Assembly: GCF_900168065.1 (NCBI RefSeq)
Contig: NZ_FUZZ01000001.1
Coordinates: forward strand, 1,736,001 to 1,800,000
Direction: 5' to 3'
DNA from: Chitinophaga ginsengisegetis
Lineage (GTDB): Bacteria > Bacteroidota > Bacteroidia > Chitinophagales > Chitinophagaceae
Length of the DNA: 64,000 bases
Position 1 is the stretch's first letter, and each line of letters starts with the position of its first letter. The position numbers were made by a program, and so were the translations under genes. Of this stretch, positions 1-64,000 are shown piece after piece. A model generated the notes under the pieces. The model was given only the letters and a program-made list of their open reading frames with translations, ran no database searches and had not been told where the DNA came from.

Positions 1-662
1 CCCATGTTCACGCTTTCTTTCATATTCATGATATAGAAATCGCGGTTATTATCATGGCCGATGTACTTCTGGTATAATACAGGCAACTGATCAACAGAAC
101 GTTTCAGTGTATCGGCATTGCGCATGTACCAGTTGGACACCAGCTCCTGGCCGTCGGGGTTGGCGTGTGTCATGAGGATGATCACATTATCGAGGATGCG
201 CAGGGTTTCCGGGTCCTTCCGGCTGCTCAGTTCCCAGGCGGTTTCAATGAGCTGGTGGGTACCTACTACTTCGGTGGCATGCAGTCCGCCATCAATCCAT
301 ACCACTGCTTTTCCTTCTGCGGCCAGTGCGCGGGCCTGTTCCGTAGAGATACCTTCTGCGCGTGCCAGCTGCTGTGAAATCTTTTTATATTTCTCCAGCA
401 GTTTAAGATTTTCCGGAGAAGAGATGATCAGCATATACTGATCACGGCCTTCTTCTGTTTTGCCGATGTCTACCAGCTGCACGCGGTTCGACGTGGCCGC
501 GAGTTTCTTAAAGTACGCGGCTGTTTGCGTGTAGTTGGCCAGTTGGTAATCGTCACCGATGTTAAATCCGAAATGTTCTTTCGGAGAAGGAATATTTTGT
601 GCCACCGCAGTTGTACAAAACAGTCCAACAGCGGTGAGCGTGACAAGCAGTTTATTTCTCAT
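1..662 (-). CDS. M14 family zinc carboxypeptidase, C-terminus beyond window
   Basis: The first 220 or so residues of a secreted zinc carboxypeptidase. A signal peptide ends at an Ala-Gln type site. It is followed by the stretch NIPSPKEHFGFNIGDD and the zinc motif HATEVVGTHQ, nearly identical to those of the complete M14 gene two places upstream, so the two are tandem paralogues. NNRDFYIMNMKES further on also matches. The start codon at 662 lies 17 bp after the M20 gene, consistent with one operon. The gene leaves the window at base 1, so the C-terminal half and the catalytic glutamate region cannot be seen. Family membership is secure; the substrate is unknown, probably peptides or modified amino acids. 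Confidence 0.88.
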   Translation of the reverse strand, partial: MRNKLLVTLTAVGLFCTTAVAQNIPSPKEHFGFNIGDDYQLANYTQTAAYFKKLAATSNRVQLVDIGKTEEGRDQYMLIISSPENLKLLEKYKKISQQLARAEGISTEQARALAAEGKAVVWIDGGLHATEVVGTHQLIETAWELSSRKDPETLRILDNVIILMTHANPDGQELVSNWYMRNADTLKRSVDQLPVLYQKYIGHDNNRDFYIMNMKESVNM

Positions 663-679
663 AGCGTTTACTGATTGAG

Positions 680-2128
680 TTATTTACGATAATCCAGTGC
701 GGGTTTTCTATCGCCCAGCATTGCTTCATATTTGAACCCGGCTCCCTGTCTTTTATTCAGTTCTTCTTTTGCCACTTTCAGGGCTTCCGGGCTTTTAAAC
801 AAATCGTATGCGGTGAGCGCCATTGTTTTGGCGGCTACCATCATACCTTTTACGCCGATGCTGCTGCCGGCGGCAGCCACATTCTGCCAGCTGTGACCTG
901 ATGATCCCGGCACAAAGGTGGCGGTTACAATACCGGCTGTAGGGGCTACCCAGCTTACATCCGCCACGTCGGAAGAAGCGCCGCCGGCATCTTTGATCAT
1001 GGTAAAAGGACTCACGCGGGAAGTAACGGTATCAGGGTCGGGGGTGTTATCTTTTTCCACGAAGGTGGCCTGGATCTTTTTGGCAAAATCCTTTTCTTCC
1101 GGGGTGTAACTGAAACCGCCTACCTGGTGGAGGTTCTTATCCATTATTTGCGACAGCGTGATATTGGGCAGCATGTTATACACCCCTCCTATTACTTCGT
1201 AATCCATGCGGGTGCCGGTTCCCAGGGCAGCGCCTTCCGCGGCTTTCACCAATCTTTCCCACACGCTTTTCACCACTTTCATTTCCGGGTGTCTTACATA
1301 GTAATATACTTCTGCAAAGGCGGGTACTACGTTTGGAGCGTCGCCACCTTTGGTGATCACGTAGTGAATGCGGGTGGTAGATGGTACGTGTTCCCGCATC
1401 ATGTTCACCATATAATCCATTGCTTCCACGCCATCGAGCGCAGAGCGGCCTTTTTCAGGCGAACCGGACGCATGTGCCGCGGTGCCATAGAACCTGAATT
1501 TAGCATTCTTGTTGGCCAGCCACGGCGCTATTGCCGCAGAGTTCTGGTTGCCCGGATGCCAGTGTAACACCGCGCTTACATCTTTAAACAATCCTTCCCT
1601 TACCATATACACTTTCCCGGAGCCGCCTTCTTCCGCAGGACAACCATACAAACGGATGGTTCCTTTTGCACCGCTGGATTGCAGCCAGTTTTTCACACTA
1701 ACGGCAGCAGCCACGGAGGCAGTTCCAAAAAGATTATGTCCGCAACCATGTCCGGGTCCGCCGTCTTTCACCGGGTGTTTTTCCGGCACTGCTTCCTGTG
1801 ATAAACCGGGTAAGGCGTCGTATTCCGCGAGGATGGCTATGACCGGTTCGCCGCTGCCATAGCTGGCTTCAAACGCCGTGGGAATACCGGCGATACCGGC
1901 TTTTACGGTGAAGCCCTGTTGCTGCAAAGTTGTTTGCAGCAGCGCTGAACTTTGTTGTTCCAGGTAACCCGGTTCTGCATAGCTCCAGATCTTTTTTGCA
2001 ATGGTATCGTAGCTGGCGGTGTGCTGATCCAGGTACGTGATCATGGCTGCTTTGTCTTTATTCTGTTGTGCTGCCGCAGATAACGCGAAACAACACATGA
2101 TACTGCCCAAAATGATTTGCTGCCTCAT
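680..2128 (-). CDS. M20 family amidohydrolase, AbgB-like, secreted
   Basis: A 482-residue metal-dependent amidohydrolase or peptidase with an N-terminal signal peptide (cleavage after SAAAQ). Visible M20 features are the metal-binding stretch GHGCGHNLFG (about residue 125), PAEEGGSGK (about 165), HWHPGN (about 190) and a C-terminal SSDVADVSW followed by GSSGHSW. The length and this arrangement resemble p-aminobenzoyl-glutamate hydrolase subunit B and related amidohydrolases, which remove acyl or aminoacyl groups. It sits 3 bp after one M14 carboxypeptidase and 17 bp before another, so the three enzymes are probably co-transcribed and act in sequence on a peptide or amidated substrate in the periplasm. 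The specific substrate is not evident. Confidence 0.87.
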   Translation of the reverse strand: MRQQIILGSIMCCFALSAAAQQNKDKAAMITYLDQHTASYDTIAKKIWSYAEPGYLEQQSSALLQTTLQQQGFTVKAGIAGIPTAFEASYGSGEPVIAILAEYDALPGLSQEAVPEKHPVKDGGPGHGCGHNLFGTASVAAAVSVKNWLQSSGAKGTIRLYGCPAEEGGSGKVYMVREGLFKDVSAVLHWHPGNQNSAAIAPWLANKNAKFRFYGTAAHASGSPEKGRSALDGVEAMDYMVNMMREHVPSTTRIHYVITKGGDAPNVVPAFAEVYYYVRHPEMKVVKSVWERLVKAAEGAALGTGTRMDYEVIGGVYNMLPNITLSQIMDKNLHQVGGFSYTPEEKDFAKKIQATFVEKDNTPDPDTVTSRVSPFTMIKDAGGASSDVADVSWVAPTAGIVTATFVPGSSGHSWQNVAAAGSSIGVKGMMVAAKTMALTAYDLFKSPEALKVAKEELNKRQGAGFKYEAMLGDRKPALDYRK

Positions 2129-2131
2129 AAA

Positions 2132-4882
2132 TTATTTATACAATTGGTTAAACAGTAATTTAAAGGTACTGTGAGATTGGCCCCGGAACGTGATCTCCGG
2201 ACCGAAAGCATATAGTTTGCCTTTGCCTACCGGCGCCACAAATGCCGCAATGCCATTTTTAAGATACTGCTGGCCCCAGGCCCATCCGCTATGTAATGGT
2301 TTATCGTCAGAGAACCACATCAGTTTTTTGATGCCCGCAGTATCACCGGTGGCACTCAGTTTAAAAACGGGGCTACGCTCAAAATATACATCATTTCTTG
2401 CAGCCATGCCAAAGGTTTCTGCTACAGTAGTATCGATATCCGCCAGCAGGAGGCTGCCGGGAATATAGTATTTGGTACCACTGAGTGGTTTCATTTCATT
2501 CTTGTTGTTCTTTTCCACCAGTGCATTCTGCACCGGTAACTGCAGGTGATAAGCAAGGTTGGTGCTGCTCCCGATGGTAACAATGCGGCCACCATCTTCC
2601 AGGAATTTCTTCAGCTGTGGAATAGAGGTATCTGCCGTAATTTTTCCCAGCCAGCTGCGGTATTGCGCGGGCAGTTCTTCCGGTTTGGGCGGTTTGGGTT
2701 CAAATCCGTTGCGTGCCTTTTTAGGTTTGCCGGTGTCGGGTATAGCGCCGGTAGCAAAGATGATCATGTCGTATTTGCTGCGGAGCTTTCCGCTGTCAAT
2801 CGCTGAAGTGTAGATAAATTCGTAAGAGAAATGATACTGCTCCATCAGCCAGCTGATCCAGCCGGCAGGGATAGACCCGCCGTAGTTGTTCCAGATGCCG
2901 ATGCGCATGGGCGCCACTGCTTTTAACCCTGCAGGCTTACTTTCACTAACGGTAACGGGTATACCAAATGAGGCGGCGTCTTTTACTAGCAATTCATGCG
3001 CCTTTGCAGAGGAAGGTATATAGAAGCTGCCGGCCTCTTTAACGCCAACGGGTACACGAAATACTTTCACGCCTGCTTTCAGCAGATCATTTACCACAAT
3101 GAAACCGTTGTTGATGCGCGCGTCGATGAGGTATCCTTTGGCGGTGGCCACTTCCTGCTTTGGCGGGGATTGCAAACTACCGTAAGGCAGTTTCTCAAAG
3201 GGGCCGCTGAAGCTGTCCGAAATACGGTCGAACTTCACGCCCATCTGGAATGCCAGCGTCCAACCTGCGGCATCGTAGGGCCGGATAGGCGGACCGCCTT
3301 CATATTGAAAATCGTTGGGATGGTCCTGTGGTTCGAACATGTCTATTACATGCGGGCGAAAAGCCTGGCTGGTTTTTACAATGTATGAGCCGGCAGGGTA
3401 TTGTTTTCCTGCCACTGTAAAAGCAGCCGTGGCTTTCTGCACCGCTATGCCTGATTGAATAAGGGCATTGATAAATTTTACCGCGGTGGGGAAATCTGCC
3501 TGATCTGCCGGAATGATGTATCCGCGGGCGTCTCTGCGTCCGGGATCTTTCAGTACGGCATCATAGTATTTCACCGCCACGGTATCCTCCCGGCCGAAGG
3601 AGAATTCACCACCACCACCTTCTCCTTCTGTACCAGGTTCGGATTTTTTATTGTTCTTATTGGCAATTTTTATGCTGTCGATATAGCTTGGATAGAACGT
3701 CCAGTTGTCGCGGTTTCCTCTTGCGATAGCGTTGCTGCCCATGCGGTAGATATTAAACAGCAGTTCGCTGCGATAGCGGGAGGCGTAGTCGAGTACCGCG
3801 TAGTTGAGCGATACGGAATAATCGATCGACTGCCGGAAGTGCCACCGCTGGGGCGTTACCGGGTTGGGGGTAGCTCCGTTGGGGATGAGCCGTTCCGGTA
3901 CCAGGGGTACATTTTCCGGTGTTGGGCTTCCGATTATTTCTGTCAGGATTCCTACCATATTATGAAAATAGGGCGTAGTGCGCAAGCCGCCATTCCACCA
4001 GGTGGAGAATTGTGAGCCGGCACGCTGGGTGTAGCCGGGCTTCCCTTCCACATTGAGCCGGTTGTTCATAGCAGCGCCTACGGCGTCGATACTGGTTACG
4101 ATCAGCGGATCAAATACGTGGTTGAAAGGATCGCGGTAGGGCGGACCGGCGAGTACAGACCCTGCAGGGCCACGCTGATGATGGTTGTACATGATTTGCG
4201 GGAGCCATTCCACAAACAGCTGGCGGCTGATGTTCTGGCTTTCCTTCATGTTCATCATGTAGAAGTCGCGGTTATTATCATGCCCCACATACTTTTCGTA
4301 TAGCCGTGGTATGTTAGTAGCCCTTTTGCTGGTATCGGGTTCCCGCATGTACCAGTCGGACACCAGCTCCTGCCCGTCGGGGTTGGCGTGTGTTAAGAGA
4401 ATGATATCGTTGTCCAGGATGTTCATGGTTTCCGGGTCGGTGCGGCTTACCAGTTGCCACATGGTTTCTATGAGCTGGTGCGTGCCTACTACTTCTGTGG
4501 CATGCAACCCGCCATCGATCCAGATCACGGACTTTCCTTCTGCGGCCAGTTCTCGGGCCTGCTGGTCGGTAAGTCCTTCTGCATGGGCCAGTTGCTGTGA
4601 GATGGTTTTATACCGTTCCAGCCGTTTTATATTTTCCGGGGAAGAAACGATGAGCATATACTGATGGCGGCCTTCTTCCGTGAGCCCGATATCTACCAGT
4701 TTGGTACGGGGAGACGCGGACAGTTTTTTAAAGTAAGCAGCTGTTTGAGTATAGTTAGCCAGTTTATAATCATCTCCTATATTAAAACCAAAATGTTCTT
4801 TGGGAGATGGCACCTGCTGTGCCCATGCCACCGCTACGGTTGTGAGCAGCAGGAGCACCAGGTAGTAAAATTTACTATTCAT
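2132..4882 (-). CDS. M14 family zinc carboxypeptidase, large secreted form
   Basis: A 916-residue secreted peptidase. The signal peptide ends near AVAWAQQ. The catalytic domain lies in residues 30-400 and carries zinc ligands in DGGLHATEVVGTHQ (about 122-136), an HANPDGQE segment and the HDNNRDFYMMN segment typical of large Bacteroidota M14 proteins. The C-terminal half contains a glutamine amidotransferase-like region (MIIFATGAIPDTG, GRIVTIGSST) also usual for this family. It is the first enzyme after the SusC/SusD/lipoprotein trio and is followed at 3 bp by the M20 amidohydrolase. A paralogue follows that. The role is probably removal of terminal residues from imported or surface-bound peptides; this is inferred from context. 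Confidence 0.9.
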   Translation of the reverse strand: MNSKFYYLVLLLLTTVAVAWAQQVPSPKEHFGFNIGDDYKLANYTQTAAYFKKLSASPRTKLVDIGLTEEGRHQYMLIVSSPENIKRLERYKTISQQLAHAEGLTDQQARELAAEGKSVIWIDGGLHATEVVGTHQLIETMWQLVSRTDPETMNILDNDIILLTHANPDGQELVSDWYMREPDTSKRATNIPRLYEKYVGHDNNRDFYMMNMKESQNISRQLFVEWLPQIMYNHHQRGPAGSVLAGPPYRDPFNHVFDPLIVTSIDAVGAAMNNRLNVEGKPGYTQRAGSQFSTWWNGGLRTTPYFHNMVGILTEIIGSPTPENVPLVPERLIPNGATPNPVTPQRWHFRQSIDYSVSLNYAVLDYASRYRSELLFNIYRMGSNAIARGNRDNWTFYPSYIDSIKIANKNNKKSEPGTEGEGGGGEFSFGREDTVAVKYYDAVLKDPGRRDARGYIIPADQADFPTAVKFINALIQSGIAVQKATAAFTVAGKQYPAGSYIVKTSQAFRPHVIDMFEPQDHPNDFQYEGGPPIRPYDAAGWTLAFQMGVKFDRISDSFSGPFEKLPYGSLQSPPKQEVATAKGYLIDARINNGFIVVNDLLKAGVKVFRVPVGVKEAGSFYIPSSAKAHELLVKDAASFGIPVTVSESKPAGLKAVAPMRIGIWNNYGGSIPAGWISWLMEQYHFSYEFIYTSAIDSGKLRSKYDMIIFATGAIPDTGKPKKARNGFEPKPPKPEELPAQYRSWLGKITADTSIPQLKKFLEDGGRIVTIGSSTNLAYHLQLPVQNALVEKNNKNEMKPLSGTKYYIPGSLLLADIDTTVAETFGMAARNDVYFERSPVFKLSATGDTAGIKKLMWFSDDKPLHSGWAWGQQYLKNGIAAFVAPVGKGKLYAFGPEITFRGQSHSTFKLLFNQLYK

Positions 4883-4918
4883 ACGGGTTATCAGTTTCAG
4901 TTGATCAAAACGGGTTTT

Positions 4919-5539
4919 CTATTGTTTTTTAAACCTCACGCCTACGCGGCAATCGCCGGGTTCACCTCTTGCTTCATCGCAGATATTGTTGAAGAAGGTA
5001 ACGATCCTGCGGCCATCGGCCAGGTTGAGGATAAATTTGAACAAAAAGTAATCGTTTACGCCCACATTTGAAAGACTCACATTATTCAGTGTTGCCAATT
5101 GCGCTGCTGTAAAGGAATACGTTTTGGGAAAGGTAGTCACCGTTTCATATAAATGATCGTTGGTGCCCACTATGCTGGGCAGTGGAAACTGCGCGATATT
5201 CGTATATTGATTACCGGGAGAAGAGATGACTAACGGGTAAGCAGGTACGCTGGTTTCGGCTTTATTATAGCTGGTATAAACTTCGATAGAAGTAACTGTT
5301 TCTTTCCCAAATCCTTCCCAGCTGAGGGTAAAGGCAAACTGCTGACTGGCCACATCCGGATCCTTCAGGTTAAAGAAAGCTACTTTGCCCGCCTGCCGCG
5401 TTGGCAGGGCTGTTTTGGTAGTATCTATGGTAACTACCGGCACGGCGGTATAGGTATATTCCTCCCATTCGTACTTCACCTTTTTACAGGAAAATGCAAC
5501 CAATGAAATAAGCAGTATGGCAACTATAAAATGTTTCAT
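4919..5539 (-). CDS. SusD-associated lipoprotein of unknown function
   Basis: A 206-residue protein with a classical lipoprotein signal (lipobox VAFSC, cysteine at about residue 18). The rest is predicted beta-rich, with a repeated pattern of aromatic and Thr/Ser residues and three cysteines including a C-terminal pair (NICDEARGEPGDC). No family was recognised. It lies 32 bp after SusD and 37 bp before the M14 peptidase, a position where Bacteroidota loci commonly hold an accessory surface-exposed binding lipoprotein. A role in ligand capture beside SusC/SusD is inferred from position only. Confidence 0.75.
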   Translation of the reverse strand: MKHFIVAILLISLVAFSCKKVKYEWEEYTYTAVPVVTIDTTKTALPTRQAGKVAFFNLKDPDVASQQFAFTLSWEGFGKETVTSIEVYTSYNKAETSVPAYPLVISSPGNQYTNIAQFPLPSIVGTNDHLYETVTTFPKTYSFTAAQLATLNNVSLSNVGVNDYFLFKFILNLADGRRIVTFFNNICDEARGEPGDCRVGVRFKKQ

Positions 5540-5571
5540 AATTATAATTTTAGTCCCGTAATTTTTTTCAC

Positions 5572-7185
5572 TTATTTATCCCAGAAAACCGGTGTTGTTT
5601 GCTGCGCCACCTGTAAGCGGCTGGCGTCGTCACCTAAGCTGGTATTGGCTGTAAGCTCGGTTTCAGAGTAATACAGTCGCAGCGGAAAGGTGTTGAGCGG
5701 CGACAGTGGTGTGCGCAATGCCGGCAAGCCGGTACGGCGATAGTCGTTGTAGGCTTCCATGCCGTTGCCGTATTGCGCGATGTATTTCTGCGTCATCACC
5801 AGTTCCAGTTTACCAGCATTGTTGGCGGCATCATATTTCACCAGTTGCCCCGCGGCAAAATCAGCGATGGTGGTGGCTGATAATGCAATGCCACCATTGG
5901 CGGCAGCGTAGGTACTCACCGCATTGAGATGTGCGGTGATGCCGTCTTTAAAAGCCTGCCGGGCATCGTCGCCGGTGTTGAGTGTAAGCGCTGCTTCCGC
6001 GCGGATGAACTTCACCATTGCGTTGGTGATCATGGGCATGATGCCTGCGCCTGTGCCATCTGTGGGGCCCACTACTTTGAGTGTGCCGGTGGCATTGGTA
6101 TTGGTGAGGAATTGATTGGTAGCGGGGATGTTATTCACCGGTGCATTGTCGTACAATCCGCCGGCGGGATAGATACCGAAAGTAGAGCGCCGGTTCAGAT
6201 CGGCCGGTGCGGCCGTACCATCGCCGGGATTGCGGCCGTAGTAGCCATTGCTGTTGGCCGAGTTGTTTAACCCTGCGGTGGCATTCTGACGGATGATGTA
6301 GTAGCGCAACCGGGGATCGTCGCTGTTAAACAGCAGATCAATCAGCGACTGGCTCATGTAAAACGTTTTGCTGCCCTGGTATTCCGACCGGTGCCAGGGA
6401 TGCCGGTTGTTGGGATTTTGCCCGGGTCCGAAGCGGAAGGTGAAGTCCAATGCGTTGCTATTGGCAGTACCGCCTATCAGTGTGGCCGGATCAGCAATCA
6501 GCGCCTGTATGGCAGCAGTGGACCGCGCAGGATTCACCAGGCGGATCTGGTTATATAGTTTTAGTTTCAGCGAGTTGGCCATCATGAGCCAGGAGCTTTT
6601 AAGCCCGCTGTACAAGAGATCGGATGTAGCAGGAACCAGGGTGGTGGCGGAAATTTTACCGGCATCAACAGCTGCTTCATCGATCATCTTCAACAAATCT
6701 TCATAAATATCCGCACCTTTTTCAAAGGGCGGGCTCACGGTTTCCTGGCCTTTCTGTGATTGTGAATAAGGAATATCTCCCCACATGTCTACCATCAGGC
6801 TTACGAGGTATGCCTTCTCCAGTTTGGCGATAGCTACATAGCCCCATTGTTCCTGCGCTGTACCGGTTCTTATAATGGACTCCAGGTCGTTCAGCGTTTG
6901 TGTATAAAAGCCGTCCCATGAGTCGTTGAAGCTGGTACCCTGCTGCTGCAGCCTGCTCAGACCGGAGGAGAAAACAGTGTACTGCATAAAAGTGGCGGTG
7001 CCGCTGTTCAGCTGGTACATGTTGGCTGCCATTGATACTTCAGTAGCCGGCAGCAATAAAGATAACTGGGCAGTGGTGGGGTTGTTGGGGTCTGTATTGA
7101 TATCTACAAACTTTTTACAACCGGTAACGGAGAAAACACCTGCCAGTGCTATTGTATATGCAATATATTTAAGTGCCATCATCAT
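5572..7185 (-). CDS. SusD/RagB-like outer-membrane lipoprotein
   Basis: A surface lipoprotein partner of the SusC transporter. The start was taken at the first of three consecutive Met codons (7185; 7182 or 7179 equally possible), which gives a signal peptide ending at the lipobox VTGCKKF; a longer reading from 7212 would overlap SusC. Residues FVDINTDPNNPTTAQLS are the hallmark N-terminus of the SusD-like_2 type, and the C-terminal GMEAYNDYRRTGLP plus an ending with R-L-P/Y-F-S-type segments match this family. It follows SusC by 14 bp. In this family SusD lids the SusC channel and binds the nutrient; here the downstream peptidases suggest a peptide ligand. Confidence 0.92.
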   Translation of the reverse strand: MMMALKYIAYTIALAGVFSVTGCKKFVDINTDPNNPTTAQLSLLLPATEVSMAANMYQLNSGTATFMQYTVFSSGLSRLQQQGTSFNDSWDGFYTQTLNDLESIIRTGTAQEQWGYVAIAKLEKAYLVSLMVDMWGDIPYSQSQKGQETVSPPFEKGADIYEDLLKMIDEAAVDAGKISATTLVPATSDLLYSGLKSSWLMMANSLKLKLYNQIRLVNPARSTAAIQALIADPATLIGGTANSNALDFTFRFGPGQNPNNRHPWHRSEYQGSKTFYMSQSLIDLLFNSDDPRLRYYIIRQNATAGLNNSANSNGYYGRNPGDGTAAPADLNRRSTFGIYPAGGLYDNAPVNNIPATNQFLTNTNATGTLKVVGPTDGTGAGIMPMITNAMVKFIRAEAALTLNTGDDARQAFKDGITAHLNAVSTYAAANGGIALSATTIADFAAGQLVKYDAANNAGKLELVMTQKYIAQYGNGMEAYNDYRRTGLPALRTPLSPLNTFPLRLYYSETELTANTSLGDDASRLQVAQQTTPVFWDK

Positions 7186-7199
7186 ATCAGGTTTTATGA

Positions 7200-10100
7200 T
7201 CAGAAAGAACATTTCAGGTTTACACCAAAGCGGCGTGTGGTAGGTACTGCCAGGTTATCATATCCCTGTGAGTTACCAACGCCCAGCGAGCTTACTTCCG
7301 GATCGAAGTTGGTATACTTCGGGAAGTTGGGTGCGCTGTACCAGAGATTCCGGCCGGTAACAGAAATGAACGCAGAGCCGAAAGGTGTTTTACCTAAAAA
7401 GTTTTTGGGAATTTCATATCCCAGCGCCACTTCACGCAGGCGGAATACTGTGGCGTCGAATACCGATCCTTCATTGATACCGCCGTTGCCGGGGCCCATA
7501 CTGCCGCTGAAGAAATGATCTTCAAAAGACAGCGCCACATTGTTCGGGATCTTATTGCCTTTATCGTCCAGCAGTGGCGTTTGTGTATTGATATCACCCA
7601 GTACGCCCGGTGATACGATAGTGAATTCACGGTTTTCCATGTCGCGTGTAACACCGCGTGACAGCATCTCTGCAACGGTGCGGGAGTATAGCTGTCCGCC
7701 TTGTTTCCAGTCGAACAGGATATTCAGTGAGAAGCTCCGGAAGCGGAACGTATTGGTAATGCCCACCATGAAATCGGGGTTGGGATTACCGATAGCTTTG
7801 AGTGCGCCGGAGATCAATGGTTTACCGGTGTTTGGATCTATGAGCACATTGCCTTCATCGTCGCGTGCATAGGCCGTTCCCTGGATAAGACCGTATGGCT
7901 GTCCCACCACGTGTACACTGCTGGTACCGTTGGTGCCGCCATAGCTGAAGCGTTCATACCCTCCGAGATCGCGGATGATGTTCCTGTTGCGGGTAAAGTT
8001 GGCCGAGATATCCCAGTTGAGACCGTTATTGGATTGCAGTGGCACTACCGTCAAACCCAGCTCCACTCCTTTGTTGGTGGCTTCACCGAGATTAAGGATC
8101 TGGGTGGTGTAGCCGGAAGATGGTGCAGCAGTAACCTCGAAGATCTGCGAGGTACTCTTTTTATTGTACCAGGTAAAGTCAATGCCTATACGATTATTGA
8201 AGAACTGCAGTTCTGTACCCAGTTCCAGTTCTGTAATAAACTCCGGTTTCAGGTTGGCGTTGGTAAGCAGGTTAGCCTGTGTTACCACGTTATACACACT
8301 TCCACCTGCCGGTGTGAAGGGCAGTCCTACGTTTGCGGGCGTAGTGGTAGCGCCGAGGATAGGATTGATCTGGTAAAAGTTTTGTGTCTGATATGGAGAT
8401 GCTTCGTTACCTACCTTAGTATAACCTGCTCTTACCTTACCGAAGTTCAGCACTCCTTTTGGCAGATGCAGCGCTTCTGTGAACACCAGTGATCCGTTTA
8501 CACCACCATAAAAATAGCTCCTGTTATTGGAGGGCAGTGTAGAGGAAATATCGTTGCGTCCTACAAAGTTGAGGGAGGCAAAGTTTTTATAATCAAAGGT
8601 GATGTCTGTAAAGAAGGCGTAGTAGCGTTGTTTCAGGATGTTCCTATTATTGATCAGCTGTATAGGTGTTACAGAGCTGGTGTTGTTCATGTCTATCAGG
8701 TCGGCCACGATGATATTATCCCCGTAAAAAGCTTTCCTGTCTGTGAGCCGCTGGTTTACGTTATTACCCACAATCGCGCGCAGTGATATATCTGATGTAA
8801 GAGGTTTGGTGGCGGTTACCAGCAGGGTGTTATCCAGTTCCTGGCGGTAAATATTATCTGAAGTAATGCTTCCGTTGGGATAGGAAGAGCTGCCTTTACC
8901 GCGTACGCTCATGCGCCTGTCGGTATACGCGTTGAAGCCGATGGTGTTCTGTACATTCAGCCAGGGCAGCGGATCGAAGCCCAGTACCAGGTTACCGTAG
9001 TACCTGTCCACGTCACTGGTAGAAGGACTGTGTTTCACCGACCAGTAGGGGTTATCCACTCCCGTGTAGTCGTATACGTTACTACCATCTATCGGGTTCT
9101 CGTAAGGATAATTAGTGAGATCGTAGCTGGTAGGCACGTACATGAGGGTAGACATGATAGAACCTGTGAGACCTCCTACCGGTGGCGTTTTCTGCCGGGT
9201 GGTGACGTAGTTGATAGCGCCGCTGGCATAGAATTTATTTTCCAGCCGGATGTTTCCGCCGATGTTAACGGAGGTGCGGCTTATTTCGTTGCCGGGTACT
9301 ACGCCTTTATTTTTTGTATTGGAGAAGCCTGCGTTGAAGTTTCCTTTTTCGTTGCCGGAGGAGATGGTAATGGCGTTTTCGTATACACTACCCTGCCGGA
9401 AGAAATTCTTTGCGTTCTCTTTTGCATATGACTTATAAGGCACCTGGATGGGTGTTACGCCATCGGCCTCGTAGAACTGCGGGAACACCGCGGAAGAGAA
9501 TTGCCTTGTGAGCTGGTGCGGAATGGTAGCGCGTGTAGGCAGGATGCTTTTCACACCTTCAAAGGGCTGGCCCCAGGAAGCGTATACCCCTTGCCGGTAG
9601 TCGTTGTTGGTACCTTGTCCGTATTTGGTTTGATAATCAGGCAGACCGGATACCTGTTCCACGGAATAGCCGGTGTTGTAAGTAATTTCCGTGCCTTTCC
9701 TGCTTTTCTTTTTACCTGCTTTTGTGGTAATGATGATAGCGCCGTTGGCAGCTCTTGATCCGTACAATGCAGCGGCGGCCGCGCCTTTCAGCACCGTCAT
9801 GGTTTGAATGTTATTCGGATCGAGATCGAATGCGCGGTTAGTAACGCCTGCGCCGCCTACCGTGGTAGCGCCTACGTTGGCGAAGCTGGAGTTGTCGAAG
9901 GGCACCCCGTCCACCACAAACAGTGGCTGGTTGTTGCCGTTGAGGGAGGAGTTACCGCGGATGGTGATGTTGGTACCACCTCCCGCCACGCCGCCGGCGG
10001 ATTGTACATTCACACCGGCTACTTTGCCGGTGAGGGCTCTTACGGGATCCGGTTCTGATTTCTGTGCCAGTTTATCCGAGGTAATGGTACTCACGGAATA

Positions 10101-10799
10101 ACCCAGACTGTTTTTCTGGCGGGCAATACCGGCGGCGGTTACCACGAAGTCCTGCAGTTGTTTTACGGCGGCCTTCAGGCGAACGATGCCGGCGTCTGAC
10201 GCTTTTACTTCAGTGATGCTGTAGCCGATGGCGGTGATCACCAGGGTGGCGCCTTCTTTTACTTTGAGGGTGAAGGTGCCGTCGCCTGCCGAGGTAACGC
10301 CGTTGCCGGTACCTTTTTCCATGACGGTAGCACCGGGGAAGGGATCGCCTGTTTCACTCAATATTTTTCCTTTCACTACAATGTCTGCCGGAGGAATGGA
10401 GTTCATATCGAGGGTAGCAGCGCGTTTGGAGGTGGCCTCATTATCTGTGAGAATGATATAATTATCGTTCACTACAAAACCTATTTCGAGGCGGCCGAGG
10501 AGCCTGTCGAGCACTTTACCGAGTGCTTCCTGGTCGGCTTTTGCGGATACTTTTCTGTCGAGCGCGATATGGCTGGAGCTATATACAAATTTCACTTCTG
10601 CTTTGCTGTGGATCTGGTTCAGCACACCTTTCAGGCTCATATCATCTGCCTGCAGCGATATTTTCCTGTCGAGGATTCCCTGGGCATGTGCGGCAGCGGG
10701 GCCGGTGATCCCATAAAGTAATACGCCTGCTATCAGGCTGATCGCCGTTACTTTCTTGCATTTGGACAGGAAGGCATTTCTTTTTAGATTTATGAGCAT
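7200..10799 (-). CDS. SusC/RagA TonB-linked outer-membrane transporter with STN signalling domain
   Basis: A 1199-residue TonB-dependent transporter. In order: signal peptide (to about 40), STN secretin/TonB short N-terminal domain (about 45-120, starting KISLQADDMSLKGVLNQI), carboxypeptidase-regulatory beta sandwich (about 140-210), plug domain (about 215-350, with VRALTGKVAGVNVQS and NITIRGNSSLNG) and a 22-strand-type barrel ending in a terminal Phe. The STN domain is the part that touches a FecR anti-sigma factor, and a FecR/ECF sigma pair lies immediately upstream, so this transporter probably senses its substrate and switches on its own operon. The presence of M14/M20 enzymes downstream suggests peptide-like cargo (inference). 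Confidence 0.95.
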   Translation of the reverse strand: MLINLKRNAFLSKCKKVTAISLIAGVLLYGITGPAAAHAQGILDRKISLQADDMSLKGVLNQIHSKAEVKFVYSSSHIALDRKVSAKADQEALGKVLDRLLGRLEIGFVVNDNYIILTDNEATSKRAATLDMNSIPPADIVVKGKILSETGDPFPGATVMEKGTGNGVTSAGDGTFTLKVKEGATLVITAIGYSITEVKASDAGIVRLKAAVKQLQDFVVTAAGIARQKNSLGYSVSTITSDKLAQKSEPDPVRALTGKVAGVNVQSAGGVAGGGTNITIRGNSSLNGNNQPLFVVDGVPFDNSSFANVGATTVGGAGVTNRAFDLDPNNIQTMTVLKGAAAAALYGSRAANGAIIITTKAGKKKSRKGTEITYNTGYSVEQVSGLPDYQTKYGQGTNNDYRQGVYASWGQPFEGVKSILPTRATIPHQLTRQFSSAVFPQFYEADGVTPIQVPYKSYAKENAKNFFRQGSVYENAITISSGNEKGNFNAGFSNTKNKGVVPGNEISRTSVNIGGNIRLENKFYASGAINYVTTRQKTPPVGGLTGSIMSTLMYVPTSYDLTNYPYENPIDGSNVYDYTGVDNPYWSVKHSPSTSDVDRYYGNLVLGFDPLPWLNVQNTIGFNAYTDRRMSVRGKGSSSYPNGSITSDNIYRQELDNTLLVTATKPLTSDISLRAIVGNNVNQRLTDRKAFYGDNIIVADLIDMNNTSSVTPIQLINNRNILKQRYYAFFTDITFDYKNFASLNFVGRNDISSTLPSNNRSYFYGGVNGSLVFTEALHLPKGVLNFGKVRAGYTKVGNEASPYQTQNFYQINPILGATTTPANVGLPFTPAGGSVYNVVTQANLLTNANLKPEFITELELGTELQFFNNRIGIDFTWYNKKSTSQIFEVTAAPSSGYTTQILNLGEATNKGVELGLTVVPLQSNNGLNWDISANFTRNRNIIRDLGGYERFSYGGTNGTSSVHVVGQPYGLIQGTAYARDDEGNVLIDPNTGKPLISGALKAIGNPNPDFMVGITNTFRFRSFSLNILFDWKQGGQLYSRTVAEMLSRGVTRDMENREFTIVSPGVLGDINTQTPLLDDKGNKIPNNVALSFEDHFFSGSMGPGNGGINEGSVFDATVFRLREVALGYEIPKNFLGKTPFGSAFISVTGRNLWYSAPNFPKYTNFDPEVSSLGVGNSQGYDNLAVPTTRRFGVNLKCSF

Positions 10800-10851
10800 A
10801 GACCTTGTACTTTGTTAGATTTCGGAAAGAATTTGACAAAGGAATTCCCTT

Positions 10852-10920
10852 ACCGCGCTGTCACGCGGTGATAAACAGGGCTATTTATCATAAGCTGGCG
10901 GGGCTGTCACCCCTCCAGCT
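10852..10920. repeat. Two hairpins with the same CTGTCA loop between fecR and susC
   Basis: Two perfect or near-perfect hairpins lie in the 204 bp between the FecR gene and SusC. The first is ACCGCG-CTGTCA-CGCGGT (10852-10869). The second is AGCTGG-c-GGGG-CTGTCA-CCCC-t-CCAGCT (10893-10920), followed on the plus strand by TTTTT. Both share the loop sequence CTGTCA. On the minus strand they would form in the leader of susC or the tail of fecR. Whether they end transcription, slow it or stabilise the mRNA cannot be told from sequence. Confidence 0.55.
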
Positions 10921-11003
10921 TTTTAGTTGGAATTGATGTTAGCCATGATGTTGATTTTTTGTGTTTGACTCGATTCGATTGTGGTTGATAACAGGTTCAT
11001 TTT

Positions 11004-11966
11004 TCACTTTTTTTGTTTGAGTAAAATAGTTTTCCCTTTGATGCTGAAGTCCAGGTTGAGTGCCTGGCTGATCATCTCCATTGTGTGTTGTAAAGACTGG
11101 TCAGTAAAATCTGCCGTGATTAGATTAGAGTTGATCACTGCGTCCTGCAGTTGTATGTCTACTTCAAATTTATTTTCTATCCGTTGTAAAACCTGTTGCA
11201 TGGTGGCATCATTAAATGCCATGTTATATTCCGTACCTTTTGTGATGTCGTTAATGGGCGGCGTTCCTTCTTCCTGTTTACGTATAGCCGTGCCGGTAGC
11301 AGCATATACAGCCTGTTGTTCCGGGTATAATACTACGGGAGCCGACTGCGGCGCGCTGAGTGCAATTTTCCCGGTGAGCAGGGTTACCTGTGTTTCTTTG
11401 CCTGTTTCGCGGATATTGAAACTGGTGCCCAGCACCGTGGTGGTGAGTGTGCCACACTTCACCAGGAAAGGGTGCCGCGGGTCTTTGGCAATTTCAAAAA
11501 GCGCTTCTCCCTGTAGTGTTACCTCGCGGTTACCGGCGCCAAAGCTTGCCGGGAATATTAGCTTACTGTTTCCTTTGAGCCATACGATAGAGCCATCCGA
11601 CAGGATATGTTTTTTTGTTTTGCCGGGAATGCTTTGCAGCGATACCAACCGATGGGGCGCCACCATGTTCAGCAATTCCTTGCTGAATACAGCGCCGGCA
11701 ATAACTATACAGGCAATGCAGGCAGCGGCTTTCCAGTAACGGAGTAATGGCCTTATAATACCCGGTTGTTTATGTTTATTGATCCGTTCTACGAGGTGAT
11801 GGTATCCTGCTATCCTGGCCGCGTCCTTTTCTGCTTCAGGCATGGCATCAAATGCGTGCTCGTCGCCGGCTGCATCCAGCCACTGTTCCAGCTGTTGTGC
11901 CTCGGAAGCCTCCAGCGTACCATTTAAATATTTCTCGATTAAATTTTTAAGATCCTGGTTGTTCAT
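11004..11966 (-). CDS. FecR family anti-sigma factor
   Basis: A 320-residue inner-membrane anti-sigma factor. The N-terminal cytoplasmic part (EKYLNGTLEASEAQQLEQWL) is the DUF4880-like helical region that binds the sigma factor. A single membrane segment lies near residues 80-100 (AAACIACIVIAGAVF). The periplasmic FecR domain follows (TKKHILSDGSIVWLKGNSKL), then a C-terminal STN-like DUF4974 segment (ATMQQVLQRIENKF). The start at 11966 was preferred to a longer reading from 12083 because the extra 39 residues run into the sigma gene and look non-coding. It pairs with the sigma factor 97 bp upstream and the STN-bearing SusC downstream. Confidence 0.93.
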   Translation of the reverse strand: MNNQDLKNLIEKYLNGTLEASEAQQLEQWLDAAGDEHAFDAMPEAEKDAARIAGYHHLVERINKHKQPGIIRPLLRYWKAAACIACIVIAGAVFSKELLNMVAPHRLVSLQSIPGKTKKHILSDGSIVWLKGNSKLIFPASFGAGNREVTLQGEALFEIAKDPRHPFLVKCGTLTTTVLGTSFNIRETGKETQVTLLTGKIALSAPQSAPVVLYPEQQAVYAATGTAIRKQEEGTPPINDITKGTEYNMAFNDATMQQVLQRIENKFEVDIQLQDAVINSNLITADFTDQSLQHTMEMISQALNLDFSIKGKTILLKQKK

Positions 11967-12063
11967 CAGTTTTTCACACTTGTATTTAATCAGGCAGTTA
12001 ATAGTGTCACCTATAGATAAGTACACCAGGAAAACAGTAACACCTACGTCTTTTAAAAAAAAA

Positions 12064-12696
12064 TTAAAAATTGAGGGCTGCATCCAGCAGGATGATCAAA
12101 CACAGGTGATGGCCCAGCACCATTCTAAGCTGCCGGAGGGCTTTGGTAAGATGGTTTTCCACTGTTTTATGGGAGATGTTCAGTGTATTGGCGATGTCGG
12201 TAACAGAGAGATGTTCATGACGGCTCATCCTGAATACCTGCTGGCATTTCTCCGGCAGCCGCGATACTTCTTTCTCCATTGTATTTTTAAGATCAGTGGC
12301 GGCCATATTTTCCTCGTTGGAATTATCGGATGGTTGTTCCGGCAATTGCGCAAACTGGTGGATATAGGTTTTGCGGATACGGTCTGATTTGAGATAGTTG
12401 AGTAACTGGTATTTTACCGCGGTAAATAAATAAGCGGAGAGCGAGTGTGTGAGTTGCAGTTGTTCGTGTTTTTTCCAGAGGGAGAAAAATACTTCCTGGA
12501 TAATTTCTTCTGCTACTTCTTTACTTTTTAACCTGTTGTATACATATCCGTATAAACGGGGCCAATATTCGTTGTAAATGGCCTCATATGCACCCATATC
12601 ACCTTCTTTCAGTAAGGCCAATATGTGAGATTCATCTGATTGATTATATTTTTTTATAATGTTCAATATTTTCGCTTGTTCAGATGTTATAAACAT
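12064..12696 (-). CDS. RNA polymerase ECF-type sigma-70 factor
   Basis: A 210-residue extracytoplasmic-function sigma factor of the Bacteroidota FecI-like type. Region 2 is visible as AYEAIYNEYWPRLYGYVYNRL followed by EEIIQEVFFSLWKK. Region 4 is LPEKCQQVFRMSR followed by the helix-turn-helix SVTDIANTLNISHKTVENHL. The start at 12696 (MFITSEQ) removes an implausible aromatic-rich leader. It would direct RNA polymerase to the downstream SusC operon once released by the FecR protein encoded next. A GGTKALR-type C-terminal tail is present as LTKALRQLR. Confidence 0.93.
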   Translation of the reverse strand: MFITSEQAKILNIIKKYNQSDESHILALLKEGDMGAYEAIYNEYWPRLYGYVYNRLKSKEVAEEIIQEVFFSLWKKHEQLQLTHSLSAYLFTAVKYQLLNYLKSDRIRKTYIHQFAQLPEQPSDNSNEENMAATDLKNTMEKEVSRLPEKCQQVFRMSRHEHLSVTDIANTLNISHKTVENHLTKALRQLRMVLGHHLCLIILLDAALNF

Positions 12697-12815
12697 AAAC
12701 AAACGAAAAAAATACCAATTATCATAATAATAACCTGATATTTTATGTTGGAACACTTAAATAAATCGATTTTCTATAGATAACGTATTAAGTAACATGA
12801 TAAAATGGCGATTCC

Positions 12816-13184
12816 TTACCGAGAAAGGATATAAGTTATCAGCGCCATCGCGGTGATGCCTGCCACATCATTCCACCGGAAGGGGGATGTTTGCCGGTTG
12901 TTGTTTATATTATAGTGGTAGTGAGATGGATACGCCTCATATATAAAGCTCCTGCTGTTACTGCTATCCTTTACGGCAGGCAGGTACTGCTGCCATTGCC
13001 ATTGTTTATTATTTGTGGCTTCGCCAAAGGAACCGTTTTTGGGCGCCGGCAGCAGCAACATTCCCTTCTTCCCGGCGAGGGCGCTGCTGTCCTGTGCTGA
13101 TGCGGTAAAAGTAACGGCCACAGCCAAACAGGCGGTGAACATCGTTTGCCGGAAATAATTTTTCAATGTATCTGGTAGTAGCAT
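12816..13184 (-). CDS. Small secreted or membrane protein, unknown
   Basis: About 122 residues when started at 13184; earlier Met codons at 13214 and beyond are possible. There is a signal peptide (TACLAVAVTFTASAQD), a low-complexity middle rich in Asn, Gln, Trp and Tyr (NKQWQWQQYLP, HYHYNINNNRQ) and a hydrophobic C-terminus (VAGITAMALITYILSR) that may be a membrane anchor. It was not recognised as any family. It stands alone between the sigma factor gene and the VOC gene on the same strand. The signal peptide makes it more likely than not to be a real gene. Confidence 0.5.
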   Translation of the reverse strand: MLLPDTLKNYFRQTMFTACLAVAVTFTASAQDSSALAGKKGMLLLPAPKNGSFGEATNNKQWQWQQYLPAVKDSSNSRSFIYEAYPSHYHYNINNNRQTSPFRWNDVAGITAMALITYILSR

Positions 13185-13327
13185 GGTAATAGTCCGTTTA
13201 TTTTCAGGACGCATGGAATTTGCCATTCCCCTATCCGCCGGGGGAATTTTTTTTACCGTACCCATAATAAAAAGCCTTTGTACTGCGGGGCAATACAAAG
13301 GCGTTGTCTTCTATATAAACAATATAT

Positions 13328-13735
13328 TTACTGAGGCTCTACTGCAGATGGGTCCATGTATACGATTTCCCACAAATGGCCATCGAGGTCGCGGAAGCCA
13401 CGGGAATACATAAAGCCCTGATCTTCCGCCGGCTTAGGCGCTTTGGCGCCGGCCTTTACCGCCTTGTCTACCAGTGCATCTACGGCTGCTTTACTATCGA
13501 CCGACAGGCACATAATGGCTTCATTTACTTTGGAGGTATCTGCTATTTCCTGGTTGGTAAAGCTTTTAAAGAATGGTTCTGTCAGCAGCATAAAGAAGAT
13601 ATCTTCTGAAATAACGAGACAGGCAGCTTTATCGTCGGTGAATTGCAGGTTGAAAGAATAACCAAGACTGGTAAAAAAATTCTTTGATTTATCCAGGTCT
13701 TTAACGGGAATGTTTACAAAAATCTTCGTTGCCAT
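13328..13735 (-). CDS. VOC superfamily protein (glyoxalase/bleomycin-resistance fold)
   Basis: A 135-residue protein with one vicinal-oxygen-chelate domain: FVNIPVKDLDKSKNFFTSLGYSFN at the start and GFMYSRGFRDLDGHLWEIVYMD near the end, which carries the usual C-terminal Glu metal ligand (HLWEI). The first metal ligand position is Asn/Val rather than His, so chemistry cannot be predicted. Members of this predicted lactoylglutathione-lyase-like group are common and mostly uncharacterised. It is followed upstream by a DoxX gene in the same direction 31 bp away, possibly the same transcript. Confidence 0.88.
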   Translation of the reverse strand: MATKIFVNIPVKDLDKSKNFFTSLGYSFNLQFTDDKAACLVISEDIFFMLLTEPFFKSFTNQEIADTSKVNEAIMCLSVDSKAAVDALVDKAVKAGAKAPKPAEDQGFMYSRGFRDLDGHLWEIVYMDPSAVEPQ

Positions 13736-13766
13736 TTTTTCCGGGTTTATGGATTACATAATAAGA

Positions 13767-14180
13767 TTACGACTGGCTGTTTTGTATTGGGAAAAGCGCA
13801 CGCAGCGCAGGGATACGCAGGAAAAGGCTTACCCATACCAGGATACCGAATACCACCGGGAAGTAATAAGGTTCGTTTATCCTTGACATGATAGCTACCG
13901 CGCCGCCGAGGTAAGCGCTGATCAGTATCGCGCCCAGTACTGCCGTACGTGGAATGGCATACAATATAGTAGCAATAAGCAATACAATACCGATGCCCTG
14001 CACCTGTTCTGCCGGCCAGCCCAGCTTCACACTGCCTTCCATTGAATAGATGTTCTTAATTACTTTCATGATGGCATCCACCAGGAGAAAGAGTACACAA
14101 AGAACAGTGATTACCCAACCGGTAATATTAGCTGCTTTTGAAGGAGCTTTTTTATTCAGATAAATTGTTTGCGCTTCCAT
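13767..14180 (-). CDS. DoxX family membrane protein
   Basis: A 137-residue inner-membrane protein with four predicted membrane segments (about 18-40, 62-80, 88-106, 112-130). The layout VDAIMKVIKN, then a hydrophobic pair with YLGGAVAIMSRINEP, matches the DoxX/SURF4-like group. Function in this family is poorly known; some members associate with redox enzymes. It is divergent from the helicase gene, and a TAAGTTTG -7-like box lies at 14215-14222 on the minus strand, though no clear TTG is found at the -33 position. Confidence 0.85.
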   Translation of the reverse strand: MEAQTIYLNKKAPSKAANITGWVITVLCVLFLLVDAIMKVIKNIYSMEGSVKLGWPAEQVQGIGIVLLIATILYAIPRTAVLGAILISAYLGGAVAIMSRINEPYYFPVVFGILVWVSLFLRIPALRALFPIQNSQS

Positions 14181-14274
14181 ATAGGTTGTTTTTTATGTTG
14201 TTTGATTGACAATACAAACTTACCCGCATTTGTTTTTATTTCTGCTGGGCGAATACGACATTCTTAATGGTTGA

Positions 14275-14304
14275 TTGCGACAATTCAGGAACATCTTACC
14301 TTTG
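14275..14304 (+). promoter_or_regulatory. Bacteroidota-type promoter TTG-N19-TACCTTTG for the helicase gene
   Basis: TTG at 14275-14277 and TACCTTTG at 14297-14304 are 19 bp apart, matching the -33/-7 consensus TTG...TAnnTTTG. The helicase ATG begins five bases after the last G. Counting the ATG as +1 puts TTG at -34 to -32 and TTTG at -8 to -5, so the message may have no leader. Confidence 0.7.
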
Positions 14305-14308
14305 CGTC

Positions 14309-16216
14309 ATGGATTATTTCAAAAAGCAGCTTGATTTATTAAAAACAGAGCGGGAAGAAGACCGGAGATCATATAAACAAATGACGGAATCCACGTCTGT
14401 AGCAGATCGCAGGGCAAACGGACTTACCTGGTACCCGATTGCCATCAGGGGATCGGAAATGAGCAGAGGAGATTACCTGACCGTGGAAGTGGAACGCACC
14501 ACCCACCAGGACCTGCCGCATCAGCTGCGTTTTGGCGCTTCTGCTGTTTTATTTTCCAACCATGATCCCAAACAGGATCATCTTGAAGGTACCATCACGT
14601 ACCAGGGCGGCAACCGGCTGAAGATCACCCTGCGCACGGACGAGCTGCCGGAATGGGCCAGCGATGGTAAACTGGGCATCGATGTGCTTTTTGATGATAA
14701 TAGTTATGATGAAATGCAAAACGCGCTGAAACAGGCGGACGCATTGCAGGATAAAGAACCGGAAGGACGGCTGATAAAAATACTGACCGGGGAAAAGAAG
14801 CCCGTGTTTCACCCTGATATAACTCCTTATGTAAATCCCGCGCTGAATGCTTCCCAGCAATCGGCCGTTAATAAAATACTCTCCGCCGGCGACCTGGCTA
14901 TAGTACACGGTCCGCCGGGAACCGGTAAAACCACCACCCTGGTACAGGCCATTAAAGCGCTGATCAAACAGGAACAGCAACAGATACTCGTGGTAGCACC
15001 CAGCAATACCGCCGTAGACCTGCTCAGCGAAAAACTATCAGACGAAGGGCTGAATGTATTGCGGGTAGGTAATCCGGCGCGCGTATCAGAGCGGCTGATG
15101 TCGCTCACGCTCGACAGCAAAGTATCCGAGCACACCAGCATCAAAGAAATCAAGCGCCTGAAGAAACAGGCCAACGAATTCCGCGACATGGCGCATAAAT
15201 ACAAACGTAACTTTGGCAAAGCAGAAAGGGATCAGCGGAAAGCCTTGTTTGACGAGGCCCGCAAGATCATGAAGGAAGTGGGCAATACAGAACAATATAT
15301 TATTGATGACGTCATCTCCAAAGCGCAGGTGATCACCGCTACACTCGTAGGCGCCAATCATTATACCGTGAAAAATTTAAAGTATCACACGGTAGTAATA
15401 GATGAAGCCGGACAGGCACTGGAACCCGCGTGCTGGATTCCCATCCTGAAAGCGCAGAAGGTGATCCTCGCGGGCGATCATTGCCAGCTGTCGCCCACCG
15501 TAAAATCGGACGAAGCCGCCCGCAAAGGACTCAGCACCACCCTGCTGGAGAAATGCACTGCCCTGCACCCGGAAAGCGTAACACTGCTGGAAGAGCAATA
15601 CCGCATGCATGCTACCATCATGGGATATTCTTCCAGTATCTTTTATGAAGATAAACTAAAGGCACACGCCTCTGTTGCCGGACACCTGCTGTTTTCTGAA
15701 GATAACCCGCTCAGCTTTGTAGATACCGCCGGTTGCGGTTTTGATGAAAAGCTGGATGGCACCAGTACCACCAACCCGGAAGAAGCTGTATTTTTATTTA
15801 AACATCTTACACAGCTGGTCACCGCACTGGGGGAACATTACCAGCCGAAAGACTTTCCAACGGTGGCGGTTATATCTCCCTATAAACAACAAATACAATT
15901 ATTAAAAGAACAGCTGCAACACTCCCCGCTGTTACAGCCCTATGCAGACAAAATATCTGTAAACACCATCGATAGTTTCCAGGGACAGGAGCGTGATATT
16001 GTATACATCAGCATGACGCGCAGCAACACGGAAAATAAAATAGGCTTCTTATCAGACATCCGCCGGATGAATGTAGCGATGACCCGCGCCCGTAAGAAGC
16101 TGGTGGTGATAGGCGACAGCGGCACCCTTTCCCAGCTTGGGTTTTATGCTGACTTCATCACTTATGCAGAGCATAAAAACGCTTACCAGAGCGCCTGGGA
16201 ATTTATGGATGTGTAG
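14309..16216 (+). CDS. Superfamily 1 DNA/RNA helicase, UPF1/IGHMBP2-like
   Basis: A 635-residue ATP-dependent helicase of the UPF1-like SF1B group. The N-terminal 130 residues form a beta-barrel-type region typical of IGHMBP2-like proteins. Motif I (Walker A) is VHGPPGTGKTTT (about 200), motif II is VVIDEAGQALEP (about 365), motif III is ILAGDHCQLSPTV, motif IV region is LLEEQYRMH, motif V is INTIDSFQGQERDIVYIS (about 555) and motif VI is RRMNVAMTRARKKL. The start at 14309 is chosen because the -7 box sits immediately before it. Its 3' end overlaps the convergent hydrolase gene by 14 bp. Role in nucleic-acid repair or RNA handling is family-level only. Confidence 0.94.
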   Translation: MDYFKKQLDLLKTEREEDRRSYKQMTESTSVADRRANGLTWYPIAIRGSEMSRGDYLTVEVERTTHQDLPHQLRFGASAVLFSNHDPKQDHLEGTITYQGGNRLKITLRTDELPEWASDGKLGIDVLFDDNSYDEMQNALKQADALQDKEPEGRLIKILTGEKKPVFHPDITPYVNPALNASQQSAVNKILSAGDLAIVHGPPGTGKTTTLVQAIKALIKQEQQQILVVAPSNTAVDLLSEKLSDEGLNVLRVGNPARVSERLMSLTLDSKVSEHTSIKEIKRLKKQANEFRDMAHKYKRNFGKAERDQRKALFDEARKIMKEVGNTEQYIIDDVISKAQVITATLVGANHYTVKNLKYHTVVIDEAGQALEPACWIPILKAQKVILAGDHCQLSPTVKSDEAARKGLSTTLLEKCTALHPESVTLLEEQYRMHATIMGYSSSIFYEDKLKAHASVAGHLLFSEDNPLSFVDTAGCGFDEKLDGTSTTNPEEAVFLFKHLTQLVTALGEHYQPKDFPTVAVISPYKQQIQLLKEQLQHSPLLQPYADKISVNTIDSFQGQERDIVYISMTRSNTENKIGFLSDIRRMNVAMTRARKKLVVIGDSGTLSQLGFYADFITYAEHKNAYQSAWEFMDV

Positions 16217-17126
16217 CGCTGGCTGTCATTACCTTTTCCAATACCTGGAAAAAAGCGGGTTGTTGTTCAAACATCGGGAAGTGCCCCGAAGCCTGGATCC
16301 AATGTAGTACTATATCCGGACGGATAATTTTCAGTTCATAGGTATAGAAAGCCAATGGGTCCTGGCGGCTGCCAATCACGGTTACCGGCCCTTTATATTG
16401 CGGCAGGTTTTTACTGAGATCAAAATGTATCCGCTGCAGGTCCGATACCATCAGCGTTTGCATACGGCCATTGGGTTTTGCGACATAAATCTTCGCCATG
16501 AGGCTGTCGATGTCCGCTTTGTTGTAAATGTATGCCAGTCGTACGGTACGGTTATACAGCGCACTATCCGCACCATTTGCCTTCCCTCCTTCTATCTTTT
16601 TGCCCAGCGAGTCCATTACAGCCAGGTCGGACACGCCCAGCCGCCCGCGCAGGTTATTCATATGCGTAGTCATGAAATCGGCCGAGAACTTATAATAGCC
16701 GGGATTTGCCAGCACCAGTCCACGTACCTTTTCCGGATGGGCAGCAGCATAGCTCATTGCCAGCATGGCGCCCCAGGAATGGCCGTAGATAATGGTTTTG
16801 CGGATGCCTTCCTTTTGTAGCAGCCGTTCTATGTCCTCCACGGCGGCTTTGAGGTTGATAGTAGTAGAATCGAACGGTACGGGGATAGACAAGCCGGTGC
16901 CCCGTTGTTCCAGCAGAATGGCCCTGTAATGCTTTCCCAGCTCAATCGCTACTTCTTCCTGCTGCAGGCAGGAGTTGCCGGGACCACCGGACAGCACTAT
17001 CACCGGGCTACCCTTGCCATATACGTGATAATAAAGCCAGCCATTGGGATATTTCAGGGAGTCCAGCTGCTGGGCGTGGATGGGCAGACAATACAGCAAC
17101 ATGGTTAACAATAACAACCGTTTCAT
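16203..17126 (-). CDS. Secreted alpha/beta hydrolase, proline-iminopeptidase-like
   Basis: A 307-residue hydrolase with a signal peptide (MKRLLLLTMLLYCLPIHAQ). The oxyanion segment is VLSGGPGNSCLQ, the nucleophile elbow is GHSWGAML (Ser at about 115), the acid is in GSRQDPLAF and the catalytic His in SGHFPMFEQ. HGGPG-like and GTG(L/R)S residues (EQRGTGLS) are characteristic of the prolyl aminopeptidase branch (S33). The start at 17126 is preferred because it begins the signal peptide. It converges with the helicase gene. It is probably a periplasmic peptidase or esterase; substrate is unknown. Confidence 0.88.
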   Translation of the reverse strand: MKRLLLLTMLLYCLPIHAQQLDSLKYPNGWLYYHVYGKGSPVIVLSGGPGNSCLQQEEVAIELGKHYRAILLEQRGTGLSIPVPFDSTTINLKAAVEDIERLLQKEGIRKTIIYGHSWGAMLAMSYAAAHPEKVRGLVLANPGYYKFSADFMTTHMNNLRGRLGVSDLAVMDSLGKKIEGGKANGADSALYNRTVRLAYIYNKADIDSLMAKIYVAKPNGRMQTLMVSDLQRIHFDLSKNLPQYKGPVTVIGSRQDPLAFYTYELKIIRPDIVLHWIQASGHFPMFEQQPAFFQVLEKVMTASATHP

Positions 17127-17217
17127 AAGATGGTTTTTCAACATTAAAATAGGTGATTTTATGCATATAACACGCCTATACCCCTGAAAGCCGCCACTGT
17201 AAAGGTTAAATAAATCC

Positions 17218-17247
17218 TTGCCGGGAGCCTAAAAAAGCGTAACTTTG
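17218..17247 (+). promoter_or_regulatory. Promoter TTG-N19-TAACTTTG for the J-domain gene
   Basis: TTG at 17218-17220 and TAACTTTG at 17240-17247 are separated by 19 bp, the same spacing as at the helicase and tRNA-Leu promoters in this window. The inferred start of transcription is about 17252, giving a leader of about 70 bases before the ATG at 17322. Confidence 0.68.
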
Positions 17248-17321
17248 CCCGTTTTTCGGGGTAAGATAAATGGTAGCCTGCTCATAATGATCAGCCTGTT
17301 TATTTTTTGAATAAATACATT

Positions 17322-17771
17322 ATGAGTAAAATTGTTGATTACAGGAAGTTACTGGGCGTTACCAAAACTACTGAAGTAAAAGAATTAAAAACGATCTACA
17401 GGAATTTAATGAAGGAGTGGCATCCTGATAAATTTGAAGGACTGGCAGAAGATCAGAAACTGGAAGCGGAAGCAAAGAGTAAAGAGCTGATTGAAGCTTA
17501 TCACTTTTTAGTGAGCATAGCGCCTGAAACAATTGCTGCTGCGTTACCACAATACACCGCCACCATTTCAGCATCTACACTGGTGGATTTCTCCTACCAG
17601 AAACAAACGCTTCAGCTTCACTTTGAAGATGGCAGCAGCTATGAATACCTCGACGTTCCAAAAGCATTATACATTAAGCTGATTAACTCCGATACGCCGG
17701 GCAGATTTTGCCGCAGGCATATTTACCATGAGTTTGTGTACCGTAAGGTGAGCAAGGCGGTTGAAGCGTAA
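17322..17771 (+). CDS. J-domain protein with C-terminal KTSC domain
   Basis: A 149-residue fusion. Residues 4-65 are a J-domain (YRKLLGVTKTTEVKELKTIYRNL) with the essential HPD tripeptide in WHPDKFEGL, which stimulates DnaK ATPase. Residues 85-145 are a KTSC domain (STLVDFSYQKQTLQLHFEDG, then YEYLDVPKALY and GRFCRRHIYHEFVYRKV). The KTSC name comes from the C-terminal region of some lysyl-tRNA synthetases; its role is unclear. An ATG at 17322 is used rather than a TTG at 17307. The gene is monocistronic with its own promoter. Confidence 0.9.
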   Translation: MSKIVDYRKLLGVTKTTEVKELKTIYRNLMKEWHPDKFEGLAEDQKLEAEAKSKELIEAYHFLVSIAPETIAAALPQYTATISASTLVDFSYQKQTLQLHFEDGSSYEYLDVPKALYIKLINSDTPGRFCRRHIYHEFVYRKVSKAVEA

Positions 17772-17810
17772 TATCGCAGCTGATCTGCTATTGTCGCCGA
17801 AAGGAACAAC

Positions 17811-18713
17811 TTAACTCCCCGTAGGCCGGAAACTCGGTGTGCTTACATTACTTTCTATAAATGCCTTGCGGTATTCCCTGGGAGATTTTCCCTGGTAGAT
17901 TCTGAACTGCCTGTTAAAGTAGGATACATTGTCAAAACCGCAGGCATAGCATATTTCAGAGATCCCATTTTCTGTGCCTATTAACAGCTTTGTAGCGTGA
18001 CTAATCCTTATCTCATTTACAAATTGTGAGAATGTTTTGGTGGTTCTTTTTTTGAAGTAACGGCAAAACGCGGCTTCGTTCATACAGGCAAGAGATGCGG
18101 CAGATTTGCTATCTACATGATTAGGGTAATTTTCCAATACGTACTTGAATATGGGTTCTAATTTTTTTGAATCTGCATCCTTATAACGTGTTTTCCCGGG
18201 ATCATCTGTTAGTAGTTGCACACTCTCCCTGCCCTGTAGCGACAATTCATCCAGGATCTGTAAAAGTATGATCAGGTTTTTCATTTGCTGATTTGCCTGA
18301 AACTGAAAAAACAGGTTATGAACAGCAGCGGATATTTTATTAAATTTTATTCCATACTGGGATAACTGCATCAGTTCTTTTATCTTTCTCAATTCCAGCT
18401 TTTCGAAAAAATCCCTGCCAACAAAATCTTCTGTAAACTGTACGATAATAGCATGCGCTATTTCGTCGGCCCCAACAGGTGAACTGTTATTGCAGAAGCA
18501 ATGGACCAAACCCGGCCCGAACATATAAATTTCTCCTTCGTTGTAATTCATCACCTTATTTCCTGCATACATTCTGCCCGCACTTTTTACAATCAGGATC
18601 AACTCGTGCCCATGATGAAAATGGAACGTATTGGTGAACCGGGGTTGACAGAATTCTTTAATTACAAAACTGGCATCCTCCGGAGTAGATATGTGTCGGT
18701 AAGAAACTTTCAT
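17811..18713 (-). CDS. AraC family transcriptional regulator
   Basis: A 300-residue regulator. The N-terminal 90 residues form a cupin-type sensor (FHFHHGHELILIVKSAGRMYAG, then YNEGEIYMFGPGLVH). The C-terminal 100 residues hold two helix-turn-helix units (SKSAASLACMNEAAFCRYFKK and GISEICYACGFDNVSYFNRQF, ending KSPREYRK), the AraC/XylS signature. It is divergent from the sugar-acid operon that starts at 18972, so it is the natural candidate to regulate that operon in answer to a sugar-acid ligand. That link is inferred from position. Confidence 0.92.
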   Translation of the reverse strand: MKVSYRHISTPEDASFVIKEFCQPRFTNTFHFHHGHELILIVKSAGRMYAGNKVMNYNEGEIYMFGPGLVHCFCNNSSPVGADEIAHAIIVQFTEDFVGRDFFEKLELRKIKELMQLSQYGIKFNKISAAVHNLFFQFQANQQMKNLIILLQILDELSLQGRESVQLLTDDPGKTRYKDADSKKLEPIFKYVLENYPNHVDSKSAASLACMNEAAFCRYFKKRTTKTFSQFVNEIRISHATKLLIGTENGISEICYACGFDNVSYFNRQFRIYQGKSPREYRKAFIESNVSTPSFRPTGS

Positions 18714-18899
18714 AACGTCTTTATCTTTAGTACACTATTTATTTTCTAACGCAAAAAAACCAGGAATATGGTAAATATAGTATCGATATCTTGCAAATGA
18801 AGTACTTTTATTTCAATGGAAGTCTGAATAAGTTTGTGAAACAATGAATTTTTTTAAAAAACGTTCCCGTCATGAAACCAACAAGTTTGTGCCATACTA

Positions 18900-18923
18900 T
18901 TGTCCATTCTTTGTGATGGACAA
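18900..18923. promoter_or_regulatory. Candidate operator: TTGTCCAT-N8-ATGGACAA
   Basis: A perfect inverted repeat with 8-bp arms lies about 50 bp before the first gene of the sugar-acid operon and in the intergenic space shared with the AraC gene. The 9-mer AAGTTTGTG also occurs twice just upstream (18830-18838 and 18883-18891). No T-run follows, so a protein-binding site is more likely than a terminator. Confidence 0.5.
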
Positions 18924-18971
18924 ATAAATCACCTGCAAATACATTATTCCACTTTTATATATTAATGCGTT

Positions 18972-19856
18972 ATGGAACTAGGGATACACAATTGGATGCG
19001 GTCTGAAACGATAGAAACTACCATGCGGAGAGTTGCTGCGCTGGGATATACCCAACTTGAAATTGCCGGAACACCCGAACATTATGATACCAAGCAACTA
19101 AGAAAACTAATGCAGGAACATGGTTTGTCCTGCTGGGGAGCTGTAACACTGATGTTGGGAGACAGGAACCTGCTTGCCAGGGATGAGGCGCAGCGCGCAA
19201 GATCGGTGCAATATGTGAAGGATGTAATAAAAATGGTAAGGGAACTGGATGGCCATATGGTGGCGGTTGTACCATGTACAGTCGGAAAAATTGTCCCCGA
19301 CGGACGACCCGATGAAGAATGGAAATGGGCTGTTAATGCACTGAAAGAAATTTACGACTATAGCGAGGCATCCGGCATCCGGATAGGTATTGAACCCATC
19401 AACAGGTTTGAAACCTATTTCATCAACAGGGCAGATCAGGCATTGGCGCTGGCAGAAGCGACAGGACCCAATTGTGGCATTTGCCTGGATACCTTTCACA
19501 TGAATATCGAAGAGGCAGATATGTTTGAGGCGATTAAAAAGGCGAAGGGAAAACTGGCAGGTTTTCATGTAGCAGATAACAACAGGATGGCGCCCGGAAT
19601 GGGTAACCTCAACTGGAGGAAGATCATCGATACATTGAAGGAAATAAACTATAATGAAGTGCTTTCCGTAGAATTTTGTGCATCACTGGATCGTACGCCG
19701 GCCAATCCATACCCGGATTCTATTGATGAAAACCCTGAAAACTTATCTGCTGAGCAGGCGAAATTCCTGGTAGACCACGGCAGCGCTTCTGTTACAGAAG
19801 AGTTTTATACTATGCTCACCACCCAATCATTTAATACTTTATCAAAACTTATTTAA
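18972..19856 (+). CDS. Sugar phosphate isomerase/epimerase (xylose isomerase-like TIM barrel)
   Basis: A 294-residue TIM-barrel enzyme of the AP-endonuclease-2/xylose-isomerase fold. Probable metal ligands appear in the usual four places: Glu in IGIEPINRFE (about 140), Asp in CLDTFHMNIEE (about 173), His in GFHVADNNR (about 200) and Glu in SVEFCAS (about 236). This layout resembles D-psicose/D-tagatose 3-epimerase relatives and hydroxypyruvate-isomerase-like proteins. It opens the operon and is followed 20 bp later by an acid-sugar dehydratase homologue, so a keto/aldo interconversion or epimerisation of a sugar or sugar acid is likely. Exact substrate is unknown. Confidence 0.88.
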   Translation: MELGIHNWMRSETIETTMRRVAALGYTQLEIAGTPEHYDTKQLRKLMQEHGLSCWGAVTLMLGDRNLLARDEAQRARSVQYVKDVIKMVRELDGHMVAVVPCTVGKIVPDGRPDEEWKWAVNALKEIYDYSEASGIRIGIEPINRFETYFINRADQALALAEATGPNCGICLDTFHMNIEEADMFEAIKKAKGKLAGFHVADNNRMAPGMGNLNWRKIIDTLKEINYNEVLSVEFCASLDRTPANPYPDSIDENPENLSAEQAKFLVDHGSASVTEEFYTMLTTQSFNTLSKLI

Positions 19857-19876
19857 AAGAAGTCAACTGCTAACAG

Positions 19877-21043
19877 ATGAAAATAGCTAATGTAGAGGCA
19901 TTTTGGTTGCGCTGTCCGGTTCCCAAAGAAAAACAACATACTTCAGATTATGGATTGTTGGCCAATTTTGACATGACACTTGTTGTGATCACTACAGATG
20001 ACGGTCTTCAGGGATTTGGAGAAGCCAAAGCAGCGGTTGGATCTTCGGGCGTGTGTGCTTCCATTGTAAATTGTATTGAAAATGAACTGAAGCCTGCCTT
20101 ACTGGGTAAACATGTGAAAGACATTTCCCGTTTATGGGAGGAGATGTACAACGGCACAAGGGATCACTATGCATTGCTGAGAGGACGGAAATTCCCTATC
20201 CTCGGCAGAAGAGGCCTCACCATATCAGCCATGAGTGGCATTGATACTGCCTTGTGGGATCTGAAAGGAAAAATGCTGCAGGTTCCGGTGATGGATTTGC
20301 TCGGTGGCGCCTGCAGGGATAGGATGCCGGCCTACGCAAGTGGTGGCTGGGCAGATGCAGACAACATTGGCGCCCAACTGAAAGGCTATGTAGATAAAGG
20401 GTTTGGGAGTGTAAAGATGCGTGTTGGCGTGATGGACCAGACAGTACAAAACAGTATTGAAAGAGTAAAAGCAGCGAGAGCCGCCATAGGTCCGGATGTA
20501 AAACTGATGGCCGACGCACACGGTACCTTTAGTGTTCCGGAAGCGAAACAATTTTGCCGGGGAGTAGCAGATTGTAACCTGTATTGGTTTGAAGAACCTA
20601 TCAGTCCTGATAATAAAAGAGGAACTGCAGAAGTAAGGGCTTCTACACATATTCCCATTGCGGCAGGAGAAAGTGAATATACCAGTTTTGACATTAATGC
20701 ACTTTTGGAATTAAGAGCAATTGATGTGATACAACCGGATGCAGCTATCATTGGCGGTATTTCGGAAGCAGTGCGTGTATCGCATCTCGCCAGTGTGCAT
20801 CAGCTGGAGCTGGCGCCGCATTGCTGGGGTTCTGCCTTTTCTTTTATGGCGGGGCTGAACGTAGCATTTGCATCGCCTTCGGCCACTATCATTGAGTTCT
20901 CACTGGGAGGAAATCCTATGATGTATGAGCTGGTGAAGGAGCAGATTACCGTTACAAACGGCTCCATCCACGCGCCCACTGCCCCGGGATTAGGAGTAAG
21001 CCCCGACTGGGATTTTGTACGGCAGTATAAACAAAAAGTTTAG
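19877..21043 (+). CDS. Mandelate racemase/muconate lactonizing enzyme family, probable acid-sugar dehydratase
   Basis: A 388-residue enolase-superfamily enzyme. The N-terminal capping domain (to about 125) is followed by a barrel with KMRVG (Lys-x-Arg, second strand), metal-ligand Asp in LMADAHGTF, Glu in WFEEP, Glu in AAGESEYTS, and the Asp/His dyad in QPDAAIIGG and APHCWGS. The dyad places it in the mandelate racemase subgroup, where most members dehydrate aldonic or uronic acids to 2-keto-3-deoxy products. The neighbouring isomerase, hydroxyacid dehydrogenase and SusC/SusD fit a sugar-acid route. Substrate not assignable by eye. Confidence 0.9.
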   Translation: MKIANVEAFWLRCPVPKEKQHTSDYGLLANFDMTLVVITTDDGLQGFGEAKAAVGSSGVCASIVNCIENELKPALLGKHVKDISRLWEEMYNGTRDHYALLRGRKFPILGRRGLTISAMSGIDTALWDLKGKMLQVPVMDLLGGACRDRMPAYASGGWADADNIGAQLKGYVDKGFGSVKMRVGVMDQTVQNSIERVKAARAAIGPDVKLMADAHGTFSVPEAKQFCRGVADCNLYWFEEPISPDNKRGTAEVRASTHIPIAAGESEYTSFDINALLELRAIDVIQPDAAIIGGISEAVRVSHLASVHQLELAPHCWGSAFSFMAGLNVAFASPSATIIEFSLGGNPMMYELVKEQITVTNGSIHAPTAPGLGVSPDWDFVRQYKQKV

Positions 21044-21068
21044 AAGTGATATTTGTAAATAACTATTT

Positions 21069-21557
21069 ATGGCCAAAGCACTTAAAATTAATCACGTAAC
21101 GCTGATTGTAGACAACCTGGAAAAAGCAGGTCACTTCTATCAGCATGAATTAGGCCTGGAACCGCTTGCCGCCTTCCGGTTTGATTACCCCGTTATGTTT
21201 TTCAAATTCAACGAAGAGCAGCAACTGCATATCTCTGAATGGGAAGACCATACTTCCTTCCGTGGGCATGTTTGTGTGCAGGTAGACGATTTCAGCAGCC
21301 TCTTTTTCCGTATGAAAGAACTCAATGTAATTGATATAAAACCCTGGGGAAAGGTGAGAAAACTGCCTGACGGCGCCATGCAGATGTTTGTGCGTGATCC
21401 TGCCGGCAACCTCGTGGAAATATCTTCCATACCAGGAGCGGAAGTCGACTCCCGGATACTTGCCGATGAACTCTATGAAGAAGGGTTGTATGTTTCAAAC
21501 AGAAATGACTTCAGAGGATACAGATCCGATGATGCCACTTTATATCACAAGAAATGA
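21069..21557 (+). CDS. VOC family dioxygenase/glyoxalase-like protein
   Basis: A 162-residue protein with one clear VOC domain: KINHVTLIVDNLEKAGHFYQHELGL begins it with the His metal ligand, LHISEWEDH follows, HVCVQVDDF gives the second ligand region and DPAGNLVEISS supplies the C-terminal Glu. These residues suggest an intact metal site, unlike the VOC protein at 13.3 kb. It overlaps the next gene by 4 bp (ATGA), so translation is probably coupled. In this operon it may act on a keto-acid intermediate; that is inference. Confidence 0.88.
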   Translation: MAKALKINHVTLIVDNLEKAGHFYQHELGLEPLAAFRFDYPVMFFKFNEEQQLHISEWEDHTSFRGHVCVQVDDFSSLFFRMKELNVIDIKPWGKVRKLPDGAMQMFVRDPAGNLVEISSIPGAEVDSRILADELYEEGLYVSNRNDFRGYRSDDATLYHKK

Positions 21558-22504
21558 GAAAAAACGTATTGTTGCTTGAAACCATTGCAGATGAAGCATT
21601 CGCCTTTCTTCAGCAGCATGTGAATGTATTCACAGGATACGATGAAGCCAGCTTAAACAACGTATTGAACAAGGAAGACATCCATGCCATCATTACAAGA
21701 GGAAAAGGCCTGATCAATAAACCGCTCATAGACGCTTTTCCGCATTTACAGGTGGTAGCCAGATGTGGCGTAGGATTGGACAATGTAGATGTAGCTGCAG
21801 CAACAGTAAGAAAAATCATGGTAATTAATGCACCGGGCAGTAATGCCGCAACTATTGCGGAGCATACCCTGAGCCTGATGCTGATGCTGATGCGCAATAT
21901 GTATGAATCGGTTTCACAGGTGAAACAAAACAACTGGAACTGGCGCAATCAATATACAGGAGATGAGCTGAACGGGAAAACACTGGGCGTATTGGGAATG
22001 GGCAATATAGGAAAACGTGTAGCCCGGATTGCAGAAGCTTTTGGGATGGAGGTGCTGTATTGGAGTAAATCTGTCCAGGACCTGCCTTACAAATATCTGC
22101 CGATGGAAGATGTATTACGGTATTCGGATGTAGTTAGTCTCCACCTTCCTTTTAATAATGAAACAGGTAAGATCATAGGAGAAGAACAACTGCGTTTAAT
22201 GAAACCCGGCTCACTATTGATTAATACCGCAAGAGGCGCGCTTATCGACCATCCGGCATTATTACAGGCATTAAATTCCGGGGGGATTTCGGGTTTTGCT
22301 GCAGATGTATTACCAGATGAGCCACCCGTTGAGAGCCTCGGTATTGTACATCATCCGCGGGTAATCATTACGCCTCATACCGGCAGCCTTACATCGGCCA
22401 CCTATCGGCAGATATGCCTGCTCACCATCAACAATGTAGTAGCAGCGCTTACTGGCAGGAACCCGGAACCTGGCAGCATATTTAACCGCAGTGCGTTGCA
22501 CTGA
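21554..22504 (+). CDS. D-2-hydroxyacid dehydrogenase, NAD-dependent
   Basis: A 316-residue dehydrogenase of the 3-phosphoglycerate-dehydrogenase-like family. The Rossmann nucleotide loop is LGVLGMGNIGKRVA (about 143-156), and the catalytic residues are Arg in NTARGALID (about 230), Glu in LPDEPPVES and His in TPHTGSLTSATY (about 284). No ACT domain is present, so it is a general hydroxyacid dehydrogenase rather than a regulated serine-pathway enzyme. It is coupled to the VOC gene and fits reduction or oxidation of a 2-keto or 2-hydroxy sugar-acid product. Confidence 0.92.
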   Translation: MRKNVLLLETIADEAFAFLQQHVNVFTGYDEASLNNVLNKEDIHAIITRGKGLINKPLIDAFPHLQVVARCGVGLDNVDVAAATVRKIMVINAPGSNAATIAEHTLSLMLMLMRNMYESVSQVKQNNWNWRNQYTGDELNGKTLGVLGMGNIGKRVARIAEAFGMEVLYWSKSVQDLPYKYLPMEDVLRYSDVVSLHLPFNNETGKIIGEEQLRLMKPGSLLINTARGALIDHPALLQALNSGGISGFAADVLPDEPPVESLGIVHHPRVIITPHTGSLTSATYRQICLLTINNVVAALTGRNPEPGSIFNRSALH

Positions 22505-22556
22505 CAGGTAGCCGGGTTGAATCGCATAAAAACGGTCATCAATAATCTTTGTTCAA

Positions 22557-23429
22557 ATGAAAAAAATTTGCGTTTGCTTATTGTTTATGGTAAGCACCAG
22601 TATTACATGCACCGGCTTTCTCTTTGCACAATCTTCCAAAGAGGTAAAAAAGCCACTGGTTGTTTTCGTGACCGGTGATCATGAGTACAGCAGCGAAGAA
22701 ACCATGCCGGTAATCGCCGCCGCACTGGAGAAGGATTATGGCATGAAAACGATCGTTCTCAAATCATCTCCTGATTATAACAGCGAAGAAAATATTCCGG
22801 GTCTCGAGGCATTAAAACATGCAGACCTCGCAGTTTTCTTCCTGCGTTGGCGCAGGCTTCCTCCCGAACAACTTGCGTATATAGATGCTTACCTGAAATC
22901 CGGCAAGCCTGTAATGGGGTTCCGCACCACCACCCATGCATTCCATTTTCCGGAAGGACATGCCAGTGAGAAATGGAATGCCTTCGGAGAGTTTGCATTG
23001 AACGCACCTCCGGGATGGGGCGGCGCCGCCAAACATACCCACTACGGGCACGAGAGCAGCACGGATGTACGCATCATACCTGAACAAGCCAACAATCCTA
23101 TCCTCACGGGCGTTGCAACAAACTTCCATGTCCGCTCATGGCTGTACCGTGTTTTACCGGATTATCCGGTGAAAGGTTCTACCTGGTTACTGATGGGAAA
23201 GGCGGTTAATCCCGATAAAGAAGCTATTGAAAACCCTGTTGCCTGGACCGGCACCAACGCTTTCGGCGGACGGGTTTTTATGACAACCCTGGGCCATCCT
23301 GAAGATTTCAGACAGGAACCCTTTCAGCGCCTCGTGATCAATGCCATTCATTATGAGCTGGGCCTCAAAGTTCCACGAAAATGGAAAGGCAAAATGAATA
23401 TACAGGTGCCCTACCGCATAGCGAAATAA
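22557..23429 (+). CDS. ThuA-domain protein, secreted
   Basis: A 290-residue protein with a signal peptide ending near LFAQS and a ThuA (trehalose-utilisation-like) class I glutamine-amidotransferase-fold domain. Recognisable segments are VVFVTGDHEYSSEETMPVIA, LKHADLAVFFLRWRRLPPEQL, GKPVMGFRTTTHAF and RVFMTTLGHPEDF. The family recurs in Bacteroidota and Planctomycetes beside PVC-type haem proteins and sugar dehydrogenases. A PVC-type haem protein is encoded immediately downstream. The enzymatic role of most ThuA proteins is not settled; a 3-keto-sugar pathway link has been suggested for the family. Confidence 0.87.
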   Translation: MKKICVCLLFMVSTSITCTGFLFAQSSKEVKKPLVVFVTGDHEYSSEETMPVIAAALEKDYGMKTIVLKSSPDYNSEENIPGLEALKHADLAVFFLRWRRLPPEQLAYIDAYLKSGKPVMGFRTTTHAFHFPEGHASEKWNAFGEFALNAPPGWGGAAKHTHYGHESSTDVRIIPEQANNPILTGVATNFHVRSWLYRVLPDYPVKGSTWLLMGKAVNPDKEAIENPVAWTGTNAFGGRVFMTTLGHPEDFRQEPFQRLVINAIHYELGLKVPRKWKGKMNIQVPYRIAK

Positions 23430-23467
23430 GTACACCACGTTTCCTGATTCAGCTAAATTTATCTAAG

Positions 23468-26400
23468 ATGCCCAGACTATTAAAAATCGGCATTTACACG
23501 TCTTTTATTCCCATGGTGTTGGCGATAATGATACTACACGCCTGTAAATCCGAAGTAGCCACTCCGCTTACCATTTCCGGGACCTCACATATATCCCTGA
23601 TCGGTAACAACCTGGGATCGAGAATGATAAATTATGATAATTTCGAAACGGAGCTGTATCTCCGCTACCCGGAATATAAACTGCACATCCGCAATATGTG
23701 CGATGGTGGCGAAACGCCCGGCTTCCGGCCACACGCCGGCAGGAATTCCCCCTGGGCATTTCCCGGTGCAGAGAAATTCCGTCCTGTGCTGGACAGCCAG
23801 GTTCAGACAATAGAAGGCCCGAGCGAAGGACACTTTGAAACGCCTGATCAATGGCTCACCAGGCTCAAAACAGATGTGATCATCGCCTTTTTCGGCTATA
23901 ATGAATCATTTGATGGAAATGAAGGGCTGAATAATTATAAAGCCGAATTGGATGCCTTTATAAAATGGACGTTGAAGCAAAAATACAATGGCACCTCAGC
24001 ACCGCAACTGGCCATTGTTTCACCCATTGCTTTCGAAAATCTTTCTGATAAATATGATCTCCCCGATGGCCGGAAAGAAAATGAAAACCTTGCTTTGTAT
24101 ACCCAGGCAATGAAGAAAGTGGCTGCCCGTAATAACGTATTATTTGTAGATGCATTCACGCCTTCCAAAAAATGGTACCAGGATACGAAGGGGCCTTTGA
24201 CCATCGACGGTTCACAACTGAATGAAGAAGGTTATAAAAAGCTGGGACGTTTGCTGGCAGACCAGATCTTTGGAAATGTTGCCACCAGCGCAGAAACCAA
24301 CAGAAAGCTGGTACACGACGCTGTAATGGAAAAAAACTGGATGTGGCTCAACGACTATAAAATACCAAACGGAGTACATGTATTTGGTCGCCGGTATGAT
24401 CCTTACGGACCTGATAATTATCCTGCGGAAATAGAAAAAATCCGCGAGATGACAGCGATCAGGGATACCGCAATCTGGTTGGCCGCTTCAAAAGGTGAGA
24501 AGATGGATATTGCGGCTGCCGATAAAAATACCAAAGTATTGCCACCTGTTAAAACCAACTATAACCCTGCTAAAAACGGGAGTCTCCGGTATCTCAGCGG
24601 GCAGGAAGCAACAGGCAAGCTGAAAGTACCACCGGGGTACAAGGTTGAGCTTTTTGCTTCAGAGGAGCAGTTCCCTGACCTGGCCAAGCCAATGCAGATG
24701 TCATTTGATAATAAAGGCAGGCTATGGGTGGCGGTGATGCCGAGTTATCCTCACTATAAGCCCGGAGATGCCAAACCCAATGATAAAATAATTATTTTTG
24801 AAGATACCGACAATGATGGCAAAGCCGACAAGGAAACGGTATTCGCAGATAGCCTGCACCTGCCAATCGGCTTTGAGATAGCAGCAGAAGGAGTATATGT
24901 TGCCCAGGGAACCAATCTTAAATTGTTAACAGATACAGATGGTGATGATAAAGCAGACAAAACAGAGATCCTGCTCAGTGGCTTTGACGATCATGATACA
25001 CATCACAGCAGTCACGCATTTACAGTAGATCCTTCAGGAGCGATCTATTCAGGAGAAGGTGTCTTTCTTCATACACATATAGAAACTTCTTACGGAACTA
25101 TTCGTGCATCCAACGGCGGCTTTTACAGGTACGACCCACGCCGCAGAAAACTGGAACGTACTGCGCAGCTTTCTATTCCAAACCCCTGGGGCATTGCATT
25201 CGACGACTGGGGACAGCCATTCTTTGCAGAAACATCCAGCCCGGATATGCGCTGGATGCTCCCCGGAACCGTATTGCCCAGGTATGGTCAGGCTACGCAT
25301 AAATCCATCCAGCTGATAGAAGATAAACATAAAGTACGGCCAACATCCGGTCTTGAATTCGTGTCCAGCCGGCATTTCCCGGATGAAGTGCAGGGCGACT
25401 TCCTCATCAACAATACCATAGGATTCCTCGGAACAAAAGAACATACGCTGCAGGACGATGGAACAGGCTATAAAAGTCATCACCGCATGGACCTGCTGGT
25501 AAGCGGAGATCCCAATTTCCGTCCGGTAGACCTGGAGTTTGCTCCCGACGGGTCATTATACGTGATCGACTGGCATAACATTCTGATCGGGCACATGCAG
25601 CATAATGCACGCGATCCGTTGCGCGATCACTCGCACGGGAGAGTATACCGCATTACTTATCCGTCGAGACCACTGGTGAAACCCGCAAATATAGCGGGAG
25701 CACCAATAGAAGAACTCCTGGAGAACCTTAAATTACCGGAGTACAGAACCCGCTACAGAACCCGTCGTGAACTGAGAGGGCGCGATGTTTCAACCGTACT
25801 TTCCAAACTGCAAACCTGGGTATCCCATCTGGATAAAAAAGATCCGCGGTATGAGCATCATTTGCTCGAAGGACTTTGGGTGAGCTGGGGAATGAATAAA
25901 GTGGATCAGTCTCTTTTAAAACAGGTATTAACAGCTAAAGATTATCATGCAAGAGCCGCAGCAGTACAGGTGTTGCGGTATACCGGGCACCAGGTGCCTG
26001 ACCAGGCAGACCTGTTAATGCAGGCAGCAAGAGATGAAAACAGCCGCGTACGCCTGATGGCTATCGTAGCCGCCTCCTGGATCGGTAAGGAAAAAGGTCT
26101 TCCCATTTTAGCAGAAGCAAAGAAAATGCCGCTGGACGAATGGATGATCCATGCGTATGAAACCGCAGTGGCACATCTCAATGGCGAAAACGTGAAAAAG
26201 GGAAAAGAGAAAGATGCCAATACAAACCTGAAAGGCGCAGACCTCGCACTGTTTAACCAGGGAAAGAAAATTTATTCTATAGAAGGATATTGTAAAACAT
26301 GTCATCAGGCAGACGGTAAAGGACTTCCCGATTCCGGCTTCCCTCCTCTTGCCGGCTCCGGGTGGGTAACAGGAAACGATGAACGGCTGATCAAGCTGGT

Positions 26401-26656
26401 GATGAAAGGGCTCTTAGGACCAATAGAGGTAAACAATAAAAAATATACCGGCCAGGTTCCCATGACGCCTTTTGGCGGGTTACTGAAGGATGATGAGATT
26501 GCCGCCGTGTTAACCTACGTCCGGAATTCGTTCGGAAACAAGGGAACGCCTGTTTCGCCGGAAAAAGTAAAACAAATAAGGAAAGCCATAGAAAGTAAAA
26601 AAGACTTCTATTCTTCCGAACAGTTGCTTAAAGAGCATCCTATGGAAAAGAAGTAA
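23468..26656 (+). CDS. SGNH-like/PVC-type haem protein fusion: dehydrogenase, HEAT repeats and cytochrome c
   Basis: About 1062 residues, probably a lipoprotein (lipobox ILHAC). Domain order: SGNH/GDSL-hydrolase-like region (about 30-270), PVC-type membrane-bound dehydrogenase beta-propeller (about 380-740, GYKVELFASEEQ, LWVAVMPSYPHY, DGKADKETVFADSL, VIDWHNILIGHMQHN), HEAT-like repeats (about 780-890), and a C-terminal cytochrome c domain with haem motif CKTCH (about 965) and an axial Met region near MTPFGG. The SGNH part lacks the nucleophile Ser (GNN where GDS is usual) and has DGSQ in place of DxxH, so it is probably non-catalytic. An earlier in-frame start overlapping the ThuA gene was rejected because the signal peptide begins at 23468. 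It likely oxidises a sugar substrate in the periplasm and passes electrons to the haem. Confidence 0.88.
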   Translation: MPRLLKIGIYTSFIPMVLAIMILHACKSEVATPLTISGTSHISLIGNNLGSRMINYDNFETELYLRYPEYKLHIRNMCDGGETPGFRPHAGRNSPWAFPGAEKFRPVLDSQVQTIEGPSEGHFETPDQWLTRLKTDVIIAFFGYNESFDGNEGLNNYKAELDAFIKWTLKQKYNGTSAPQLAIVSPIAFENLSDKYDLPDGRKENENLALYTQAMKKVAARNNVLFVDAFTPSKKWYQDTKGPLTIDGSQLNEEGYKKLGRLLADQIFGNVATSAETNRKLVHDAVMEKNWMWLNDYKIPNGVHVFGRRYDPYGPDNYPAEIEKIREMTAIRDTAIWLAASKGEKMDIAAADKNTKVLPPVKTNYNPAKNGSLRYLSGQEATGKLKVPPGYKVELFASEEQFPDLAKPMQMSFDNKGRLWVAVMPSYPHYKPGDAKPNDKIIIFEDTDNDGKADKETVFADSLHLPIGFEIAAEGVYVAQGTNLKLLTDTDGDDKADKTEILLSGFDDHDTHHSSHAFTVDPSGAIYSGEGVFLHTHIETSYGTIRASNGGFYRYDPRRRKLERTAQLSIPNPWGIAFDDWGQPFFAETSSPDMRWMLPGTVLPRYGQATHKSIQLIEDKHKVRPTSGLEFVSSRHFPDEVQGDFLINNTIGFLGTKEHTLQDDGTGYKSHHRMDLLVSGDPNFRPVDLEFAPDGSLYVIDWHNILIGHMQHNARDPLRDHSHGRVYRITYPSRPLVKPANIAGAPIEELLENLKLPEYRTRYRTRRELRGRDVSTVLSKLQTWVSHLDKKDPRYEHHLLEGLWVSWGMNKVDQSLLKQVLTAKDYHARAAAVQVLRYTGHQVPDQADLLMQAARDENSRVRLMAIVAASWIGKEKGLPILAEAKKMPLDEWMIHAYETAVAHLNGENVKKGKEKDANTNLKGADLALFNQGKKIYSIEGYCKTCHQADGKGLPDSGFPPLAGSGWVTGNDERLIKLVMKGLLGPIEVNNKKYTGQVPMTPFGGLLKDDEIAAVLTYVRNSFGNKGTPVSPEKVKQIRKAIESKKDFYSSEQLLKEHPMEKK

Positions 26657-27013
26657 CAAAAAAACGACTTGTTATTTCATCTTCTTGTTTTGTGCTCTTC
26701 TGTTAATTTACTATATCACTTAGCGAAAATATCACAAGGAAGTTTCAGTTTGTATATTTAATATTGTTAGGATTTCTAACCAATATAAATAATTACCGTA
26801 GCCACATAGATATAACAAAAGCATTCAACCAAAAAACCACATTACTCAGATAGCATTCACTGTACAACGACCACATCAGCACTCACATTATAATACGTTA
26901 TGATCAGCACAGGCAGCCATTTCTACTGCCCTGGCACATCTATCTGTCTGTTACTTAACAAATGTTTCTGGAATAATAGGATACTATCAAATTAACCTAA
27001 TAACATTTTAACT
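26657..27013. other. 357-bp gap before second SusC, with an inverted repeat
   Basis: The stretch is AT-rich and has no convincing gene. It holds an imperfect inverted repeat at 26761-26786, ATATTG(G)TTAG with loop GATTT, that could be an operator or a hairpin. A weak TAACAA/TTGTTA stem just after the cytochrome gene stop may slow transcription, but no proper terminator is seen. No TAnnTTTG box at a sensible distance from the SusC start was found, so the operon's promoter here is not identified. Confidence 0.45.
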
Positions 27014-30000
27014 ATGAAACAATTTTCCACGGTGATTTTTAAAATGCCAGCATTGCGCCAAAAAATCATTTATGCCACCTTTGCCTTATTCATGGGAATA
27101 GTAATGCCCCTCCAAGCAAAAAATCCGGCAACGCTTAATTATCCTTCACCATCGCTCAAGGATGTACGTGGTAAGGTGTTGGAAGAGAATGGTGTGGGCG
27201 TACCCGGCGTGAGCATCAAAGTAAAGAATGCCAATAAGGCAACAACAACCGACGGTGACGGGAACTTCAGCATTAAGGGCATTCCCGACGATGCAGTGCT
27301 GATCGTTTCTTATATCGGCTATATTACCCAGGAAGTCAGTGTTACTTCCGCAGATATGCTGATTAAACTTGTTCCGCAAATTAAAAAGATAGACGAAGTA
27401 GTGGTGGTAGGTTATGGAACAACTAAAAAATCAGATCTGACCGGGGCGGTTGGTACCGTTAAAGCTGAAACGCTGCAGGAACGTCCGTCGTCCTCGTTGA
27501 ACCAGAGTTTATCCGGGCGTGTATCCGGGGTGAACGTATCTTCAAATTCAGGGAGGCCCGGTGGCAGAACCAATATCCGTATCCGTGGGTCCAGTTCCCT
27601 GAGCGTTTCCAATAACCCATTATATGTAATAGATGGTGTAATACTGAATCCTGTGGGTTTGAGGAATGGCAGTACGCCGATTGACTATATCAACCCCAAC
27701 GATATTGCTTCCATCGAAGTACTGAAGGATGCTTCTTCTACAGCGATCTATGGAGCCAGGGGCGCCAATGGTGTGATCCTTGTTACCACAAAAAGAGGTA
27801 CTTCAGCCGGAGGAAGGATCACCTATGATCCCGACTTCAGTATAGGCGTGTTGCCAAAGAAGCTGGAGCTGCTCAATGCAAAAGAGTTTCTGGCAGTAGA
27901 AGACCTGGCTTATGCAAACGCTCAAAAATATGATCCCGTAGGATGGGCAACGGGAACAAAATACACCGACCCCAAAACCAAACGTACCAATCCCAAACTA
28001 TTTGATTCACAGGGAAACCCTTTATATGATACAGATTGGCAGGATGAAGCATTCCAAAAAGCATTTACACAGAACCATCAACTTGGATTTACGGATGGTG
28101 ACGAAAAAAGAAGCATAGGCGCTTTTTTAAACTACCGTAGCCAGGATGGACTGGCACGTGGCTCCTGGCAGGACCGGTACGCCGGTCGCGTGGTGTACGA
28201 CAGCCAGATAAAAGACTGGTTAAAGGTTGGTGGTACAATGAGCTATACGGATCAGCGGGAAAAACAGGTGGACCAACTTGATGGAGGCGGTATCACCATG
28301 ATGCGCCAGGTATTGGAAGCCCTGCCTATTATCCCCGTAAGATATGCAGACGGATCGTGGGCCAGCAACAGGGATTATCCCGGCATGGAGGGCGGTGATA
28401 ATCCACTAAGGGTAGCTGCCGACAGGATTTCCATTCTGCATACACAAACCCTTCTTGGTAATATGTATACAAACATTCACCTGGCGCCTGGGCTGGAATT
28501 GAGATCGACTATTGGCGTCAATATCATTAATCAACGGGAAGATTATTTTGCTGCAAAAGGAATGCAATACATTTCAGACAACGGAAATGCGTTCATTAAT
28601 AATAACCGGTACAACTCCTGGCAGTTTGAGAACTACCTAACTTACAACAGGCAGTTTTCAAAAGTGCATGCTTTAAATGCTATGGCGGGAGTATCCTGGC
28701 AACATATTGACCGTTTTGAAAACCAGGCGAGTACAGAAGGCTTCACCGACTCGTACTATCAATACTACAATCTTGGTGCAGGCTCCAGTCCCCAGCCTCC
28801 GTCTTCCGTAGGAACGGCGAATGGATTGAACTCTTACTTTGGCCGTGTCAATTATGGCTTCCGCAACAAATATTTAGTCACCTTTACCGGCCGCCTGGAT
28901 GGATCTTCCAAATTCGGAACTGACAACCAGTTTGCTTTCTTCCCTTCTGCCGCCCTTGCCTGGAGAGTAACGGAAGAAGATTTCATGAAGAGCATCGCCG
29001 CTATATCCAACTTGAAAATCCGTGCCAGCTATGGCGCCACAGGCAACTCTGAAATACCCGCCTACAGGGCACTTGCGGGCATGGGAAATTATAGTGTAAT
29101 TTTCAACGGCGCACGCAATTCCGGCGTTGGTATTGACCGTATCGCCAATCCTGGTTTACAGTGGGAAAAAACAAAACAGGTCGACTTCGGACTTGAACTC
29201 GGTTTGTTCTCCAACAGGGTAAATCTCGAACTGGATCTATACCGCAGAAAAGTGGATGGCATGCTGCTGGATGCTCCCTTACCATACACCAGCGGACGTG
29301 ATAAAATTTTCTCCAATGTAGGAAGTATGGAAAATAAAGGAGTTGAATTTGGGATCAATACAACCAACATTAAAACCGATAATTTTTCCTGGAATACTAC
29401 CTTCAACATCTCCATCAATAAAAACAAAGTACTTGCTTTAGCCAATGGCGATATATCCTCCGGTAATGGTATCATCAGGGTGGGCGAACCTGTCGGCTCT
29501 TTCTTCGGAAGGGTGCATCTCGGCACCTGGAGCAGCAAAGAAGCTGACGAGGCAAAGAAATACAATATGCTCCCTGGTGATGTAAAATATAAAGATATCA
29601 ACAACGACGGTATCATAAATGATCTGGACCGGACCATCATCGGGAAAGGCATACCCGACGGGTATGGCACCTTTCTGAACACCTTTCAATATAAATCATG
29701 GTCACTGACAGTAGACCTGCAGTTTATGTATGGCAACGATGTATTGGACAGAAGCATACATTCGGCCGAAGACAGGCAAGGCATTGCCAATAGTTATAAA
29801 ACCGTGCTCAACGCCTGGACGGAAACAAACCAAAATACGCCTATAGCTCAAATACGTCCTATCAACGCGTATTACACCACTAATAACGACAGCCATAAAG
29901 TAACAGACGGTTCGTTTATCCGTGGCCGTAATTTACTACTGGCATATACGTTTCCCTCCACAACAGTTTCTTCTTTAAAACTCAGTCGCCTGAGGGTATA

Positions 30001-30151
30001 TGCTTCCGTGCAGAACTTCTTCCTGGTTACGAAGTACAAAGGATACGATCCTGAAGTTTCCAACTCCAGCTCTCCTTTTGATCAGGGCCTGACATTGTAC
30101 GATTATCCAAAGCCACGGGTATTTATGCTGGGGCTTAACGTAGGGTTATAA
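27014..30151 (+). CDS. SusC/RagA TonB-linked outer-membrane transporter without STN domain
   Basis: A 1045-residue transporter. Signal peptide to about 36, carboxypeptidase-regulatory domain (about 50-125, VRGKVLEENGVGVPGVSIKV), plug (about 130-260, VVVGYGTTKKSDLTGAVGTV, then GRVSGVNVSSNSGRPGG and NIRIRGSSSLSVSNNPLYV) and a barrel to the C-terminus. No STN domain is present, so unlike the first SusC in this window it should not signal through a FecR. Together with the SusD 27 bp downstream it would import a sugar or sugar-acid oligomer for the enzymes encoded just before it. Confidence 0.95.
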   Translation: MKQFSTVIFKMPALRQKIIYATFALFMGIVMPLQAKNPATLNYPSPSLKDVRGKVLEENGVGVPGVSIKVKNANKATTTDGDGNFSIKGIPDDAVLIVSYIGYITQEVSVTSADMLIKLVPQIKKIDEVVVVGYGTTKKSDLTGAVGTVKAETLQERPSSSLNQSLSGRVSGVNVSSNSGRPGGRTNIRIRGSSSLSVSNNPLYVIDGVILNPVGLRNGSTPIDYINPNDIASIEVLKDASSTAIYGARGANGVILVTTKRGTSAGGRITYDPDFSIGVLPKKLELLNAKEFLAVEDLAYANAQKYDPVGWATGTKYTDPKTKRTNPKLFDSQGNPLYDTDWQDEAFQKAFTQNHQLGFTDGDEKRSIGAFLNYRSQDGLARGSWQDRYAGRVVYDSQIKDWLKVGGTMSYTDQREKQVDQLDGGGITMMRQVLEALPIIPVRYADGSWASNRDYPGMEGGDNPLRVAADRISILHTQTLLGNMYTNIHLAPGLELRSTIGVNIINQREDYFAAKGMQYISDNGNAFINNNRYNSWQFENYLTYNRQFSKVHALNAMAGVSWQHIDRFENQASTEGFTDSYYQYYNLGAGSSPQPPSSVGTANGLNSYFGRVNYGFRNKYLVTFTGRLDGSSKFGTDNQFAFFPSAALAWRVTEEDFMKSIAAISNLKIRASYGATGNSEIPAYRALAGMGNYSVIFNGARNSGVGIDRIANPGLQWEKTKQVDFGLELGLFSNRVNLELDLYRRKVDGMLLDAPLPYTSGRDKIFSNVGSMENKGVEFGINTTNIKTDNFSWNTTFNISINKNKVLALANGDISSGNGIIRVGEPVGSFFGRVHLGTWSSKEADEAKKYNMLPGDVKYKDINNDGIINDLDRTIIGKGIPDGYGTFLNTFQYKSWSLTVDLQFMYGNDVLDRSIHSAEDRQGIANSYKTVLNAWTETNQNTPIAQIRPINAYYTTNNDSHKVTDGSFIRGRNLLLAYTFPSTTVSSLKLSRLRVYASVQNFFLVTKYKGYDPEVSNSSSPFDQGLTLYDYPKPRVFMLGLNVGL

Positions 30152-30178
30152 TACATAACAAACTTCAAACGAAAAACT

Positions 30179-31681
30179 ATGAAAGCAACAATAATAAGAT
30201 TCGGACTGCTGGTATTAACAACCGGTGCATTATGGATAACCGGTTGCCGGAAATTTTTAGATGAGACAGATCCCAGCAACTATACAGAGGATACTTATTT
30301 TACAAAACCCGAACATGCCAGGAGTTCCGTAAACGCCATCTATGCCAGTTTACGGGATCCTATGGACGGTGGTTTCAACGGCGCACCCTGGACCATGACA
30401 GAATTTGCCACCGGGCAGGCCGCTACTGATCTTGGACAGGCCGTTAACAGCTACTTTATAAAAGACCTGCACAATACAGCAGATAACACATATGGAGAGA
30501 ATTACTGGAAAAATTATTACAAGGGCATCAGTAATGCGAATCTATCCATCGCAAAAATACCAGGCATTAACATGGATGCCGCAGAAGCCAAAAGCCTGTT
30601 AGGCGAGGCTCACTTTTTACGGGCCTGGTATTATTTCAACCTGGTACAAATGTTTGGTAATATTCCTTTAATTACTGAGCCTGTTGATTTAAAGTCGGAA
30701 CAGTTAAGGCCCATGCAGGCAGCCCCGGAAGATGTTTACAAATTAATTGTGGATGATTTAACAGCAGCAGAGAACGCCGGGTTACCCTGGAGAGATGCCA
30801 GTGGAAAAGTAAGTTTGGGCGCCGTAAAATCATTGCTGGCAAAAGTGTATCTCACGATGGCCGGCTATCCTTTACAAAAAGGAGCTCCCTACTTTGACCT
30901 GGCAGCAAAAAAAGCAGGGGAAGTATTGGATTCAAAACAGTTCAAGCTATTTGACACTTACGGTGATTTGCATAATCCGGCAAAGAAAAATATAGAAGAG
31001 AACATTTTTATGATCCAATATAAAACACAGGTCATTCCAGGCCCCTGGCAGTCGCTCATTATTCCTTACAACAAGAATATCTCCGCCTATTCTGCTGAAA
31101 CAGGAGGCATTTATGCAACGGCCGATTTTGTAAAATCGTATGATGCTGCAGACCTGCGCGCCAAAGAAGGTCAGTTCTTTTTTACCGAATTCACCAACCA
31201 GGACAACAGAAACCTGAAGGTAAACCTGGGCGGTTATTTTATATATAAGCTTTTTGATGTGACGGCACAAACCACCACTGCCAACAGTGATCTTAACTGG
31301 TCGTTGATCCGTTACGCCGATATATTACTGGTGTACGCCGAAGCAGCCAATGAAGTAAGCGGGCCGGGCGCAAAAGTGTATGACGCGGTTAACCAGGTAC
31401 GTACAAGAGCAAAATTACCGGCACTGGCGGGGTTATCTAAAGACCAATTGCGGGAGTCCATCTGGCGGGAACGTTGGTATGAGCTGTGTTTTGAAAACGT
31501 CACCTGGTTCGATATGGTACGTCTTCGTAAAGCATTTAACGTAAGTACCAAAGGCTTTGATAATTATGTAGGTCATAAGTTTTCTTACGGGCCCGTTCTA
31601 ACGGAAAGAGAACTTTTATTTCCGATACCAAGTACGGAATTGAGAAATAACCCCAATCTGATACCTACAAAAGGATATTAG
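30179..31681 (+). CDS. RagB/SusD family nutrient-binding lipoprotein
   Basis: A 500-residue surface lipoprotein, partner of the SusC encoded 27 bp upstream. Lipobox WITGC at about 23, then KFLDETDPSNYTEDTYF, the typical SusD N-terminus. The TPR-bearing core shows SLLGEAHFLRAWYYFNLVQMFGNIPL (about 140-165), the signature of the RagB/SusD family, and the C-terminus has LRESIWRERWYELCFENVTWFDMVR and NPNLIPTKGY, also typical. A strong intrinsic terminator follows 75 bp after the stop, closing the operon. Confidence 0.95.
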   Translation: MKATIIRFGLLVLTTGALWITGCRKFLDETDPSNYTEDTYFTKPEHARSSVNAIYASLRDPMDGGFNGAPWTMTEFATGQAATDLGQAVNSYFIKDLHNTADNTYGENYWKNYYKGISNANLSIAKIPGINMDAAEAKSLLGEAHFLRAWYYFNLVQMFGNIPLITEPVDLKSEQLRPMQAAPEDVYKLIVDDLTAAENAGLPWRDASGKVSLGAVKSLLAKVYLTMAGYPLQKGAPYFDLAAKKAGEVLDSKQFKLFDTYGDLHNPAKKNIEENIFMIQYKTQVIPGPWQSLIIPYNKNISAYSAETGGIYATADFVKSYDAADLRAKEGQFFFTEFTNQDNRNLKVNLGGYFIYKLFDVTAQTTTANSDLNWSLIRYADILLVYAEAANEVSGPGAKVYDAVNQVRTRAKLPALAGLSKDQLRESIWRERWYELCFENVTWFDMVRLRKAFNVSTKGFDNYVGHKFSYGPVLTERELLFPIPSTELRNNPNLIPTKGY

Positions 31682-31755
31682 TTTGAAGGTGCAAATAGTT
31701 TGACTAATTTATATTTCATCTTTCTAATCATAAAATGCTTAGCGATTAAATTAAA

Positions 31756-31797
31756 AGAGGCTTGAAGTCAATGATCTTCAAGCCTCTTACTTTTTTT
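31756..31797 (+). terminator. Intrinsic terminator after SusD
   Basis: A perfect 12-bp stem, AGAGGCTTGAAG (31756-31767) with CTTCAAGCCTCT (31776-31787), closes an 8-base loop and is followed by TAC and seven T. It ends the sugar-acid/SusCD transcript. Confidence 0.9.
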
Positions 31798-32070
31798 GAG
31801 TGAACCTATGGAATCCGGGTAATTACCTGAACTGTCCGATTCTGTCTAATATCGTGTATATCCCCTCCTTTCTTCTTCTCAAAAAAAAATTTTTATTTTA
31901 AATGATTTTTATACCTTAGAGTACGTTGAATATGACCAGAATCTAACCCCGGATTGTGTTAATGCCCTATAGTTTCCTGGCCTTATATATAAAATTTTAA
32001 CCTCATCAGACACAAGATTTATCCCTTAGGCATTGTTATGCAATTTTTCTATGCTCTATAACCAGGAGTT
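31798..32070. other. AT-rich gap after the terminator, no gene seen
   Basis: Together with the terminator this forms a 389-bp gap between SusD and the membrane protein gene. It contains a run of nine A followed by T-rich sequence (near 31880) and no open frame, RNA gene or clear TAnnTTTG box. The only feature near the next start is an AGGAG sequence at about 32063, five bases before the ATG, unusual because Bacteroidota seldom rely on such sites. Confidence 0.4.
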
Positions 32071-33210
32071 ATGTTTAATAGTATTGCCTTAGATGTAGTC
32101 ATAGGACTTACATTCGTTTTCCTCTTATACAGTTTGTTCGCTTCCATCCTTCAGGAAATAATAGCGAAGTATCTACAATTGCGGGCGCTGATGCTGGGCA
32201 AAGCCATCAGGCGATTGCTGCAGGATAGTGATTTTACAAACAGAAGATCACTGGTAGGCCGTCTCTTCGCAGGAAGGAAAGCCCTAAACGAAAAACTGGA
32301 TTTTGTAAATCAATTTTATGAGTACCCCACTATCAAATACCTGGGAGAAGGATCCTTCTACAGGAGGCCCGCCTACATCAACGCCGGCACATATGCCGAA
32401 GTAATAGTAAGAATATTACGCGGACTGCAGTATACTGGCATAGAAAATCAGTTGGAACTGATAAAGCAAAATTTATCAGACCCTTTGGGGGTACCTGTCC
32501 GCAAAAAATTTGAGCCTCGCTCTGGCAGATTTGCGGATAGTATTAAAAAAAAGTTTTCAGATAAAGTAACTGTAGCTCTCCTCAAATCGCCCACGGACAT
32601 TGAACCTATCAGATTAAGTATAGATAGGGAAACAAAAACCATGTTAATGCAGATGGTTTATGAAAGTCATAATGACATAGATAAATTCAGGACCAAACTG
32701 GAAGACTCCTTTAATGAAATGATGGAACGTGCAGAAGGTTGGTATAAAAAGCAGACCAGACTGATATTGTTTCTGATTGGGCTATTCCTTGCAGTGTCAT
32801 TCAATGTAGACACGATTAAAATATCTACCATACTGATAAAGAATAAACAGGTCCGGGACCTGGTGGTGGAGAAAGCTATCGAGGGTAATAAATCACTCTC
32901 TAAAATTGTAAAGCGTCCTTCAACCGATACGGCCTACACGCAAGAACAGGTGGCAGATGTTACCAATAATATCGGACAGATTAATAACATACTGGGTGCT
33001 TCCTGGGGCGACTGGAACGGCTATACTATTCCTGGCTGGCTTGTTACCGCGCTGGCCATTTCGCTGGGAGCCACCTTCTGGTTTGATTTATTACAGCGAT
33101 TAATCAGCATACGGCAGGCTGGCATGAAGCCTGAAGAAAAACAGGACAAGAGTACTGATAAAACCACCACACCTAACATTGTTGAAAACAAAAAAATTCG
33201 TGTAGGATGA
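32071..33210 (+). CDS. Uncharacterised inner-membrane protein, first gene of a subtilase module
   Basis: A 379-residue protein. An N-terminal membrane segment (DVVIGLTFVFLLYSLFASILQEIIA, about 8-32) precedes a long soluble region (about 35-225) with basic and coiled-coil-like stretches. Two further membrane segments follow (about 232-250 LILFLIGLFLAVSF and about 325-348 WLVTALAISLGATFWFDLLQRLI). The C-terminus is charged. Similar proteins starting with this N-terminal segment occur in many bacteria as hypothetical proteins, but I recognise no named family. Its stop overlaps the subtilase start by 4 bp (ATGA), so the two products are probably made in fixed proportion and may act together at the membrane. 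Confidence 0.8.
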   Translation: MFNSIALDVVIGLTFVFLLYSLFASILQEIIAKYLQLRALMLGKAIRRLLQDSDFTNRRSLVGRLFAGRKALNEKLDFVNQFYEYPTIKYLGEGSFYRRPAYINAGTYAEVIVRILRGLQYTGIENQLELIKQNLSDPLGVPVRKKFEPRSGRFADSIKKKFSDKVTVALLKSPTDIEPIRLSIDRETKTMLMQMVYESHNDIDKFRTKLEDSFNEMMERAEGWYKKQTRLILFLIGLFLAVSFNVDTIKISTILIKNKQVRDLVVEKAIEGNKSLSKIVKRPSTDTAYTQEQVADVTNNIGQINNILGASWGDWNGYTIPGWLVTALAISLGATFWFDLLQRLISIRQAGMKPEEKQDKSTDKTTTPNIVENKKIRVG

Positions 33211-34292
33211 TTATTACTGCCAACAAACCCGTTAACACCCGTCTGGGCTTTCCTCATACCACTGCTACCAATCCTACATTCCTGGAGCCTGGCCACCAGC
33301 TGGATGTTGTACAAAAGGTATATGGAGAATTACTGGATGGGAACAACGAGTGGTTTTTAAGCAGGGAAGATGAGTACTACTGGAGCGGCGGCTTTCATAC
33401 CACGGCAGCAACCCTGTCGATGCCCGTAAAGAATATGTCGGATTTGTTTGATGAGTGGCGTATTGCGGATTTCTGGAAGCAGGGTATTACCGGCGCCGGC
33501 GTGAAAGTAGCGGTCATTGATGCCGGCTTTAATCCTGGTAATATTGCCATAAAACATGCTATCAATCCCGATGATATACCATCGTTACAATTTCCGGACA
33601 CCGGACACGGCACGTATATGTCTGCCATCATTTGTGGTAACGATGTAAAGGAAGGATACCTGGGAGTGGCGCCCGGGGTACAGCTGCACTTCGCGGAGAT
33701 TGATACAAATGATAACAGTTTTAACATCAATGACCTCATTTCAATCCTGCATGGCCTTGAAGGTTACGACATTGTTTCCATGAGTTTTAGTTTCAAAGGA
33801 GGGAATACCGGAGATACAGAGATCATAAGACAATTTGATGAAGTGACGAATAAATTTATAGATAACGGCAATGCGATTTTTGTGGCGGCAACAGGCAATA
33901 AAGCAGATGAAATGAATCCCTATTACCCTGCGGCCTATCCCCTGATAAATGCTGTTGCAGGCTCGGAATCCGATGGCAGCCACCTGCATGGATTAAGTAA
34001 TATATGGCAAGACGTGGAGTTGATTGCTCCCTTTCGCGGTTACTTCAATAAAGCTACGAAAAGTGAGTTTACCAATTATTTCAATACGGATAAGATTAAC
34101 GGCACCTCCTCTGCTACAGCCTTTACGGCAGGGCTGATAGCATTAATTAAATCTGCCCACTCCAGGCAGGGCAAGGTGTTTCGTAATGTTGATTTAACCC
34201 GTTTTCTGGAAGATGTACACGTTCAAACGGATTCCGCTTCCTTTAACCTGAAGAAAATTAATAAAGAGCAATTTTTTTCACTTCTAAAATAA
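33207..34292 (+). CDS. S8 family serine peptidase (subtilase) with SH3-like N-terminus, no signal peptide
   Basis: A 361-residue subtilisin-like protease. The catalytic triad is visible: Asp105 in VAVIDAGFNPG, His134 in DTGHGTYMSAII and Ser301 in NGTSSATAFTAG, with the oxyanion Asn231 in VAATGNKAD. Residues about 8-62 look like a bacterial SH3-like domain (PVNTRLGF, then FLEPGHQLDVVQKVYGE and NNEWFLSREDEYYWSGGF). There is no signal peptide and no recognisable propeptide, so it is probably cytoplasmic, which is unusual for subtilases. It sits between a membrane protein and a secreted protein in one operon. Possible roles are processing of a partner or a stress-triggered protease; neither is proven. 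Confidence 0.9.
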   Translation: MIITANKPVNTRLGFPHTTATNPTFLEPGHQLDVVQKVYGELLDGNNEWFLSREDEYYWSGGFHTTAATLSMPVKNMSDLFDEWRIADFWKQGITGAGVKVAVIDAGFNPGNIAIKHAINPDDIPSLQFPDTGHGTYMSAIICGNDVKEGYLGVAPGVQLHFAEIDTNDNSFNINDLISILHGLEGYDIVSMSFSFKGGNTGDTEIIRQFDEVTNKFIDNGNAIFVAATGNKADEMNPYYPAAYPLINAVAGSESDGSHLHGLSNIWQDVELIAPFRGYFNKATKSEFTNYFNTDKINGTSSATAFTAGLIALIKSAHSRQGKVFRNVDLTRFLEDVHVQTDSASFNLKKINKEQFFSLLK

Positions 34293-34296
34293 ATAT

Positions 34297-35367
34297 ATGA
34301 AACGATTAGTCCTGGTTTTATCCCTGATTTCATTGTATTATTTTACCTATGGACAAAATTACGTTGAACTTGATCTGAGTTCAAAGTCAGGCGACAAAAC
34401 AATTGGGTTAACAACACCCGGTGTTAAACTGATCAACATGTCTCTGCAAAATAAGTACCGTGTGAGAGTTACTGTCCAGCAAGAGAAAGGGAGCTCATCA
34501 CAATTTGGCGATGAGGCTGGCGCGGATTCATGCAACGAAGCTCATCCTAAAATTGTAAAGCTAATTACTTCTCTGCAGGCTGAAAAGGATGAAGTGAAGG
34601 TGGCTGAATGGATTACGTTAATCAATGATTCACTCAGCGATAAATCCCTCGGTAAGTGCAAAGACGACCTTCAGAAAGCTGCCGCCAAAGTAATTGAAAA
34701 AACCATGAAGGAATACTCTTTTGAATCTCTGACAGCGAACTTTTCGCTGAAGAAGAACCAGAATATTATTGTTACCGTGGATGCAGTGGATGATAAGGGA
34801 AACAACCTGGATAAACACTGGGAATTTATGCTAAGAACGCCCCGAAGTGTCAGTTACATAACGCATTTTGGCTTTACTTTTTCCCCCAACATTATAAAGG
34901 AACCTTCCCAGTATTTCAGTAAGGCAGCTGGTAAAAGTATATCAAGTCCTGACGTAGATTCATTTACCATCAAAAGAAGAAACAATAATGGCACCGATTT
35001 CTGGAAAGATCTGTCAATTACTGCCAACTTCTTAATGCCCATTAATTTGAACCGTAAACAGGAAGAACTGAACAATTTTAACCTGGCATGGTGTGCAGGT
35101 TTTGGCGTGAGTGGAGATGCACGTTTTACAGTGTTTACCGGTCCCTCAATGCTAGTATCTGATTGGGCCGCCCTTACTTTAGGTTTTGGCGCCAGCTATG
35201 CCTATAAGTTGAAAGGAGAATATGAAGAAGGTCAGGGATTATTGCAGAGTCTTGATTTTGATCAGCTGCATGAAAGAGGTATCAGGCCAACAGTTCTATT
35301 GTCTTTCAGTTTCAGGTTCTCGAGGGAACAGTTGGGAAAAGCTATCGAAAAAATAGGAGGCAAGTAA
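34297..35367 (+). CDS. Secreted protein, probable outer-membrane barrel, unknown
   Basis: A 356-residue protein with a signal peptide ending near YFTYGQN. The first 190 residues contain a Cys pair (ADSCNEAH, LGKCKDD) and a beta-rich domain. The C-terminal 170 residues show alternating polar and hydrophobic residues with aromatic ends (LSITANFLMPINL, LAWCAGFGVSGDARFTVFTGPSML, AALTLGFGASYAYKLKG, RPTVLLSFSFRF), consistent with a small membrane barrel. It was not recognised as a family. It starts 4 bp after the subtilase stop, so it is the third gene of that operon. A terminator follows at 35383. Confidence 0.75.
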   Translation: MKRLVLVLSLISLYYFTYGQNYVELDLSSKSGDKTIGLTTPGVKLINMSLQNKYRVRVTVQQEKGSSSQFGDEAGADSCNEAHPKIVKLITSLQAEKDEVKVAEWITLINDSLSDKSLGKCKDDLQKAAAKVIEKTMKEYSFESLTANFSLKKNQNIIVTVDAVDDKGNNLDKHWEFMLRTPRSVSYITHFGFTFSPNIIKEPSQYFSKAAGKSISSPDVDSFTIKRRNNNGTDFWKDLSITANFLMPINLNRKQEELNNFNLAWCAGFGVSGDARFTVFTGPSMLVSDWAALTLGFGASYAYKLKGEYEEGQGLLQSLDFDQLHERGIRPTVLLSFSFRFSREQLGKAIEKIGGK

Positions 35368-35382
35368 CCTCCTCACAGATAG

Positions 35383-35430
35383 AAAGGCTGGCTTAAAGCG
35401 TTCTCCTACTTTTGAGCCAGTCTTTCGTTA
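35383..35430 (+). terminator. Hairpin terminator after the subtilase module
   Basis: AAAGgCTGGCTtAAA pairs with TTTgAGCCAGtCTTT across a loop, with the stem spanning 35383-35425 and ending in TCTTTCG. The T-run is short, so termination may be partial. A small AGGAGG/CCTCCT stem also overlaps the preceding stop codon. Confidence 0.6.
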
Positions 35431-35572
35431 ACATCTATTGCCGCCGGTGTTAAAATACAATTCAGCCAGCAATAATCAGCTCTGCCGATTTAACAATAAA
35501 ATCTTACAGCATCCAATAATAAAATTCTAACTTAAATGCTCATTTGAAAACCTAACATTTAAATTTTAACCC

Positions 35573-36013
35573 ATGAGAAAAGCAATCTTTCTAAGCTTTC
35601 TGCCACTGCTGTTTTTATTACAGAGCTATGCAACCTCCACTTCCGGCAGAAATGATGAAATCAGCGGAACCCATTGCACTGTTCCCGGAAAATCCATTAA
35701 CAGCGCAGCCAACAACAAAATCCTGACGGAATTTAATGTCCGGATAACACTGGTAGACATTTATGGTGCGCCGGTTACCGGCGGCACCGGTTTACGCGGT
35801 TACTGGGCAAAAAATGTAGCAACCGGCGTGTACTATTACCCGGGTGGACAGGAAGACGAAGATAAATTTGATAACCTGCCGGCTGGTACCTACACCTTTG
35901 GCGCATATCCGGGCAACTGGGAAGGAGCGGTTTCCTCAACCGTTACGCTCAGCAGTGATGCAGTTGGACCGGATGGTTATATTGTTGTAACATTAACTTA
36001 TTGGGTGGAATAA
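35573..36013 (+). CDS. Small secreted beta-sandwich protein, unknown
   Basis: A 146-residue protein with a signal peptide (to about residue 20, LLQSYATS). The mature part (about 55-146) reads like a single carboxypeptidase-regulatory or Ig-like fold: VRITLVDIYGAPVTGGTGLRG, FDNLPAGTYTFGAYPGNW and GYIVVTLTYWVE. Such short lone domains are often extracellular or surface-attached. It is monocistronic, bounded by a terminator upstream and a very strong one downstream. No partner in the window is evident. Confidence 0.7.
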   Translation: MRKAIFLSFLPLLFLLQSYATSTSGRNDEISGTHCTVPGKSINSAANNKILTEFNVRITLVDIYGAPVTGGTGLRGYWAKNVATGVYYYPGGQEDEDKFDNLPAGTYTFGAYPGNWEGAVSSTVTLSSDAVGPDGYIVVTLTYWVE

Positions 36014-36024
36014 CCCAACGTAGA

Positions 36025-36066
36025 AGACAGGTTGTAAATCAAATGATTTACAACCTGTCTTTTTTT
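36025..36066 (+). terminator. Strong intrinsic terminator
   Basis: A perfect 16-bp stem, 36025-36040 pairing with 36045-36060, with an AAAT loop and a run of six T. It isolates the secreted-protein gene from the methyltransferase promoter that starts about 40 bp later. Confidence 0.95.
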
Positions 36067-36106
36067 ATGCCCTTCCCCAAAACAGAAACCGGTAACCCCG
36101 CCCCTC

Positions 36107-36177
36107 AAAAAGTGACTTTTTGCAATTTTTTAATTGAAAAGTATCAATTAAACCGAATCGATCTTCCGGTAACTTTG
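36107..36177 (+). promoter_or_regulatory. Crp/Fnr-type class II promoter of methyltransferase A
   Basis: A 20-bp perfect palindrome TAATTGA-N6-TCAATTA lies at 36131-36150 (centre 36140.5). The -7 box TAACTTTG is at 36170-36177, giving an inferred transcription start at 36182 and a palindrome centre at exactly -41.5. The -33 position reads TTA, not TTG, as expected for an activator-dependent promoter. The 52 bp from 36107 to 36158 match the methyltransferase C promoter (41055-41106, opposite strand) at 49 of 52 positions without gaps. The message would have a leader of about 88 bases. Confidence 0.75.
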
Positions 36178-36269
36178 CACCATTAATAACGCTCCCGGAA
36201 GGCATTTTTCCGGTTAACCTTTCTTTGCTAACCAGCAACCTGTTCTTTCTAAAATAGTCAGCAATAAAC

Positions 36270-36866
36270 ATGGAAAATATTATATCCGGGCCAACGTGGT
36301 ATGTGAGTGATGCAGCATTTGACTGGCTGTATCCTGAGAGAATACAGCAATTATCCAAGCGGCACTGGACACCTATGGAGGTAGCGAGAAAATCGGCGAA
36401 ATTCCTGGCTTCCGGAACCGGGAAAAGAATACTTGATATAGGAAGTGGTGTGGGTAAGTTTTGTCTTATCGGAGCACATCAATTCCCGGAAGCTACATTT
36501 TATGGTGTAGAGCAGCGAAAAGAATTATATCATTTTGCGCAGGCAGCCAGGGAACGGACCGCATCAGGGAATGTTGAATTTATCAACAGTAATTTTACAC
36601 AGGTAGATTTTAACGACTTTGATCACTTTTACTTTTATAATGCGTTCTTTGAAAACCTGGTTGATGAGGGACAAATAGACCAGGATACCGAATATTCCAC
36701 AAGCCTGTATAACTATTATACACGTTATATGTTCAAAGGACTGGACAACAAACCCAGTGGTACCAGGTTAGTGACGTTTCATAGCCTGGAAGACGAAATT
36801 CCTCCCAGTTACCAGCTGGTGGATGCTACAGTAGATTTTCTCTTAAAAATGTGGATAAAAAGATAA
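36270..36866 (+). CDS. Class I SAM-dependent methyltransferase, copy A
   Basis: A 198-residue Rossmann-fold methyltransferase. The SAM-binding motif I is ILDIGSGVGKF (about 54-64), motif II is FYGVEQRKEL and motif IV region is DHFYFYNAFFENL, where an Asn-Ala-Phe-Phe replaces the NPPY of DNA/protein amide methylases. RHWTP near residue 31 is conserved in all three copies in this cluster. Copy C at 40 kb has the same length and is very similar along its full length; copy B is more distant. It is followed 49 bp later by a DUF1275 gene. The substrate cannot be told from sequence; a small molecule, protein or lipid are all possible. Confidence 0.9.
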   Translation: MENIISGPTWYVSDAAFDWLYPERIQQLSKRHWTPMEVARKSAKFLASGTGKRILDIGSGVGKFCLIGAHQFPEATFYGVEQRKELYHFAQAARERTASGNVEFINSNFTQVDFNDFDHFYFYNAFFENLVDEGQIDQDTEYSTSLYNYYTRYMFKGLDNKPSGTRLVTFHSLEDEIPPSYQLVDATVDFLLKMWIKR

Positions 36867-36915
36867 CCGGAAGGCGATAAGGTTACGCAGGGTGTACCTG
36901 TGAAAATATTAACAG

Positions 36916-37674
36916 ATGCTGCGTCATATAGGAAGAAAAAGAAACTACCGGCATAATTTACGGCTCGCCGTACTTTTATGCTTTACTGCCGGAGTAGTAA
37001 ATGCGGCCGGTTTCTTTGCTTTTGCGGTACTAACCACCAATGTAACCGGCCATGCGGCATTACTGGCGCATAAGTTGGCAACGGGCGACTTCAGGTCTGC
37101 ACGAATGGTTGGTTTATGGCTGGTACTTTTTCTTGCCGGAGCATTTTTCTCAAGCTTCTGTACCGGCAAAGCAGGACAGCACAAAAGATTTGGTTATGCA
37201 ATACCTATCGTATGCGAGATCATTATCCTTGTGTTGGTAGGTAGTTTTGGATATACCTTTGATCAATCTATTATCAAAACAGAATACTTTGCCGGCAGCC
37301 TGTTATTTGCAATGGGAATGCAAAACGCCCTGGTATCCACAATTTCCGGGTATGTGGTTAGAACTACACACCTGACCGGGATGTTTACGGATCTTGGTAT
37401 TGACCTGTACACATGGATATCCACTTCTGGCAAAAGCGTTGCAACGGTCAGGAAAAAAATTATCCTGCGGCTCGTTATCATCACATTCTTCCTGACAGGT
37501 GGAATTGTGGGGGGATATATGTTCCTGAAATTTAAGTACGTTACCTTTTATTTACCGGCGGCGGTACTGGTTATTGCGATGTTCTACGACGCTTTCCGGG
37601 TGAGGTTATCCAAAATGGTACACCGGATCAGGATTCAGGATAAAAAAATAGTGACGCAACCAGCTGATAATTGA
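36916..37674 (+). CDS. YoaK/DUF1275 family membrane protein
   Basis: A 252-residue inner-membrane protein with about six predicted helices: about 14-35 (LAVLLCFTAGVVNAAGFFAF), 55-80, 90-108, 120-140, 180-202 and 208-228. The opening AGVVNAAGFFAFAVLTTNVTGH and MQNALVSTISGYVVRTTHLTGMFTDLG are the hallmarks of the DUF1275 (YoaK) family. Its function is unknown; a transporter-like role has been proposed for the fold. It probably shares the methyltransferase A transcript and therefore the Crp-type control. It converges with the Crp A gene, 10 bp away. Confidence 0.9.
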   Translation: MLRHIGRKRNYRHNLRLAVLLCFTAGVVNAAGFFAFAVLTTNVTGHAALLAHKLATGDFRSARMVGLWLVLFLAGAFFSSFCTGKAGQHKRFGYAIPIVCEIIILVLVGSFGYTFDQSIIKTEYFAGSLLFAMGMQNALVSTISGYVVRTTHLTGMFTDLGIDLYTWISTSGKSVATVRKKIILRLVIITFFLTGGIVGGYMFLKFKYVTFYLPAAVLVIAMFYDAFRVRLSKMVHRIRIQDKKIVTQPADN

Positions 37675-37684
37675 TTGGCTGCAT

Positions 37685-38392
37685 CTATTTATAGTTGGCT
37701 ATCTTAATCAACTTACCAACATCTTTTATCATAATTTTCCTTCCTTTTGTTTCCAGTATATTATCTTCTTTGAATTCAGTTAATACTCTTACGATATTTT
37801 CCCTGGCAGTACCCACAAGGCTGGCCAGGTCTTCACGGCTTATGTTTATTTCTATCGACATTCCTTCTACATAATTCTCCTTATACTTTTCCCGGATAAT
37901 GATTAATTGCAGTGCCAGTCTTTCTCTTACGGTCTTTTGGGCGAACATGGTCAGGCTGTTTGCCAATACCGCAAATTCATGGCTTAAAGTTTTGAGTAGC
38001 CTGTTGTTCAGCAAAGGAGAATAGTCGAGCGCCTTGAGGAAATCTTCTTTGGGAATGAATGCGATGGTGCTCTCTTCTATAACGGCTGCAGAATCCGGAT
38101 ACCGGTCTTCCGATAAGATGGCATGATACCCGATCAACTGCCCTGTATTAGCCAGGTAAATGATCTGCTCTTTACCGTCATTGTCAACTTTATATTTCTT
38201 GACCTTTCCTTTGGTGATATAAAATATACCGGATGGATATGACCCTTCCCGGAAAAGTACTTCATTCTTCTTGTATATCTGCTCGCTTTTATGGGCTATC
38301 AGCATCTCATAAACATCCGGCGGCAGATCCGCAAGGATGGATTCACTTTTGAAATCCCATTTATCTATTGGAAATATACCCTTGATACTCAT
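37685..38392 (-). CDS. Crp/Fnr family transcriptional regulator, copy A
   Basis: A 235-residue regulator. Residues 20-140 form a cyclic-nucleotide-binding-type beta roll (EVLFREGSYPSGIFYITKGKVKKY, IIYLANTGQLIGYHAIL, STIAFIPKEDFLKAL). The C-terminal helix-turn-helix (about 175-225) reads INISREDLASLVGTARENIVRVLTEF; Arg-Glu-x-x-x-Arg matches the recognition pattern of Crp. There is no cysteine anywhere, so it cannot hold an Fnr-type iron-sulphur cluster. A TAATTTTG -7 box at 38399-38406 (minus) puts the inferred start 2 bases before the ATG. It is the paralogue of the regulator at 41.1 kb and diverges from methyltransferase B. Confidence 0.93.
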   Translation of the reverse strand: MSIKGIFPIDKWDFKSESILADLPPDVYEMLIAHKSEQIYKKNEVLFREGSYPSGIFYITKGKVKKYKVDNDGKEQIIYLANTGQLIGYHAILSEDRYPDSAAVIEESTIAFIPKEDFLKALDYSPLLNNRLLKTLSHEFAVLANSLTMFAQKTVRERLALQLIIIREKYKENYVEGMSIEINISREDLASLVGTARENIVRVLTEFKEDNILETKGRKIMIKDVGKLIKIANYK

Positions 38393-38417
38393 CGCATACA
38401 AAATTAACATTTTTAAA

Positions 38418-38484
38418 GTTGATAAAACTCACTTTTCAGGGTGATAAATTTCACCGCAGCGCTATTGAATGATAGATACCTTTG
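38418..38484. promoter_or_regulatory. Divergent control region of Crp A and methyltransferase B
   Basis: A 5-6-5 palindrome GGTGA-TAAATT-TCACC lies at 38440-38455 (centre 38447.5). The plus-strand -7 box TACCTTTG is at 38477-38484, giving an inferred start at 38489, again exactly 41.5 bp from the palindrome centre, and the -33 position reads CGC. A second, weaker site GTTGA-N6-TCACT is at 38418-38433, 22 bp (two helical turns) away. It is centred at about -31.5 for the Crp A promoter, where binding would block RNA polymerase, so autorepression is possible. Confidence 0.7.
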
Positions 38485-38556
38485 GGGATATGACTAAAGC
38501 AGGGAGATAAGATTATCTGCAAGTCAATATTTCAACTGTAAACCGTAGTATAATAC

Positions 38557-39171
38557 ATGTCATTTGCATCATCAACTTCATTACGTGGGCATTCAGATAA
38601 GTGGTTTGAATCAGACGCCAACTTTCATCATCTTTATCCCCTTTATATACAGGCGCTGGCACAAAGGCACTGGACTCCCTTAAGGGTGGTTCAGAAGGCA
38701 TCTAAATTCCTGGCTGCCACACCGGGTGCCAAAATACTGGACATTGGCAGCGGGCCTGGTAAATTTTGCCTGGGAGGCGCCTACTATAACCCGGATGCTT
38801 TCTTTTACGGCATTGAGCAGCGCAGCGACCTGGTACGTTATGCTTTTATTGCGAAAGAAATGGTGGGGCTTAACAATGTTACCTGCATGTATGGTAATTT
38901 AACAGAGTTGGATTTCAGCCAGTACGATCACTTTTACTTCTTCAATTCCTTTTATGAAAATCTTCCCGGTACCTATAAAATAGACGATAAACTTACTTAT
39001 TCAAGATCTTTGTATAATCAATATAACAGGTACCTGTATACCCAGCTTGAAAGAATGCCGGCGGGTACAAGGCTGGCGACCTACCACGGCGCCGAAGCGG
39101 AAGCTCCGCATGGATATCATATTGTGGGCACGGATATAGATCATCTGCTAAAATTCTGGATTAAGTTATAA
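38557..39171 (+). CDS. Class I SAM-dependent methyltransferase, copy B
   Basis: A 204-residue methyltransferase with the same plan as copies A and C: QRHWTPLRVVQKASKFLA, motif I ILDIGSGPGKFCLGGA (about 60-75), FYGIEQRSDL, and YDHFYFFNSFYENL. It is clearly the most diverged of the three, especially at the N-terminus and over the last 60 residues. It forms its own short transcription unit, diverging from Crp A and ending in a hairpin at 39213. Its separate evolution with its own version of the palindrome (GGTGA instead of ATTGA arms) suggests a different substrate or regulator preference (inference). Confidence 0.88.
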   Translation: MSFASSTSLRGHSDKWFESDANFHHLYPLYIQALAQRHWTPLRVVQKASKFLAATPGAKILDIGSGPGKFCLGGAYYNPDAFFYGIEQRSDLVRYAFIAKEMVGLNNVTCMYGNLTELDFSQYDHFYFFNSFYENLPGTYKIDDKLTYSRSLYNQYNRYLYTQLERMPAGTRLATYHGAEAEAPHGYHIVGTDIDHLLKFWIKL

Positions 39172-39212
39172 TTGACCGGGGAGCGAAAAGATATTTCACT
39201 GGTATAAAATAT

Positions 39213-39247
39213 CTGAACGCCGTGATAAAATGTATCACAGCGCTCAG
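39213..39247. terminator. Long hairpin between convergent genes
   Basis: A 15-bp stem with two mismatches, CTGAaCGCcGTGATA pairing with TATCACaGCGcTCAG around AAATG, lies in the 133 bp between convergent methyltransferase B and the DUF983 gene. A smaller GATATTT/AAATATC stem precedes it. There is no T-run on either side, so it may work as a transcript end stabiliser or a Rho-type end, or the inner GTGATA/TATCAC could bind a protein. Confidence 0.5.
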
Positions 39248-39304
39248 ATGATGGTTGGTTAAATGACATGCCCGCTACGGGGAGCATTATTAAACAAGTG
39301 GAAT

Positions 39305-39727
39305 TTAAGACAACACGCTCTCCTTTTGCTTCCGTGTTTCAGCTTCAGGATCATGGCCCACATAGAAGGTCAGGTATAGCGTCCGGGACAATCGCATTAA
39401 TAAGGGCATTGAAAGCGTTAATATAATCCCGTTAGCGATCAGCCAATGAAAGATGCTGTCATCTCTCCAGGTTATACCAAAAATCAGCCAATACCATATT
39501 AAGTTAAACACGGAGAACATCACCGCCAGCACATAGCTAACGTATCCGGTTCCATACCAGAATCCTATTTCCAGTTCTGTCCGCTGGCCACACACAGGGC
39601 AGTTACCATGCATATCCAGGACTCTTTTTAGTTGGTAAGGATTATCATTTTTAAACAATTTCCCTTTTCTGCAACGGGGACATTTATTCTTTAAAATGCC
39701 GGCAATAAAATTGGATTTCTTCATCAC
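39305..39727 (-). CDS. DUF983 family membrane protein with zinc ribbon
   Basis: A 140-residue protein. The N-terminus carries two Cys pairs, CPRCRKGKLF (about 15-24) and CPVCGQ (about 43-48), forming a zinc ribbon of the kind found in DUF983 proteins. Two membrane segments follow (about 60-82 YVSYVLAVMFSVFNLIWYW and about 95-115). DUF983 genes are often near cytochrome oxidase or respiratory genes in other bacteria, but the function is unknown. It overlaps the preceding small gene by 4 bp (ATGA) and closes the GcvH-like/methyltransferase C operon. Confidence 0.88.
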   Translation of the reverse strand: MMKKSNFIAGILKNKCPRCRKGKLFKNDNPYQLKRVLDMHGNCPVCGQRTELEIGFWYGTGYVSYVLAVMFSVFNLIWYWLIFGITWRDDSIFHWLIANGIILTLSMPLLMRLSRTLYLTFYVGHDPEAETRKQKESVLS

Positions 39728-40008
39728 AATATTTTCTTCTGGTCCGGAGTGACCTGCTTAACGGATGTATCTCTGATGCAGATAAGTGCAAAACGGTAGC
39801 AACTCCATTGTTCACTGCTACATTCAAGCGGCGGAATTCCTTCCAATGCTGTCTCTAATTTGTTGAGGCACCGTTGTACTATAAATCCATTCTTCTTCTT
39901 CTCCCTCATGTTATTGACAGATACCTGGATAACATCTTTCACTTCTGCATTATTTTTTGCCACCCTGATTTGTTCAATTATTGTGGCTACATATTTATCT
40001 ATTGTCAT
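39724..40008 (-). CDS. Small orphan protein in the methyltransferase C operon
   Basis: A 94-residue, mostly helical cytoplasmic protein (MTIDKYVATIIEQIRVAKNN, VIQVSVNNMREKKKNGF, CLNKLETALEGIPP) with three Cys. No family was recognised. It starts 19 bp after methyltransferase C and overlaps the DUF983 start by 4 bp, so it is surely in the same operon. It could be a partner or regulator of the methyltransferase, but nothing in the sequence shows that. Confidence 0.75.
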   Translation of the reverse strand: MTIDKYVATIIEQIRVAKNNAEVKDVIQVSVNNMREKKKNGFIVQRCLNKLETALEGIPPLECSSEQWSCYRFALICIRDTSVKQVTPDQKKIL

Positions 40009-40027
40009 GTTCCGGCGTATTATTTTT

Positions 40028-40624
40028 TTATTTCTTCATCCACATTTTCAGTAAAAAATCTTCAGAGGCATCTATCAGCCGGTACCCCGGAGGCACTTCA
40101 TCTTCCAGGCTGTGAAAGGTTACCAGCCTGGTTCCTGCAGGTTTATTATCCAGTTCCCTGTACAAATAGCGGGAATAGTATTGATAGAGACTGGTGGAAT
40201 AATCAATCTGCTGATCTATTCTATTCCTGGTGTCTAAATTTTCAAAGAAGGCATTGTAAAAGTAGAAGTGATCATAATCTGCCAGGTTAACCTGTGTGAA
40301 GTTACCATTGATAAATTCTGAATTAATTGTTTTCGTGTATTCTTTTGCAGCCAGTGCATAATGGTGTAATTCACTTCTTTGTTCCACGCCATAAAAAATT
40401 GATCCGGGATAGTAATGAGCGCCGATAAGCGCAAATTTTCCAACACCACTTCCTATATCGAGGATCTTTCCATTTCCTTCAGATGCCAGGAAAGCAGCGG
40501 CGCTTTTGGCGATTCCCACGGGAGTCCAATGCCGTTTCGACATTTGCTGAATCCTTTCCGGGAACAGCCAGTCGAAAGATGCATCTGTCAGATACCAGGC
40601 CGGTTTCATCAGCGTGTTTTCCAT
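40028..40624 (-). CDS. Class I SAM-dependent methyltransferase, copy C
   Basis: A 198-residue methyltransferase, the close paralogue of copy A. SAM motif ILDIGSGVGKFALIGAH (about 54-70), FYGVEQRSELHHYA and YDHFYFYNAFFENL are almost the same as in A, and long runs such as DNKPAGTRLVTFHSLEDEVPP differ from A at only one or two residues. Its start shares one base with the stop of the GcvH-like gene (TAATG), indicating translational coupling. The near-identity of both coding sequence and promoter to copy A points to a segmental duplication of a promoter-methyltransferase unit. Confidence 0.9.
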   Translation of the reverse strand: MENTLMKPAWYLTDASFDWLFPERIQQMSKRHWTPVGIAKSAAAFLASEGNGKILDIGSGVGKFALIGAHYYPGSIFYGVEQRSELHHYALAAKEYTKTINSEFINGNFTQVNLADYDHFYFYNAFFENLDTRNRIDQQIDYSTSLYQYYSRYLYRELDNKPAGTRLVTFHSLEDEVPPGYRLIDASEDFLLKMWMKK

Positions 40625-41031
40625 TACTGATTAGCAACTTTGGAGCGTATTAATTTCTGATAGTTTTCTGGAGAAAGAAGTGACTCCTGGTTGTAGAATT
40701 TCAGCGGAGTAACGAAAAAAATCCAGCCGTTGTCCTGCGGACTTTCCAATACAAGGTTTAGATTTCCTGAAAGTTTTTGATTCCTGCCAAGATATTTGCA
40801 GCCGACCGGTGCATGTACAGGAATAATCTGATCGGCGGTGTGGATTTCAGCAATAATGGCTCCTTTCTCAATAATGCCTTTGGGGTTATGCCATATTATA
40901 TTAACTATATTCTTAATTCCTTTCAATCTATGTGCAGAAACACCTACAAAACCAACACTACCATTTAAATCAATCCACTCATGATTGTCTGTGAAATTAA
41001 TCCTCGGACGGGAAATAGTTGATATTTTCAT
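40624..41031 (-). CDS. GcvH-like lipoyl-domain protein lacking the lipoyl lysine
   Basis: A 135-residue protein with the glycine-cleavage H fold: FTDNHEWIDLNGSVGFVGVSAHRLKGI matches the GcvH N-terminus, NGWIFFVTP matches the conserved C-terminal GWI motif, and LLSPENYQKLI matches its final helix. In the hairpin that should hold the lipoylated lysine (ESVKAAS in true GcvH) it reads IHTADQII; an ungapped alignment puts Asp67 where the lysine belongs. It therefore cannot be lipoylated in the usual way. The start at 41031 is chosen because a TACCTTTG box lies five bases before it; a longer reading would include the promoter. It leads the operon with methyltransferase C, the small orphan and DUF983. 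Confidence 0.82.
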   Translation of the reverse strand: MKISTISRPRINFTDNHEWIDLNGSVGFVGVSAHRLKGIKNIVNIIWHNPKGIIEKGAIIAEIHTADQIIPVHAPVGCKYLGRNQKLSGNLNLVLESPQDNGWIFFVTPLKFYNQESLLSPENYQKLIRSKVANQ

Positions 41032-41035
41032 ATTG

Positions 41036-41106
41036 CAAAGGTACCTTTGATGGTATTCGGTTTCATTGATACTTTTCAATTAAAAAACTGCAAAAAATCA
41101 CTTTTT
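41036..41106 (-). promoter_or_regulatory. Crp/Fnr-type class II promoter of the GcvH-like/methyltransferase C operon
   Basis: On the minus strand a palindrome ATTGA-N6-TCAAT (41065-41080, centre 41072.5) is followed by the -7 box TACCTTTG (41043 down to 41036) and, five bases on, by the ATG at 41031. If transcription starts at the ATG, the palindrome centre is at exactly -41.5 and the message has no leader. The -33 position reads TGA, not TTG. Bases 41055-41106 match the methyltransferase A promoter at 49 of 52 positions. The same site lies 53.5 bp before the Crp B start on the other strand. Confidence 0.75.
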
Positions 41107-41125
41107 CGCCCAGTGGGTCATTTCT

Positions 41126-41839
41126 ATGAGTTTAGAAGGTCTGTTTCCCATCTATAAATGGAATTTTAAATCTCAATCCATCCTGAGTAATCTGCCTGAA
41201 GATGAATATGCAGCGCTTCATACCCATATGCAGGAACAGCGTTATGGGAAGGGGGAAATAATATTCAGACAGGGAGCTGTTGCTTCCGGTATTTTCTTTA
41301 TAAAAAAAGGGAAGGTTAAAAAGTACCAGGTTGACCAGAATGGCCGGGAGCAGATTATATACGTTGCCAATGCAGGCGAATTAATCGGGTATCATGCTAT
41401 TTTAGCGGATGAGCGTTATCCGGACTCCGCTGCTACCATAGAGGAAAGTATCATAGCCTTCATTCCCAAAGAAGATTTTATGGCTATTATGGAAAGGTCC
41501 AGCGTGTTGCCACGCAGATTGCTCAAAATCCTCAGTCATGAATTCACAGTACTGGCAAACAGTATTTCTGTATTTGCGCAGCGCTCTGTTAAAGAAAGAC
41601 TGGCGATTACATTAATTGTATTGCGCGAAAAGTTTAAAGAAGAAACAGCAGCCGGGGAAGATATTATGATCAATATTTCCCGTAGCGACCTTGCCAATAT
41701 GGTAGGTACCGGTAAAGAGAATATTGTCAGGTTTTTGACTGAATTTAAGTCCGCCGGCATTTTAACCTCACACAGCAAAAAAATCTGCATCAAAGATATC
41801 AGGCAACTTATAAAGGTATCCGGATGCGGTAATGTGTAA
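41126..41839 (+). CDS. Crp/Fnr family transcriptional regulator, copy B
   Basis: A 237-residue paralogue of Crp A; MSLEGLFPIYKWNFKSQSIL mirrors the other copy's start. The sensor roll (EIIFRQGAVASGIFFIKKGKVKKY) and the helix-turn-helix INISRSDLANMVGTGKENIVRFLTEF are conserved, with Lys instead of Arg at the first recognition-helix contact. Only one cysteine is present, near the C-terminus, so no Fnr-type cluster is possible. It diverges from the GcvH-like operon across 94 bp that contain the shared palindrome. No clear -7 box was found for its own promoter. Confidence 0.93.
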   Translation: MSLEGLFPIYKWNFKSQSILSNLPEDEYAALHTHMQEQRYGKGEIIFRQGAVASGIFFIKKGKVKKYQVDQNGREQIIYVANAGELIGYHAILADERYPDSAATIEESIIAFIPKEDFMAIMERSSVLPRRLLKILSHEFTVLANSISVFAQRSVKERLAITLIVLREKFKEETAAGEDIMINISRSDLANMVGTGKENIVRFLTEFKSAGILTSHSKKICIKDIRQLIKVSGCGNV

Positions 41840-41948
41840 CCGTTTCAACTCCCGGTTCATTCAATCCTACTCTCTTTTCTGCACAGAACATTCCCTGCGT
41901 CCTTTTTGTTAAATAGTCACTGAACTTCTTACCCTTCAATCATTCGCT

Positions 41949-42908
41949 ATGCAAAATGCCAATCCCAAACAGGATCAGTGGCCTGTGCTCACCTACAACG
42001 ACTGGAAAGATACGTTAGCTACCGTGCACCTGTGGACACAGATAGTGGGAAAGATCCGTCTCCGGAAAATGCCGTGGTTAAATCACTCGTGGCATGTAAC
42101 GCTGTATGTAAGTCCGGATGGCCTCAGCACCGGAAGCGTGCCATACCAGCATGGCATCTTCCAGATCGACTTTAACTTCATGCAGCATCAGCTGATTATC
42201 ATTACCAGCACCGGTAAAAGAGAGACGCTGGAACTGCGCCCCAGAACAGTAGCCGACTTTTATAACGCGTTATTTGAAAAGCTGGAGGCGCTGGATATTG
42301 ATGTAACTATTTACACGGTGCCCAGCGAAATTGCCGACGCCATTCCGTTTGAGAAAGATGAAGTGCATCAGTCGTACGACCGGCAGAAAATGGAGGACTT
42401 CTGGCAGGCCCTGGTCAAGATCCACAATATCTTCACCCGTTTCAGAACGCGCTTCACCGGCAAATGCAGCCCGGTCCACTTCTTCTGGGGCGCCTTTGAC
42501 CTGGCGGTAACCCGGTTCTCCGGAAGGGATGCGCCTCCTCACCTGGGAGAAGCGCCTAATATGCCGGCGGCAGTAATGCGGGAAGCTTACTCCAAAGAGG
42601 TGAGTTCCTGTGGATTCTGGCCGGGCAGTGAACAGTACCCGCATGCCGTTTTTTATGCCTACTGCTACCCTGTTCCTCCTGCCTTCAGCGAACAACCCGT
42701 TCAACCCACCGGCGCCTTTTACAACCAGGAGATGGGAGAATTTATGCTGCCTTATGAACTGGTACAACAGGCTGCAAATCCGGAGGAAACGTTGCTGGCA
42801 TTCATGCAATCGACCTATGAAGCGGCGGCCAACACAGGGCATTGGGACCGCGCAGCACTGGAGTGTGACCTTTCCCGTTTGGAAGTCGCGTATGGGTGTT
42901 TCAAATAG
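41949..42908 (+). CDS. DUF5996 family protein
   Basis: A 319-residue cytoplasmic protein of the DUF5996 family, identified from WPVLTYNDWKDTLATVHLWTQIVGKIRL at the start, SWHVTLYVSPDGLSTG, the central FTGKCSPVHFFWGAFDLAVTRFSGR and GFWPGSEQYPHAVFYAYCYP. The family has no known function. Many Trp, His and Tyr residues are conserved, which suggests an enzyme, but no catalytic motif is recognised. It is monocistronic between Crp B and tRNA-Leu. Confidence 0.9.
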   Translation: MQNANPKQDQWPVLTYNDWKDTLATVHLWTQIVGKIRLRKMPWLNHSWHVTLYVSPDGLSTGSVPYQHGIFQIDFNFMQHQLIIITSTGKRETLELRPRTVADFYNALFEKLEALDIDVTIYTVPSEIADAIPFEKDEVHQSYDRQKMEDFWQALVKIHNIFTRFRTRFTGKCSPVHFFWGAFDLAVTRFSGRDAPPHLGEAPNMPAAVMREAYSKEVSSCGFWPGSEQYPHAVFYAYCYPVPPAFSEQPVQPTGAFYNQEMGEFMLPYELVQQAANPEETLLAFMQSTYEAAANTGHWDRAALECDLSRLEVAYGCFK

Positions 42909-42933
42909 ATTTTAGTATTTTTTTGCAAAAATA

Positions 42934-42964
42934 TTTGGTAGAATGTTTTAGCTGCTTATCTTTG
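42934..42964 (+). promoter_or_regulatory. tRNA-Leu promoter TTTG-N19-TATCTTTG
   Basis: TTTG at 42934-42937 and TATCTTTG at 42957-42964 are separated by 19 bp, giving an inferred start at 42969, 19 bases before the mature tRNA. This is a useful internal control for promoter spacing in this genome. Confidence 0.8.
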
Positions 42965-42987
42965 CAACCCCTGACACAATATCAGTT

Positions 42988-43071
42988 GCCCAGATGGCGA
43001 AATTGGTAGACGCACTGTGTTCAGGTCGCAGCGCCTGCAAGGGTGTGCTGGTTCGAATCCAGTTCTGGGCA
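42988..43071 (+). tRNA. tRNA-Leu (anticodon CAG)
   Basis: An 84-base class II tRNA. The acceptor stem GCCCAGA (42988-42994) pairs with TCTGGGC (43064-43070), with A as discriminator. The anticodon stem CTGTG/CGCAG closes the loop TTCAGGT, anticodon CAG. A long variable arm and the T arm GCTGG-TTCGAAT-CCAGT follow. CCA is not encoded. A strong terminator follows at once. Confidence 0.97.
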
Positions 43072-43073
43072 CT

Positions 43074-43120
43074 AAAATGGACAAATCGAAATTCATCTCG
43101 GTTTGTCCATTTTTATTTTC
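43074..43120 (+). terminator. Intrinsic terminator after tRNA-Leu
   Basis: A perfect 12-bp stem AAAATGGACAAA (43074-43085) with TTTGTCCATTTT (43102-43113) and a T-rich tail begins only three bases after the tRNA discriminator base. Confidence 0.9.
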
Positions 43121-43165
43121 GGCAAAACCCGTTTCCAGCGTATATATCAGCTTAACGGCTTTTTT

Positions 43166-43386
43166 AAGTCGGGCGAAAAGCAAGAAGGAGAACAATCCCC
43201 GATTGGCTTAATCTTATGTGCCGAAAGCAGACGAGAACAAGTTGAGCTGTTCGAAATGCACAAAGATGGGATCATGGTAGCTGAATATTGGACAGAACTA
43301 CCTCCTAAAAAGAACTGGAGAAAAAAATACATCATCTCTTCATTGAAGCTGAGGAAAGAATTGAGCGTAAGAAGGCGCTGGAGTAA
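43166..43386 (+). pseudogene. 3' remnant of a DUF1016 (PDDEXK/YhcG-type) nuclease gene, frameshifted
   Basis: A 74-codon fragment. FKSGEKQEGEQSPIGLILCAESRREQ, then VELFEMHKDGIMVAEYWTELPPK, match the C-terminal end of DUF1016 nucleases (IGLILC ... VAEYLTELPPKELLEQKL). A run of five A at 43307-43311 shifts the frame by two; reading on in the other frame gives KELEKKIHHLFIEAEERIERKKALE and a stop at 43384, which completes the family ending. The 5' part of the gene is missing. It lies directly downstream of tRNA-Leu, a usual site of insertion for mobile DNA, so it is likely debris of a former island. Confidence 0.75.
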
Positions 43387-43439
43387 TACTTCGAATGCGG
43401 AGCATGAGGAAATTGACCATTGGGGTTTTACCAAAACAT

Positions 43440-43465
43440 AGCTGGCAACCAGGCGATTGCCAGCT
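43440..43465. repeat. Perfect 9-bp hairpin near the DUF1016 remnant
   Basis: AGCTGGCAA and TTGCCAGCT flank an 8-base loop. There is no T-run on either side. It could end the serine-hydrolase transcript coming from the other strand, or be a remnant end of the inserted element. Confidence 0.4.
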
Positions 43466-43610
43466 AATAGCACTCTCTTTTCATCAGCAGATAAAATTAG
43501 ATACCCTTTTTGCGCCGGTGAAAAGAATAATAATTCACAGGATCTATTAGCTGAACTTGTACTGCATCCTATCCATGAGTAGCTTAAATAGCTGAATACG
43601 ATGCCGCACC

Positions 43611-45074
43611 TTATTTACCAGATCTAAGCTGTTTTATATGTTGTTCTGCATTCTTGTTTTGAGGATCGAGTTTCAGGGACTGTTCATAGTTTTTAAGAGC
43701 GGATACATTATTGCCCAGCTCTTCATAGATCTCGCCCAGGCTATCAAATGCATTAGCGCTTGTGGGATATAAATAAACATTCAGTTTAAATATTTCCAGC
43801 GCATCAGCGATCCTTTTTTGTGGGATCAGTTTATATCCCCAGCCATTTATTTCTTTTTCCGTTATTGTAAAGCCAGTATTTGCTTTCTTCAGTTTCTTTA
43901 CTTCTTCTATGGCATTTTTATATCCCACCTTATCTAAGGTAATTTTTAATGCTCTCAGGGATGCGGAAAGGCCGAAACCATTCGCTTCTTTCATATCCGG
44001 GATAAACAATCCGGCGAGTTCATCAATGAATACATCCGGTGTCCCGCCTGATAGATTTGTAAGCACAATAATGGAAAGGTCATCATTGGGATATACAAAT
44101 ACAGCCGAACGATTGCCACCAACAGGCGCCAGGGCCGGATGATCTGTTCTTTTAACAACCGGCCAGCCTGCAGCATAACCATTAAGTAAACTGCTAAAGC
44201 CACTTGTTTCGCCATTATTCAGTACTGCAGGCGTCCAAAGTGCCCGAAGACTTGCTGGTTGTGTTAATAACTGCATACTTTGTAAGGCAATGATCCAGTC
44301 CGCCAGTTCTTTTGCTGTTGAACTCATTCCGGCAGCCGTTTGCAAAAAAGGAGGAAACGAAAAGAACATATTCCGGAGTTGGCCTTTTTGATATTGGTAA
44401 CTACAAGCTGCATGGGCTACAATGTTTTTGGTAGCCCCAAAACCAGATTGTATAGTTTTCAACATCCCTGCTTTTTCCAATTGTTGTTTGGTAATGAACT
44501 CCTGGAAAGACATACCGCTTAATTTATCGATAATGCGGCCGAGTAGTAAATAATTGGTTTGGTTATAACTAAATTTCTCTCCAGCCTTAAATTCATTTGG
44601 CATTCGAAGTATCTTATTCCAGGCTTCCTCCGGATCATCGGCTATTAAAACGGATTCCTCTTCATTTACAATATCCGGGATTCCCGAAATATGCGACAAG
44701 AGTTGCTGAACCGTTAGTGGCTTCCATGCGTCAGGTATGTCTGTGAGGTATTCAGAAATGGGTGCATCCAATTTTAATTTTCCGGCTTCCACTAATTGAA
44801 CAATTGCAACACCTGTAAATGCCTTGGTGATTGAATTAATGGTAAAAACAGTTTTGTCGCTTACCGGAATGGAGTCCTGCAGATTTGCCAGTCCATAATT
44901 GCCCGTTTTAATAATTTTCCCATGCCTTACAATCGCCAGTTGTAACCCGGGAATTCTGCGCTTCTGCATCTGGTTTTGGATAAAAAAATCAATGCTGTCT
45001 GCTTGTCCAAAAACACTAATGTTACAAGAGAAAATCAGCAATGCGATAAGCCCTGTCTTCAAAATGCCAGTCAT
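43611..45074 (-). CDS. Serine hydrolase (beta-lactamase/D-alanyl-carboxypeptidase class C fold) with TPR tail
   Basis: A 487-residue secreted enzyme with a signal peptide (LLIFSCNISVFGQA; the Cys could instead be a lipobox). The SxxK motif is SITK in FTINSITKAFTGVA (about 80), the YxN motif is YNQTNYLLLG (about 170) and the third conserved region is near HPALAPVGGNRSAVF. Residues about 425-487 form TPR-like helices (SANAFDSLGEIYEELGNNVSALKNYEQSL). Proteins of this shape are common in Bacteroidota and usually act on peptides, D-amino-acid bonds or esters. No operon partner; the substrate is unknown. Confidence 0.9.
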   Translation of the reverse strand: MTGILKTGLIALLIFSCNISVFGQADSIDFFIQNQMQKRRIPGLQLAIVRHGKIIKTGNYGLANLQDSIPVSDKTVFTINSITKAFTGVAIVQLVEAGKLKLDAPISEYLTDIPDAWKPLTVQQLLSHISGIPDIVNEEESVLIADDPEEAWNKILRMPNEFKAGEKFSYNQTNYLLLGRIIDKLSGMSFQEFITKQQLEKAGMLKTIQSGFGATKNIVAHAACSYQYQKGQLRNMFFSFPPFLQTAAGMSSTAKELADWIIALQSMQLLTQPASLRALWTPAVLNNGETSGFSSLLNGYAAGWPVVKRTDHPALAPVGGNRSAVFVYPNDDLSIIVLTNLSGGTPDVFIDELAGLFIPDMKEANGFGLSASLRALKITLDKVGYKNAIEEVKKLKKANTGFTITEKEINGWGYKLIPQKRIADALEIFKLNVYLYPTSANAFDSLGEIYEELGNNVSALKNYEQSLKLDPQNKNAEQHIKQLRSGK

Positions 45075-45206
45075 GTTGGATGAATTTCCCGCAAAGAAAG
45101 CATTTTTCCACCACGCTTACAAGCAAACAGGGATAGTTGTTTTAGGACGAGTCAAATCAATCAAACTCGCTCACAATCGAATAAAATCGCGAACAGTCAG
45201 GGAAAC

Positions 45207-46220
45207 TTAGCCTCCATTTGCCTGAATGTTTGCAGTACGCCCCTCCTCGGGCCAGGCGAAACCCACTCCTCCATGTAGATATCTTTCCGTTTGCAGATAA
45301 AAAGTATTTACTCCCTGGATCCCGACTCCTGCATAATAAAAGAATTTATCAACGTGTTCCTGATATTCACCAAACTCACGATACTCTGTGTGTAAAGTAA
45401 GTAATTCCGCCATTTCCTCGTTGTGTATGCGGAAGGCCTCTTTGCAGGCATCCTCCAGCGAAAGATTATATTGTTGCTGCAATACAAAGACCAGGTTAAA
45501 AACTTCTGTTCCCTTCGCCATTTCTTTGGGCAGGGAATGAATGTCGTTTTGCCACGCAATAACCAGGGTCATATGAGATATGATCTTTTGAACGACAATG
45601 TGCTCAAAGATATGTTCTGGCAGCACAAGCCCCGATTCAATTTCACCAAAGATCAGATACGGGCGCATAAGAACGGAATACTCACGAATGGTTTTGAAAA
45701 GAGTAAGCGACGGTGGGCGCTGGGCTATTTTATAAGGATACTCCAATTCAATCCCATATCTGACGGATTGATAGAAATAGTAAATAAAGCGTTCCACCCA
45801 TATTTCAGGCATCAAAGCACGGAATTCATCCCTGATCAATGCCATATGTTGATAGATTGCGTTTTCTTCCGGCCTTGGTTGATCGCCCTTGAGAATAGCT
45901 GTACAACGATCCCGTAGCTGTTGGATTTCCTCAAGAGACGAATTTTCCACCTGATCGTCGAAAGCCACATATTGGAGCATGAACCTATTGCAGGGAATAC
46001 TTTGCTCATAGGTTAAGTCCGGCCACATACGCGCAGTGCAGATATGCAGCTTCATTCTCTTGTATTTTTCCCGTTGTTCTTCAGTCAAAAAAGTGTAGTC
46101 ATTATCAATCCAGCCATCCATATCTTTCCCCATCTGTTCTGCATGTGGACTGATAAGGTCCGGCCAGGGGTAATAGCCATGTGGCAGGTAATCTTTTGAA
46201 TTAAACTCTTCTGGTCTCAT
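45207..46220 (-). CDS. Class I terpene synthase, copy 1
   Basis: A 337-residue bacterial-type terpene cyclase. The metal motif is DDQVE (88-92), the second metal triad is ND225-226 in NDIHSLPKE (Asn225, Ser229, Glu233), the diphosphate-sensor Arg is at about 179 (TIREYS) and a C-terminal Arg-Tyr pair (TERYLHGG) is present. All four are needed for diphosphate ionisation, so the enzyme is probably active and makes a cyclic terpene from geranyl, farnesyl or geranylgeranyl diphosphate. Which chain length cannot be told. The start at 46220 drops a 22-residue extension with no family similarity. The second synthase lies 73 bp upstream. Confidence 0.93.
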   Translation of the reverse strand: MRPEEFNSKDYLPHGYYPWPDLISPHAEQMGKDMDGWIDNDYTFLTEEQREKYKRMKLHICTARMWPDLTYEQSIPCNRFMLQYVAFDDQVENSSLEEIQQLRDRCTAILKGDQPRPEENAIYQHMALIRDEFRALMPEIWVERFIYYFYQSVRYGIELEYPYKIAQRPPSLTLFKTIREYSVLMRPYLIFGEIESGLVLPEHIFEHIVVQKIISHMTLVIAWQNDIHSLPKEMAKGTEVFNLVFVLQQQYNLSLEDACKEAFRIHNEEMAELLTLHTEYREFGEYQEHVDKFFYYAGVGIQGVNTFYLQTERYLHGGVGFAWPEEGRTANIQANGG

Positions 46221-46293
46221 CTTGTTTGAAGTTTGAGTTTTGTAGATTGTAAAATGTATAACGGTAACAGGTTTATTCCATTTCAATATCTAC

Positions 46294-47292
46294 TTACACC
46301 TGGTTGAATTTCTCTCTTAGCTCCGCAGCATTGGGGAAAGCAGTTCCATTGTACCGGTCCAGCTTAGTAGATACATTTTTCCAGCCACTGAGCACCATGC
46401 TCATATAGTGCACCCAGTTAACCACGGCATCCTGCCATATCCCAAAGTCGGGTAAGGAAGCCTGCAAGGTGACAAATTCTTTCAGGTCTTCATTATGCAG
46501 ACGCAGGTCTTCGAGGCACGCTTCTTCCAGGGAGATTCCGTACTCATGCTGGATCACCTTTACAATGTTATAATAAATACTGCCGGTTGCTTCGTCTTTA
46601 TTCACCGATTGCACCTCGTTAAAGTAGGTTACCAGGTGGCAGGCGAGTGCCTGCAAGCGCCGGATCACCGGATGCTGGTGTATTTCGGGTGGTAAGATTA
46701 TTTCTGTTTCGACTTCTGTTAATTGCAGGAAGGGATAGAGACAAATGGAATCTTCCCGCAGGGCAATACATTCTGCCACAGTGGGGAAGGTCTTATTCCT
46801 TTTGTACGTAAGCTCCATTTTCAGACCGGCAAAATACCGGCTGATCATTTCCGAAAAACGAATGATCGATTCCTGCGGGATAAACTGCAATAGTTCCTGA
46901 CGTAACGATTCGAGCATATTACCCAGAGGTATTTCTGCTTCAGCAGCTCCTATCTCACCGTTCAGTATAGCCACTGTTCTATCGTGTACATACCCGATAT
47001 CCTCAGGAGTCCCTTCTTCATACAGATCGTCGTTGTACAAGGTCCAGAGCATGAGCCTGCATATGGGTTTCAGTCTTTCAAACGAAGCTGTAGGGAACCA
47101 ATGAGAGGCGATGTGGGCCGTTTTAGTTTTCTTGTACTTTTTCCGGAGGTCCGGATTTTGCTCATACAGCCATAAGTATTCCCCGTCTATCCATTGCGTT
47201 TCTGTAATTTCCTGCAACTGGTCCGCATAGGGGTTTTTAAGGGCCGGGAACGGATAATTGAATTTAGTTCGAAGCAGTTCAAGAGTGTTCAT
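46294..47292 (-). CDS. Class I terpene synthase, copy 2
   Basis: A 332-residue paralogous terpene cyclase with motifs at the same positions as copy 1: DDLYE (88-92), Arg179 and the triad Asn225, Ser229, Asp233 (NEVQSVNKDE). Asp in place of Glu at the last position is an unusual but tolerated change, and the residue after Asn225 is Glu instead of Asp. LDRYNG supplies the C-terminal Arg-Tyr. Sequence similarity to copy 1 is moderate, so the two probably make different products. It is the first gene of the pair and its 5' region holds a string of hairpins. Confidence 0.92.
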   Translation of the reverse strand: MNTLELLRTKFNYPFPALKNPYADQLQEITETQWIDGEYLWLYEQNPDLRKKYKKTKTAHIASHWFPTASFERLKPICRLMLWTLYNDDLYEEGTPEDIGYVHDRTVAILNGEIGAAEAEIPLGNMLESLRQELLQFIPQESIIRFSEMISRYFAGLKMELTYKRNKTFPTVAECIALREDSICLYPFLQLTEVETEIILPPEIHQHPVIRRLQALACHLVTYFNEVQSVNKDEATGSIYYNIVKVIQHEYGISLEEACLEDLRLHNEDLKEFVTLQASLPDFGIWQDAVVNWVHYMSMVLSGWKNVSTKLDRYNGTAFPNAAELREKFNQV

Positions 47293-47337
47293 GGATAAGT
47301 AGTTAATTGAATGGATGAAATAGAAATAGAATCTGGT

Positions 47338-47550
47338 TAGGGGTTAAAGCCCCTATCGTCATAGTCTTTCATGAAATTATTATAGACTATTGCGATAGCG
47401 CTGCAGTGATGTTGCAGATAGACCGGTCCTGGAATATATTCTATCAGGACCGGTATATTCCTGTGTCAGAAATCAATATAGGCCGATAGGTAAGAAATGA
47501 TCCGGTTCCGGGCATTACACTGGCCAAACGGTTAACACTGTTTGGCCAGT
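47338..47550. other. Structured intergenic region: four hairpins in 213 bp before the terpene synthases
   Basis: The 339-bp gap 47293-47631 has no gene but four strong inverted repeats: TAGGGG/CCCCTA (47338-47355); CTATCGtcATAGTCT against AGACTATtgCGATAG (47353-47398, 13 of 15 pairs); ACCGGTCCTG/CAGGACCGGT (47422-47454, perfect); and ACTGGCCAAAC/GTTTGGCCAGT (47519-47550, perfect). On the minus strand this would be the leader of terpene synthase 2; on the plus strand it ends in a terminator. The first two overlap by three bases and could be exclusive. A structured leader, a small RNA or a set of protein sites are all possible. Confidence 0.6.
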
Positions 47551-47560
47551 TTTTATTTTG
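47519..47560 (+). terminator. Plus-strand terminator with no plus-strand gene
   Basis: The 11-bp perfect stem 47519-47529/47540-47550 is followed on the plus strand by TTTTATTTTG, a good intrinsic terminator, whereas the minus strand has no T-run after it. All neighbouring genes are on the minus strand, so it would end an unknown plus-strand transcript, or act poorly as the end of the lone-receiver gene. Confidence 0.65.
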
Positions 47561-47631
47561 AGGAAAAATCTCCATTGTTCCAGGTTGAAAAACAGATCTG
47601 CTCTTGCCTCGTCTTTCCTGGTTTCAGAAAA

Positions 47632-47994
47632 TCACACGATAAACCGCTGCAACTCACTTACAAAAGCCTCATAGCTCACAGGCTTGTGCAGATAGCCTAA
47701 ACCAGACAAATCTATCTGCAACTTTTCTTCGATGAACGCCTTCGGATAGGCGGTGGTAACTATTATCAGAATATCTTCTTTCCTGACCAGCTCCTGGATC
47801 TGGTATTTGTTGATTCCTTTGGTATTCACGTCAAGAAAAATAATATCCGGTTTTTGCCGGCAGATAATTTCTACAGCATCATGCAAATATTCTATTTTAC
47901 GGGCAGTATGCAGAAATGGTGTTCTTTCAATATACTGTTCTAAAATATAAGTCGCCAACGGCTCATCTTCTATAATAAGACACTTAATATTCAT
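47632..47994 (-). CDS. Stand-alone response-regulator receiver domain
   Basis: A 120-residue CheY-like receiver with no output domain. Acidic pocket residues are in LIIEDEP, the phospho-acceptor Asp is in IIFLDVNTKG (about 54), the Thr is in VTTAYPKAF and the Lys in YLHKPVSYEAFVSEL (about 104). The last stretch closely resembles LLKPVSYERFLKAV of the LytTR regulator upstream, so it may have arisen by loss of a LytTR domain. It could compete for phosphate from the neighbouring LytS-like kinase. It is about 180 bp before the terpene pair and after the small candidate precursor. Confidence 0.9.
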   Translation of the reverse strand: MNIKCLIIEDEPLATYILEQYIERTPFLHTARKIEYLHDAVEIICRQKPDIIFLDVNTKGINKYQIQELVRKEDILIIVTTAYPKAFIEEKLQIDLSGLGYLHKPVSYEAFVSELQRFIV

Positions 47995-48016
47995 TACGCA
48001 CAGAAGTAAAGATTTT

Positions 48017-48190
48017 CTATAACGGATAAAGGCTTCCTGTTATAGTCAGATCGGTAGTAAAAGAATCATTAACCATTGCAGCAAAAAAGTCGTCCCGGTT
48101 ACTATTGGCAGCAACCTGGTCAAGCTTGATAATTACCTTCTTTTTAACAACAAGTAACTTATTTTTGGCGGGCTGTTGAAGTTTTTTCAC
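48017..48190 (-). CDS. Candidate fourth RiPP precursor, 57 residues, GTG start
   Basis: An open frame of 57 codons with GTG at 48190 and TAG at 48017-48019, lying in the 370-bp gap between two response-regulator genes. It begins MKKLQQPAKNKLLVVKKKVI and goes on IKLDQVAANSNRDDFFAAMV, then NDSFTTDLTITGSLYPL. The Lys-rich start with a KLLVVKKKVIIKLDQ segment looks like the leader of Bacteroidota class I lanthipeptides (K-L-x-L-K-K-x-x-I-x-x-L-[DN]). There is no GG and no Cys; the last 17 residues hold six Ser/Thr. An in-frame stop lies eight codons before the GTG and no ATG is available. The rest of the gap (48191-48364) is AT-rich with nothing further seen. Confidence 0.5.
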   Translation of the reverse strand: MKKLQQPAKNKLLVVKKKVIIKLDQVAANSNRDDFFAAMVNDSFTTDLTITGSLYPL

Positions 48191-48364
48191 GGTAATAATT
48201 TTTTGGTGAAAGAATCATTTACCCTTCAAAAATGCACCCTAATGAAGATATGGAGAAACTTTTTCGATATTCGGATTATCCTGCACTATAATTGGCTTTA
48301 TCTGTACGGAATTTGAATCAGGGGAGAAGATTACTTCATAAACAGTCTATTATTACAGGAATTA

Positions 48365-49090
48365 TCAGATACCCTCACCAATATTGAGTATCCTGTAGAG
48401 CGCAGATTTCTGGCTCTTGGCTACGGGTAAAGACAACCCGGTGTTAAGTTCAACTACGTTACCCATTAATGACTTTATGTGATCGAGCGAAACAATATAG
48501 GACTGATGGATCCTGTAAAACTTATCTACAGGCAGTTTAGCTTCAATCGCTTTCATGCTGGAATAAACCAGCAGTGTATTTCTTAAAGTATGAATTTTAA
48601 TGTAATCCTTTATGGACTCTATATACAGGATCTCTGAGAGGAGTATTTTATTTAGTTTGCCTTCGGCTTTCAGGAAAATAAAGGGATTCTCCGTTGCTGC
48701 ATTCAACTTTATTTCCTGCTTGCTCTTAATCTGCACTACGGCTTTATTTACCGCTTTCAGAAAGCGTTCGTAAGATACAGGCTTCAGTAAGTAGTCCGTA
48801 ATATTCAGCTCGTAGCTGTCAACAGCAAAATTGTCGTATGCCGTGATAAAGATAATGGCGGGTGGATTGGGTAAAGACCTGACCAATTCCAACCCATTCA
48901 CTTTAGGCATCTGGATATCGCTGAACAATAGGTCAACAGGTTCGCGTTGCAGTATCTCCAACGCTTCAAAAGCATCTTCACAGGAGGCTAACAATTCAAA
49001 ACCGGGTATTTTTTCCACAAACCCTTCTATAATTTCCCTGCCTATGGGTTCATCATCTACTATCAGGCATTTAATTTTTGTGCTGCTCAT
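48365..49090 (-). CDS. LytTR family response regulator
   Basis: A 241-residue regulator. Residues 5-125 are the receiver (LIVDDEPIGREII, phospho-acceptor Asp in LLFSDIQMPKVNG at about 57, Thr in FITAYDNFA, Lys in LLKPVSYERF). Residues about 140-238 are a LytTR DNA-binding domain (FLKAEGKLNKILLSEILYIESIKDYIKIHT, then KFYRIHQSYIVSLDHIKSL). Its start overlaps the kinase stop by 4 bp (ATGA). LytTR domains bind paired direct repeats about 21 bp apart; such a pair lies before the TonB receptor at 62.3 kb. Confidence 0.95.
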   Translation of the reverse strand: MSSTKIKCLIVDDEPIGREIIEGFVEKIPGFELLASCEDAFEALEILQREPVDLLFSDIQMPKVNGLELVRSLPNPPAIIFITAYDNFAVDSYELNITDYLLKPVSYERFLKAVNKAVVQIKSKQEIKLNAATENPFIFLKAEGKLNKILLSEILYIESIKDYIKIHTLRNTLLVYSSMKAIEAKLPVDKFYRIHQSYIVSLDHIKSLMGNVVELNTGLSLPVAKSQKSALYRILNIGEGI

Positions 49091-50256
49091 TCCATCTCAA
49101 TTTGCAGTTTTACGCCAAAGCTAAGCTCTTTGTCATCGACATCTAACTGATACTTACCAGGGTATAACAATTCCAATCTTTTCTTTACATTTTCAACTCC
49201 TATGCCCCCAAACTTCTTTTCTTCGCTGTAAACATAGGTTGGGTCTTTATCATTAAGAACAGAAAAATAAAAAATTCTATCAGAAACAAAAATTTTTATT
49301 TCAAGAAAGCTGTCTTTTCCCGATTTTAACCCGTATTTAAAGGCGTTCTCGATAAATACAAAGGTCATTAAAGGTGCAATCTGTTGATTATCAACATTGC
49401 TCTCGTCAATATCCAGTATAATTTTCTTTTCTCTCTTATAGCGTATCTTTTCAAGCAAAACGTAATTCCTGATAAAAGTAAGCTCCCTGGTTAACAACAC
49501 CCGTTCCATATTGGACTCATACAGGATATAACGCATGATCGCTGACAGGTGCAGTATAATATCAGGGATATGCTCATCTTTCTTCAGGGCTAATCCGTAT
49601 AAATTATTCAGGGTATTAAATAAGAAGTGCGGGTTAAGTTGTGCTTTTAAGAAATTGCTCTCCAGGTTAAGCTTCTCAATTTCTAACTGGTTCGTTTTAC
49701 GCTCCGCTTTAAATATTGAGGAATAAAATCCGATAATGTCAAACAGAATTTTTATAAACGAGGAAGGAGATACAGAATATAAGACCAGCATAAATTCCGC
49801 CGCTATATACTTCGGCGATAAAACTTCCAGTAAAGATTGATTGGCGCCAAACCTCACAGATTCCCGGACGCTGGCGATATTAACATGTATAGTATTGTGA
49901 ATAATAACAAAACAATAATGATTCAGCACCAGCCATAACACCACACAAAAAATAAAAGAGAGCAGGGCCAGAACAATCCTGTTCTTAAACAGCGTATTCG
50001 GTATAAAAAAATAGAAGAATAAATAAAAAAAAGAAGCATTACACACAAGGCTTCTTCCCATAAAACCAATAGCCGCTACTAAATTGAGCCCATATGCAAA
50101 CAGCAAATTCAAAAATATAAATGAGGACAAGACCGCCCATACCAGGAGATGACAAGCTATCCTGACTTTGGTTGTATAATACTTATCAAAATCAAACTCC
50201 GCTACTTCCTCCAGGAAGGTAGCCGTTTTACTTCTTTTACTCTGGAATTCCAACAT
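49087..50256 (-). CDS. LytS-type sensor histidine kinase
   Basis: A 389-residue membrane kinase of the His_kinase (PF06580) type. Three or four membrane segments lie between residues 30 and 130. The phospho-acceptor His is in LNPHFLFNTLNNLYGL (about 214), followed by an ATP-binding domain with LMTFVFIENAFKYGLKSG (N box) and FGGIGVENVKKRLELLYPG (G box). It lacks an obvious separate sensor domain. It partners the LytTR regulator (overlapping gene) and sits directly after the LanB gene, so it probably senses the cluster's peptide product or the state of the envelope. Confidence 0.93.
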   Translation of the reverse strand: MLEFQSKRSKTATFLEEVAEFDFDKYYTTKVRIACHLLVWAVLSSFIFLNLLFAYGLNLVAAIGFMGRSLVCNASFFYLFFYFFIPNTLFKNRIVLALLSFIFCVVLWLVLNHYCFVIIHNTIHVNIASVRESVRFGANQSLLEVLSPKYIAAEFMLVLYSVSPSSFIKILFDIIGFYSSIFKAERKTNQLEIEKLNLESNFLKAQLNPHFLFNTLNNLYGLALKKDEHIPDIILHLSAIMRYILYESNMERVLLTRELTFIRNYVLLEKIRYKREKKIILDIDESNVDNQQIAPLMTFVFIENAFKYGLKSGKDSFLEIKIFVSDRIFYFSVLNDKDPTYVYSEEKKFGGIGVENVKKRLELLYPGKYQLDVDDKELSFGVKLQIEME

Positions 50257-50336
50257 TGCAAGAGATCATTTCATTTAGGAATGATCATAAATTTAACAAT
50301 TAAAAAGTTCTTATCCGGCGAAAAAAATATTCAGCG

Positions 50337-53300
50337 TTATAGTATATGTGTGGGTACTTCGCGCAACAGGCGGTTGTAATACCTTCCGCAAAAGTAATAG
50401 GTCATATACTCCAGCAGCCGCTGCTGCGTGGCAAACCACCTGTTCTGACTCATATGTATGTAGCTTCCCAGGTTCTCTGCAGGCAACCGTAATTTGTGCA
50501 GATGCACATCCCTGGTTTCGAAATAATTCTCAAAACTGCTACTTTGCATAAACCCCGGAATAGCATCTTTTAAAGCCCTGTATTTTACATTCAGTTGCAA
50601 CTGGATCTGTTTATCGAATTCAACGGCAAAACTCTCACTCACTTTATGGCAGAACTGAAGCCTGGCGGTGGTATCCATATCAAATAACGATAACCATTTG
50701 TCTATGTTCTTCATCCCGGCCAGGAATCTTATTTCTTCATTCTCCCTGAAATCTTCCTGATCCAGGCAATTCAATAATAAAAGGCTGTCGTGGTAAAACG
50801 CGGCTTCACTTTTTACAATGGCGTCTTCACCATACCGCTCTATTTCCCTTTCATAGGTATCCAGCTGTACTTTCCAAACGGATTTATCGTTACAGAACGG
50901 CTGCAACAATTCATAAATCAATGACGCCGCCACGGTAAACTGATACCTGGTTTGCTGATCAGACAACAACATACGGAAACGTATATGATAATGGGGATCC
51001 TTATACCGGATGAAGAAGGCTTTCTCTATTGCTCCCGCCTCCGATAAAGAGGCTATTGCCGGCTTTACCACCGCATCCAGGATAGTATCAGAAACAAATG
51101 CGCTGCAATAGATTTTAAAATACATCCATTCACTGCCGGGAGCAAAGGTTCGCTGCACTTTAACAGGCGACTCCCGGTGTTGCCGGAGCTCTGAAACAGG
51201 GCTGATATTCCTCTTTGAGAGCGGCAGTATAAACTGGTATATAAAAGGTGGCGCCTCGTTCCTGTTTTTATTATGATGCAGCCATTCTACCAGCTTCAGC
51301 GAGGGCTTCTTCTTAATATAATTCAAAAGAATATCCAGGTAGCCACTGTTATGCGTGTCGATAAATAACTCATTGTCCGCTTCCACAATACACACAAACT
51401 GAGGCACCTGCCATTTCTTTAAAAACACCTGCAGTTCCGTTAAAGGATCATGGCTCTTTTTTATCGTCTGGATATCGCTTTGGTGTAATTGCCAAACGGC
51501 CCTGTGAAGAATGATGTTTTTATAACTGATACGCGGCAAAAACCGTTTCCTGTTTGCCAGTGGTCCCCAATTGATGCTAAACCCTGGCTTCTGCTGATGC
51601 TGAATGGTCGCCAGGAATCTATACACGGGAATCATACTGTTGCGGTAATTATGCGCATTATTGAGCCTGGGGATCACTCTTCTATTAAGACTTGCGGAAC
51701 GCAGTATAATTTCGTCTTTAATAACAGATATAAATAAATCGCTCAAACCAATAACCCGCCCGCTTCCGGAGCTGGTGGCAAGAACAGGTATTTCGTAATC
51801 GCATAACTGCACCCTCCTGGCGATGTTACTGCTACGCTCCTCGGGGATATGAATGATCTCCGCAAATACAACTTCCTCATGGTGATGCTTTTCCTCGTCG
51901 GAAAGCGATTTGCAAAACTGTTTAATGTCGCTATGCATATATGCAAACCTTCCCAGTAAAGTGTTCGCGTTAGCGCCACCAACGCTTTGCAGAAATATTC
52001 TATCCGCAGGAAGCAATGTACCCATGACCGGGAACTGGTTCGGCAGCTCTGCTACCTTATCTTCCAGATCCAAAAGATCAGCTTCCGTTACCCGGATACC
52101 TTCGTGGAACTGAACATCATGAGGCATCTCCATTTTATCCTGTAACCATAACTGCACTTTATCCAACGAAATGCTCCCGTTCTCTTTTTGCACGGCCCCC
52201 ATTTTCCCGATGAATGAATTATGTGCCACATCGCCAATACTTTCCACGGGCGCAAAGCCGATCCCGGATTCGGGATCAACAGCTTCCAGCAAAGACACTT
52301 CGCTATCCCCGTATTTCTCGGAAAATATTTTCTTAAACCGGTTGAGCGTAATTTCCTGGGGAGAAGTGGAAGATGATAGTCTGCCCATCATCCGTACCGC
52401 ATTTTCAATATCCCGGATACTCCGGTCCGGAAACATAAATCCTGCGGGAACAGGCTTCAGCAAATCCACCTGGAACAGATGTTCCGGCAATTCAGTAATA
52501 CCGCAGTTATATAATAAATCTCTTAACCGGCTGATATCACTGACCGATATTTGCCCTAAAGATGTTGCGTCCAGCTTTTGTATTACACATTCCATTGCCG
52601 ACAATAATTCAATATACTTCGCGGCATCTGTTGTCTGATTGCCTACCCGGTTCAATATTGATCTGAACCGTCCCAGTTCATCTTCAACAGTCAGGCTTAA
52701 CTGCAACTCGCTTACTAAAAACTGCGATTCCACCAGGCTTTTTATAAATGCTTCAATTTCCTCATCGTCATATTCGTCTTTCAGGAGATGATGTATGTCG
52801 TAATAAGAAAGGGCTTTCGTCTTTCCAAGCTCAATAATACCCTGCAGCAGTTCCGTTTGCTCGATAGAGCTTACCTGGTACTTACTCTTCCCTTCTTCAA
52901 CAATTAATTCAATAAAACGGTATTGGTACTGAAGACTGTATACGGTATCATTGACTTTATAATACAAATAACGCCATAACTGTCCATCGGATTCAATAGC
53001 GCTTTTAATATGAAGCAACAGCCCCATATCAATTCTTGTTTTCCGTAGTAATGTTTTATTGTGGTTGGGATCTTCTCCGGAGATAGTTGTTATTCCGCAT
53101 CCTGCAAAAATGCCATAAGGCGTACACCGGGTACAGGAGCGTATTACGTACTTCTTCAATGCCAGTAACAGTTTCTCTTCTTTGCCCGGGTAATAATTCC
53201 CTTTCTTATAGTCTGAGATACTTTGGTATAATTGCGGTGAACTCCAGTATATGCCTTCCAGAAAAACATCATCTTCCAGAAATGCTTTTACCGTTTCGTC

Positions 53301-53402
53301 CAGGTTTCGTGTATGGCCTTCCTGGTTGAACAGGGTAGTATATGGATTAAGGGGTGTTCTGATGATTACTTTCTCATGGGTTTTAAACAGGGATTCCTTC
53401 AT
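50337..53402 (-). CDS. Full-length lantibiotic dehydratase LanB
   Basis: A 1021-residue LanB. The N-terminal glutamylation domain (Lant_dehydr_N, about 1-720) carries VIRSCTRCTPYGIFAGCG (compare RSTPFGLFAG in NisB-type enzymes) and the mid-segment FIHLPE-like region LFISVIKDEIILRSASLNRRVIPRLNNAHNY. The C-terminal elimination domain (SpaB_C, about 740-1015) carries SEWMYFKIYCS and AFFIRYKDPHYHIRFRM. Both halves are on one polypeptide, not split as in thiopeptide systems. LanB enzymes glutamylate Ser/Thr using glutamyl-tRNA and eliminate water to give dehydroalanine or dehydrobutyrine. No LanC cyclase lies in the window. Confidence 0.94.
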   Translation of the reverse strand: MKESLFKTHEKVIIRTPLNPYTTLFNQEGHTRNLDETVKAFLEDDVFLEGIYWSSPQLYQSISDYKKGNYYPGKEEKLLLALKKYVIRSCTRCTPYGIFAGCGITTISGEDPNHNKTLLRKTRIDMGLLLHIKSAIESDGQLWRYLYYKVNDTVYSLQYQYRFIELIVEEGKSKYQVSSIEQTELLQGIIELGKTKALSYYDIHHLLKDEYDDEEIEAFIKSLVESQFLVSELQLSLTVEDELGRFRSILNRVGNQTTDAAKYIELLSAMECVIQKLDATSLGQISVSDISRLRDLLYNCGITELPEHLFQVDLLKPVPAGFMFPDRSIRDIENAVRMMGRLSSSTSPQEITLNRFKKIFSEKYGDSEVSLLEAVDPESGIGFAPVESIGDVAHNSFIGKMGAVQKENGSISLDKVQLWLQDKMEMPHDVQFHEGIRVTEADLLDLEDKVAELPNQFPVMGTLLPADRIFLQSVGGANANTLLGRFAYMHSDIKQFCKSLSDEEKHHHEEVVFAEIIHIPEERSSNIARRVQLCDYEIPVLATSSGSGRVIGLSDLFISVIKDEIILRSASLNRRVIPRLNNAHNYRNSMIPVYRFLATIQHQQKPGFSINWGPLANRKRFLPRISYKNIILHRAVWQLHQSDIQTIKKSHDPLTELQVFLKKWQVPQFVCIVEADNELFIDTHNSGYLDILLNYIKKKPSLKLVEWLHHNKNRNEAPPFIYQFILPLSKRNISPVSELRQHRESPVKVQRTFAPGSEWMYFKIYCSAFVSDTILDAVVKPAIASLSEAGAIEKAFFIRYKDPHYHIRFRMLLSDQQTRYQFTVAASLIYELLQPFCNDKSVWKVQLDTYEREIERYGEDAIVKSEAAFYHDSLLLLNCLDQEDFRENEEIRFLAGMKNIDKWLSLFDMDTTARLQFCHKVSESFAVEFDKQIQLQLNVKYRALKDAIPGFMQSSSFENYFETRDVHLHKLRLPAENLGSYIHMSQNRWFATQQRLLEYMTYYFCGRYYNRLLREVPTHIL

Positions 53403-53485
53403 AACAACTACATTTGAATTGCCAGGATTTGTGGGTTAAAAAAATTACTTTCCTATAAGAGTTAACTAAACAGCCATTTTACTAT

Positions 53486-54214
53486 CTATCGAAATATACT
53501 TCCGAAAATTCTCTGAAAGATACTTCTGTCGTTTAATAATATCTCTCCAGTGCCCTTCATTACCGGCAATATAGGAACAATTTTTCTTTCCGACGTTATA
53601 ATTTCATCTCCCTTTAATTTTACATAAGCCACATGCTCTCCATTTTCCTGGATGGGTAAAATAGAAGAGATGTGGCCATCAATAAAACCATATTCAGATT
53701 TTGGAAAATCGTGCAATTCAATTTTAACAACCTGTCCTACCTTCACATTCCCCGCCCCTTTGTTTCCATAATTAATTTTGATCTTTGCTTTAGACGATTG
53801 CGGAACTACCCACATAATATCCAGCAGGATATCTTTTTCGTCGTCCCCGTGTGTGATATAAATAGTGCCGGAGATAGGCGTAATAGTGGGATGTATCTTT
53901 CCTGTTTTCCGGTCGGTCCATATCAGCAGGGTATCATCCGGCACCACATGATCGCCGTCTTTTACATAGTACTTAAATATCTGATCGGCATCTCCCCTCC
54001 TGATACTTATTTTCCCGGGCTGATTTACCGCCTCAATTACCACCTGCGCATTCAGTGTGTCAGGATATCTTATAAAACAGGACACTGCCAACGTCAGCAT
54101 GGCGATGGAAAACAGCACGGTAATCCCCCACCGGATAATCCACGGCGGAATAATACCAACAATTTCCTCCATTTCACTACTTCCTGTTTCAAACGAGTGA
54201 TTAATTAAAGGCAT
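53486..54214 (-). CDS. Short HlyD-like periplasmic adaptor
   Basis: A 242-residue protein with one membrane segment (about 29-50, IRWGITVLFSIAMLTLAVSCF), then a split lipoyl/barrel-type domain (VVIEAVNQPGKISIRRGDADQIF, VVPDDTLLIWTDRKTGKIHPTITPISGTIYITHGD, VGQVVKIELHDFPKSEYGFIDG). It has the beginning and end of a HlyD adaptor but lacks the long coiled-coil hairpin found in most such proteins, which are 350-450 residues. It begins 11 bp after the ABC exporter, so it is its adaptor, but it may not reach an outer-membrane channel. Confidence 0.82.
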   Translation of the reverse strand: MPLINHSFETGSSEMEEIVGIIPPWIIRWGITVLFSIAMLTLAVSCFIRYPDTLNAQVVIEAVNQPGKISIRRGDADQIFKYYVKDGDHVVPDDTLLIWTDRKTGKIHPTITPISGTIYITHGDDEKDILLDIMWVVPQSSKAKIKINYGNKGAGNVKVGQVVKIELHDFPKSEYGFIDGHISSILPIQENGEHVAYVKLKGDEIITSERKIVPILPVMKGTGEILLNDRSIFQRIFGSIFR

Positions 54215-54225
54215 AGCATAATATT

Positions 54226-56523
54226 TTAAGCAGCTCCCAATTCCAACTGGTTCCTTACCAATTCAAAATAATACCCCCTGTTGCTGGTGAGCAGTGTATG
54301 ACTGCCCTCCTCAACGATTTCCCCATCCTTCATTACAATGATCTGGTCGGCATTTTTTACGGTGCTTAACCGGTGCGCGATTACCACCACGGTTCTGCCT
54401 TCATAAAATTCGTTCAGGTTACCCATGATCGTTTTTTCGTTATTGGCGTCCAGGGCGCTTGTTGCCTCATCAAAAAACAAATACTTGGGATCCTTATATA
54501 CCGCCCGCGCAATAAACAGGCGTTGCTTCTGACCGCCACTCAATCCAGAGCCGCTGTTACCGATACGCGTGGTAAAACCCAATGGCAGTTTCGCAATATA
54601 ACCATGCAGGTTAGCGATTCTCACCGCCTCGTACAGCCGCTCCTCTTTAATTCTTTCCCCATCCATTGCGATGTTCCTGGCTATGGAGTCGGAAAAGATA
54701 TATCCTTCCTGCATGACGGTACCTACGTTGTTGCGCCAGAGCTGCGCAGATATTTCCTGCAGGTTTATGCCGTCCACCATTATTTGCCCTTCTGTTGGCG
54801 GGTAAAATTTCAATAGCAATTTCAGCAGCGTGGTTTTGCCGCTGCCGCTTGCACCTACAATAGCTGTCACCTTGCCTTTTGGAATATGCATACTGATATT
54901 CTTCAGCACCAGTGGACTTTTGGGAGATCCATACCGGAAAGAGAGGCCGGAGATAGAAATACCTTCGCCCTTCCTTTCGTGCATATGCCGGGTAAATAAT
55001 TCGTGGTTCAGGTAAAGCGAGTCAGCATTCATCAAATCATCGGAACGGGGATTTTCATTATCTCCTACCAGGTCTTCATTGTTTTCTTCTTCCTGTTTAC
55101 AATGGATTTCGTTCAACCTTTCAAGGCTGATCTTCGCATCCTGGATACTTTTGATGAAGGCGATGATTTGCTCCAGCGGGCTGTTCATCTGGCCAATGAT
55201 GTAGGAAATACTGAGCATAACTCCTAAGCTGATTTCCCGGTTTATTACCAGTTTTGCTGCCATGTAGCTGATCAGGATATTCTTGAGCTGTGTAAAGAAC
55301 GAAGCGCCTATTCCCTGGTATTGCTCCAGCGAAAGGCTTTTGATGTTTACCTTAAATAGTTTTGCCTGGATGCGTTCCCATTCCCACCTGCGGGCTTTCT
55401 GGCTATTGTATAACTTTATTTCCTGCATGCCTGTAATAATCTCAAATATACTGTTCTGGTTTTCACGGGCACGCTGGAAGCGGTTGTAATCAATACTTCT
55501 TCTCTTCCTCAGAAATATCGTTACCCAAAACACAGATAGTACACTGCCGATACCAAATATCATCAGCAGTTGTACATTGTACAGGGCGAGTATGCAGGAA
55601 AAAACAATAAGATTGATAATAGAGAACAGCGTACTTAATGTAGACCCGGTGAGGAAAGTTTCCACCCGGTGGTGATCATTGATGCGCTGCGTAATATCTC
55701 CTACATTCTTTGATTCAAAGAAATTGACGGGCAGCTTCATCAATTTGATCAGAAAGTTGGAGATAATACTGATGCTGATGCGCGTACTGATATGCAGTAG
55801 TATCCAGTTCCGGATAAGATCTACCGCAATACCGCCGAGAAATAATAATAATTGAGAGAGGAGGATCAGGTGTATGAATCCAACATTTTTCCGGTTGATC
55901 CCAAAGTCAACAAGGCTTTGGGTAAGAAAGGGAAAGCACAGGCTGATAAGGCTGCCGAGTATCATGCCCAGGATCAGCTGAATAAAATATTTCTTATAAG
56001 GGCGAAGGTAGCCAAATAAGAATCCGAAGCTGCTTTTCTTCTTTTGTACGCCTTCTTCATTCCGGTAAAAATCGGGAGTAGGTTCAATCAATAATGCAAT
56101 GCCCTTCTTATCGGCAGTGCTGATCCAGCATTTCTCAAATACATCGCGGTCAACCTTCACCAGGTTATGTCCCGGGTCGGCGATAACGATCTTATCCTTT
56201 CTGCTGAAAAGGGATTTCTTTTCAATGCCATACAGTACTACAAAGTGCTCCTGGTTCCAATGCAGCACCGCAGGAAGCGGCGCCTGTTCAAAAAGCTGAT
56301 CGTAGGATAGCTTCGTGGACAAGGTTTTGAATCCTATTTTCTCGGCGGCTTCACTTAACCCGAGGAGACTAACCCCGTTTTTTGTGATATAGGAATTGGC
56401 CCTCAGGTAATCCAATGAGTACTCCTCGCCATAGTAAGAAGCGATCATACGCAAACAGGTAGGACCGCAATCCATAAAATCCAGTTGCCTGTAGAACCTG
56501 TATTTTTTACTAAAAACGGCCAT
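54226..56523 (-). CDS. Peptidase-containing ABC transporter (C39 bacteriocin exporter)
   Basis: A 765-residue exporter of the PCAT type. The N-terminal C39 peptidase (1-140) has the catalytic Cys in LDFMDCGPTCLRM, His in LHWNQEHFVVLY and Asp in VIADPGHN. Six membrane helices follow (about 170-440). The nucleotide-binding domain has Walker A VGASGSGKTTL, signature LSGGQKQRLF and Walker B YLFFDEATSALD. Such transporters cut leaders after a double glycine and export the core. Three precursors with GG are encoded close by, so its substrate is evident. It is 48 bp after precursor A. Confidence 0.95.
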   Translation of the reverse strand: MAVFSKKYRFYRQLDFMDCGPTCLRMIASYYGEEYSLDYLRANSYITKNGVSLLGLSEAAEKIGFKTLSTKLSYDQLFEQAPLPAVLHWNQEHFVVLYGIEKKSLFSRKDKIVIADPGHNLVKVDRDVFEKCWISTADKKGIALLIEPTPDFYRNEEGVQKKKSSFGFLFGYLRPYKKYFIQLILGMILGSLISLCFPFLTQSLVDFGINRKNVGFIHLILLSQLLLFLGGIAVDLIRNWILLHISTRISISIISNFLIKLMKLPVNFFESKNVGDITQRINDHHRVETFLTGSTLSTLFSIINLIVFSCILALYNVQLLMIFGIGSVLSVFWVTIFLRKRRSIDYNRFQRARENQNSIFEIITGMQEIKLYNSQKARRWEWERIQAKLFKVNIKSLSLEQYQGIGASFFTQLKNILISYMAAKLVINREISLGVMLSISYIIGQMNSPLEQIIAFIKSIQDAKISLERLNEIHCKQEEENNEDLVGDNENPRSDDLMNADSLYLNHELFTRHMHERKGEGISISGLSFRYGSPKSPLVLKNISMHIPKGKVTAIVGASGSGKTTLLKLLLKFYPPTEGQIMVDGINLQEISAQLWRNNVGTVMQEGYIFSDSIARNIAMDGERIKEERLYEAVRIANLHGYIAKLPLGFTTRIGNSGSGLSGGQKQRLFIARAVYKDPKYLFFDEATSALDANNEKTIMGNLNEFYEGRTVVVIAHRLSTVKNADQIIVMKDGEIVEEGSHTLLTSNRGYYFELVRNQLELGAA

Positions 56524-56571
56524 TTACTTTCGCTTTAAAAGTATCTCTTAGGTAGGTATGAACTTAAGGAC

Positions 56572-56769
56572 TCAGTGTGTTGTGGTAGGCCATTGTGGAT
56601 CCACCGATGGTTGATCCACATCTCGGCCGCCATTGATTTCTCCGCCATCTATTTCCTCAAAGGAGTCTTTATTGGTTTTAATATTCTCGAGAGACTTCAG
56701 GTTATCCAAATCAACAACCGTTTTTTTCTCGATCTTAGTTTCCTTTTTGTTTTTCTTTTTCTGTGACAT
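56572..56769 (-). CDS. RiPP precursor A, double-glycine, core without Cys
   Basis: A 65-residue peptide with a Lys/Glu-rich leader. Two GG pairs (42-43 and 47-48, in EEIDGGEINGG) lead to the core RDVDQPSVDPQWPTTTH (49-65). The core has one Ser and three Thr but no Cys, so LanB dehydration is possible while a lanthionine ring within the peptide is not. The Trp, His and Pro-rich character also makes it a possible radical SAM substrate. It lies 2 bp after precursor B and 48 bp before the exporter gene. Role assigned from size, GG and context. Confidence 0.85.
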   Translation of the reverse strand: MSQKKKNKKETKIEKKTVVDLDNLKSLENIKTNKDSFEEIDGGEINGGRDVDQPSVDPQWPTTTH

Positions 56770-56771
56770 AA

Positions 56772-56984
56772 CTATGATTTTATGTTGGGTTGGGAAATAT
56801 CAGATAACAGCTCGGTTGTTTTGAACTGGCGGTTTTCCTGTTGCTCCGGATCATATATAGGGGGCTTGTATTCCCGGAAGCCACCAAACACCATATCGGA
56901 TTCCTCCTTCTTTATTTCAAAAGAGGTACAATCCGATAATTTAGAAGACTTCCCCGACAATATGAGTTTTACTAAACGTTTCAT
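56772..56984 (-). CDS. RiPP precursor B, double-glycine
   Basis: A 70-residue peptide from Met at 56984 (56990 possible). The leader starts MKRLVKLILSGKSSKLSD and ends at ESDMVFGG, a pattern like the Bacteroidota GG-type natural-product leaders (KLxKLxLxx...LSDxE...GG). The core begins FREYKPPIYDP, is 35 residues long with Tyr, Pro and Thr/Ser, and has no Cys (a single Cys lies in the leader). It is 2 bp before precursor A. It differs strongly from A and C, so the cluster handles unlike cores. It could alternatively be a helper peptide. Confidence 0.7.
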   Translation of the reverse strand: MKRLVKLILSGKSSKLSDCTSFEIKKEESDMVFGGFREYKPPIYDPEQQENRQFKTTELLSDISQPNIKS

Positions 56985-57023
56985 GGGCATTAATTTTATA
57001 GTTATATGGAGATAATATCTTTC

Positions 57024-58019
57024 TCAGGCTGCTTTGATCATTACGCAGGACTTTATACCAAAATGCTGCTTGAGTTCATTAACATAAGGTTCAAATCTTT
57101 TCAGGTAAGGGTGTTGGTTCTCAACATCGGCAATAACAGCTATGATGGCATTGGCTATTACTTTCTTAATAATGGAAGGCATAGTATTGATGAGAGAGAT
57201 CTTTTCAATTACTTCTTCTAAAAAAGCATCCGTACTCTTTTCGTAATAGTTGCTGAGCAGCTGTATGATGAGGCTGATGTCGAAACGGAAAGCGGCATCA
57301 TCTTTTTTAACATTCGCGTACAATCCCTGAAAAAAAGATTTATAAAAGTGAAAGGATATTTTTCCTTTTTGCAGCAGCCATTCGGATGTTCTTATCAGCC
57401 TGTCGACATTGAAAATGATGATACGTTCCACCTCTCCCATATCGTTCTGCTCCAGGATATTGTTTAATTTCTTTCCCTTTATATGTCCCTTGTATGAAAA
57501 GTGTATTAATGCCAGTGATTCTTTCAGGAAAAGTTCCTCATAGATATTCGGGTAGCTGGAAAAAATTTTGATGCGGTTAAACCATTGATCGCCGGCGGTG
57601 AGTATAAACCTGGGTAAGATAACACTTTGCCTCAGCGCAAATAAAACCGAATGCTGTATGGCTTTATCTGCCGCGTCAAAGTCTTTACAAACGTACTCCT
57701 TATAGGCAACCATGCCATAATATATGGCGAGCATACCTGGTTGAATATCTTTATTAAATTGCTGCTCTGTTATGCTCAGTCTTGAAAAGGCAAGATTCGC
57801 CTGATTGATTTTACCGGATCTGTAAAGCCTCAGACAACTTTCAATCATCTTAAAAATCCGGTAAATCTCCATCCGTTCCTCAAAGGAAAAATGAGCGGCT
57901 GAATAGCGCTCAATGTCGTGAAATACATGTCTTGATTTCATGTATTTCAGCACACACATTTCATCTGTCGGGGCAAATGACCTGGTTATTTCATCGAGTA
58001 AAATATCATTACTTTTCAT
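57024..58019 (-). CDS. Orphan helical protein of the RiPP cluster
   Basis: A 331-residue all-helical protein without signal peptide, read as TPR-like helix pairs (FSFEERMEIYRIFKMIESCLRLYRSG, FSRLSITEQQFNKDIQ, AYKEYVCKDFDAADKAIQHSVLFALRQ). No zinc-binding His/Cys motif is visible, so it is not a LanC cyclase. No family was recognised. It lies between the radical SAM gene (42 bp) and precursor B, so it is likely a cluster component: a leader-binding scaffold, a regulator or an immunity protein are possible roles. Confidence 0.75.
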   Translation of the reverse strand: MKSNDILLDEITRSFAPTDEMCVLKYMKSRHVFHDIERYSAAHFSFEERMEIYRIFKMIESCLRLYRSGKINQANLAFSRLSITEQQFNKDIQPGMLAIYYGMVAYKEYVCKDFDAADKAIQHSVLFALRQSVILPRFILTAGDQWFNRIKIFSSYPNIYEELFLKESLALIHFSYKGHIKGKKLNNILEQNDMGEVERIIIFNVDRLIRTSEWLLQKGKISFHFYKSFFQGLYANVKKDDAAFRFDISLIIQLLSNYYEKSTDAFLEEVIEKISLINTMPSIIKKVIANAIIAVIADVENQHPYLKRFEPYVNELKQHFGIKSCVMIKAA

Positions 58020-58061
58020 TTGATCATCTAATTATCATGTCGGATAATGAACAGGAACTAA

Positions 58062-59411
58062 CTAAGCAACCACATTATACTTCTTCATAATAATCCGTTC
58101 GTCGATATTAAACTTAAAGGAAGGGCAGGCGGGATTGCCTTCGTACCAGCTTTTCGGGCAAGCGCCTCCGCATACGGGAAGAAATTTGCAGCTTTTACAC
58201 CACGACTCGTTTGTGGGTATTTCGTTATACCAGTTACGCATGGCAACGCCGGAAGAATCTACTTTTGTTTTTTCAGTGACGATATTACCGGCAACAAAAT
58301 CGGGATTTTCGGCAATAGGCGTATAGGGTACTTCCCAGCAGGTGGAAATATTTCCAAACCCATCCACCACTTCATCATGCTTGTTGGTTACCATGCATAC
58401 GCTTTTCACGCGACGCGGAATGATGGTGGTATGATCAATTTTAAATCCTTCACTGAGTCTTTTCAGCATCACATCAATCTCAAACTGGGCAAATTCGTGT
58501 TTATCCAAACCGCCGTTTTCGGTAGCGCCGGCTTTATTACCACCCCAGTTTTCCACTCTTGCAATTTTGAAATTCACCTTGTCATGCAGGTTTCTTTCTT
58601 TAAGAAAATCCATCAGCTGGAAGATGTTATCCTTGTTCTCCACATTTACGTTACACCTGATTTGTATATCTACGTCGGAGGCGGCGAAGAAATCAGACAA
58701 CACGATATTTGTAACGTTATCCATAATAATATCGAAAGAAGGATTGCCGTTCTTCAGCATTCTTCTCTTATCGTGAAATTCTGCTGTTCCGTCCAGGGTG
58801 ATCTGGAACATTTTTAACTGATGTTCTGTAACAAGCCTTTCAAAGATCTTTGGCTTAAGCGCAAGGCCGTTGGTGATCATGGTAGCAGCGTATCTTACCT
58901 TGTTTTCAGCGGCCAGCTCCTGGAGTAGCTTTGAAGTATATTCAATACTGCTTAATCCGGTTAAAGGCTCACCTCCGTACCAGGTAACCTGTAGTACGTC
59001 GAACTTTCCGGATTTGATTTTTTCAGTGATGCGATCAAGCATATGATCCGCCACATTGGTGCTCATTACATTTTTAGAGTGTGATTGCGCGCAGTAATGA
59101 CAGCCCAGCTGGCAATTGGCGGTAGGCTGAATCGTATATCCTAATACACGGCTATCGTCTATCCTGGCTTTATTTTCCTCCAGGATGGTAGTGAGTTCAT
59201 CTTCTGCTTTCGGCACCAGGATTGAATAGTCCATCAGTTTTTTCACGGACTCCAGTGGCAAAGACGAAAAGTCGGCACGCTCAATACATTCAAACTGAGC
59301 AACAGGCATTTCAACGATGGCTGATGAACGGGTGCTGTAAACAATCAGCCTGTTGGAGAGCAATTCATCATCCTTCACAATATGAATATATCTTGAAAGC
59401 TTATATTCCAT
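58062..59411 (-). CDS. Radical SAM/SPASM peptide maturase
   Basis: A 449-residue radical SAM enzyme. Residues about 1-80 look like a small winged leader-binding (RRE, PqqD-like) domain. The cluster-binding motif is C100-x3-C104-x2-C107 in NCQLGCHYC, followed by WYGGEPL. The C-terminal SPASM domain has Cys residues in STCWEVPY, CKSCKFLPVCGGACPKSW and NPACPS for two further iron-sulphur clusters. Such enzymes make thioether, carbon-carbon or carbon-oxygen cross-links in peptides. It is the gene after precursor C, with its two Cys, which is the most likely substrate. The co-occurrence with LanB makes a hybrid product likely. Confidence 0.93.
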   Translation of the reverse strand: MEYKLSRYIHIVKDDELLSNRLIVYSTRSSAIVEMPVAQFECIERADFSSLPLESVKKLMDYSILVPKAEDELTTILEENKARIDDSRVLGYTIQPTANCQLGCHYCAQSHSKNVMSTNVADHMLDRITEKIKSGKFDVLQVTWYGGEPLTGLSSIEYTSKLLQELAAENKVRYAATMITNGLALKPKIFERLVTEHQLKMFQITLDGTAEFHDKRRMLKNGNPSFDIIMDNVTNIVLSDFFAASDVDIQIRCNVNVENKDNIFQLMDFLKERNLHDKVNFKIARVENWGGNKAGATENGGLDKHEFAQFEIDVMLKRLSEGFKIDHTTIIPRRVKSVCMVTNKHDEVVDGFGNISTCWEVPYTPIAENPDFVAGNIVTEKTKVDSSGVAMRNWYNEIPTNESWCKSCKFLPVCGGACPKSWYEGNPACPSFKFNIDERIIMKKYNVVA

Positions 59412-59473
59412 AAAACGTTATTTAAATATGCCGTTAGTAATATTTGGGAAAACATACGATCCTGCCTGAAGTA

Positions 59474-59503
59474 GAATTGTGAGACAGGAGCGTCTCACAA
59501 TTC
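59474..59503. other. Perfect 12-bp hairpin between precursor C and the maturase gene
   Basis: GAATTGTGAGAC and GTCTCACAATTC flank the loop AGGAGC. No T-run follows on the minus strand. Its place, just after the precursor stop, suggests it stabilises a short precursor message or partially stops transcription so that precursor exceeds enzyme. Confidence 0.65.
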
Positions 59504-59527
59504 CAACTCATTTGTAATGTGATCCAA

Positions 59528-59728
59528 TTAGTTCACATAACACATTGTGGTGCAACCTGCGCTGGCGCTATCATCAGGAATAGCATCACCACCGCTGATT
59601 TCATCCAGTTCGTCCTCTTTAATAGAGGAAGTACCGAGTCCTTCCAGACCTTTTGTAGCTTCTTCAGATGCAGGTTTAGATTTTGCTTTCAGGTCCTGGA
59701 TTTTCTTTTTTAAGTTTTTGTTTGTCAT
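59528..59728 (-). CDS. RiPP precursor C, double-glycine, two-cysteine core
   Basis: A 66-residue peptide. The leader has a helical Lys/Glu-rich part (NLKKKIQDLKAKSKPASEEA) and ends with the classic LDEISGG (46-47). The core DAIPDDSASAGCTTMCYVN (48-66) has Ser54, Ser56, Thr60, Thr61 and Cys59, Cys63. It could yield lanthionines if a cyclase exists or thioethers to alpha-carbons by the radical SAM enzyme encoded next. The leader starts MTNKNLKKKI and has a GLEGLG stretch before the GG. It is the best RiPP precursor candidate of the window. Confidence 0.88.
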   Translation of the reverse strand: MTNKNLKKKIQDLKAKSKPASEEATKGLEGLGTSSIKEDELDEISGGDAIPDDSASAGCTTMCYVN

Positions 59729-59847
59729 TGTTTTAAGGTTAAATTTGTTTTAGATCGGCATATCATTTTACATCACTATGCTGTGTGATGGCTTTTTCAA
59801 GCAGCTTATATCCGGATTATAAAACTTTAAGTCCTGAGAAGTGGAGC

Positions 59848-62241
59848 CTACAGCCTGCTTTTAACCTCCTTACTGCTGCTTTCCAGTTTCCTTGTTTTAA
59901 AGACCTTACCTACACTGAAATTATAAACGAAAGAAAGGTTGAATGTTTGCCATTGCCTGTCGCTGACAAAATGGATAGCGCCACCGGTGTAATATGCCAC
60001 TGAACGCATTTTCATCAGTTTAAACACATCATTTGCCGCTGCCCTTACCAACAGCTTATTATGGAAAAGCTTCTTTTGCACGCCTGCATCTATCTGACCT
60101 ACATCTGTTATCACAAAGTTGCCAAACATGATCTTCGAGCGATAAAAGCCATTGACCGTGATTGCAAAGCTTTTGGGGAGTTTAAATTCCTGGATGGATT
60201 GCAGTTCAACCGGAGAGCCTTCTATTACGTAACCTTGTCCGGTTTGTTTTACATGACGTAAGGTGATGTTGTTCTGCATGGACCACCATTTGGCAATGGT
60301 AACCGGTATACTGAAACTGATACCATAATTATAACGGGTACCGAAATTTTCGCGCATGTCCACAGACACCAGGCTATCGGGGTATGAATAGAAGTACTCC
60401 CCTATCATTTTATCCTGTACATCCAGGAAAAGGGATGCCGTGTACTTGTTTTTAAGCGTATAACCAAGCTCAAACGAATTGGAATAAGATGGGGTTAAGT
60501 ATGGATTGCCTTTGGCGAGGGTGTAGTAATCTACATAGTACTGGTATGGGTTAAGATCTGAAAAAGAGGGCCGTTCCAGTCTCCTGTTGTAGCTAAAGGT
60601 GAGGTAGTCGGCAGCTTCCTTATTCAGGTTTCTTTTCAGGAATACGCTTGGAAACAAGTTGAAGTAATCGTTAGGGTTACGTTGATTATTATCCAACTGT
60701 GTGAGTACGCCCGTCAGCTTTGTATATTCGCCCCTTAAGCCAATTTGTACCTCTGTTTTTAAGAAAGTGGTATTGAAGTTAATATAGCCGGCGTATATAT
60801 CTTCATTATATTTATAATTAAAATCCAACGGTAGATTGGGTACTTTTTGTTCATTCACCACCACATAGTTTTCAGCGCTGTTATCAATACTGGTGATACT
60901 CATCCGGGTACCAAAGCTTAAACTGGATACCTTTGAGAGTACATTTTTGTAGCGCAGGTCGGCAGTAAATATTTTTGCTGTAGAAGGCGTTGTGGTTCCG
61001 AATGCCGTGTCACCGGTGTATTTCTGGTAGTAATCATAAAAAACACTGTTGTTGCTGCTGACTGATGTAAGCGTATTATGCGTATAATCGGCCAGCGCTT
61101 CAAATTCCGAGCCTTTCGTGTCTGTATTCAGGTGGTAGTTGATACTCACATTGTGGTACGATGTTTTCCTGGTTACAGGCGACGTACCGGTGAGCGACTG
61201 GTTCTGATCCTCATGTGGATAAACAATATCTGTGATGGAGTTATAGGAGTGCTCGTGATCGCGGAATGAGCCGTTATATTCAATGCCCAGGTATTGTTTT
61301 TTATTTATGTCGTAGGTGCCACCGAACCTTACCATGTTGCCCTTGTCGCAGTTAATCCGCTGGATGTTGGTTGTTATCAGTGCCTCGTTGTTATTCCTGG
61401 TGGTAGTAGTGTTTTCATAACTTTTCAGGTAGTTATAGGAATAGTTTCCGAATAAGGTAAGCTTACCGCTATTATAATTCAGCGAAATCCCTTCGTTGGT
61501 ACCTGCGTATACGCCCTGTGTATAACCCGCATTCACCGTGCCGCTCAACCCTGCCTTACGGTTCTTTTTCAATACAATGTTGATCATTCCGCCGGTTCCC
61601 TGTGCGTCGTATTGCGCCGGCGGATGCGCCACCACTTCAACAGATTCTATATCCTCAGCGCGCAGGTTGGACAGGTAATTGGATAAATCCCCGCCGTTTA
61701 GCTGCAGCATCTTTCCATTGACCATTACCCGGGTGCCGTTATTTCCATTGATGGATATGGCGCCATCGCTGTTTACAAATACCCCGGGAGCGAGGTTCAT
61801 CAGTTCCAGTGAGGATTTGCCTCCGGCCAGCGGGTTGTTGCTCACATTCATGATCACACGGTCAATTTTCCGTTGAATCATTGGCCGGTTGGAGTTAGCC
61901 GTCACCACAAACTCCTTCAGATTCTTTTCGTCTTTTCTTACATACAATTCCAGGTTTATAGCAGCAGAAGTTACTGCGAAACCGATCGTTGTATCTTTAT
62001 ATCCTGTAGCAGAAAAGTCAACCACGTAGTTCCCTGCATCTTTTACGGCCACCACAAACCTGCCTGTATCATCTACAATTTTGCCCACCTTGATGTCCGT
62101 GCTGCCTTTCAAACGAAATTTCAATGTTGCAAAGGGAACAAAAGCGTTTGTTTCATCTTTAACAAAACCTGAAATTACATTCTGAGAAAAAGCACTGGTC
62201 GTTAAAAGTAGAATTACAAGTATCAGGATTAATTTTCGCAT
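59848..62241 (-). CDS. TonB-dependent receptor-like outer-membrane protein (OMP_b-brl_3 type)
   Basis: A 797-residue outer-membrane protein: signal peptide (to about 20), carboxypeptidase-regulatory domain (about 22-100, ISGFVKDETNAFVPFATLKFR), plug (about 110-225, MIQRKIDRVIMNVSNNPLAGG, GVFVNSDGAISINGNNGTRVMVNGK, YDAQGTGGMINIVLKKNRK) and a barrel. The family (outer membrane beta-barrel family protein) is distinct from SusC and common near RiPP loci. It is the first gene of the cluster, 119 bp before precursor C, and its promoter region holds a pair of direct repeats suited to a LytTR regulator. Possible roles are export, uptake or self-protection; not resolved. Confidence 0.92.
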   Translation of the reverse strand: MRKLILILVILLLTTSAFSQNVISGFVKDETNAFVPFATLKFRLKGSTDIKVGKIVDDTGRFVVAVKDAGNYVVDFSATGYKDTTIGFAVTSAAINLELYVRKDEKNLKEFVVTANSNRPMIQRKIDRVIMNVSNNPLAGGKSSLELMNLAPGVFVNSDGAISINGNNGTRVMVNGKMLQLNGGDLSNYLSNLRAEDIESVEVVAHPPAQYDAQGTGGMINIVLKKNRKAGLSGTVNAGYTQGVYAGTNEGISLNYNSGKLTLFGNYSYNYLKSYENTTTTRNNNEALITTNIQRINCDKGNMVRFGGTYDINKKQYLGIEYNGSFRDHEHSYNSITDIVYPHEDQNQSLTGTSPVTRKTSYHNVSINYHLNTDTKGSEFEALADYTHNTLTSVSSNNSVFYDYYQKYTGDTAFGTTTPSTAKIFTADLRYKNVLSKVSSLSFGTRMSITSIDNSAENYVVVNEQKVPNLPLDFNYKYNEDIYAGYINFNTTFLKTEVQIGLRGEYTKLTGVLTQLDNNQRNPNDYFNLFPSVFLKRNLNKEAADYLTFSYNRRLERPSFSDLNPYQYYVDYYTLAKGNPYLTPSYSNSFELGYTLKNKYTASLFLDVQDKMIGEYFYSYPDSLVSVDMRENFGTRYNYGISFSIPVTIAKWWSMQNNITLRHVKQTGQGYVIEGSPVELQSIQEFKLPKSFAITVNGFYRSKIMFGNFVITDVGQIDAGVQKKLFHNKLLVRAAANDVFKLMKMRSVAYYTGGAIHFVSDRQWQTFNLSFVYNFSVGKVFKTRKLESSSKEVKSRL

Positions 62242-62315
62242 ATCATTTTGACGTTGACGATTTAAATTTGGTTTAAATAAATCCGGCGGGAAAATCTTTT
62301 CGACACCTGGATGGA

Positions 62316-62350
62316 TTTACCCGGAATTTGGAAACCTTTACCCGAAATTT
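62316..62350. promoter_or_regulatory. Direct repeat with 21-bp period, candidate LytTR binding site
   Basis: TTTACCCGGAATTT (62316-62329) and TTTACCCGAAATTT (62337-62350) are 13 of 14 identical and repeat every 21 bp, two turns of the helix. LytTR regulators bind such paired direct repeats. They lie 75-109 bp before the TonB receptor start. No clear -7 box was found between them and the gene. Confidence 0.6.
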
Positions 62351-62418
62351 AATCCGGAGGGTCGTTAACGGTCAGATAGCGGCTGCGAAGGGGCCGCAGG
62401 GCAGGCAATTGCGCGCAT

Positions 62419-62444
62419 AAAAAAACCGAAGTAAGGTACTTCGG
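62419..62444 (-). terminator. Intrinsic terminator of the DUF885 gene
   Basis: On the minus strand the stem CCGAAGTA/TACTTCGG (62426-62444) closes a short loop and is followed by seven T. It sits about 60 bp after the DUF885 stop and separates it from the RiPP cluster. Confidence 0.88.
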
Positions 62445-62505
62445 CTTAATATTCTGATAATAACCTGATTAGCAGGCCAATTGTTTCATTTCTTCCGGTA
62501 ACGTG

Positions 62506-64000
62506 TTATTTCTCACTATAACTTTGCGCCCAGCTGTTCATATAATCTTCCAGCACATTCAATGGCATATCTCCATTCCCGAGCAGGGCGTCATGAAAAT
62601 CTTTCAGGCTGAATTTACTACCTAGTTTTGCCGCCAGTGTATCCCTCAGTGCTTTGATCTTTAGTTCACCGGTTTTGTAAGACAGTGCCTGTCCCGGCAT
62701 GGCCATATAGCGTTCCACTTCGGCGGTGGCAACCGGCTCGCTGATGGATTCATGCTGCATCATATAAGCGATGGCTTCTTCGCGCGTCATTTTACCGGTG
62801 TGAATAGCCACATCTGTTACCAGCCTGATAGCCCGGTGAATTTCCATATTCAACGCACCCATTTTCTGGAAGGGATCTGTATAGCAACCCAGTTGTTCTC
62901 CAAGTGATTCGCAGTATAATGCCCAGCCTTCAAAGTAAGCATAGAAAGCCGGCTGCCTCCGGAATGCAGGGATATCATTATTCTCCTGCTGGGACGCTAT
63001 CTGAAAATGATGACCGGGTATTGCCTCATGGATAAAGGTGGCTTCCATGCCCTGAAAGGTAACGTTGATCTTTGTGGCGTCCGGAACCGGTACATAAAAG
63101 GTGGCCGGTATATTTTCCTGCAGGTTGCCTTTGATGTAAAAGGGACCGCCCTGCGAGGCTTCGCGGTAAGCCTCCACCCTTTTGATCACAAAAGGAGTTT
63201 TGGGCTGATGTCCAAACAATGCGGCCAATGCCGGCTGCACTTTATTGTTGATAGTGCGATACGCATCCAGTACCTGTTCCGGCGTTTTAAAAGGCATGAA
63301 GCGGGCATCTGTTCTCAGGTAATGAAAGAAATCAGCCAAAGAGCCTTTGAATCCCACCTTTGCTTTTATTGTTTCCATCTCCTTTGTAATACGCGCCACT
63401 TCTTCCAAACCCGTCTGGTACACCTTTTCCGGGGTAAGACCGGGAGAGGTGGTATACAAACGCAGGTAGTACTGGTAAATCCGGTCCCCTCCCGGCAGGG
63501 CGGACAGCCCGGCGTGATCCTGCGCCGCGGGAAGGTATGTATCCTTCAGGTAAACGGCCAGCTTGCGGTAAGCAGGGACCATGCTGGTGGCAATAACCCG
63601 GTGATACAAGGTGGTGATCCGTTGTTTCTCTGCGGCGGTGAATGAAGCCGGGAACTGCGACAGCGGCTTATAAAATACATTCCTGGCAGTGTCGTTATCC
63701 GCCAGTGCTTCCATCTGTGGAATCATTTGTAACACGAGTGCTTTAGGGAGTACGATACCTGCACGAATACCTTTATTAAAATTGGCGATGGTGGTGTCGG
63801 TCCAGTCCATGAATGCAGTCATACGTTTTGCCCAGTGCTCATAATCCTTTACCGTGTTAAAGGGTTGTGCGCTGCTCCCCGATCCGAATTGCGCCAGTTC
63901 CAGCGGTGTAGATACAAACTGGTTCATTGGCAGATACTCCAGGTGCAGCTGCAGCGATTCCTGGCCGGTGGTGAGAATATCTTTCAGGATGTAGTAAGAG
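62506..64000 (-). CDS. DUF885 family metal-dependent hydrolase, N-terminus beyond window
   Basis: The C-terminal 497 or so residues of a DUF885 protein. The frame is open to the window edge (LTTGQESLQLHLEYLP precedes the first Met at 63927), so the start is outside. The family's zinc-type motif HEAIPGHHFQ is visible, with FYAYFEGWALYCESLG and YFEGW-type segments after it, as in bacterial DUF885 proteins related to thermolysin-like peptidases. Its products are mostly uncharacterised lipoproteins or secreted peptidases. It is followed by a strong terminator. Confidence 0.92.
   Translation of the reverse strand, partial: SYYILKDILTTGQESLQLHLEYLPMNQFVSTPLELAQFGSGSSAQPFNTVKDYEHWAKRMTAFMDWTDTTIANFNKGIRAGIVLPKALVLQMIPQMEALADNDTARNVFYKPLSQFPASFTAAEKQRITTLYHRVIATSMVPAYRKLAVYLKDTYLPAAQDHAGLSALPGGDRIYQYYLRLYTTSPGLTPEKVYQTGLEEVARITKEMETIKAKVGFKGSLADFFHYLRTDARFMPFKTPEQVLDAYRTINNKVQPALAALFGHQPKTPFVIKRVEAYREASQGGPFYIKGNLQENIPATFYVPVPDATKINVTFQGMEATFIHEAIPGHHFQIASQQENNDIPAFRRQPAFYAYFEGWALYCESLGEQLGCYTDPFQKMGALNMEIHRAIRLVTDVAIHTGKMTREEAIAYMMQHESISEPVATAEVERYMAMPGQALSYKTGELKIKALRDTLAAKLGSKFSLKDFHDALLGNGDMPLNVLEDYMNSWAQSYSEK

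What the first reader, a model, noticed from the sequence alone, without database searches (positions are those of the whole stretch)
36107..41106. Three methyltransferase promoters each carry a Crp-type palindrome at exactly -41.5
Seen: 5-6-5 palindromes centred at 36140.5, 38447.5 and 41072.5. TAnnTTTG boxes give inferred starts (last G plus 5) of 36182, 38489 and 41031. All three distances are 41.5 bp. All three promoters lack the TTG at -33, while unregulated promoters in the same window (tRNA-Leu, J-domain, helicase) have it. Known: -41.5 is the standard class II site of Crp/Fnr activators. Two paralogous Crp/Fnr genes lie within the same 6 kb. Inference: the window holds a self-contained regulon in which Crp A and/or B activate three methyltransferase operons, with DUF1275, GcvH-like, orphan and DUF983 genes carried along.
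Basis: partly seen in the sequence, partly recalled or inferred. Interest (0 to 1): 0.85.

Follow-up and report, generated by a model that had tools for sequence, protein, structure and literature searches.

The report
Crp-pair regulon for methyltransferase operons
In a likely Chitinophaga genome, three methyltransferase operons carry the same paired DNA site at a fixed distance from their predicted promoters; two Crp-type regulators encoded beside them are predicted to bind these sites and likely switch the operons on, and the same arrangement recurs in many related bacteria.

Summary
The three 5-6-5 palindromes lie exactly 41.5 bp from the starts inferred from TAnnTTTG boxes. Sites 1 and 3 share about 55 near-identical bp, so they count as two independent cases. 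A profile built from 25 other loci, with no window sequence, ranks the three window promoters as the top three of 30 hits in the 7.9-Mb genome (E 1e-9, 7e-4, 0.003; next 0.07). Over two families and further Bacteroidia, 107 of 140 distinct upstream regions of such crp genes carry the tandem operator. All 86 full TAnnTTTG boxes 20-80 bp downstream lie at 40.5, 41.5 or 42.5 (1, 69, 16). The Crp recognition-helix residue covaries with the operator: Arg with GTGA (49 of 52), other residues (1 of 55), but the independent events are few. This points to CrpA for MT2 and CrpB for MT1 and GcvH-MT3. A SulP transporter is a common further operon member. Activation, effector and methyltransferase substrate remain untested.

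The parts
36112..36125 (+). operator site I of MT1 promoter, GTGA-CTTTTT-GCAA, centre 36118.5 (-63.5)
   Evidence: profile R1 match 36106-36148, E 2.2e-5 in window
36134..36147 (+). operator site II of MT1 promoter, TTGA-AAAGTA-TCAA, centre 36140.5 (-41.5), CrpB type
36170..36177 (+). -7 box TAACTTTG; inferred start 36182
36270..36866 (+). MT1, class I SAM methyltransferase, 198 aa
   Evidence: Methyltransf_31/25
36916..37674 (+). DUF1275 membrane protein; has its own tandem operator in a relative (L144)
   Evidence: PF06912
37685..38392 (-). crpA, Crp/Fnr regulator, Arg at the CRP R180 position; conserved start is ATGAGTATC at 38392
38399..38406 (-). crpA -7 box TAATTTTG, inferred start 38394; site I lies at -31.5 of it
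38419..38432 (+). operator site I of MT2 promoter, TTGA-TAAAAC-TCAC, centre 38425.5 (-63.5)
   Evidence: profile R1 match 38412-38456, E 8.6e-12 in window
38441..38454 (+). operator site II of MT2 promoter, GTGA-TAAATT-TCAC, centre 38447.5 (-41.5), CrpA type
38477..38484 (+). -7 box TACCTTTG; inferred start 38489
38557..39171 (+). MT2, class I SAM methyltransferase, 204 aa
39305..39727 (-). DUF983-like protein
   Evidence: PF06170 E 4e-4, just below its cut-off; family in 8 of 57 loci
39724..40008 (-). 94-aa orphan; family recurs near MT
   Evidence: cluster 3 in 19 of 57 loci
40028..40624 (-). MT3, class I SAM methyltransferase, 198 aa; structure model mean pLDDT 91
40624..41031 (-). GcvH-like protein without the lipoyl lysine; inferred start coincides with the A of its ATG (predicted leaderless)
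   Evidence: PF01597; Asp at the lipoyl-Lys position
41036..41043 (-). -7 box TACCTTTG; inferred start 41031
41066..41079 (-). operator site II of GcvH-MT3 promoter, TTGA-AAAGTA-TCAA, centre 41072.5 (-41.5), CrpB type
41088..41101 (-). operator site I of GcvH-MT3 promoter, GTGA-TTTTTT-GCAG, centre 41094.5 (-63.5)
   Evidence: profile R1 match 41065-41106, E 5.4e-6 in window
41126..41839 (+). crpB, Crp/Fnr regulator, Lys at the CRP R180 position

Best explanation
The cluster is a small, likely self-contained regulon in which two paralogous Crp/Fnr-type proteins encoded inside it are predicted to bind a conserved tandem operator, centred 63.5 and 41.5 bp before the inferred start sites, and would activate three methyltransferase operons. 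Shown by sequence: the two sites sit 22 bp apart (two helical turns) and, in the 107 of 140 upstream regions that carry them, at a nearly fixed phase to the TAnnTTTG box; in the own genome only these three promoters score as significant; the Crp residue that corresponds to CRP R180 covaries with the operator arm base. Inferred: CrpA (Arg) acts at the GTGA site of MT2, and CrpB (Lys) at the TTGA sites of MT1 and GcvH-MT3. Inferred: bound at -41.5, Crp makes up for the missing -33 contact of the sigma-A polymerase (class II activation), and the -63.5 site serves as a second activator site. Inferred: because site I lies about 31.5 bp before the divergent crpA promoter, it also represses crpA, giving negative feedback. 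The effector is unknown, but unlikely to be cAMP or an Fe-S cluster. The targets (methyltransferase, lysine-less GcvH-like protein, DUF983, DUF1275, and a SulP transporter in relatives) suggest a joint anion-transport and methylation response whose chemistry is not known.
For: Geometry: of 107 operators detected without using the box (at most 27 of the regions are training or window ones), all 86 full boxes 20-80 bp downstream lie at 40.5 (1), 41.5 (69) or 42.5 (16); of the other 21 regions, 15 have a one-mismatch box at 41.5, 1 at 42.5, 5 none. Specificity: R1 (25 non-window loci) gives the three window promoters as hits 1-3 of 30 in the own genome (150 of 5671 first-look candidates were scored); none of the 27 lower hits, read in their own orientation, has a full box at the phase of the three. 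Family scan: of 30 rows at E < 1e-5, 22 are training loci; of the other 8, 7 lie beside crp, MT, SulP or DUF1275 (the exception is L142). Adjacent regulator: 12 of 12 MT loci with no such crp in the fetched stretch lack an in-phase operator within 300 bp, and 10 of these 12 genomes have no crp match at E <= 1e-55 at all. In trans: G055 carries the operator at three separate places (crp-SulP, GcvH-MT, DUF1275), G143 (one crp) at two. Covariation: Arg with at least two G arms 49 of 52; non-Arg 1 of 55; Val with T 11 of 12 arms; Gln with C 49 of 72; Lys with T 25 of 44; thinned to <75% identity, 22 of 25 and 1 of 20. crp-side box 30.5-32.5 bp from site I in 37 of 82.
Against: No transcript 5' end, binding or expression data. 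Covariation is concentrated in few clades: the tree has 6 changes of the Arg state and only 3 well-supported independent pairs (2.4 go the expected way on average, 0 the other way), so a sign test cannot reach 0.05. Site I of CrpB promoters is a poor palindrome (GTGA-N6-GCAG). 33 of 140 crp upstream regions have no operator above the threshold: among them are crpA of many Chitinophaga, both crp genes of L171-L173, and at least five crp that do face MT or GcvH (L067, L072, L077, L197, L200), so the rule has exceptions and autoregulation is not universal. MT1 of L154 and L170 lack the operator although a crp lies nearby. The own genome has at least seven other Crp/Fnr-like genes. Upstream tandem sites can inhibit rather than help class II activation in E. 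coli (recalled).
Confidence: 0.75

Rival explanations
1. The paralogues repress rather than activate: Crp at -41.5 and -63.5 blocks the methyltransferase promoters until an effector releases it.
For: No direction of regulation is measured; site I overlaps the crp promoter region, a usual place for a repressor.
Against: 41.5 is the classical activating position (recalled); none of 67 regulated promoters keeps a TTG 21-23 bases before the box, so they look weak without help; the phase to the box is strict, which repression would not need.
Confidence: 0.12
2. Another Crp/Fnr protein of the genome (for example an Fnr-type oxygen or NO regulator) uses these sites, and the neighbouring crp genes are merely further targets.
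For: At least seven other Crp/Fnr-like genes in the genome; Fnr-like sites occur beside hemA-like and ccoN-like genes in these genomes.
Against: Operator arm bases track the recognition-helix residue of the adjacent Crp, which a distant regulator does not explain; MT copies without adjacent crp lack the site.
Confidence: 0.08
3. The matching distances are inheritance only: one divergent crp-MT module was duplicated, and the spacing has no functional meaning.
For: Promoters 1 and 3 are near-identical over about 55 bp; CrpA/CrpB and the MTs are paralogues.
Against: Over two families flanking DNA has diverged while both sites, the 22-bp step and the 41.5 phase persist; arms change in step with the regulator.
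Confidence: 0.04

Closest known systems
E. coli CRP class II (and class III, two-site) promoters
   Same: nTGA-N6-TCAn site centred at -41.5, second site upstream on the same helical face, missing upstream promoter element (class rules recalled)
   Different: Bacteroidota sigma-A -7 box TAnnTTTG; the regulator lacks the cAMP residues (R82 is Pro in 99 of 105, S83 is Asp in 104 of 105, T127 is Leu in 91 of 105); very small local regulon
FNR / CprK branch of the Crp-Fnr family
   Same: A Val at the CRP-R180 position goes with TTGA, as in FNR (FNR Val recalled; family members here 11 of 12 arms T)
   Different: No alignment column with Cys in over 30% of 105 sequences, so no conserved Fe-S ligands; 6-nt spacer as for CRP, whereas CprK and FNR read 4-nt-spaced palindromes (PMC2610375, passages)
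Porphyromonas gingivalis Crp/Fnr protein of PDB 2gau
   Same: Best match among solved structures by sequence, E 2e-29 (organism recalled)
   Different: Only a distant homologue; regulon not compared
Glycine cleavage H protein (GcvH)
   Same: Family PF01597
   Different: Lipoyl lysine absent in 32 of 33 members aligned

Membership tests
Crp/Fnr superfamily regulator | cNMP-binding domain plus Crp-type HTH | tested here: met
   PF00027 and PF13545 in both proteins
Crp/Fnr superfamily regulator | operator nTGA-N6-TCAn whose first arm base follows the residue at the R180 position | tested here: met
   49 of 52 Arg versus 1 of 55 non-Arg; few independent events
CRP (cAMP receptor) proper | cAMP contact residues R82, S83, T127 | tested here: not met
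   mostly P/D/L in 105 sequences (99, 104, 91)
FNR proper | conserved Fe-S cysteines | tested here: not met
   no column with Cys in over 30% of 105
Class II activated promoter | activator site centred at -41.5 from the start | tested here: met
   from inferred starts only
Class II activated promoter | activator-dependent transcription | not testable with these tools
   needs expression or in vitro transcription
Class II activated promoter | activator surfaces (AR1-AR3) touching RNA polymerase | not tested
   not compared
GcvH of the glycine cleavage system | lipoyl-accepting lysine | tested here: not met
   Asp in the window protein; Lys in 1 of 33
tRNA m2G or DOT1-type methyltransferase | family-specific fold and catalytic motif | tested here: inconclusive

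The most novel reading that the evidence does not exclude
The duplicated regulators have become a wired pair: CrpB reads TTGA at -41.5, while in genomes that also keep the Arg paralogue CrpA the -63.5 site of CrpB promoters has been rebuilt to offer CrpA a GTGA half-site, so that CrpA and CrpB (side by side or as a heterodimer) jointly control MT1 and GcvH-MT3, whereas CrpA alone controls MT2. Support: all 16 two-paralogue Chitinophaga genomes looked at, the window's included, have one Arg and one non-Arg paralogue, and the left arm of site I is G in 28 of 28 of their CrpB-type operators; in 4 genomes with a single, non-Arg paralogue it is G in 0 of 8 (my tally; kinship not corrected).
Probability: 0.2. 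Interest if true: 0.75.

Novelty: new variant of a known kind. Interest (0 to 1): 0.6.

Why it matters
As far as I know, local control by Crp/Fnr proteins is poorly described for Bacteroidota, whose promoters differ from those of E. coli. Here a tandem operator, a defined promoter phase, a natural series of recognition-helix variants with matching operators and a duplicated, apparently diverging regulator pair occur together. That makes class II activation at TAnnTTTG promoters, and the evolution of specificity after duplication, directly testable. It also predicts joint function for a SAM methyltransferase family (1881 proteins found; the names shown among the best 120 are generic), a lysine-less GcvH-like protein, DUF983, DUF1275 and a SulP transporter.

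Tried and rejected
Rejected: three independent palindromes (two promoters are duplicates). Rejected: cAMP-CRP or Fe-S FNR identity. Rejected: operator at every MT copy; the fourth own-genome MT (C9:3281633, L037) and 11 other MT loci without a neighbouring crp show none within 300 bp (operon heads further away were covered only by the profile scan). Weak: the -33 argument (no TTG in 67 regulated promoters against 12 of 140 others). Led nowhere: methyltransferase substrate (Pfam, NCBIfam, PDB sequence and fold searches give only generic class I matches). Literature: in the listings I saw no title or abstract start on this regulon; 54 and 89 listed general specificity papers and 62 promoter papers. 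Only passages of PMC9723704 and PMC2610375 were read. The library is open-access only.

Dropped rows: crp upstream regions with identical first 90 bp were counted once and those under 120 bp skipped (164 ORFs to 140). The null is one mononucleotide shuffle per region. L067 was left out of the training alignment because its site I was degenerate, and L079 as a near-copy of L078 (27 non-window candidates to 25). One row without the helix column was dropped in the first tree. L046 and the remote crps of L039 and L081 were set aside by the 400-bp limit. G092 (partial MT) was not fetched. Outside the CrpB tally: L244, a genome with one crp hit at E <= 1e-75 (Arg type), has one operator with TTGC-type site II and a G left arm; L243, one Lys-type crp, has no operator found.
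Full report
OBSERVATION. The three palindromes, boxes and 41.5-bp distances are exactly as described. Among 57 TAnnTTTG boxes in the window only these three have a perfect 5-6-5 repeat at that offset. In the whole genome (7.93 Mb, window at C9:1736001-1800000) the pattern KTGA-N6-TCAM-N22-TAnnTTTG occurs six times, three of them here, and the reversed control never. The inferred start rule (G+5) agrees with mapped flavobacterial promoters, where the box spans -12 to -5 (PMC9723704, passages read). Promoters 1 and 3 are near-identical for about 55 bp upstream and MT1 and MT3 are 67% identical, so the window contains two independent examples.

44 of 195 genomes of the family hold the MT; 46 loci were fetched from them (G092 left out), and the divergent unit crp <> [GcvH-like]-MT is common there. 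Aligned on the MT-side box, 29 regions (two from the window) give two operators: site II at -41.5 and a better conserved site I at -63.5, consensus AAAATTGATAAAnATCACTTTT. The window has site I at all three promoters: 36118.5, 38425.5, 41094.5.

GENOME-WIDE TEST. A sequence profile of 47 positions from 25 loci, none from the window, puts the three window promoters first, second and third of 30 hits in the own genome (E 1.1e-9, 6.7e-4, 0.0027; fourth 0.07, in which 150 of 5671 first-look candidates were scored). None of the 27 lower hits has a full box in the phase of the three. In 195 family genomes 46 have a match at E <= 0.003. Of the 30 rows below 1e-5, 22 are training loci and match by construction; of the other 8, 7 lie beside crp, MT, SulP or DUF1275 and one (L142) beside none of these. 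Many weaker rows are elsewhere, for example inside an ORF (L148) or near hemA-like and ccoN-like genes (L150, L146). Two genomes show action in trans: G055 has separate operators at crp-SulP, GcvH-MT and DUF1275, and G143, with one crp, at MT and at a SulP gene on another contig.

GEOMETRY IN A LARGER SET. With 79 named loci (Chitinophaga, Mucilaginibacter, Pedobacter, Ferruginibacter, Flavihumibacter and others) and further genomes, 140 distinct crp upstream regions were scored with the four arm bases masked. 107 reach a score of 10 (the highest of one mononucleotide-shuffled copy per region is 5.7). Full boxes between 20 and 80 bp downstream are at 41.5 (69), 42.5 (16) and 40.5 (1) and nowhere else; 15 more regions have a one-mismatch box at 41.5, one at 42.5, and 5 none. 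Of the 33 regions without an operator, at least five face MT or GcvH (L067, L072, L077, L197, L200). A crp-side box lies 30.5-32.5 bp from site I in 37 of 82, elsewhere in 18, and is absent in 27; autorepression is inferred from this.

WHO BINDS WHAT. The residue aligned with CRP R180 covaries with the arm base n of nTGA (107 loci): Arg 139 of 208 arms G; Gln 49 of 72 C; Lys 25 of 44 T; Val 11 of 12 T. As a two-state test, Arg with at least two G arms is 49 of 52, against 1 of 55 for other residues; after thinning to below 75% identity, 22 of 25 and 1 of 20. The Arg-G and Val-T rules match what is recalled for CRP and FNR. Kinship limits this: 6 changes on the tree, 3 well-supported independent pairs, 2.4 on average in the expected direction and 0 against, sign test unable to reach 0.05. 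In the window CrpA has Arg and faces the GTGA site of MT2; CrpB has Lys and faces the TTGA site of GcvH-MT3, and MT1 has that same TTGA site. In other Chitinophaga the MT1 and GcvH operators mostly carry the CrpB-type site II TTGAAAAGTATCAA/G or the variants CTGAAAAGTATCAA/G and TTGCAAAGTATCAA/G, L166 and L179 having others; full boxes are at 41.5 except one at 42.5, and four lack a full box. MT1 of L154 and L170 has no operator.

THE REGULATORS. Both are Crp/Fnr proteins, 61% identical. The cAMP contacts are lost (Pro in 99, Asp in 104 and Leu in 91 of 105 at R82, S83, T127), there is no conserved Cys, and two His (90 and 138) are present in 103 of 105. The effector is unknown. The own genome holds at least seven further Crp/Fnr-like genes.

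THE TARGETS. Clustering of neighbours in 57 loci (47 of them, the window included, chosen because they hold MT) gives MT in 44, crp in 38, a SulP permease with STAS domain in 26 (Pfam), a 93-aa orphan in 19, GcvH-like in 15, DUF983 in 8 and DUF1275 in 5. The GcvH-like protein lacks the lipoyl lysine (32 of 33). The MT model (mean pLDDT 91) fits class I methyltransferases with tied best matches to m2G tRNA enzymes, aKMT and a bacterial DOT1L, so the substrate is open.

SIDE RESULT. In 16 Chitinophaga genomes with both paralogues (one Arg, one non-Arg in each), site I of the CrpB-type operators has a G left arm in 28 of 28; in four genomes with a single non-Arg paralogue (Asp, Lys, Ile, Ile) in 0 of 8 (tally; kinship not corrected; two of the four are close kin). 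One Arg-only genome (L244) has a G arm in one operator with a TTGC-type site II. This suggests that CrpA takes part at CrpB promoters; it is given as the novel case only.

CONCLUSION. The organism is named Chitinophaga only by its relatives (MT3 up to 90% identical to named Chitinophaga).

Noticed in passing
L090 (own genome C7:472253) and L150 (G083): An Fnr-like site lies between divergent ferrochelatase-like and hemA-like genes (names from recall of the protein starts), in two genomes; probably another Crp/Fnr regulator.
   Followed up: partly
L001 (own genome C4:257433) and L002 (C8:478112): Two more KTGA-N6-TCAM sites at the 41.5 phase, each near the start of a minus-strand ORF and not among the tandem-profile hits; possibly class II targets of another Crp/Fnr protein.
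   Followed up: partly
window 40624-41031 and homologues: GcvH-like protein whose lipoyl lysine is Asp; Lys in only 1 of 33 homologues.
   Followed up: yes
window 41029-41043 and 38390-38406: The inferred starts of GcvH-like and crpA fall at or 2 nt before their ATG: predicted leaderless transcripts.
   Followed up: no
L146 (G148 C140): Operator-like site before a gene that looks like ccoN of a cbb3 oxidase (recalled from the sequence), a classical Fnr target.
   Followed up: no
L151 (G050 C14:69263): Operator-like site (E 9e-4) before a carbonic anhydrase-SulP pair (Pro_CA), hinting that the transporter may handle bicarbonate.
   Followed up: partly
L037 (own genome C9:3281633): A fourth MT copy with the small orphan gene but no operator within 300 bp and no neighbouring crp.
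   Followed up: yes
G030 contigs C84, C514, C535, C16, C274: Five partial matches of like score to the operator profile, probably a dispersed repeat.
   Followed up: no
window 45207-47292: Two adjacent ORFs that look like terpene synthases (recalled motif, not searched).
   Followed up: no
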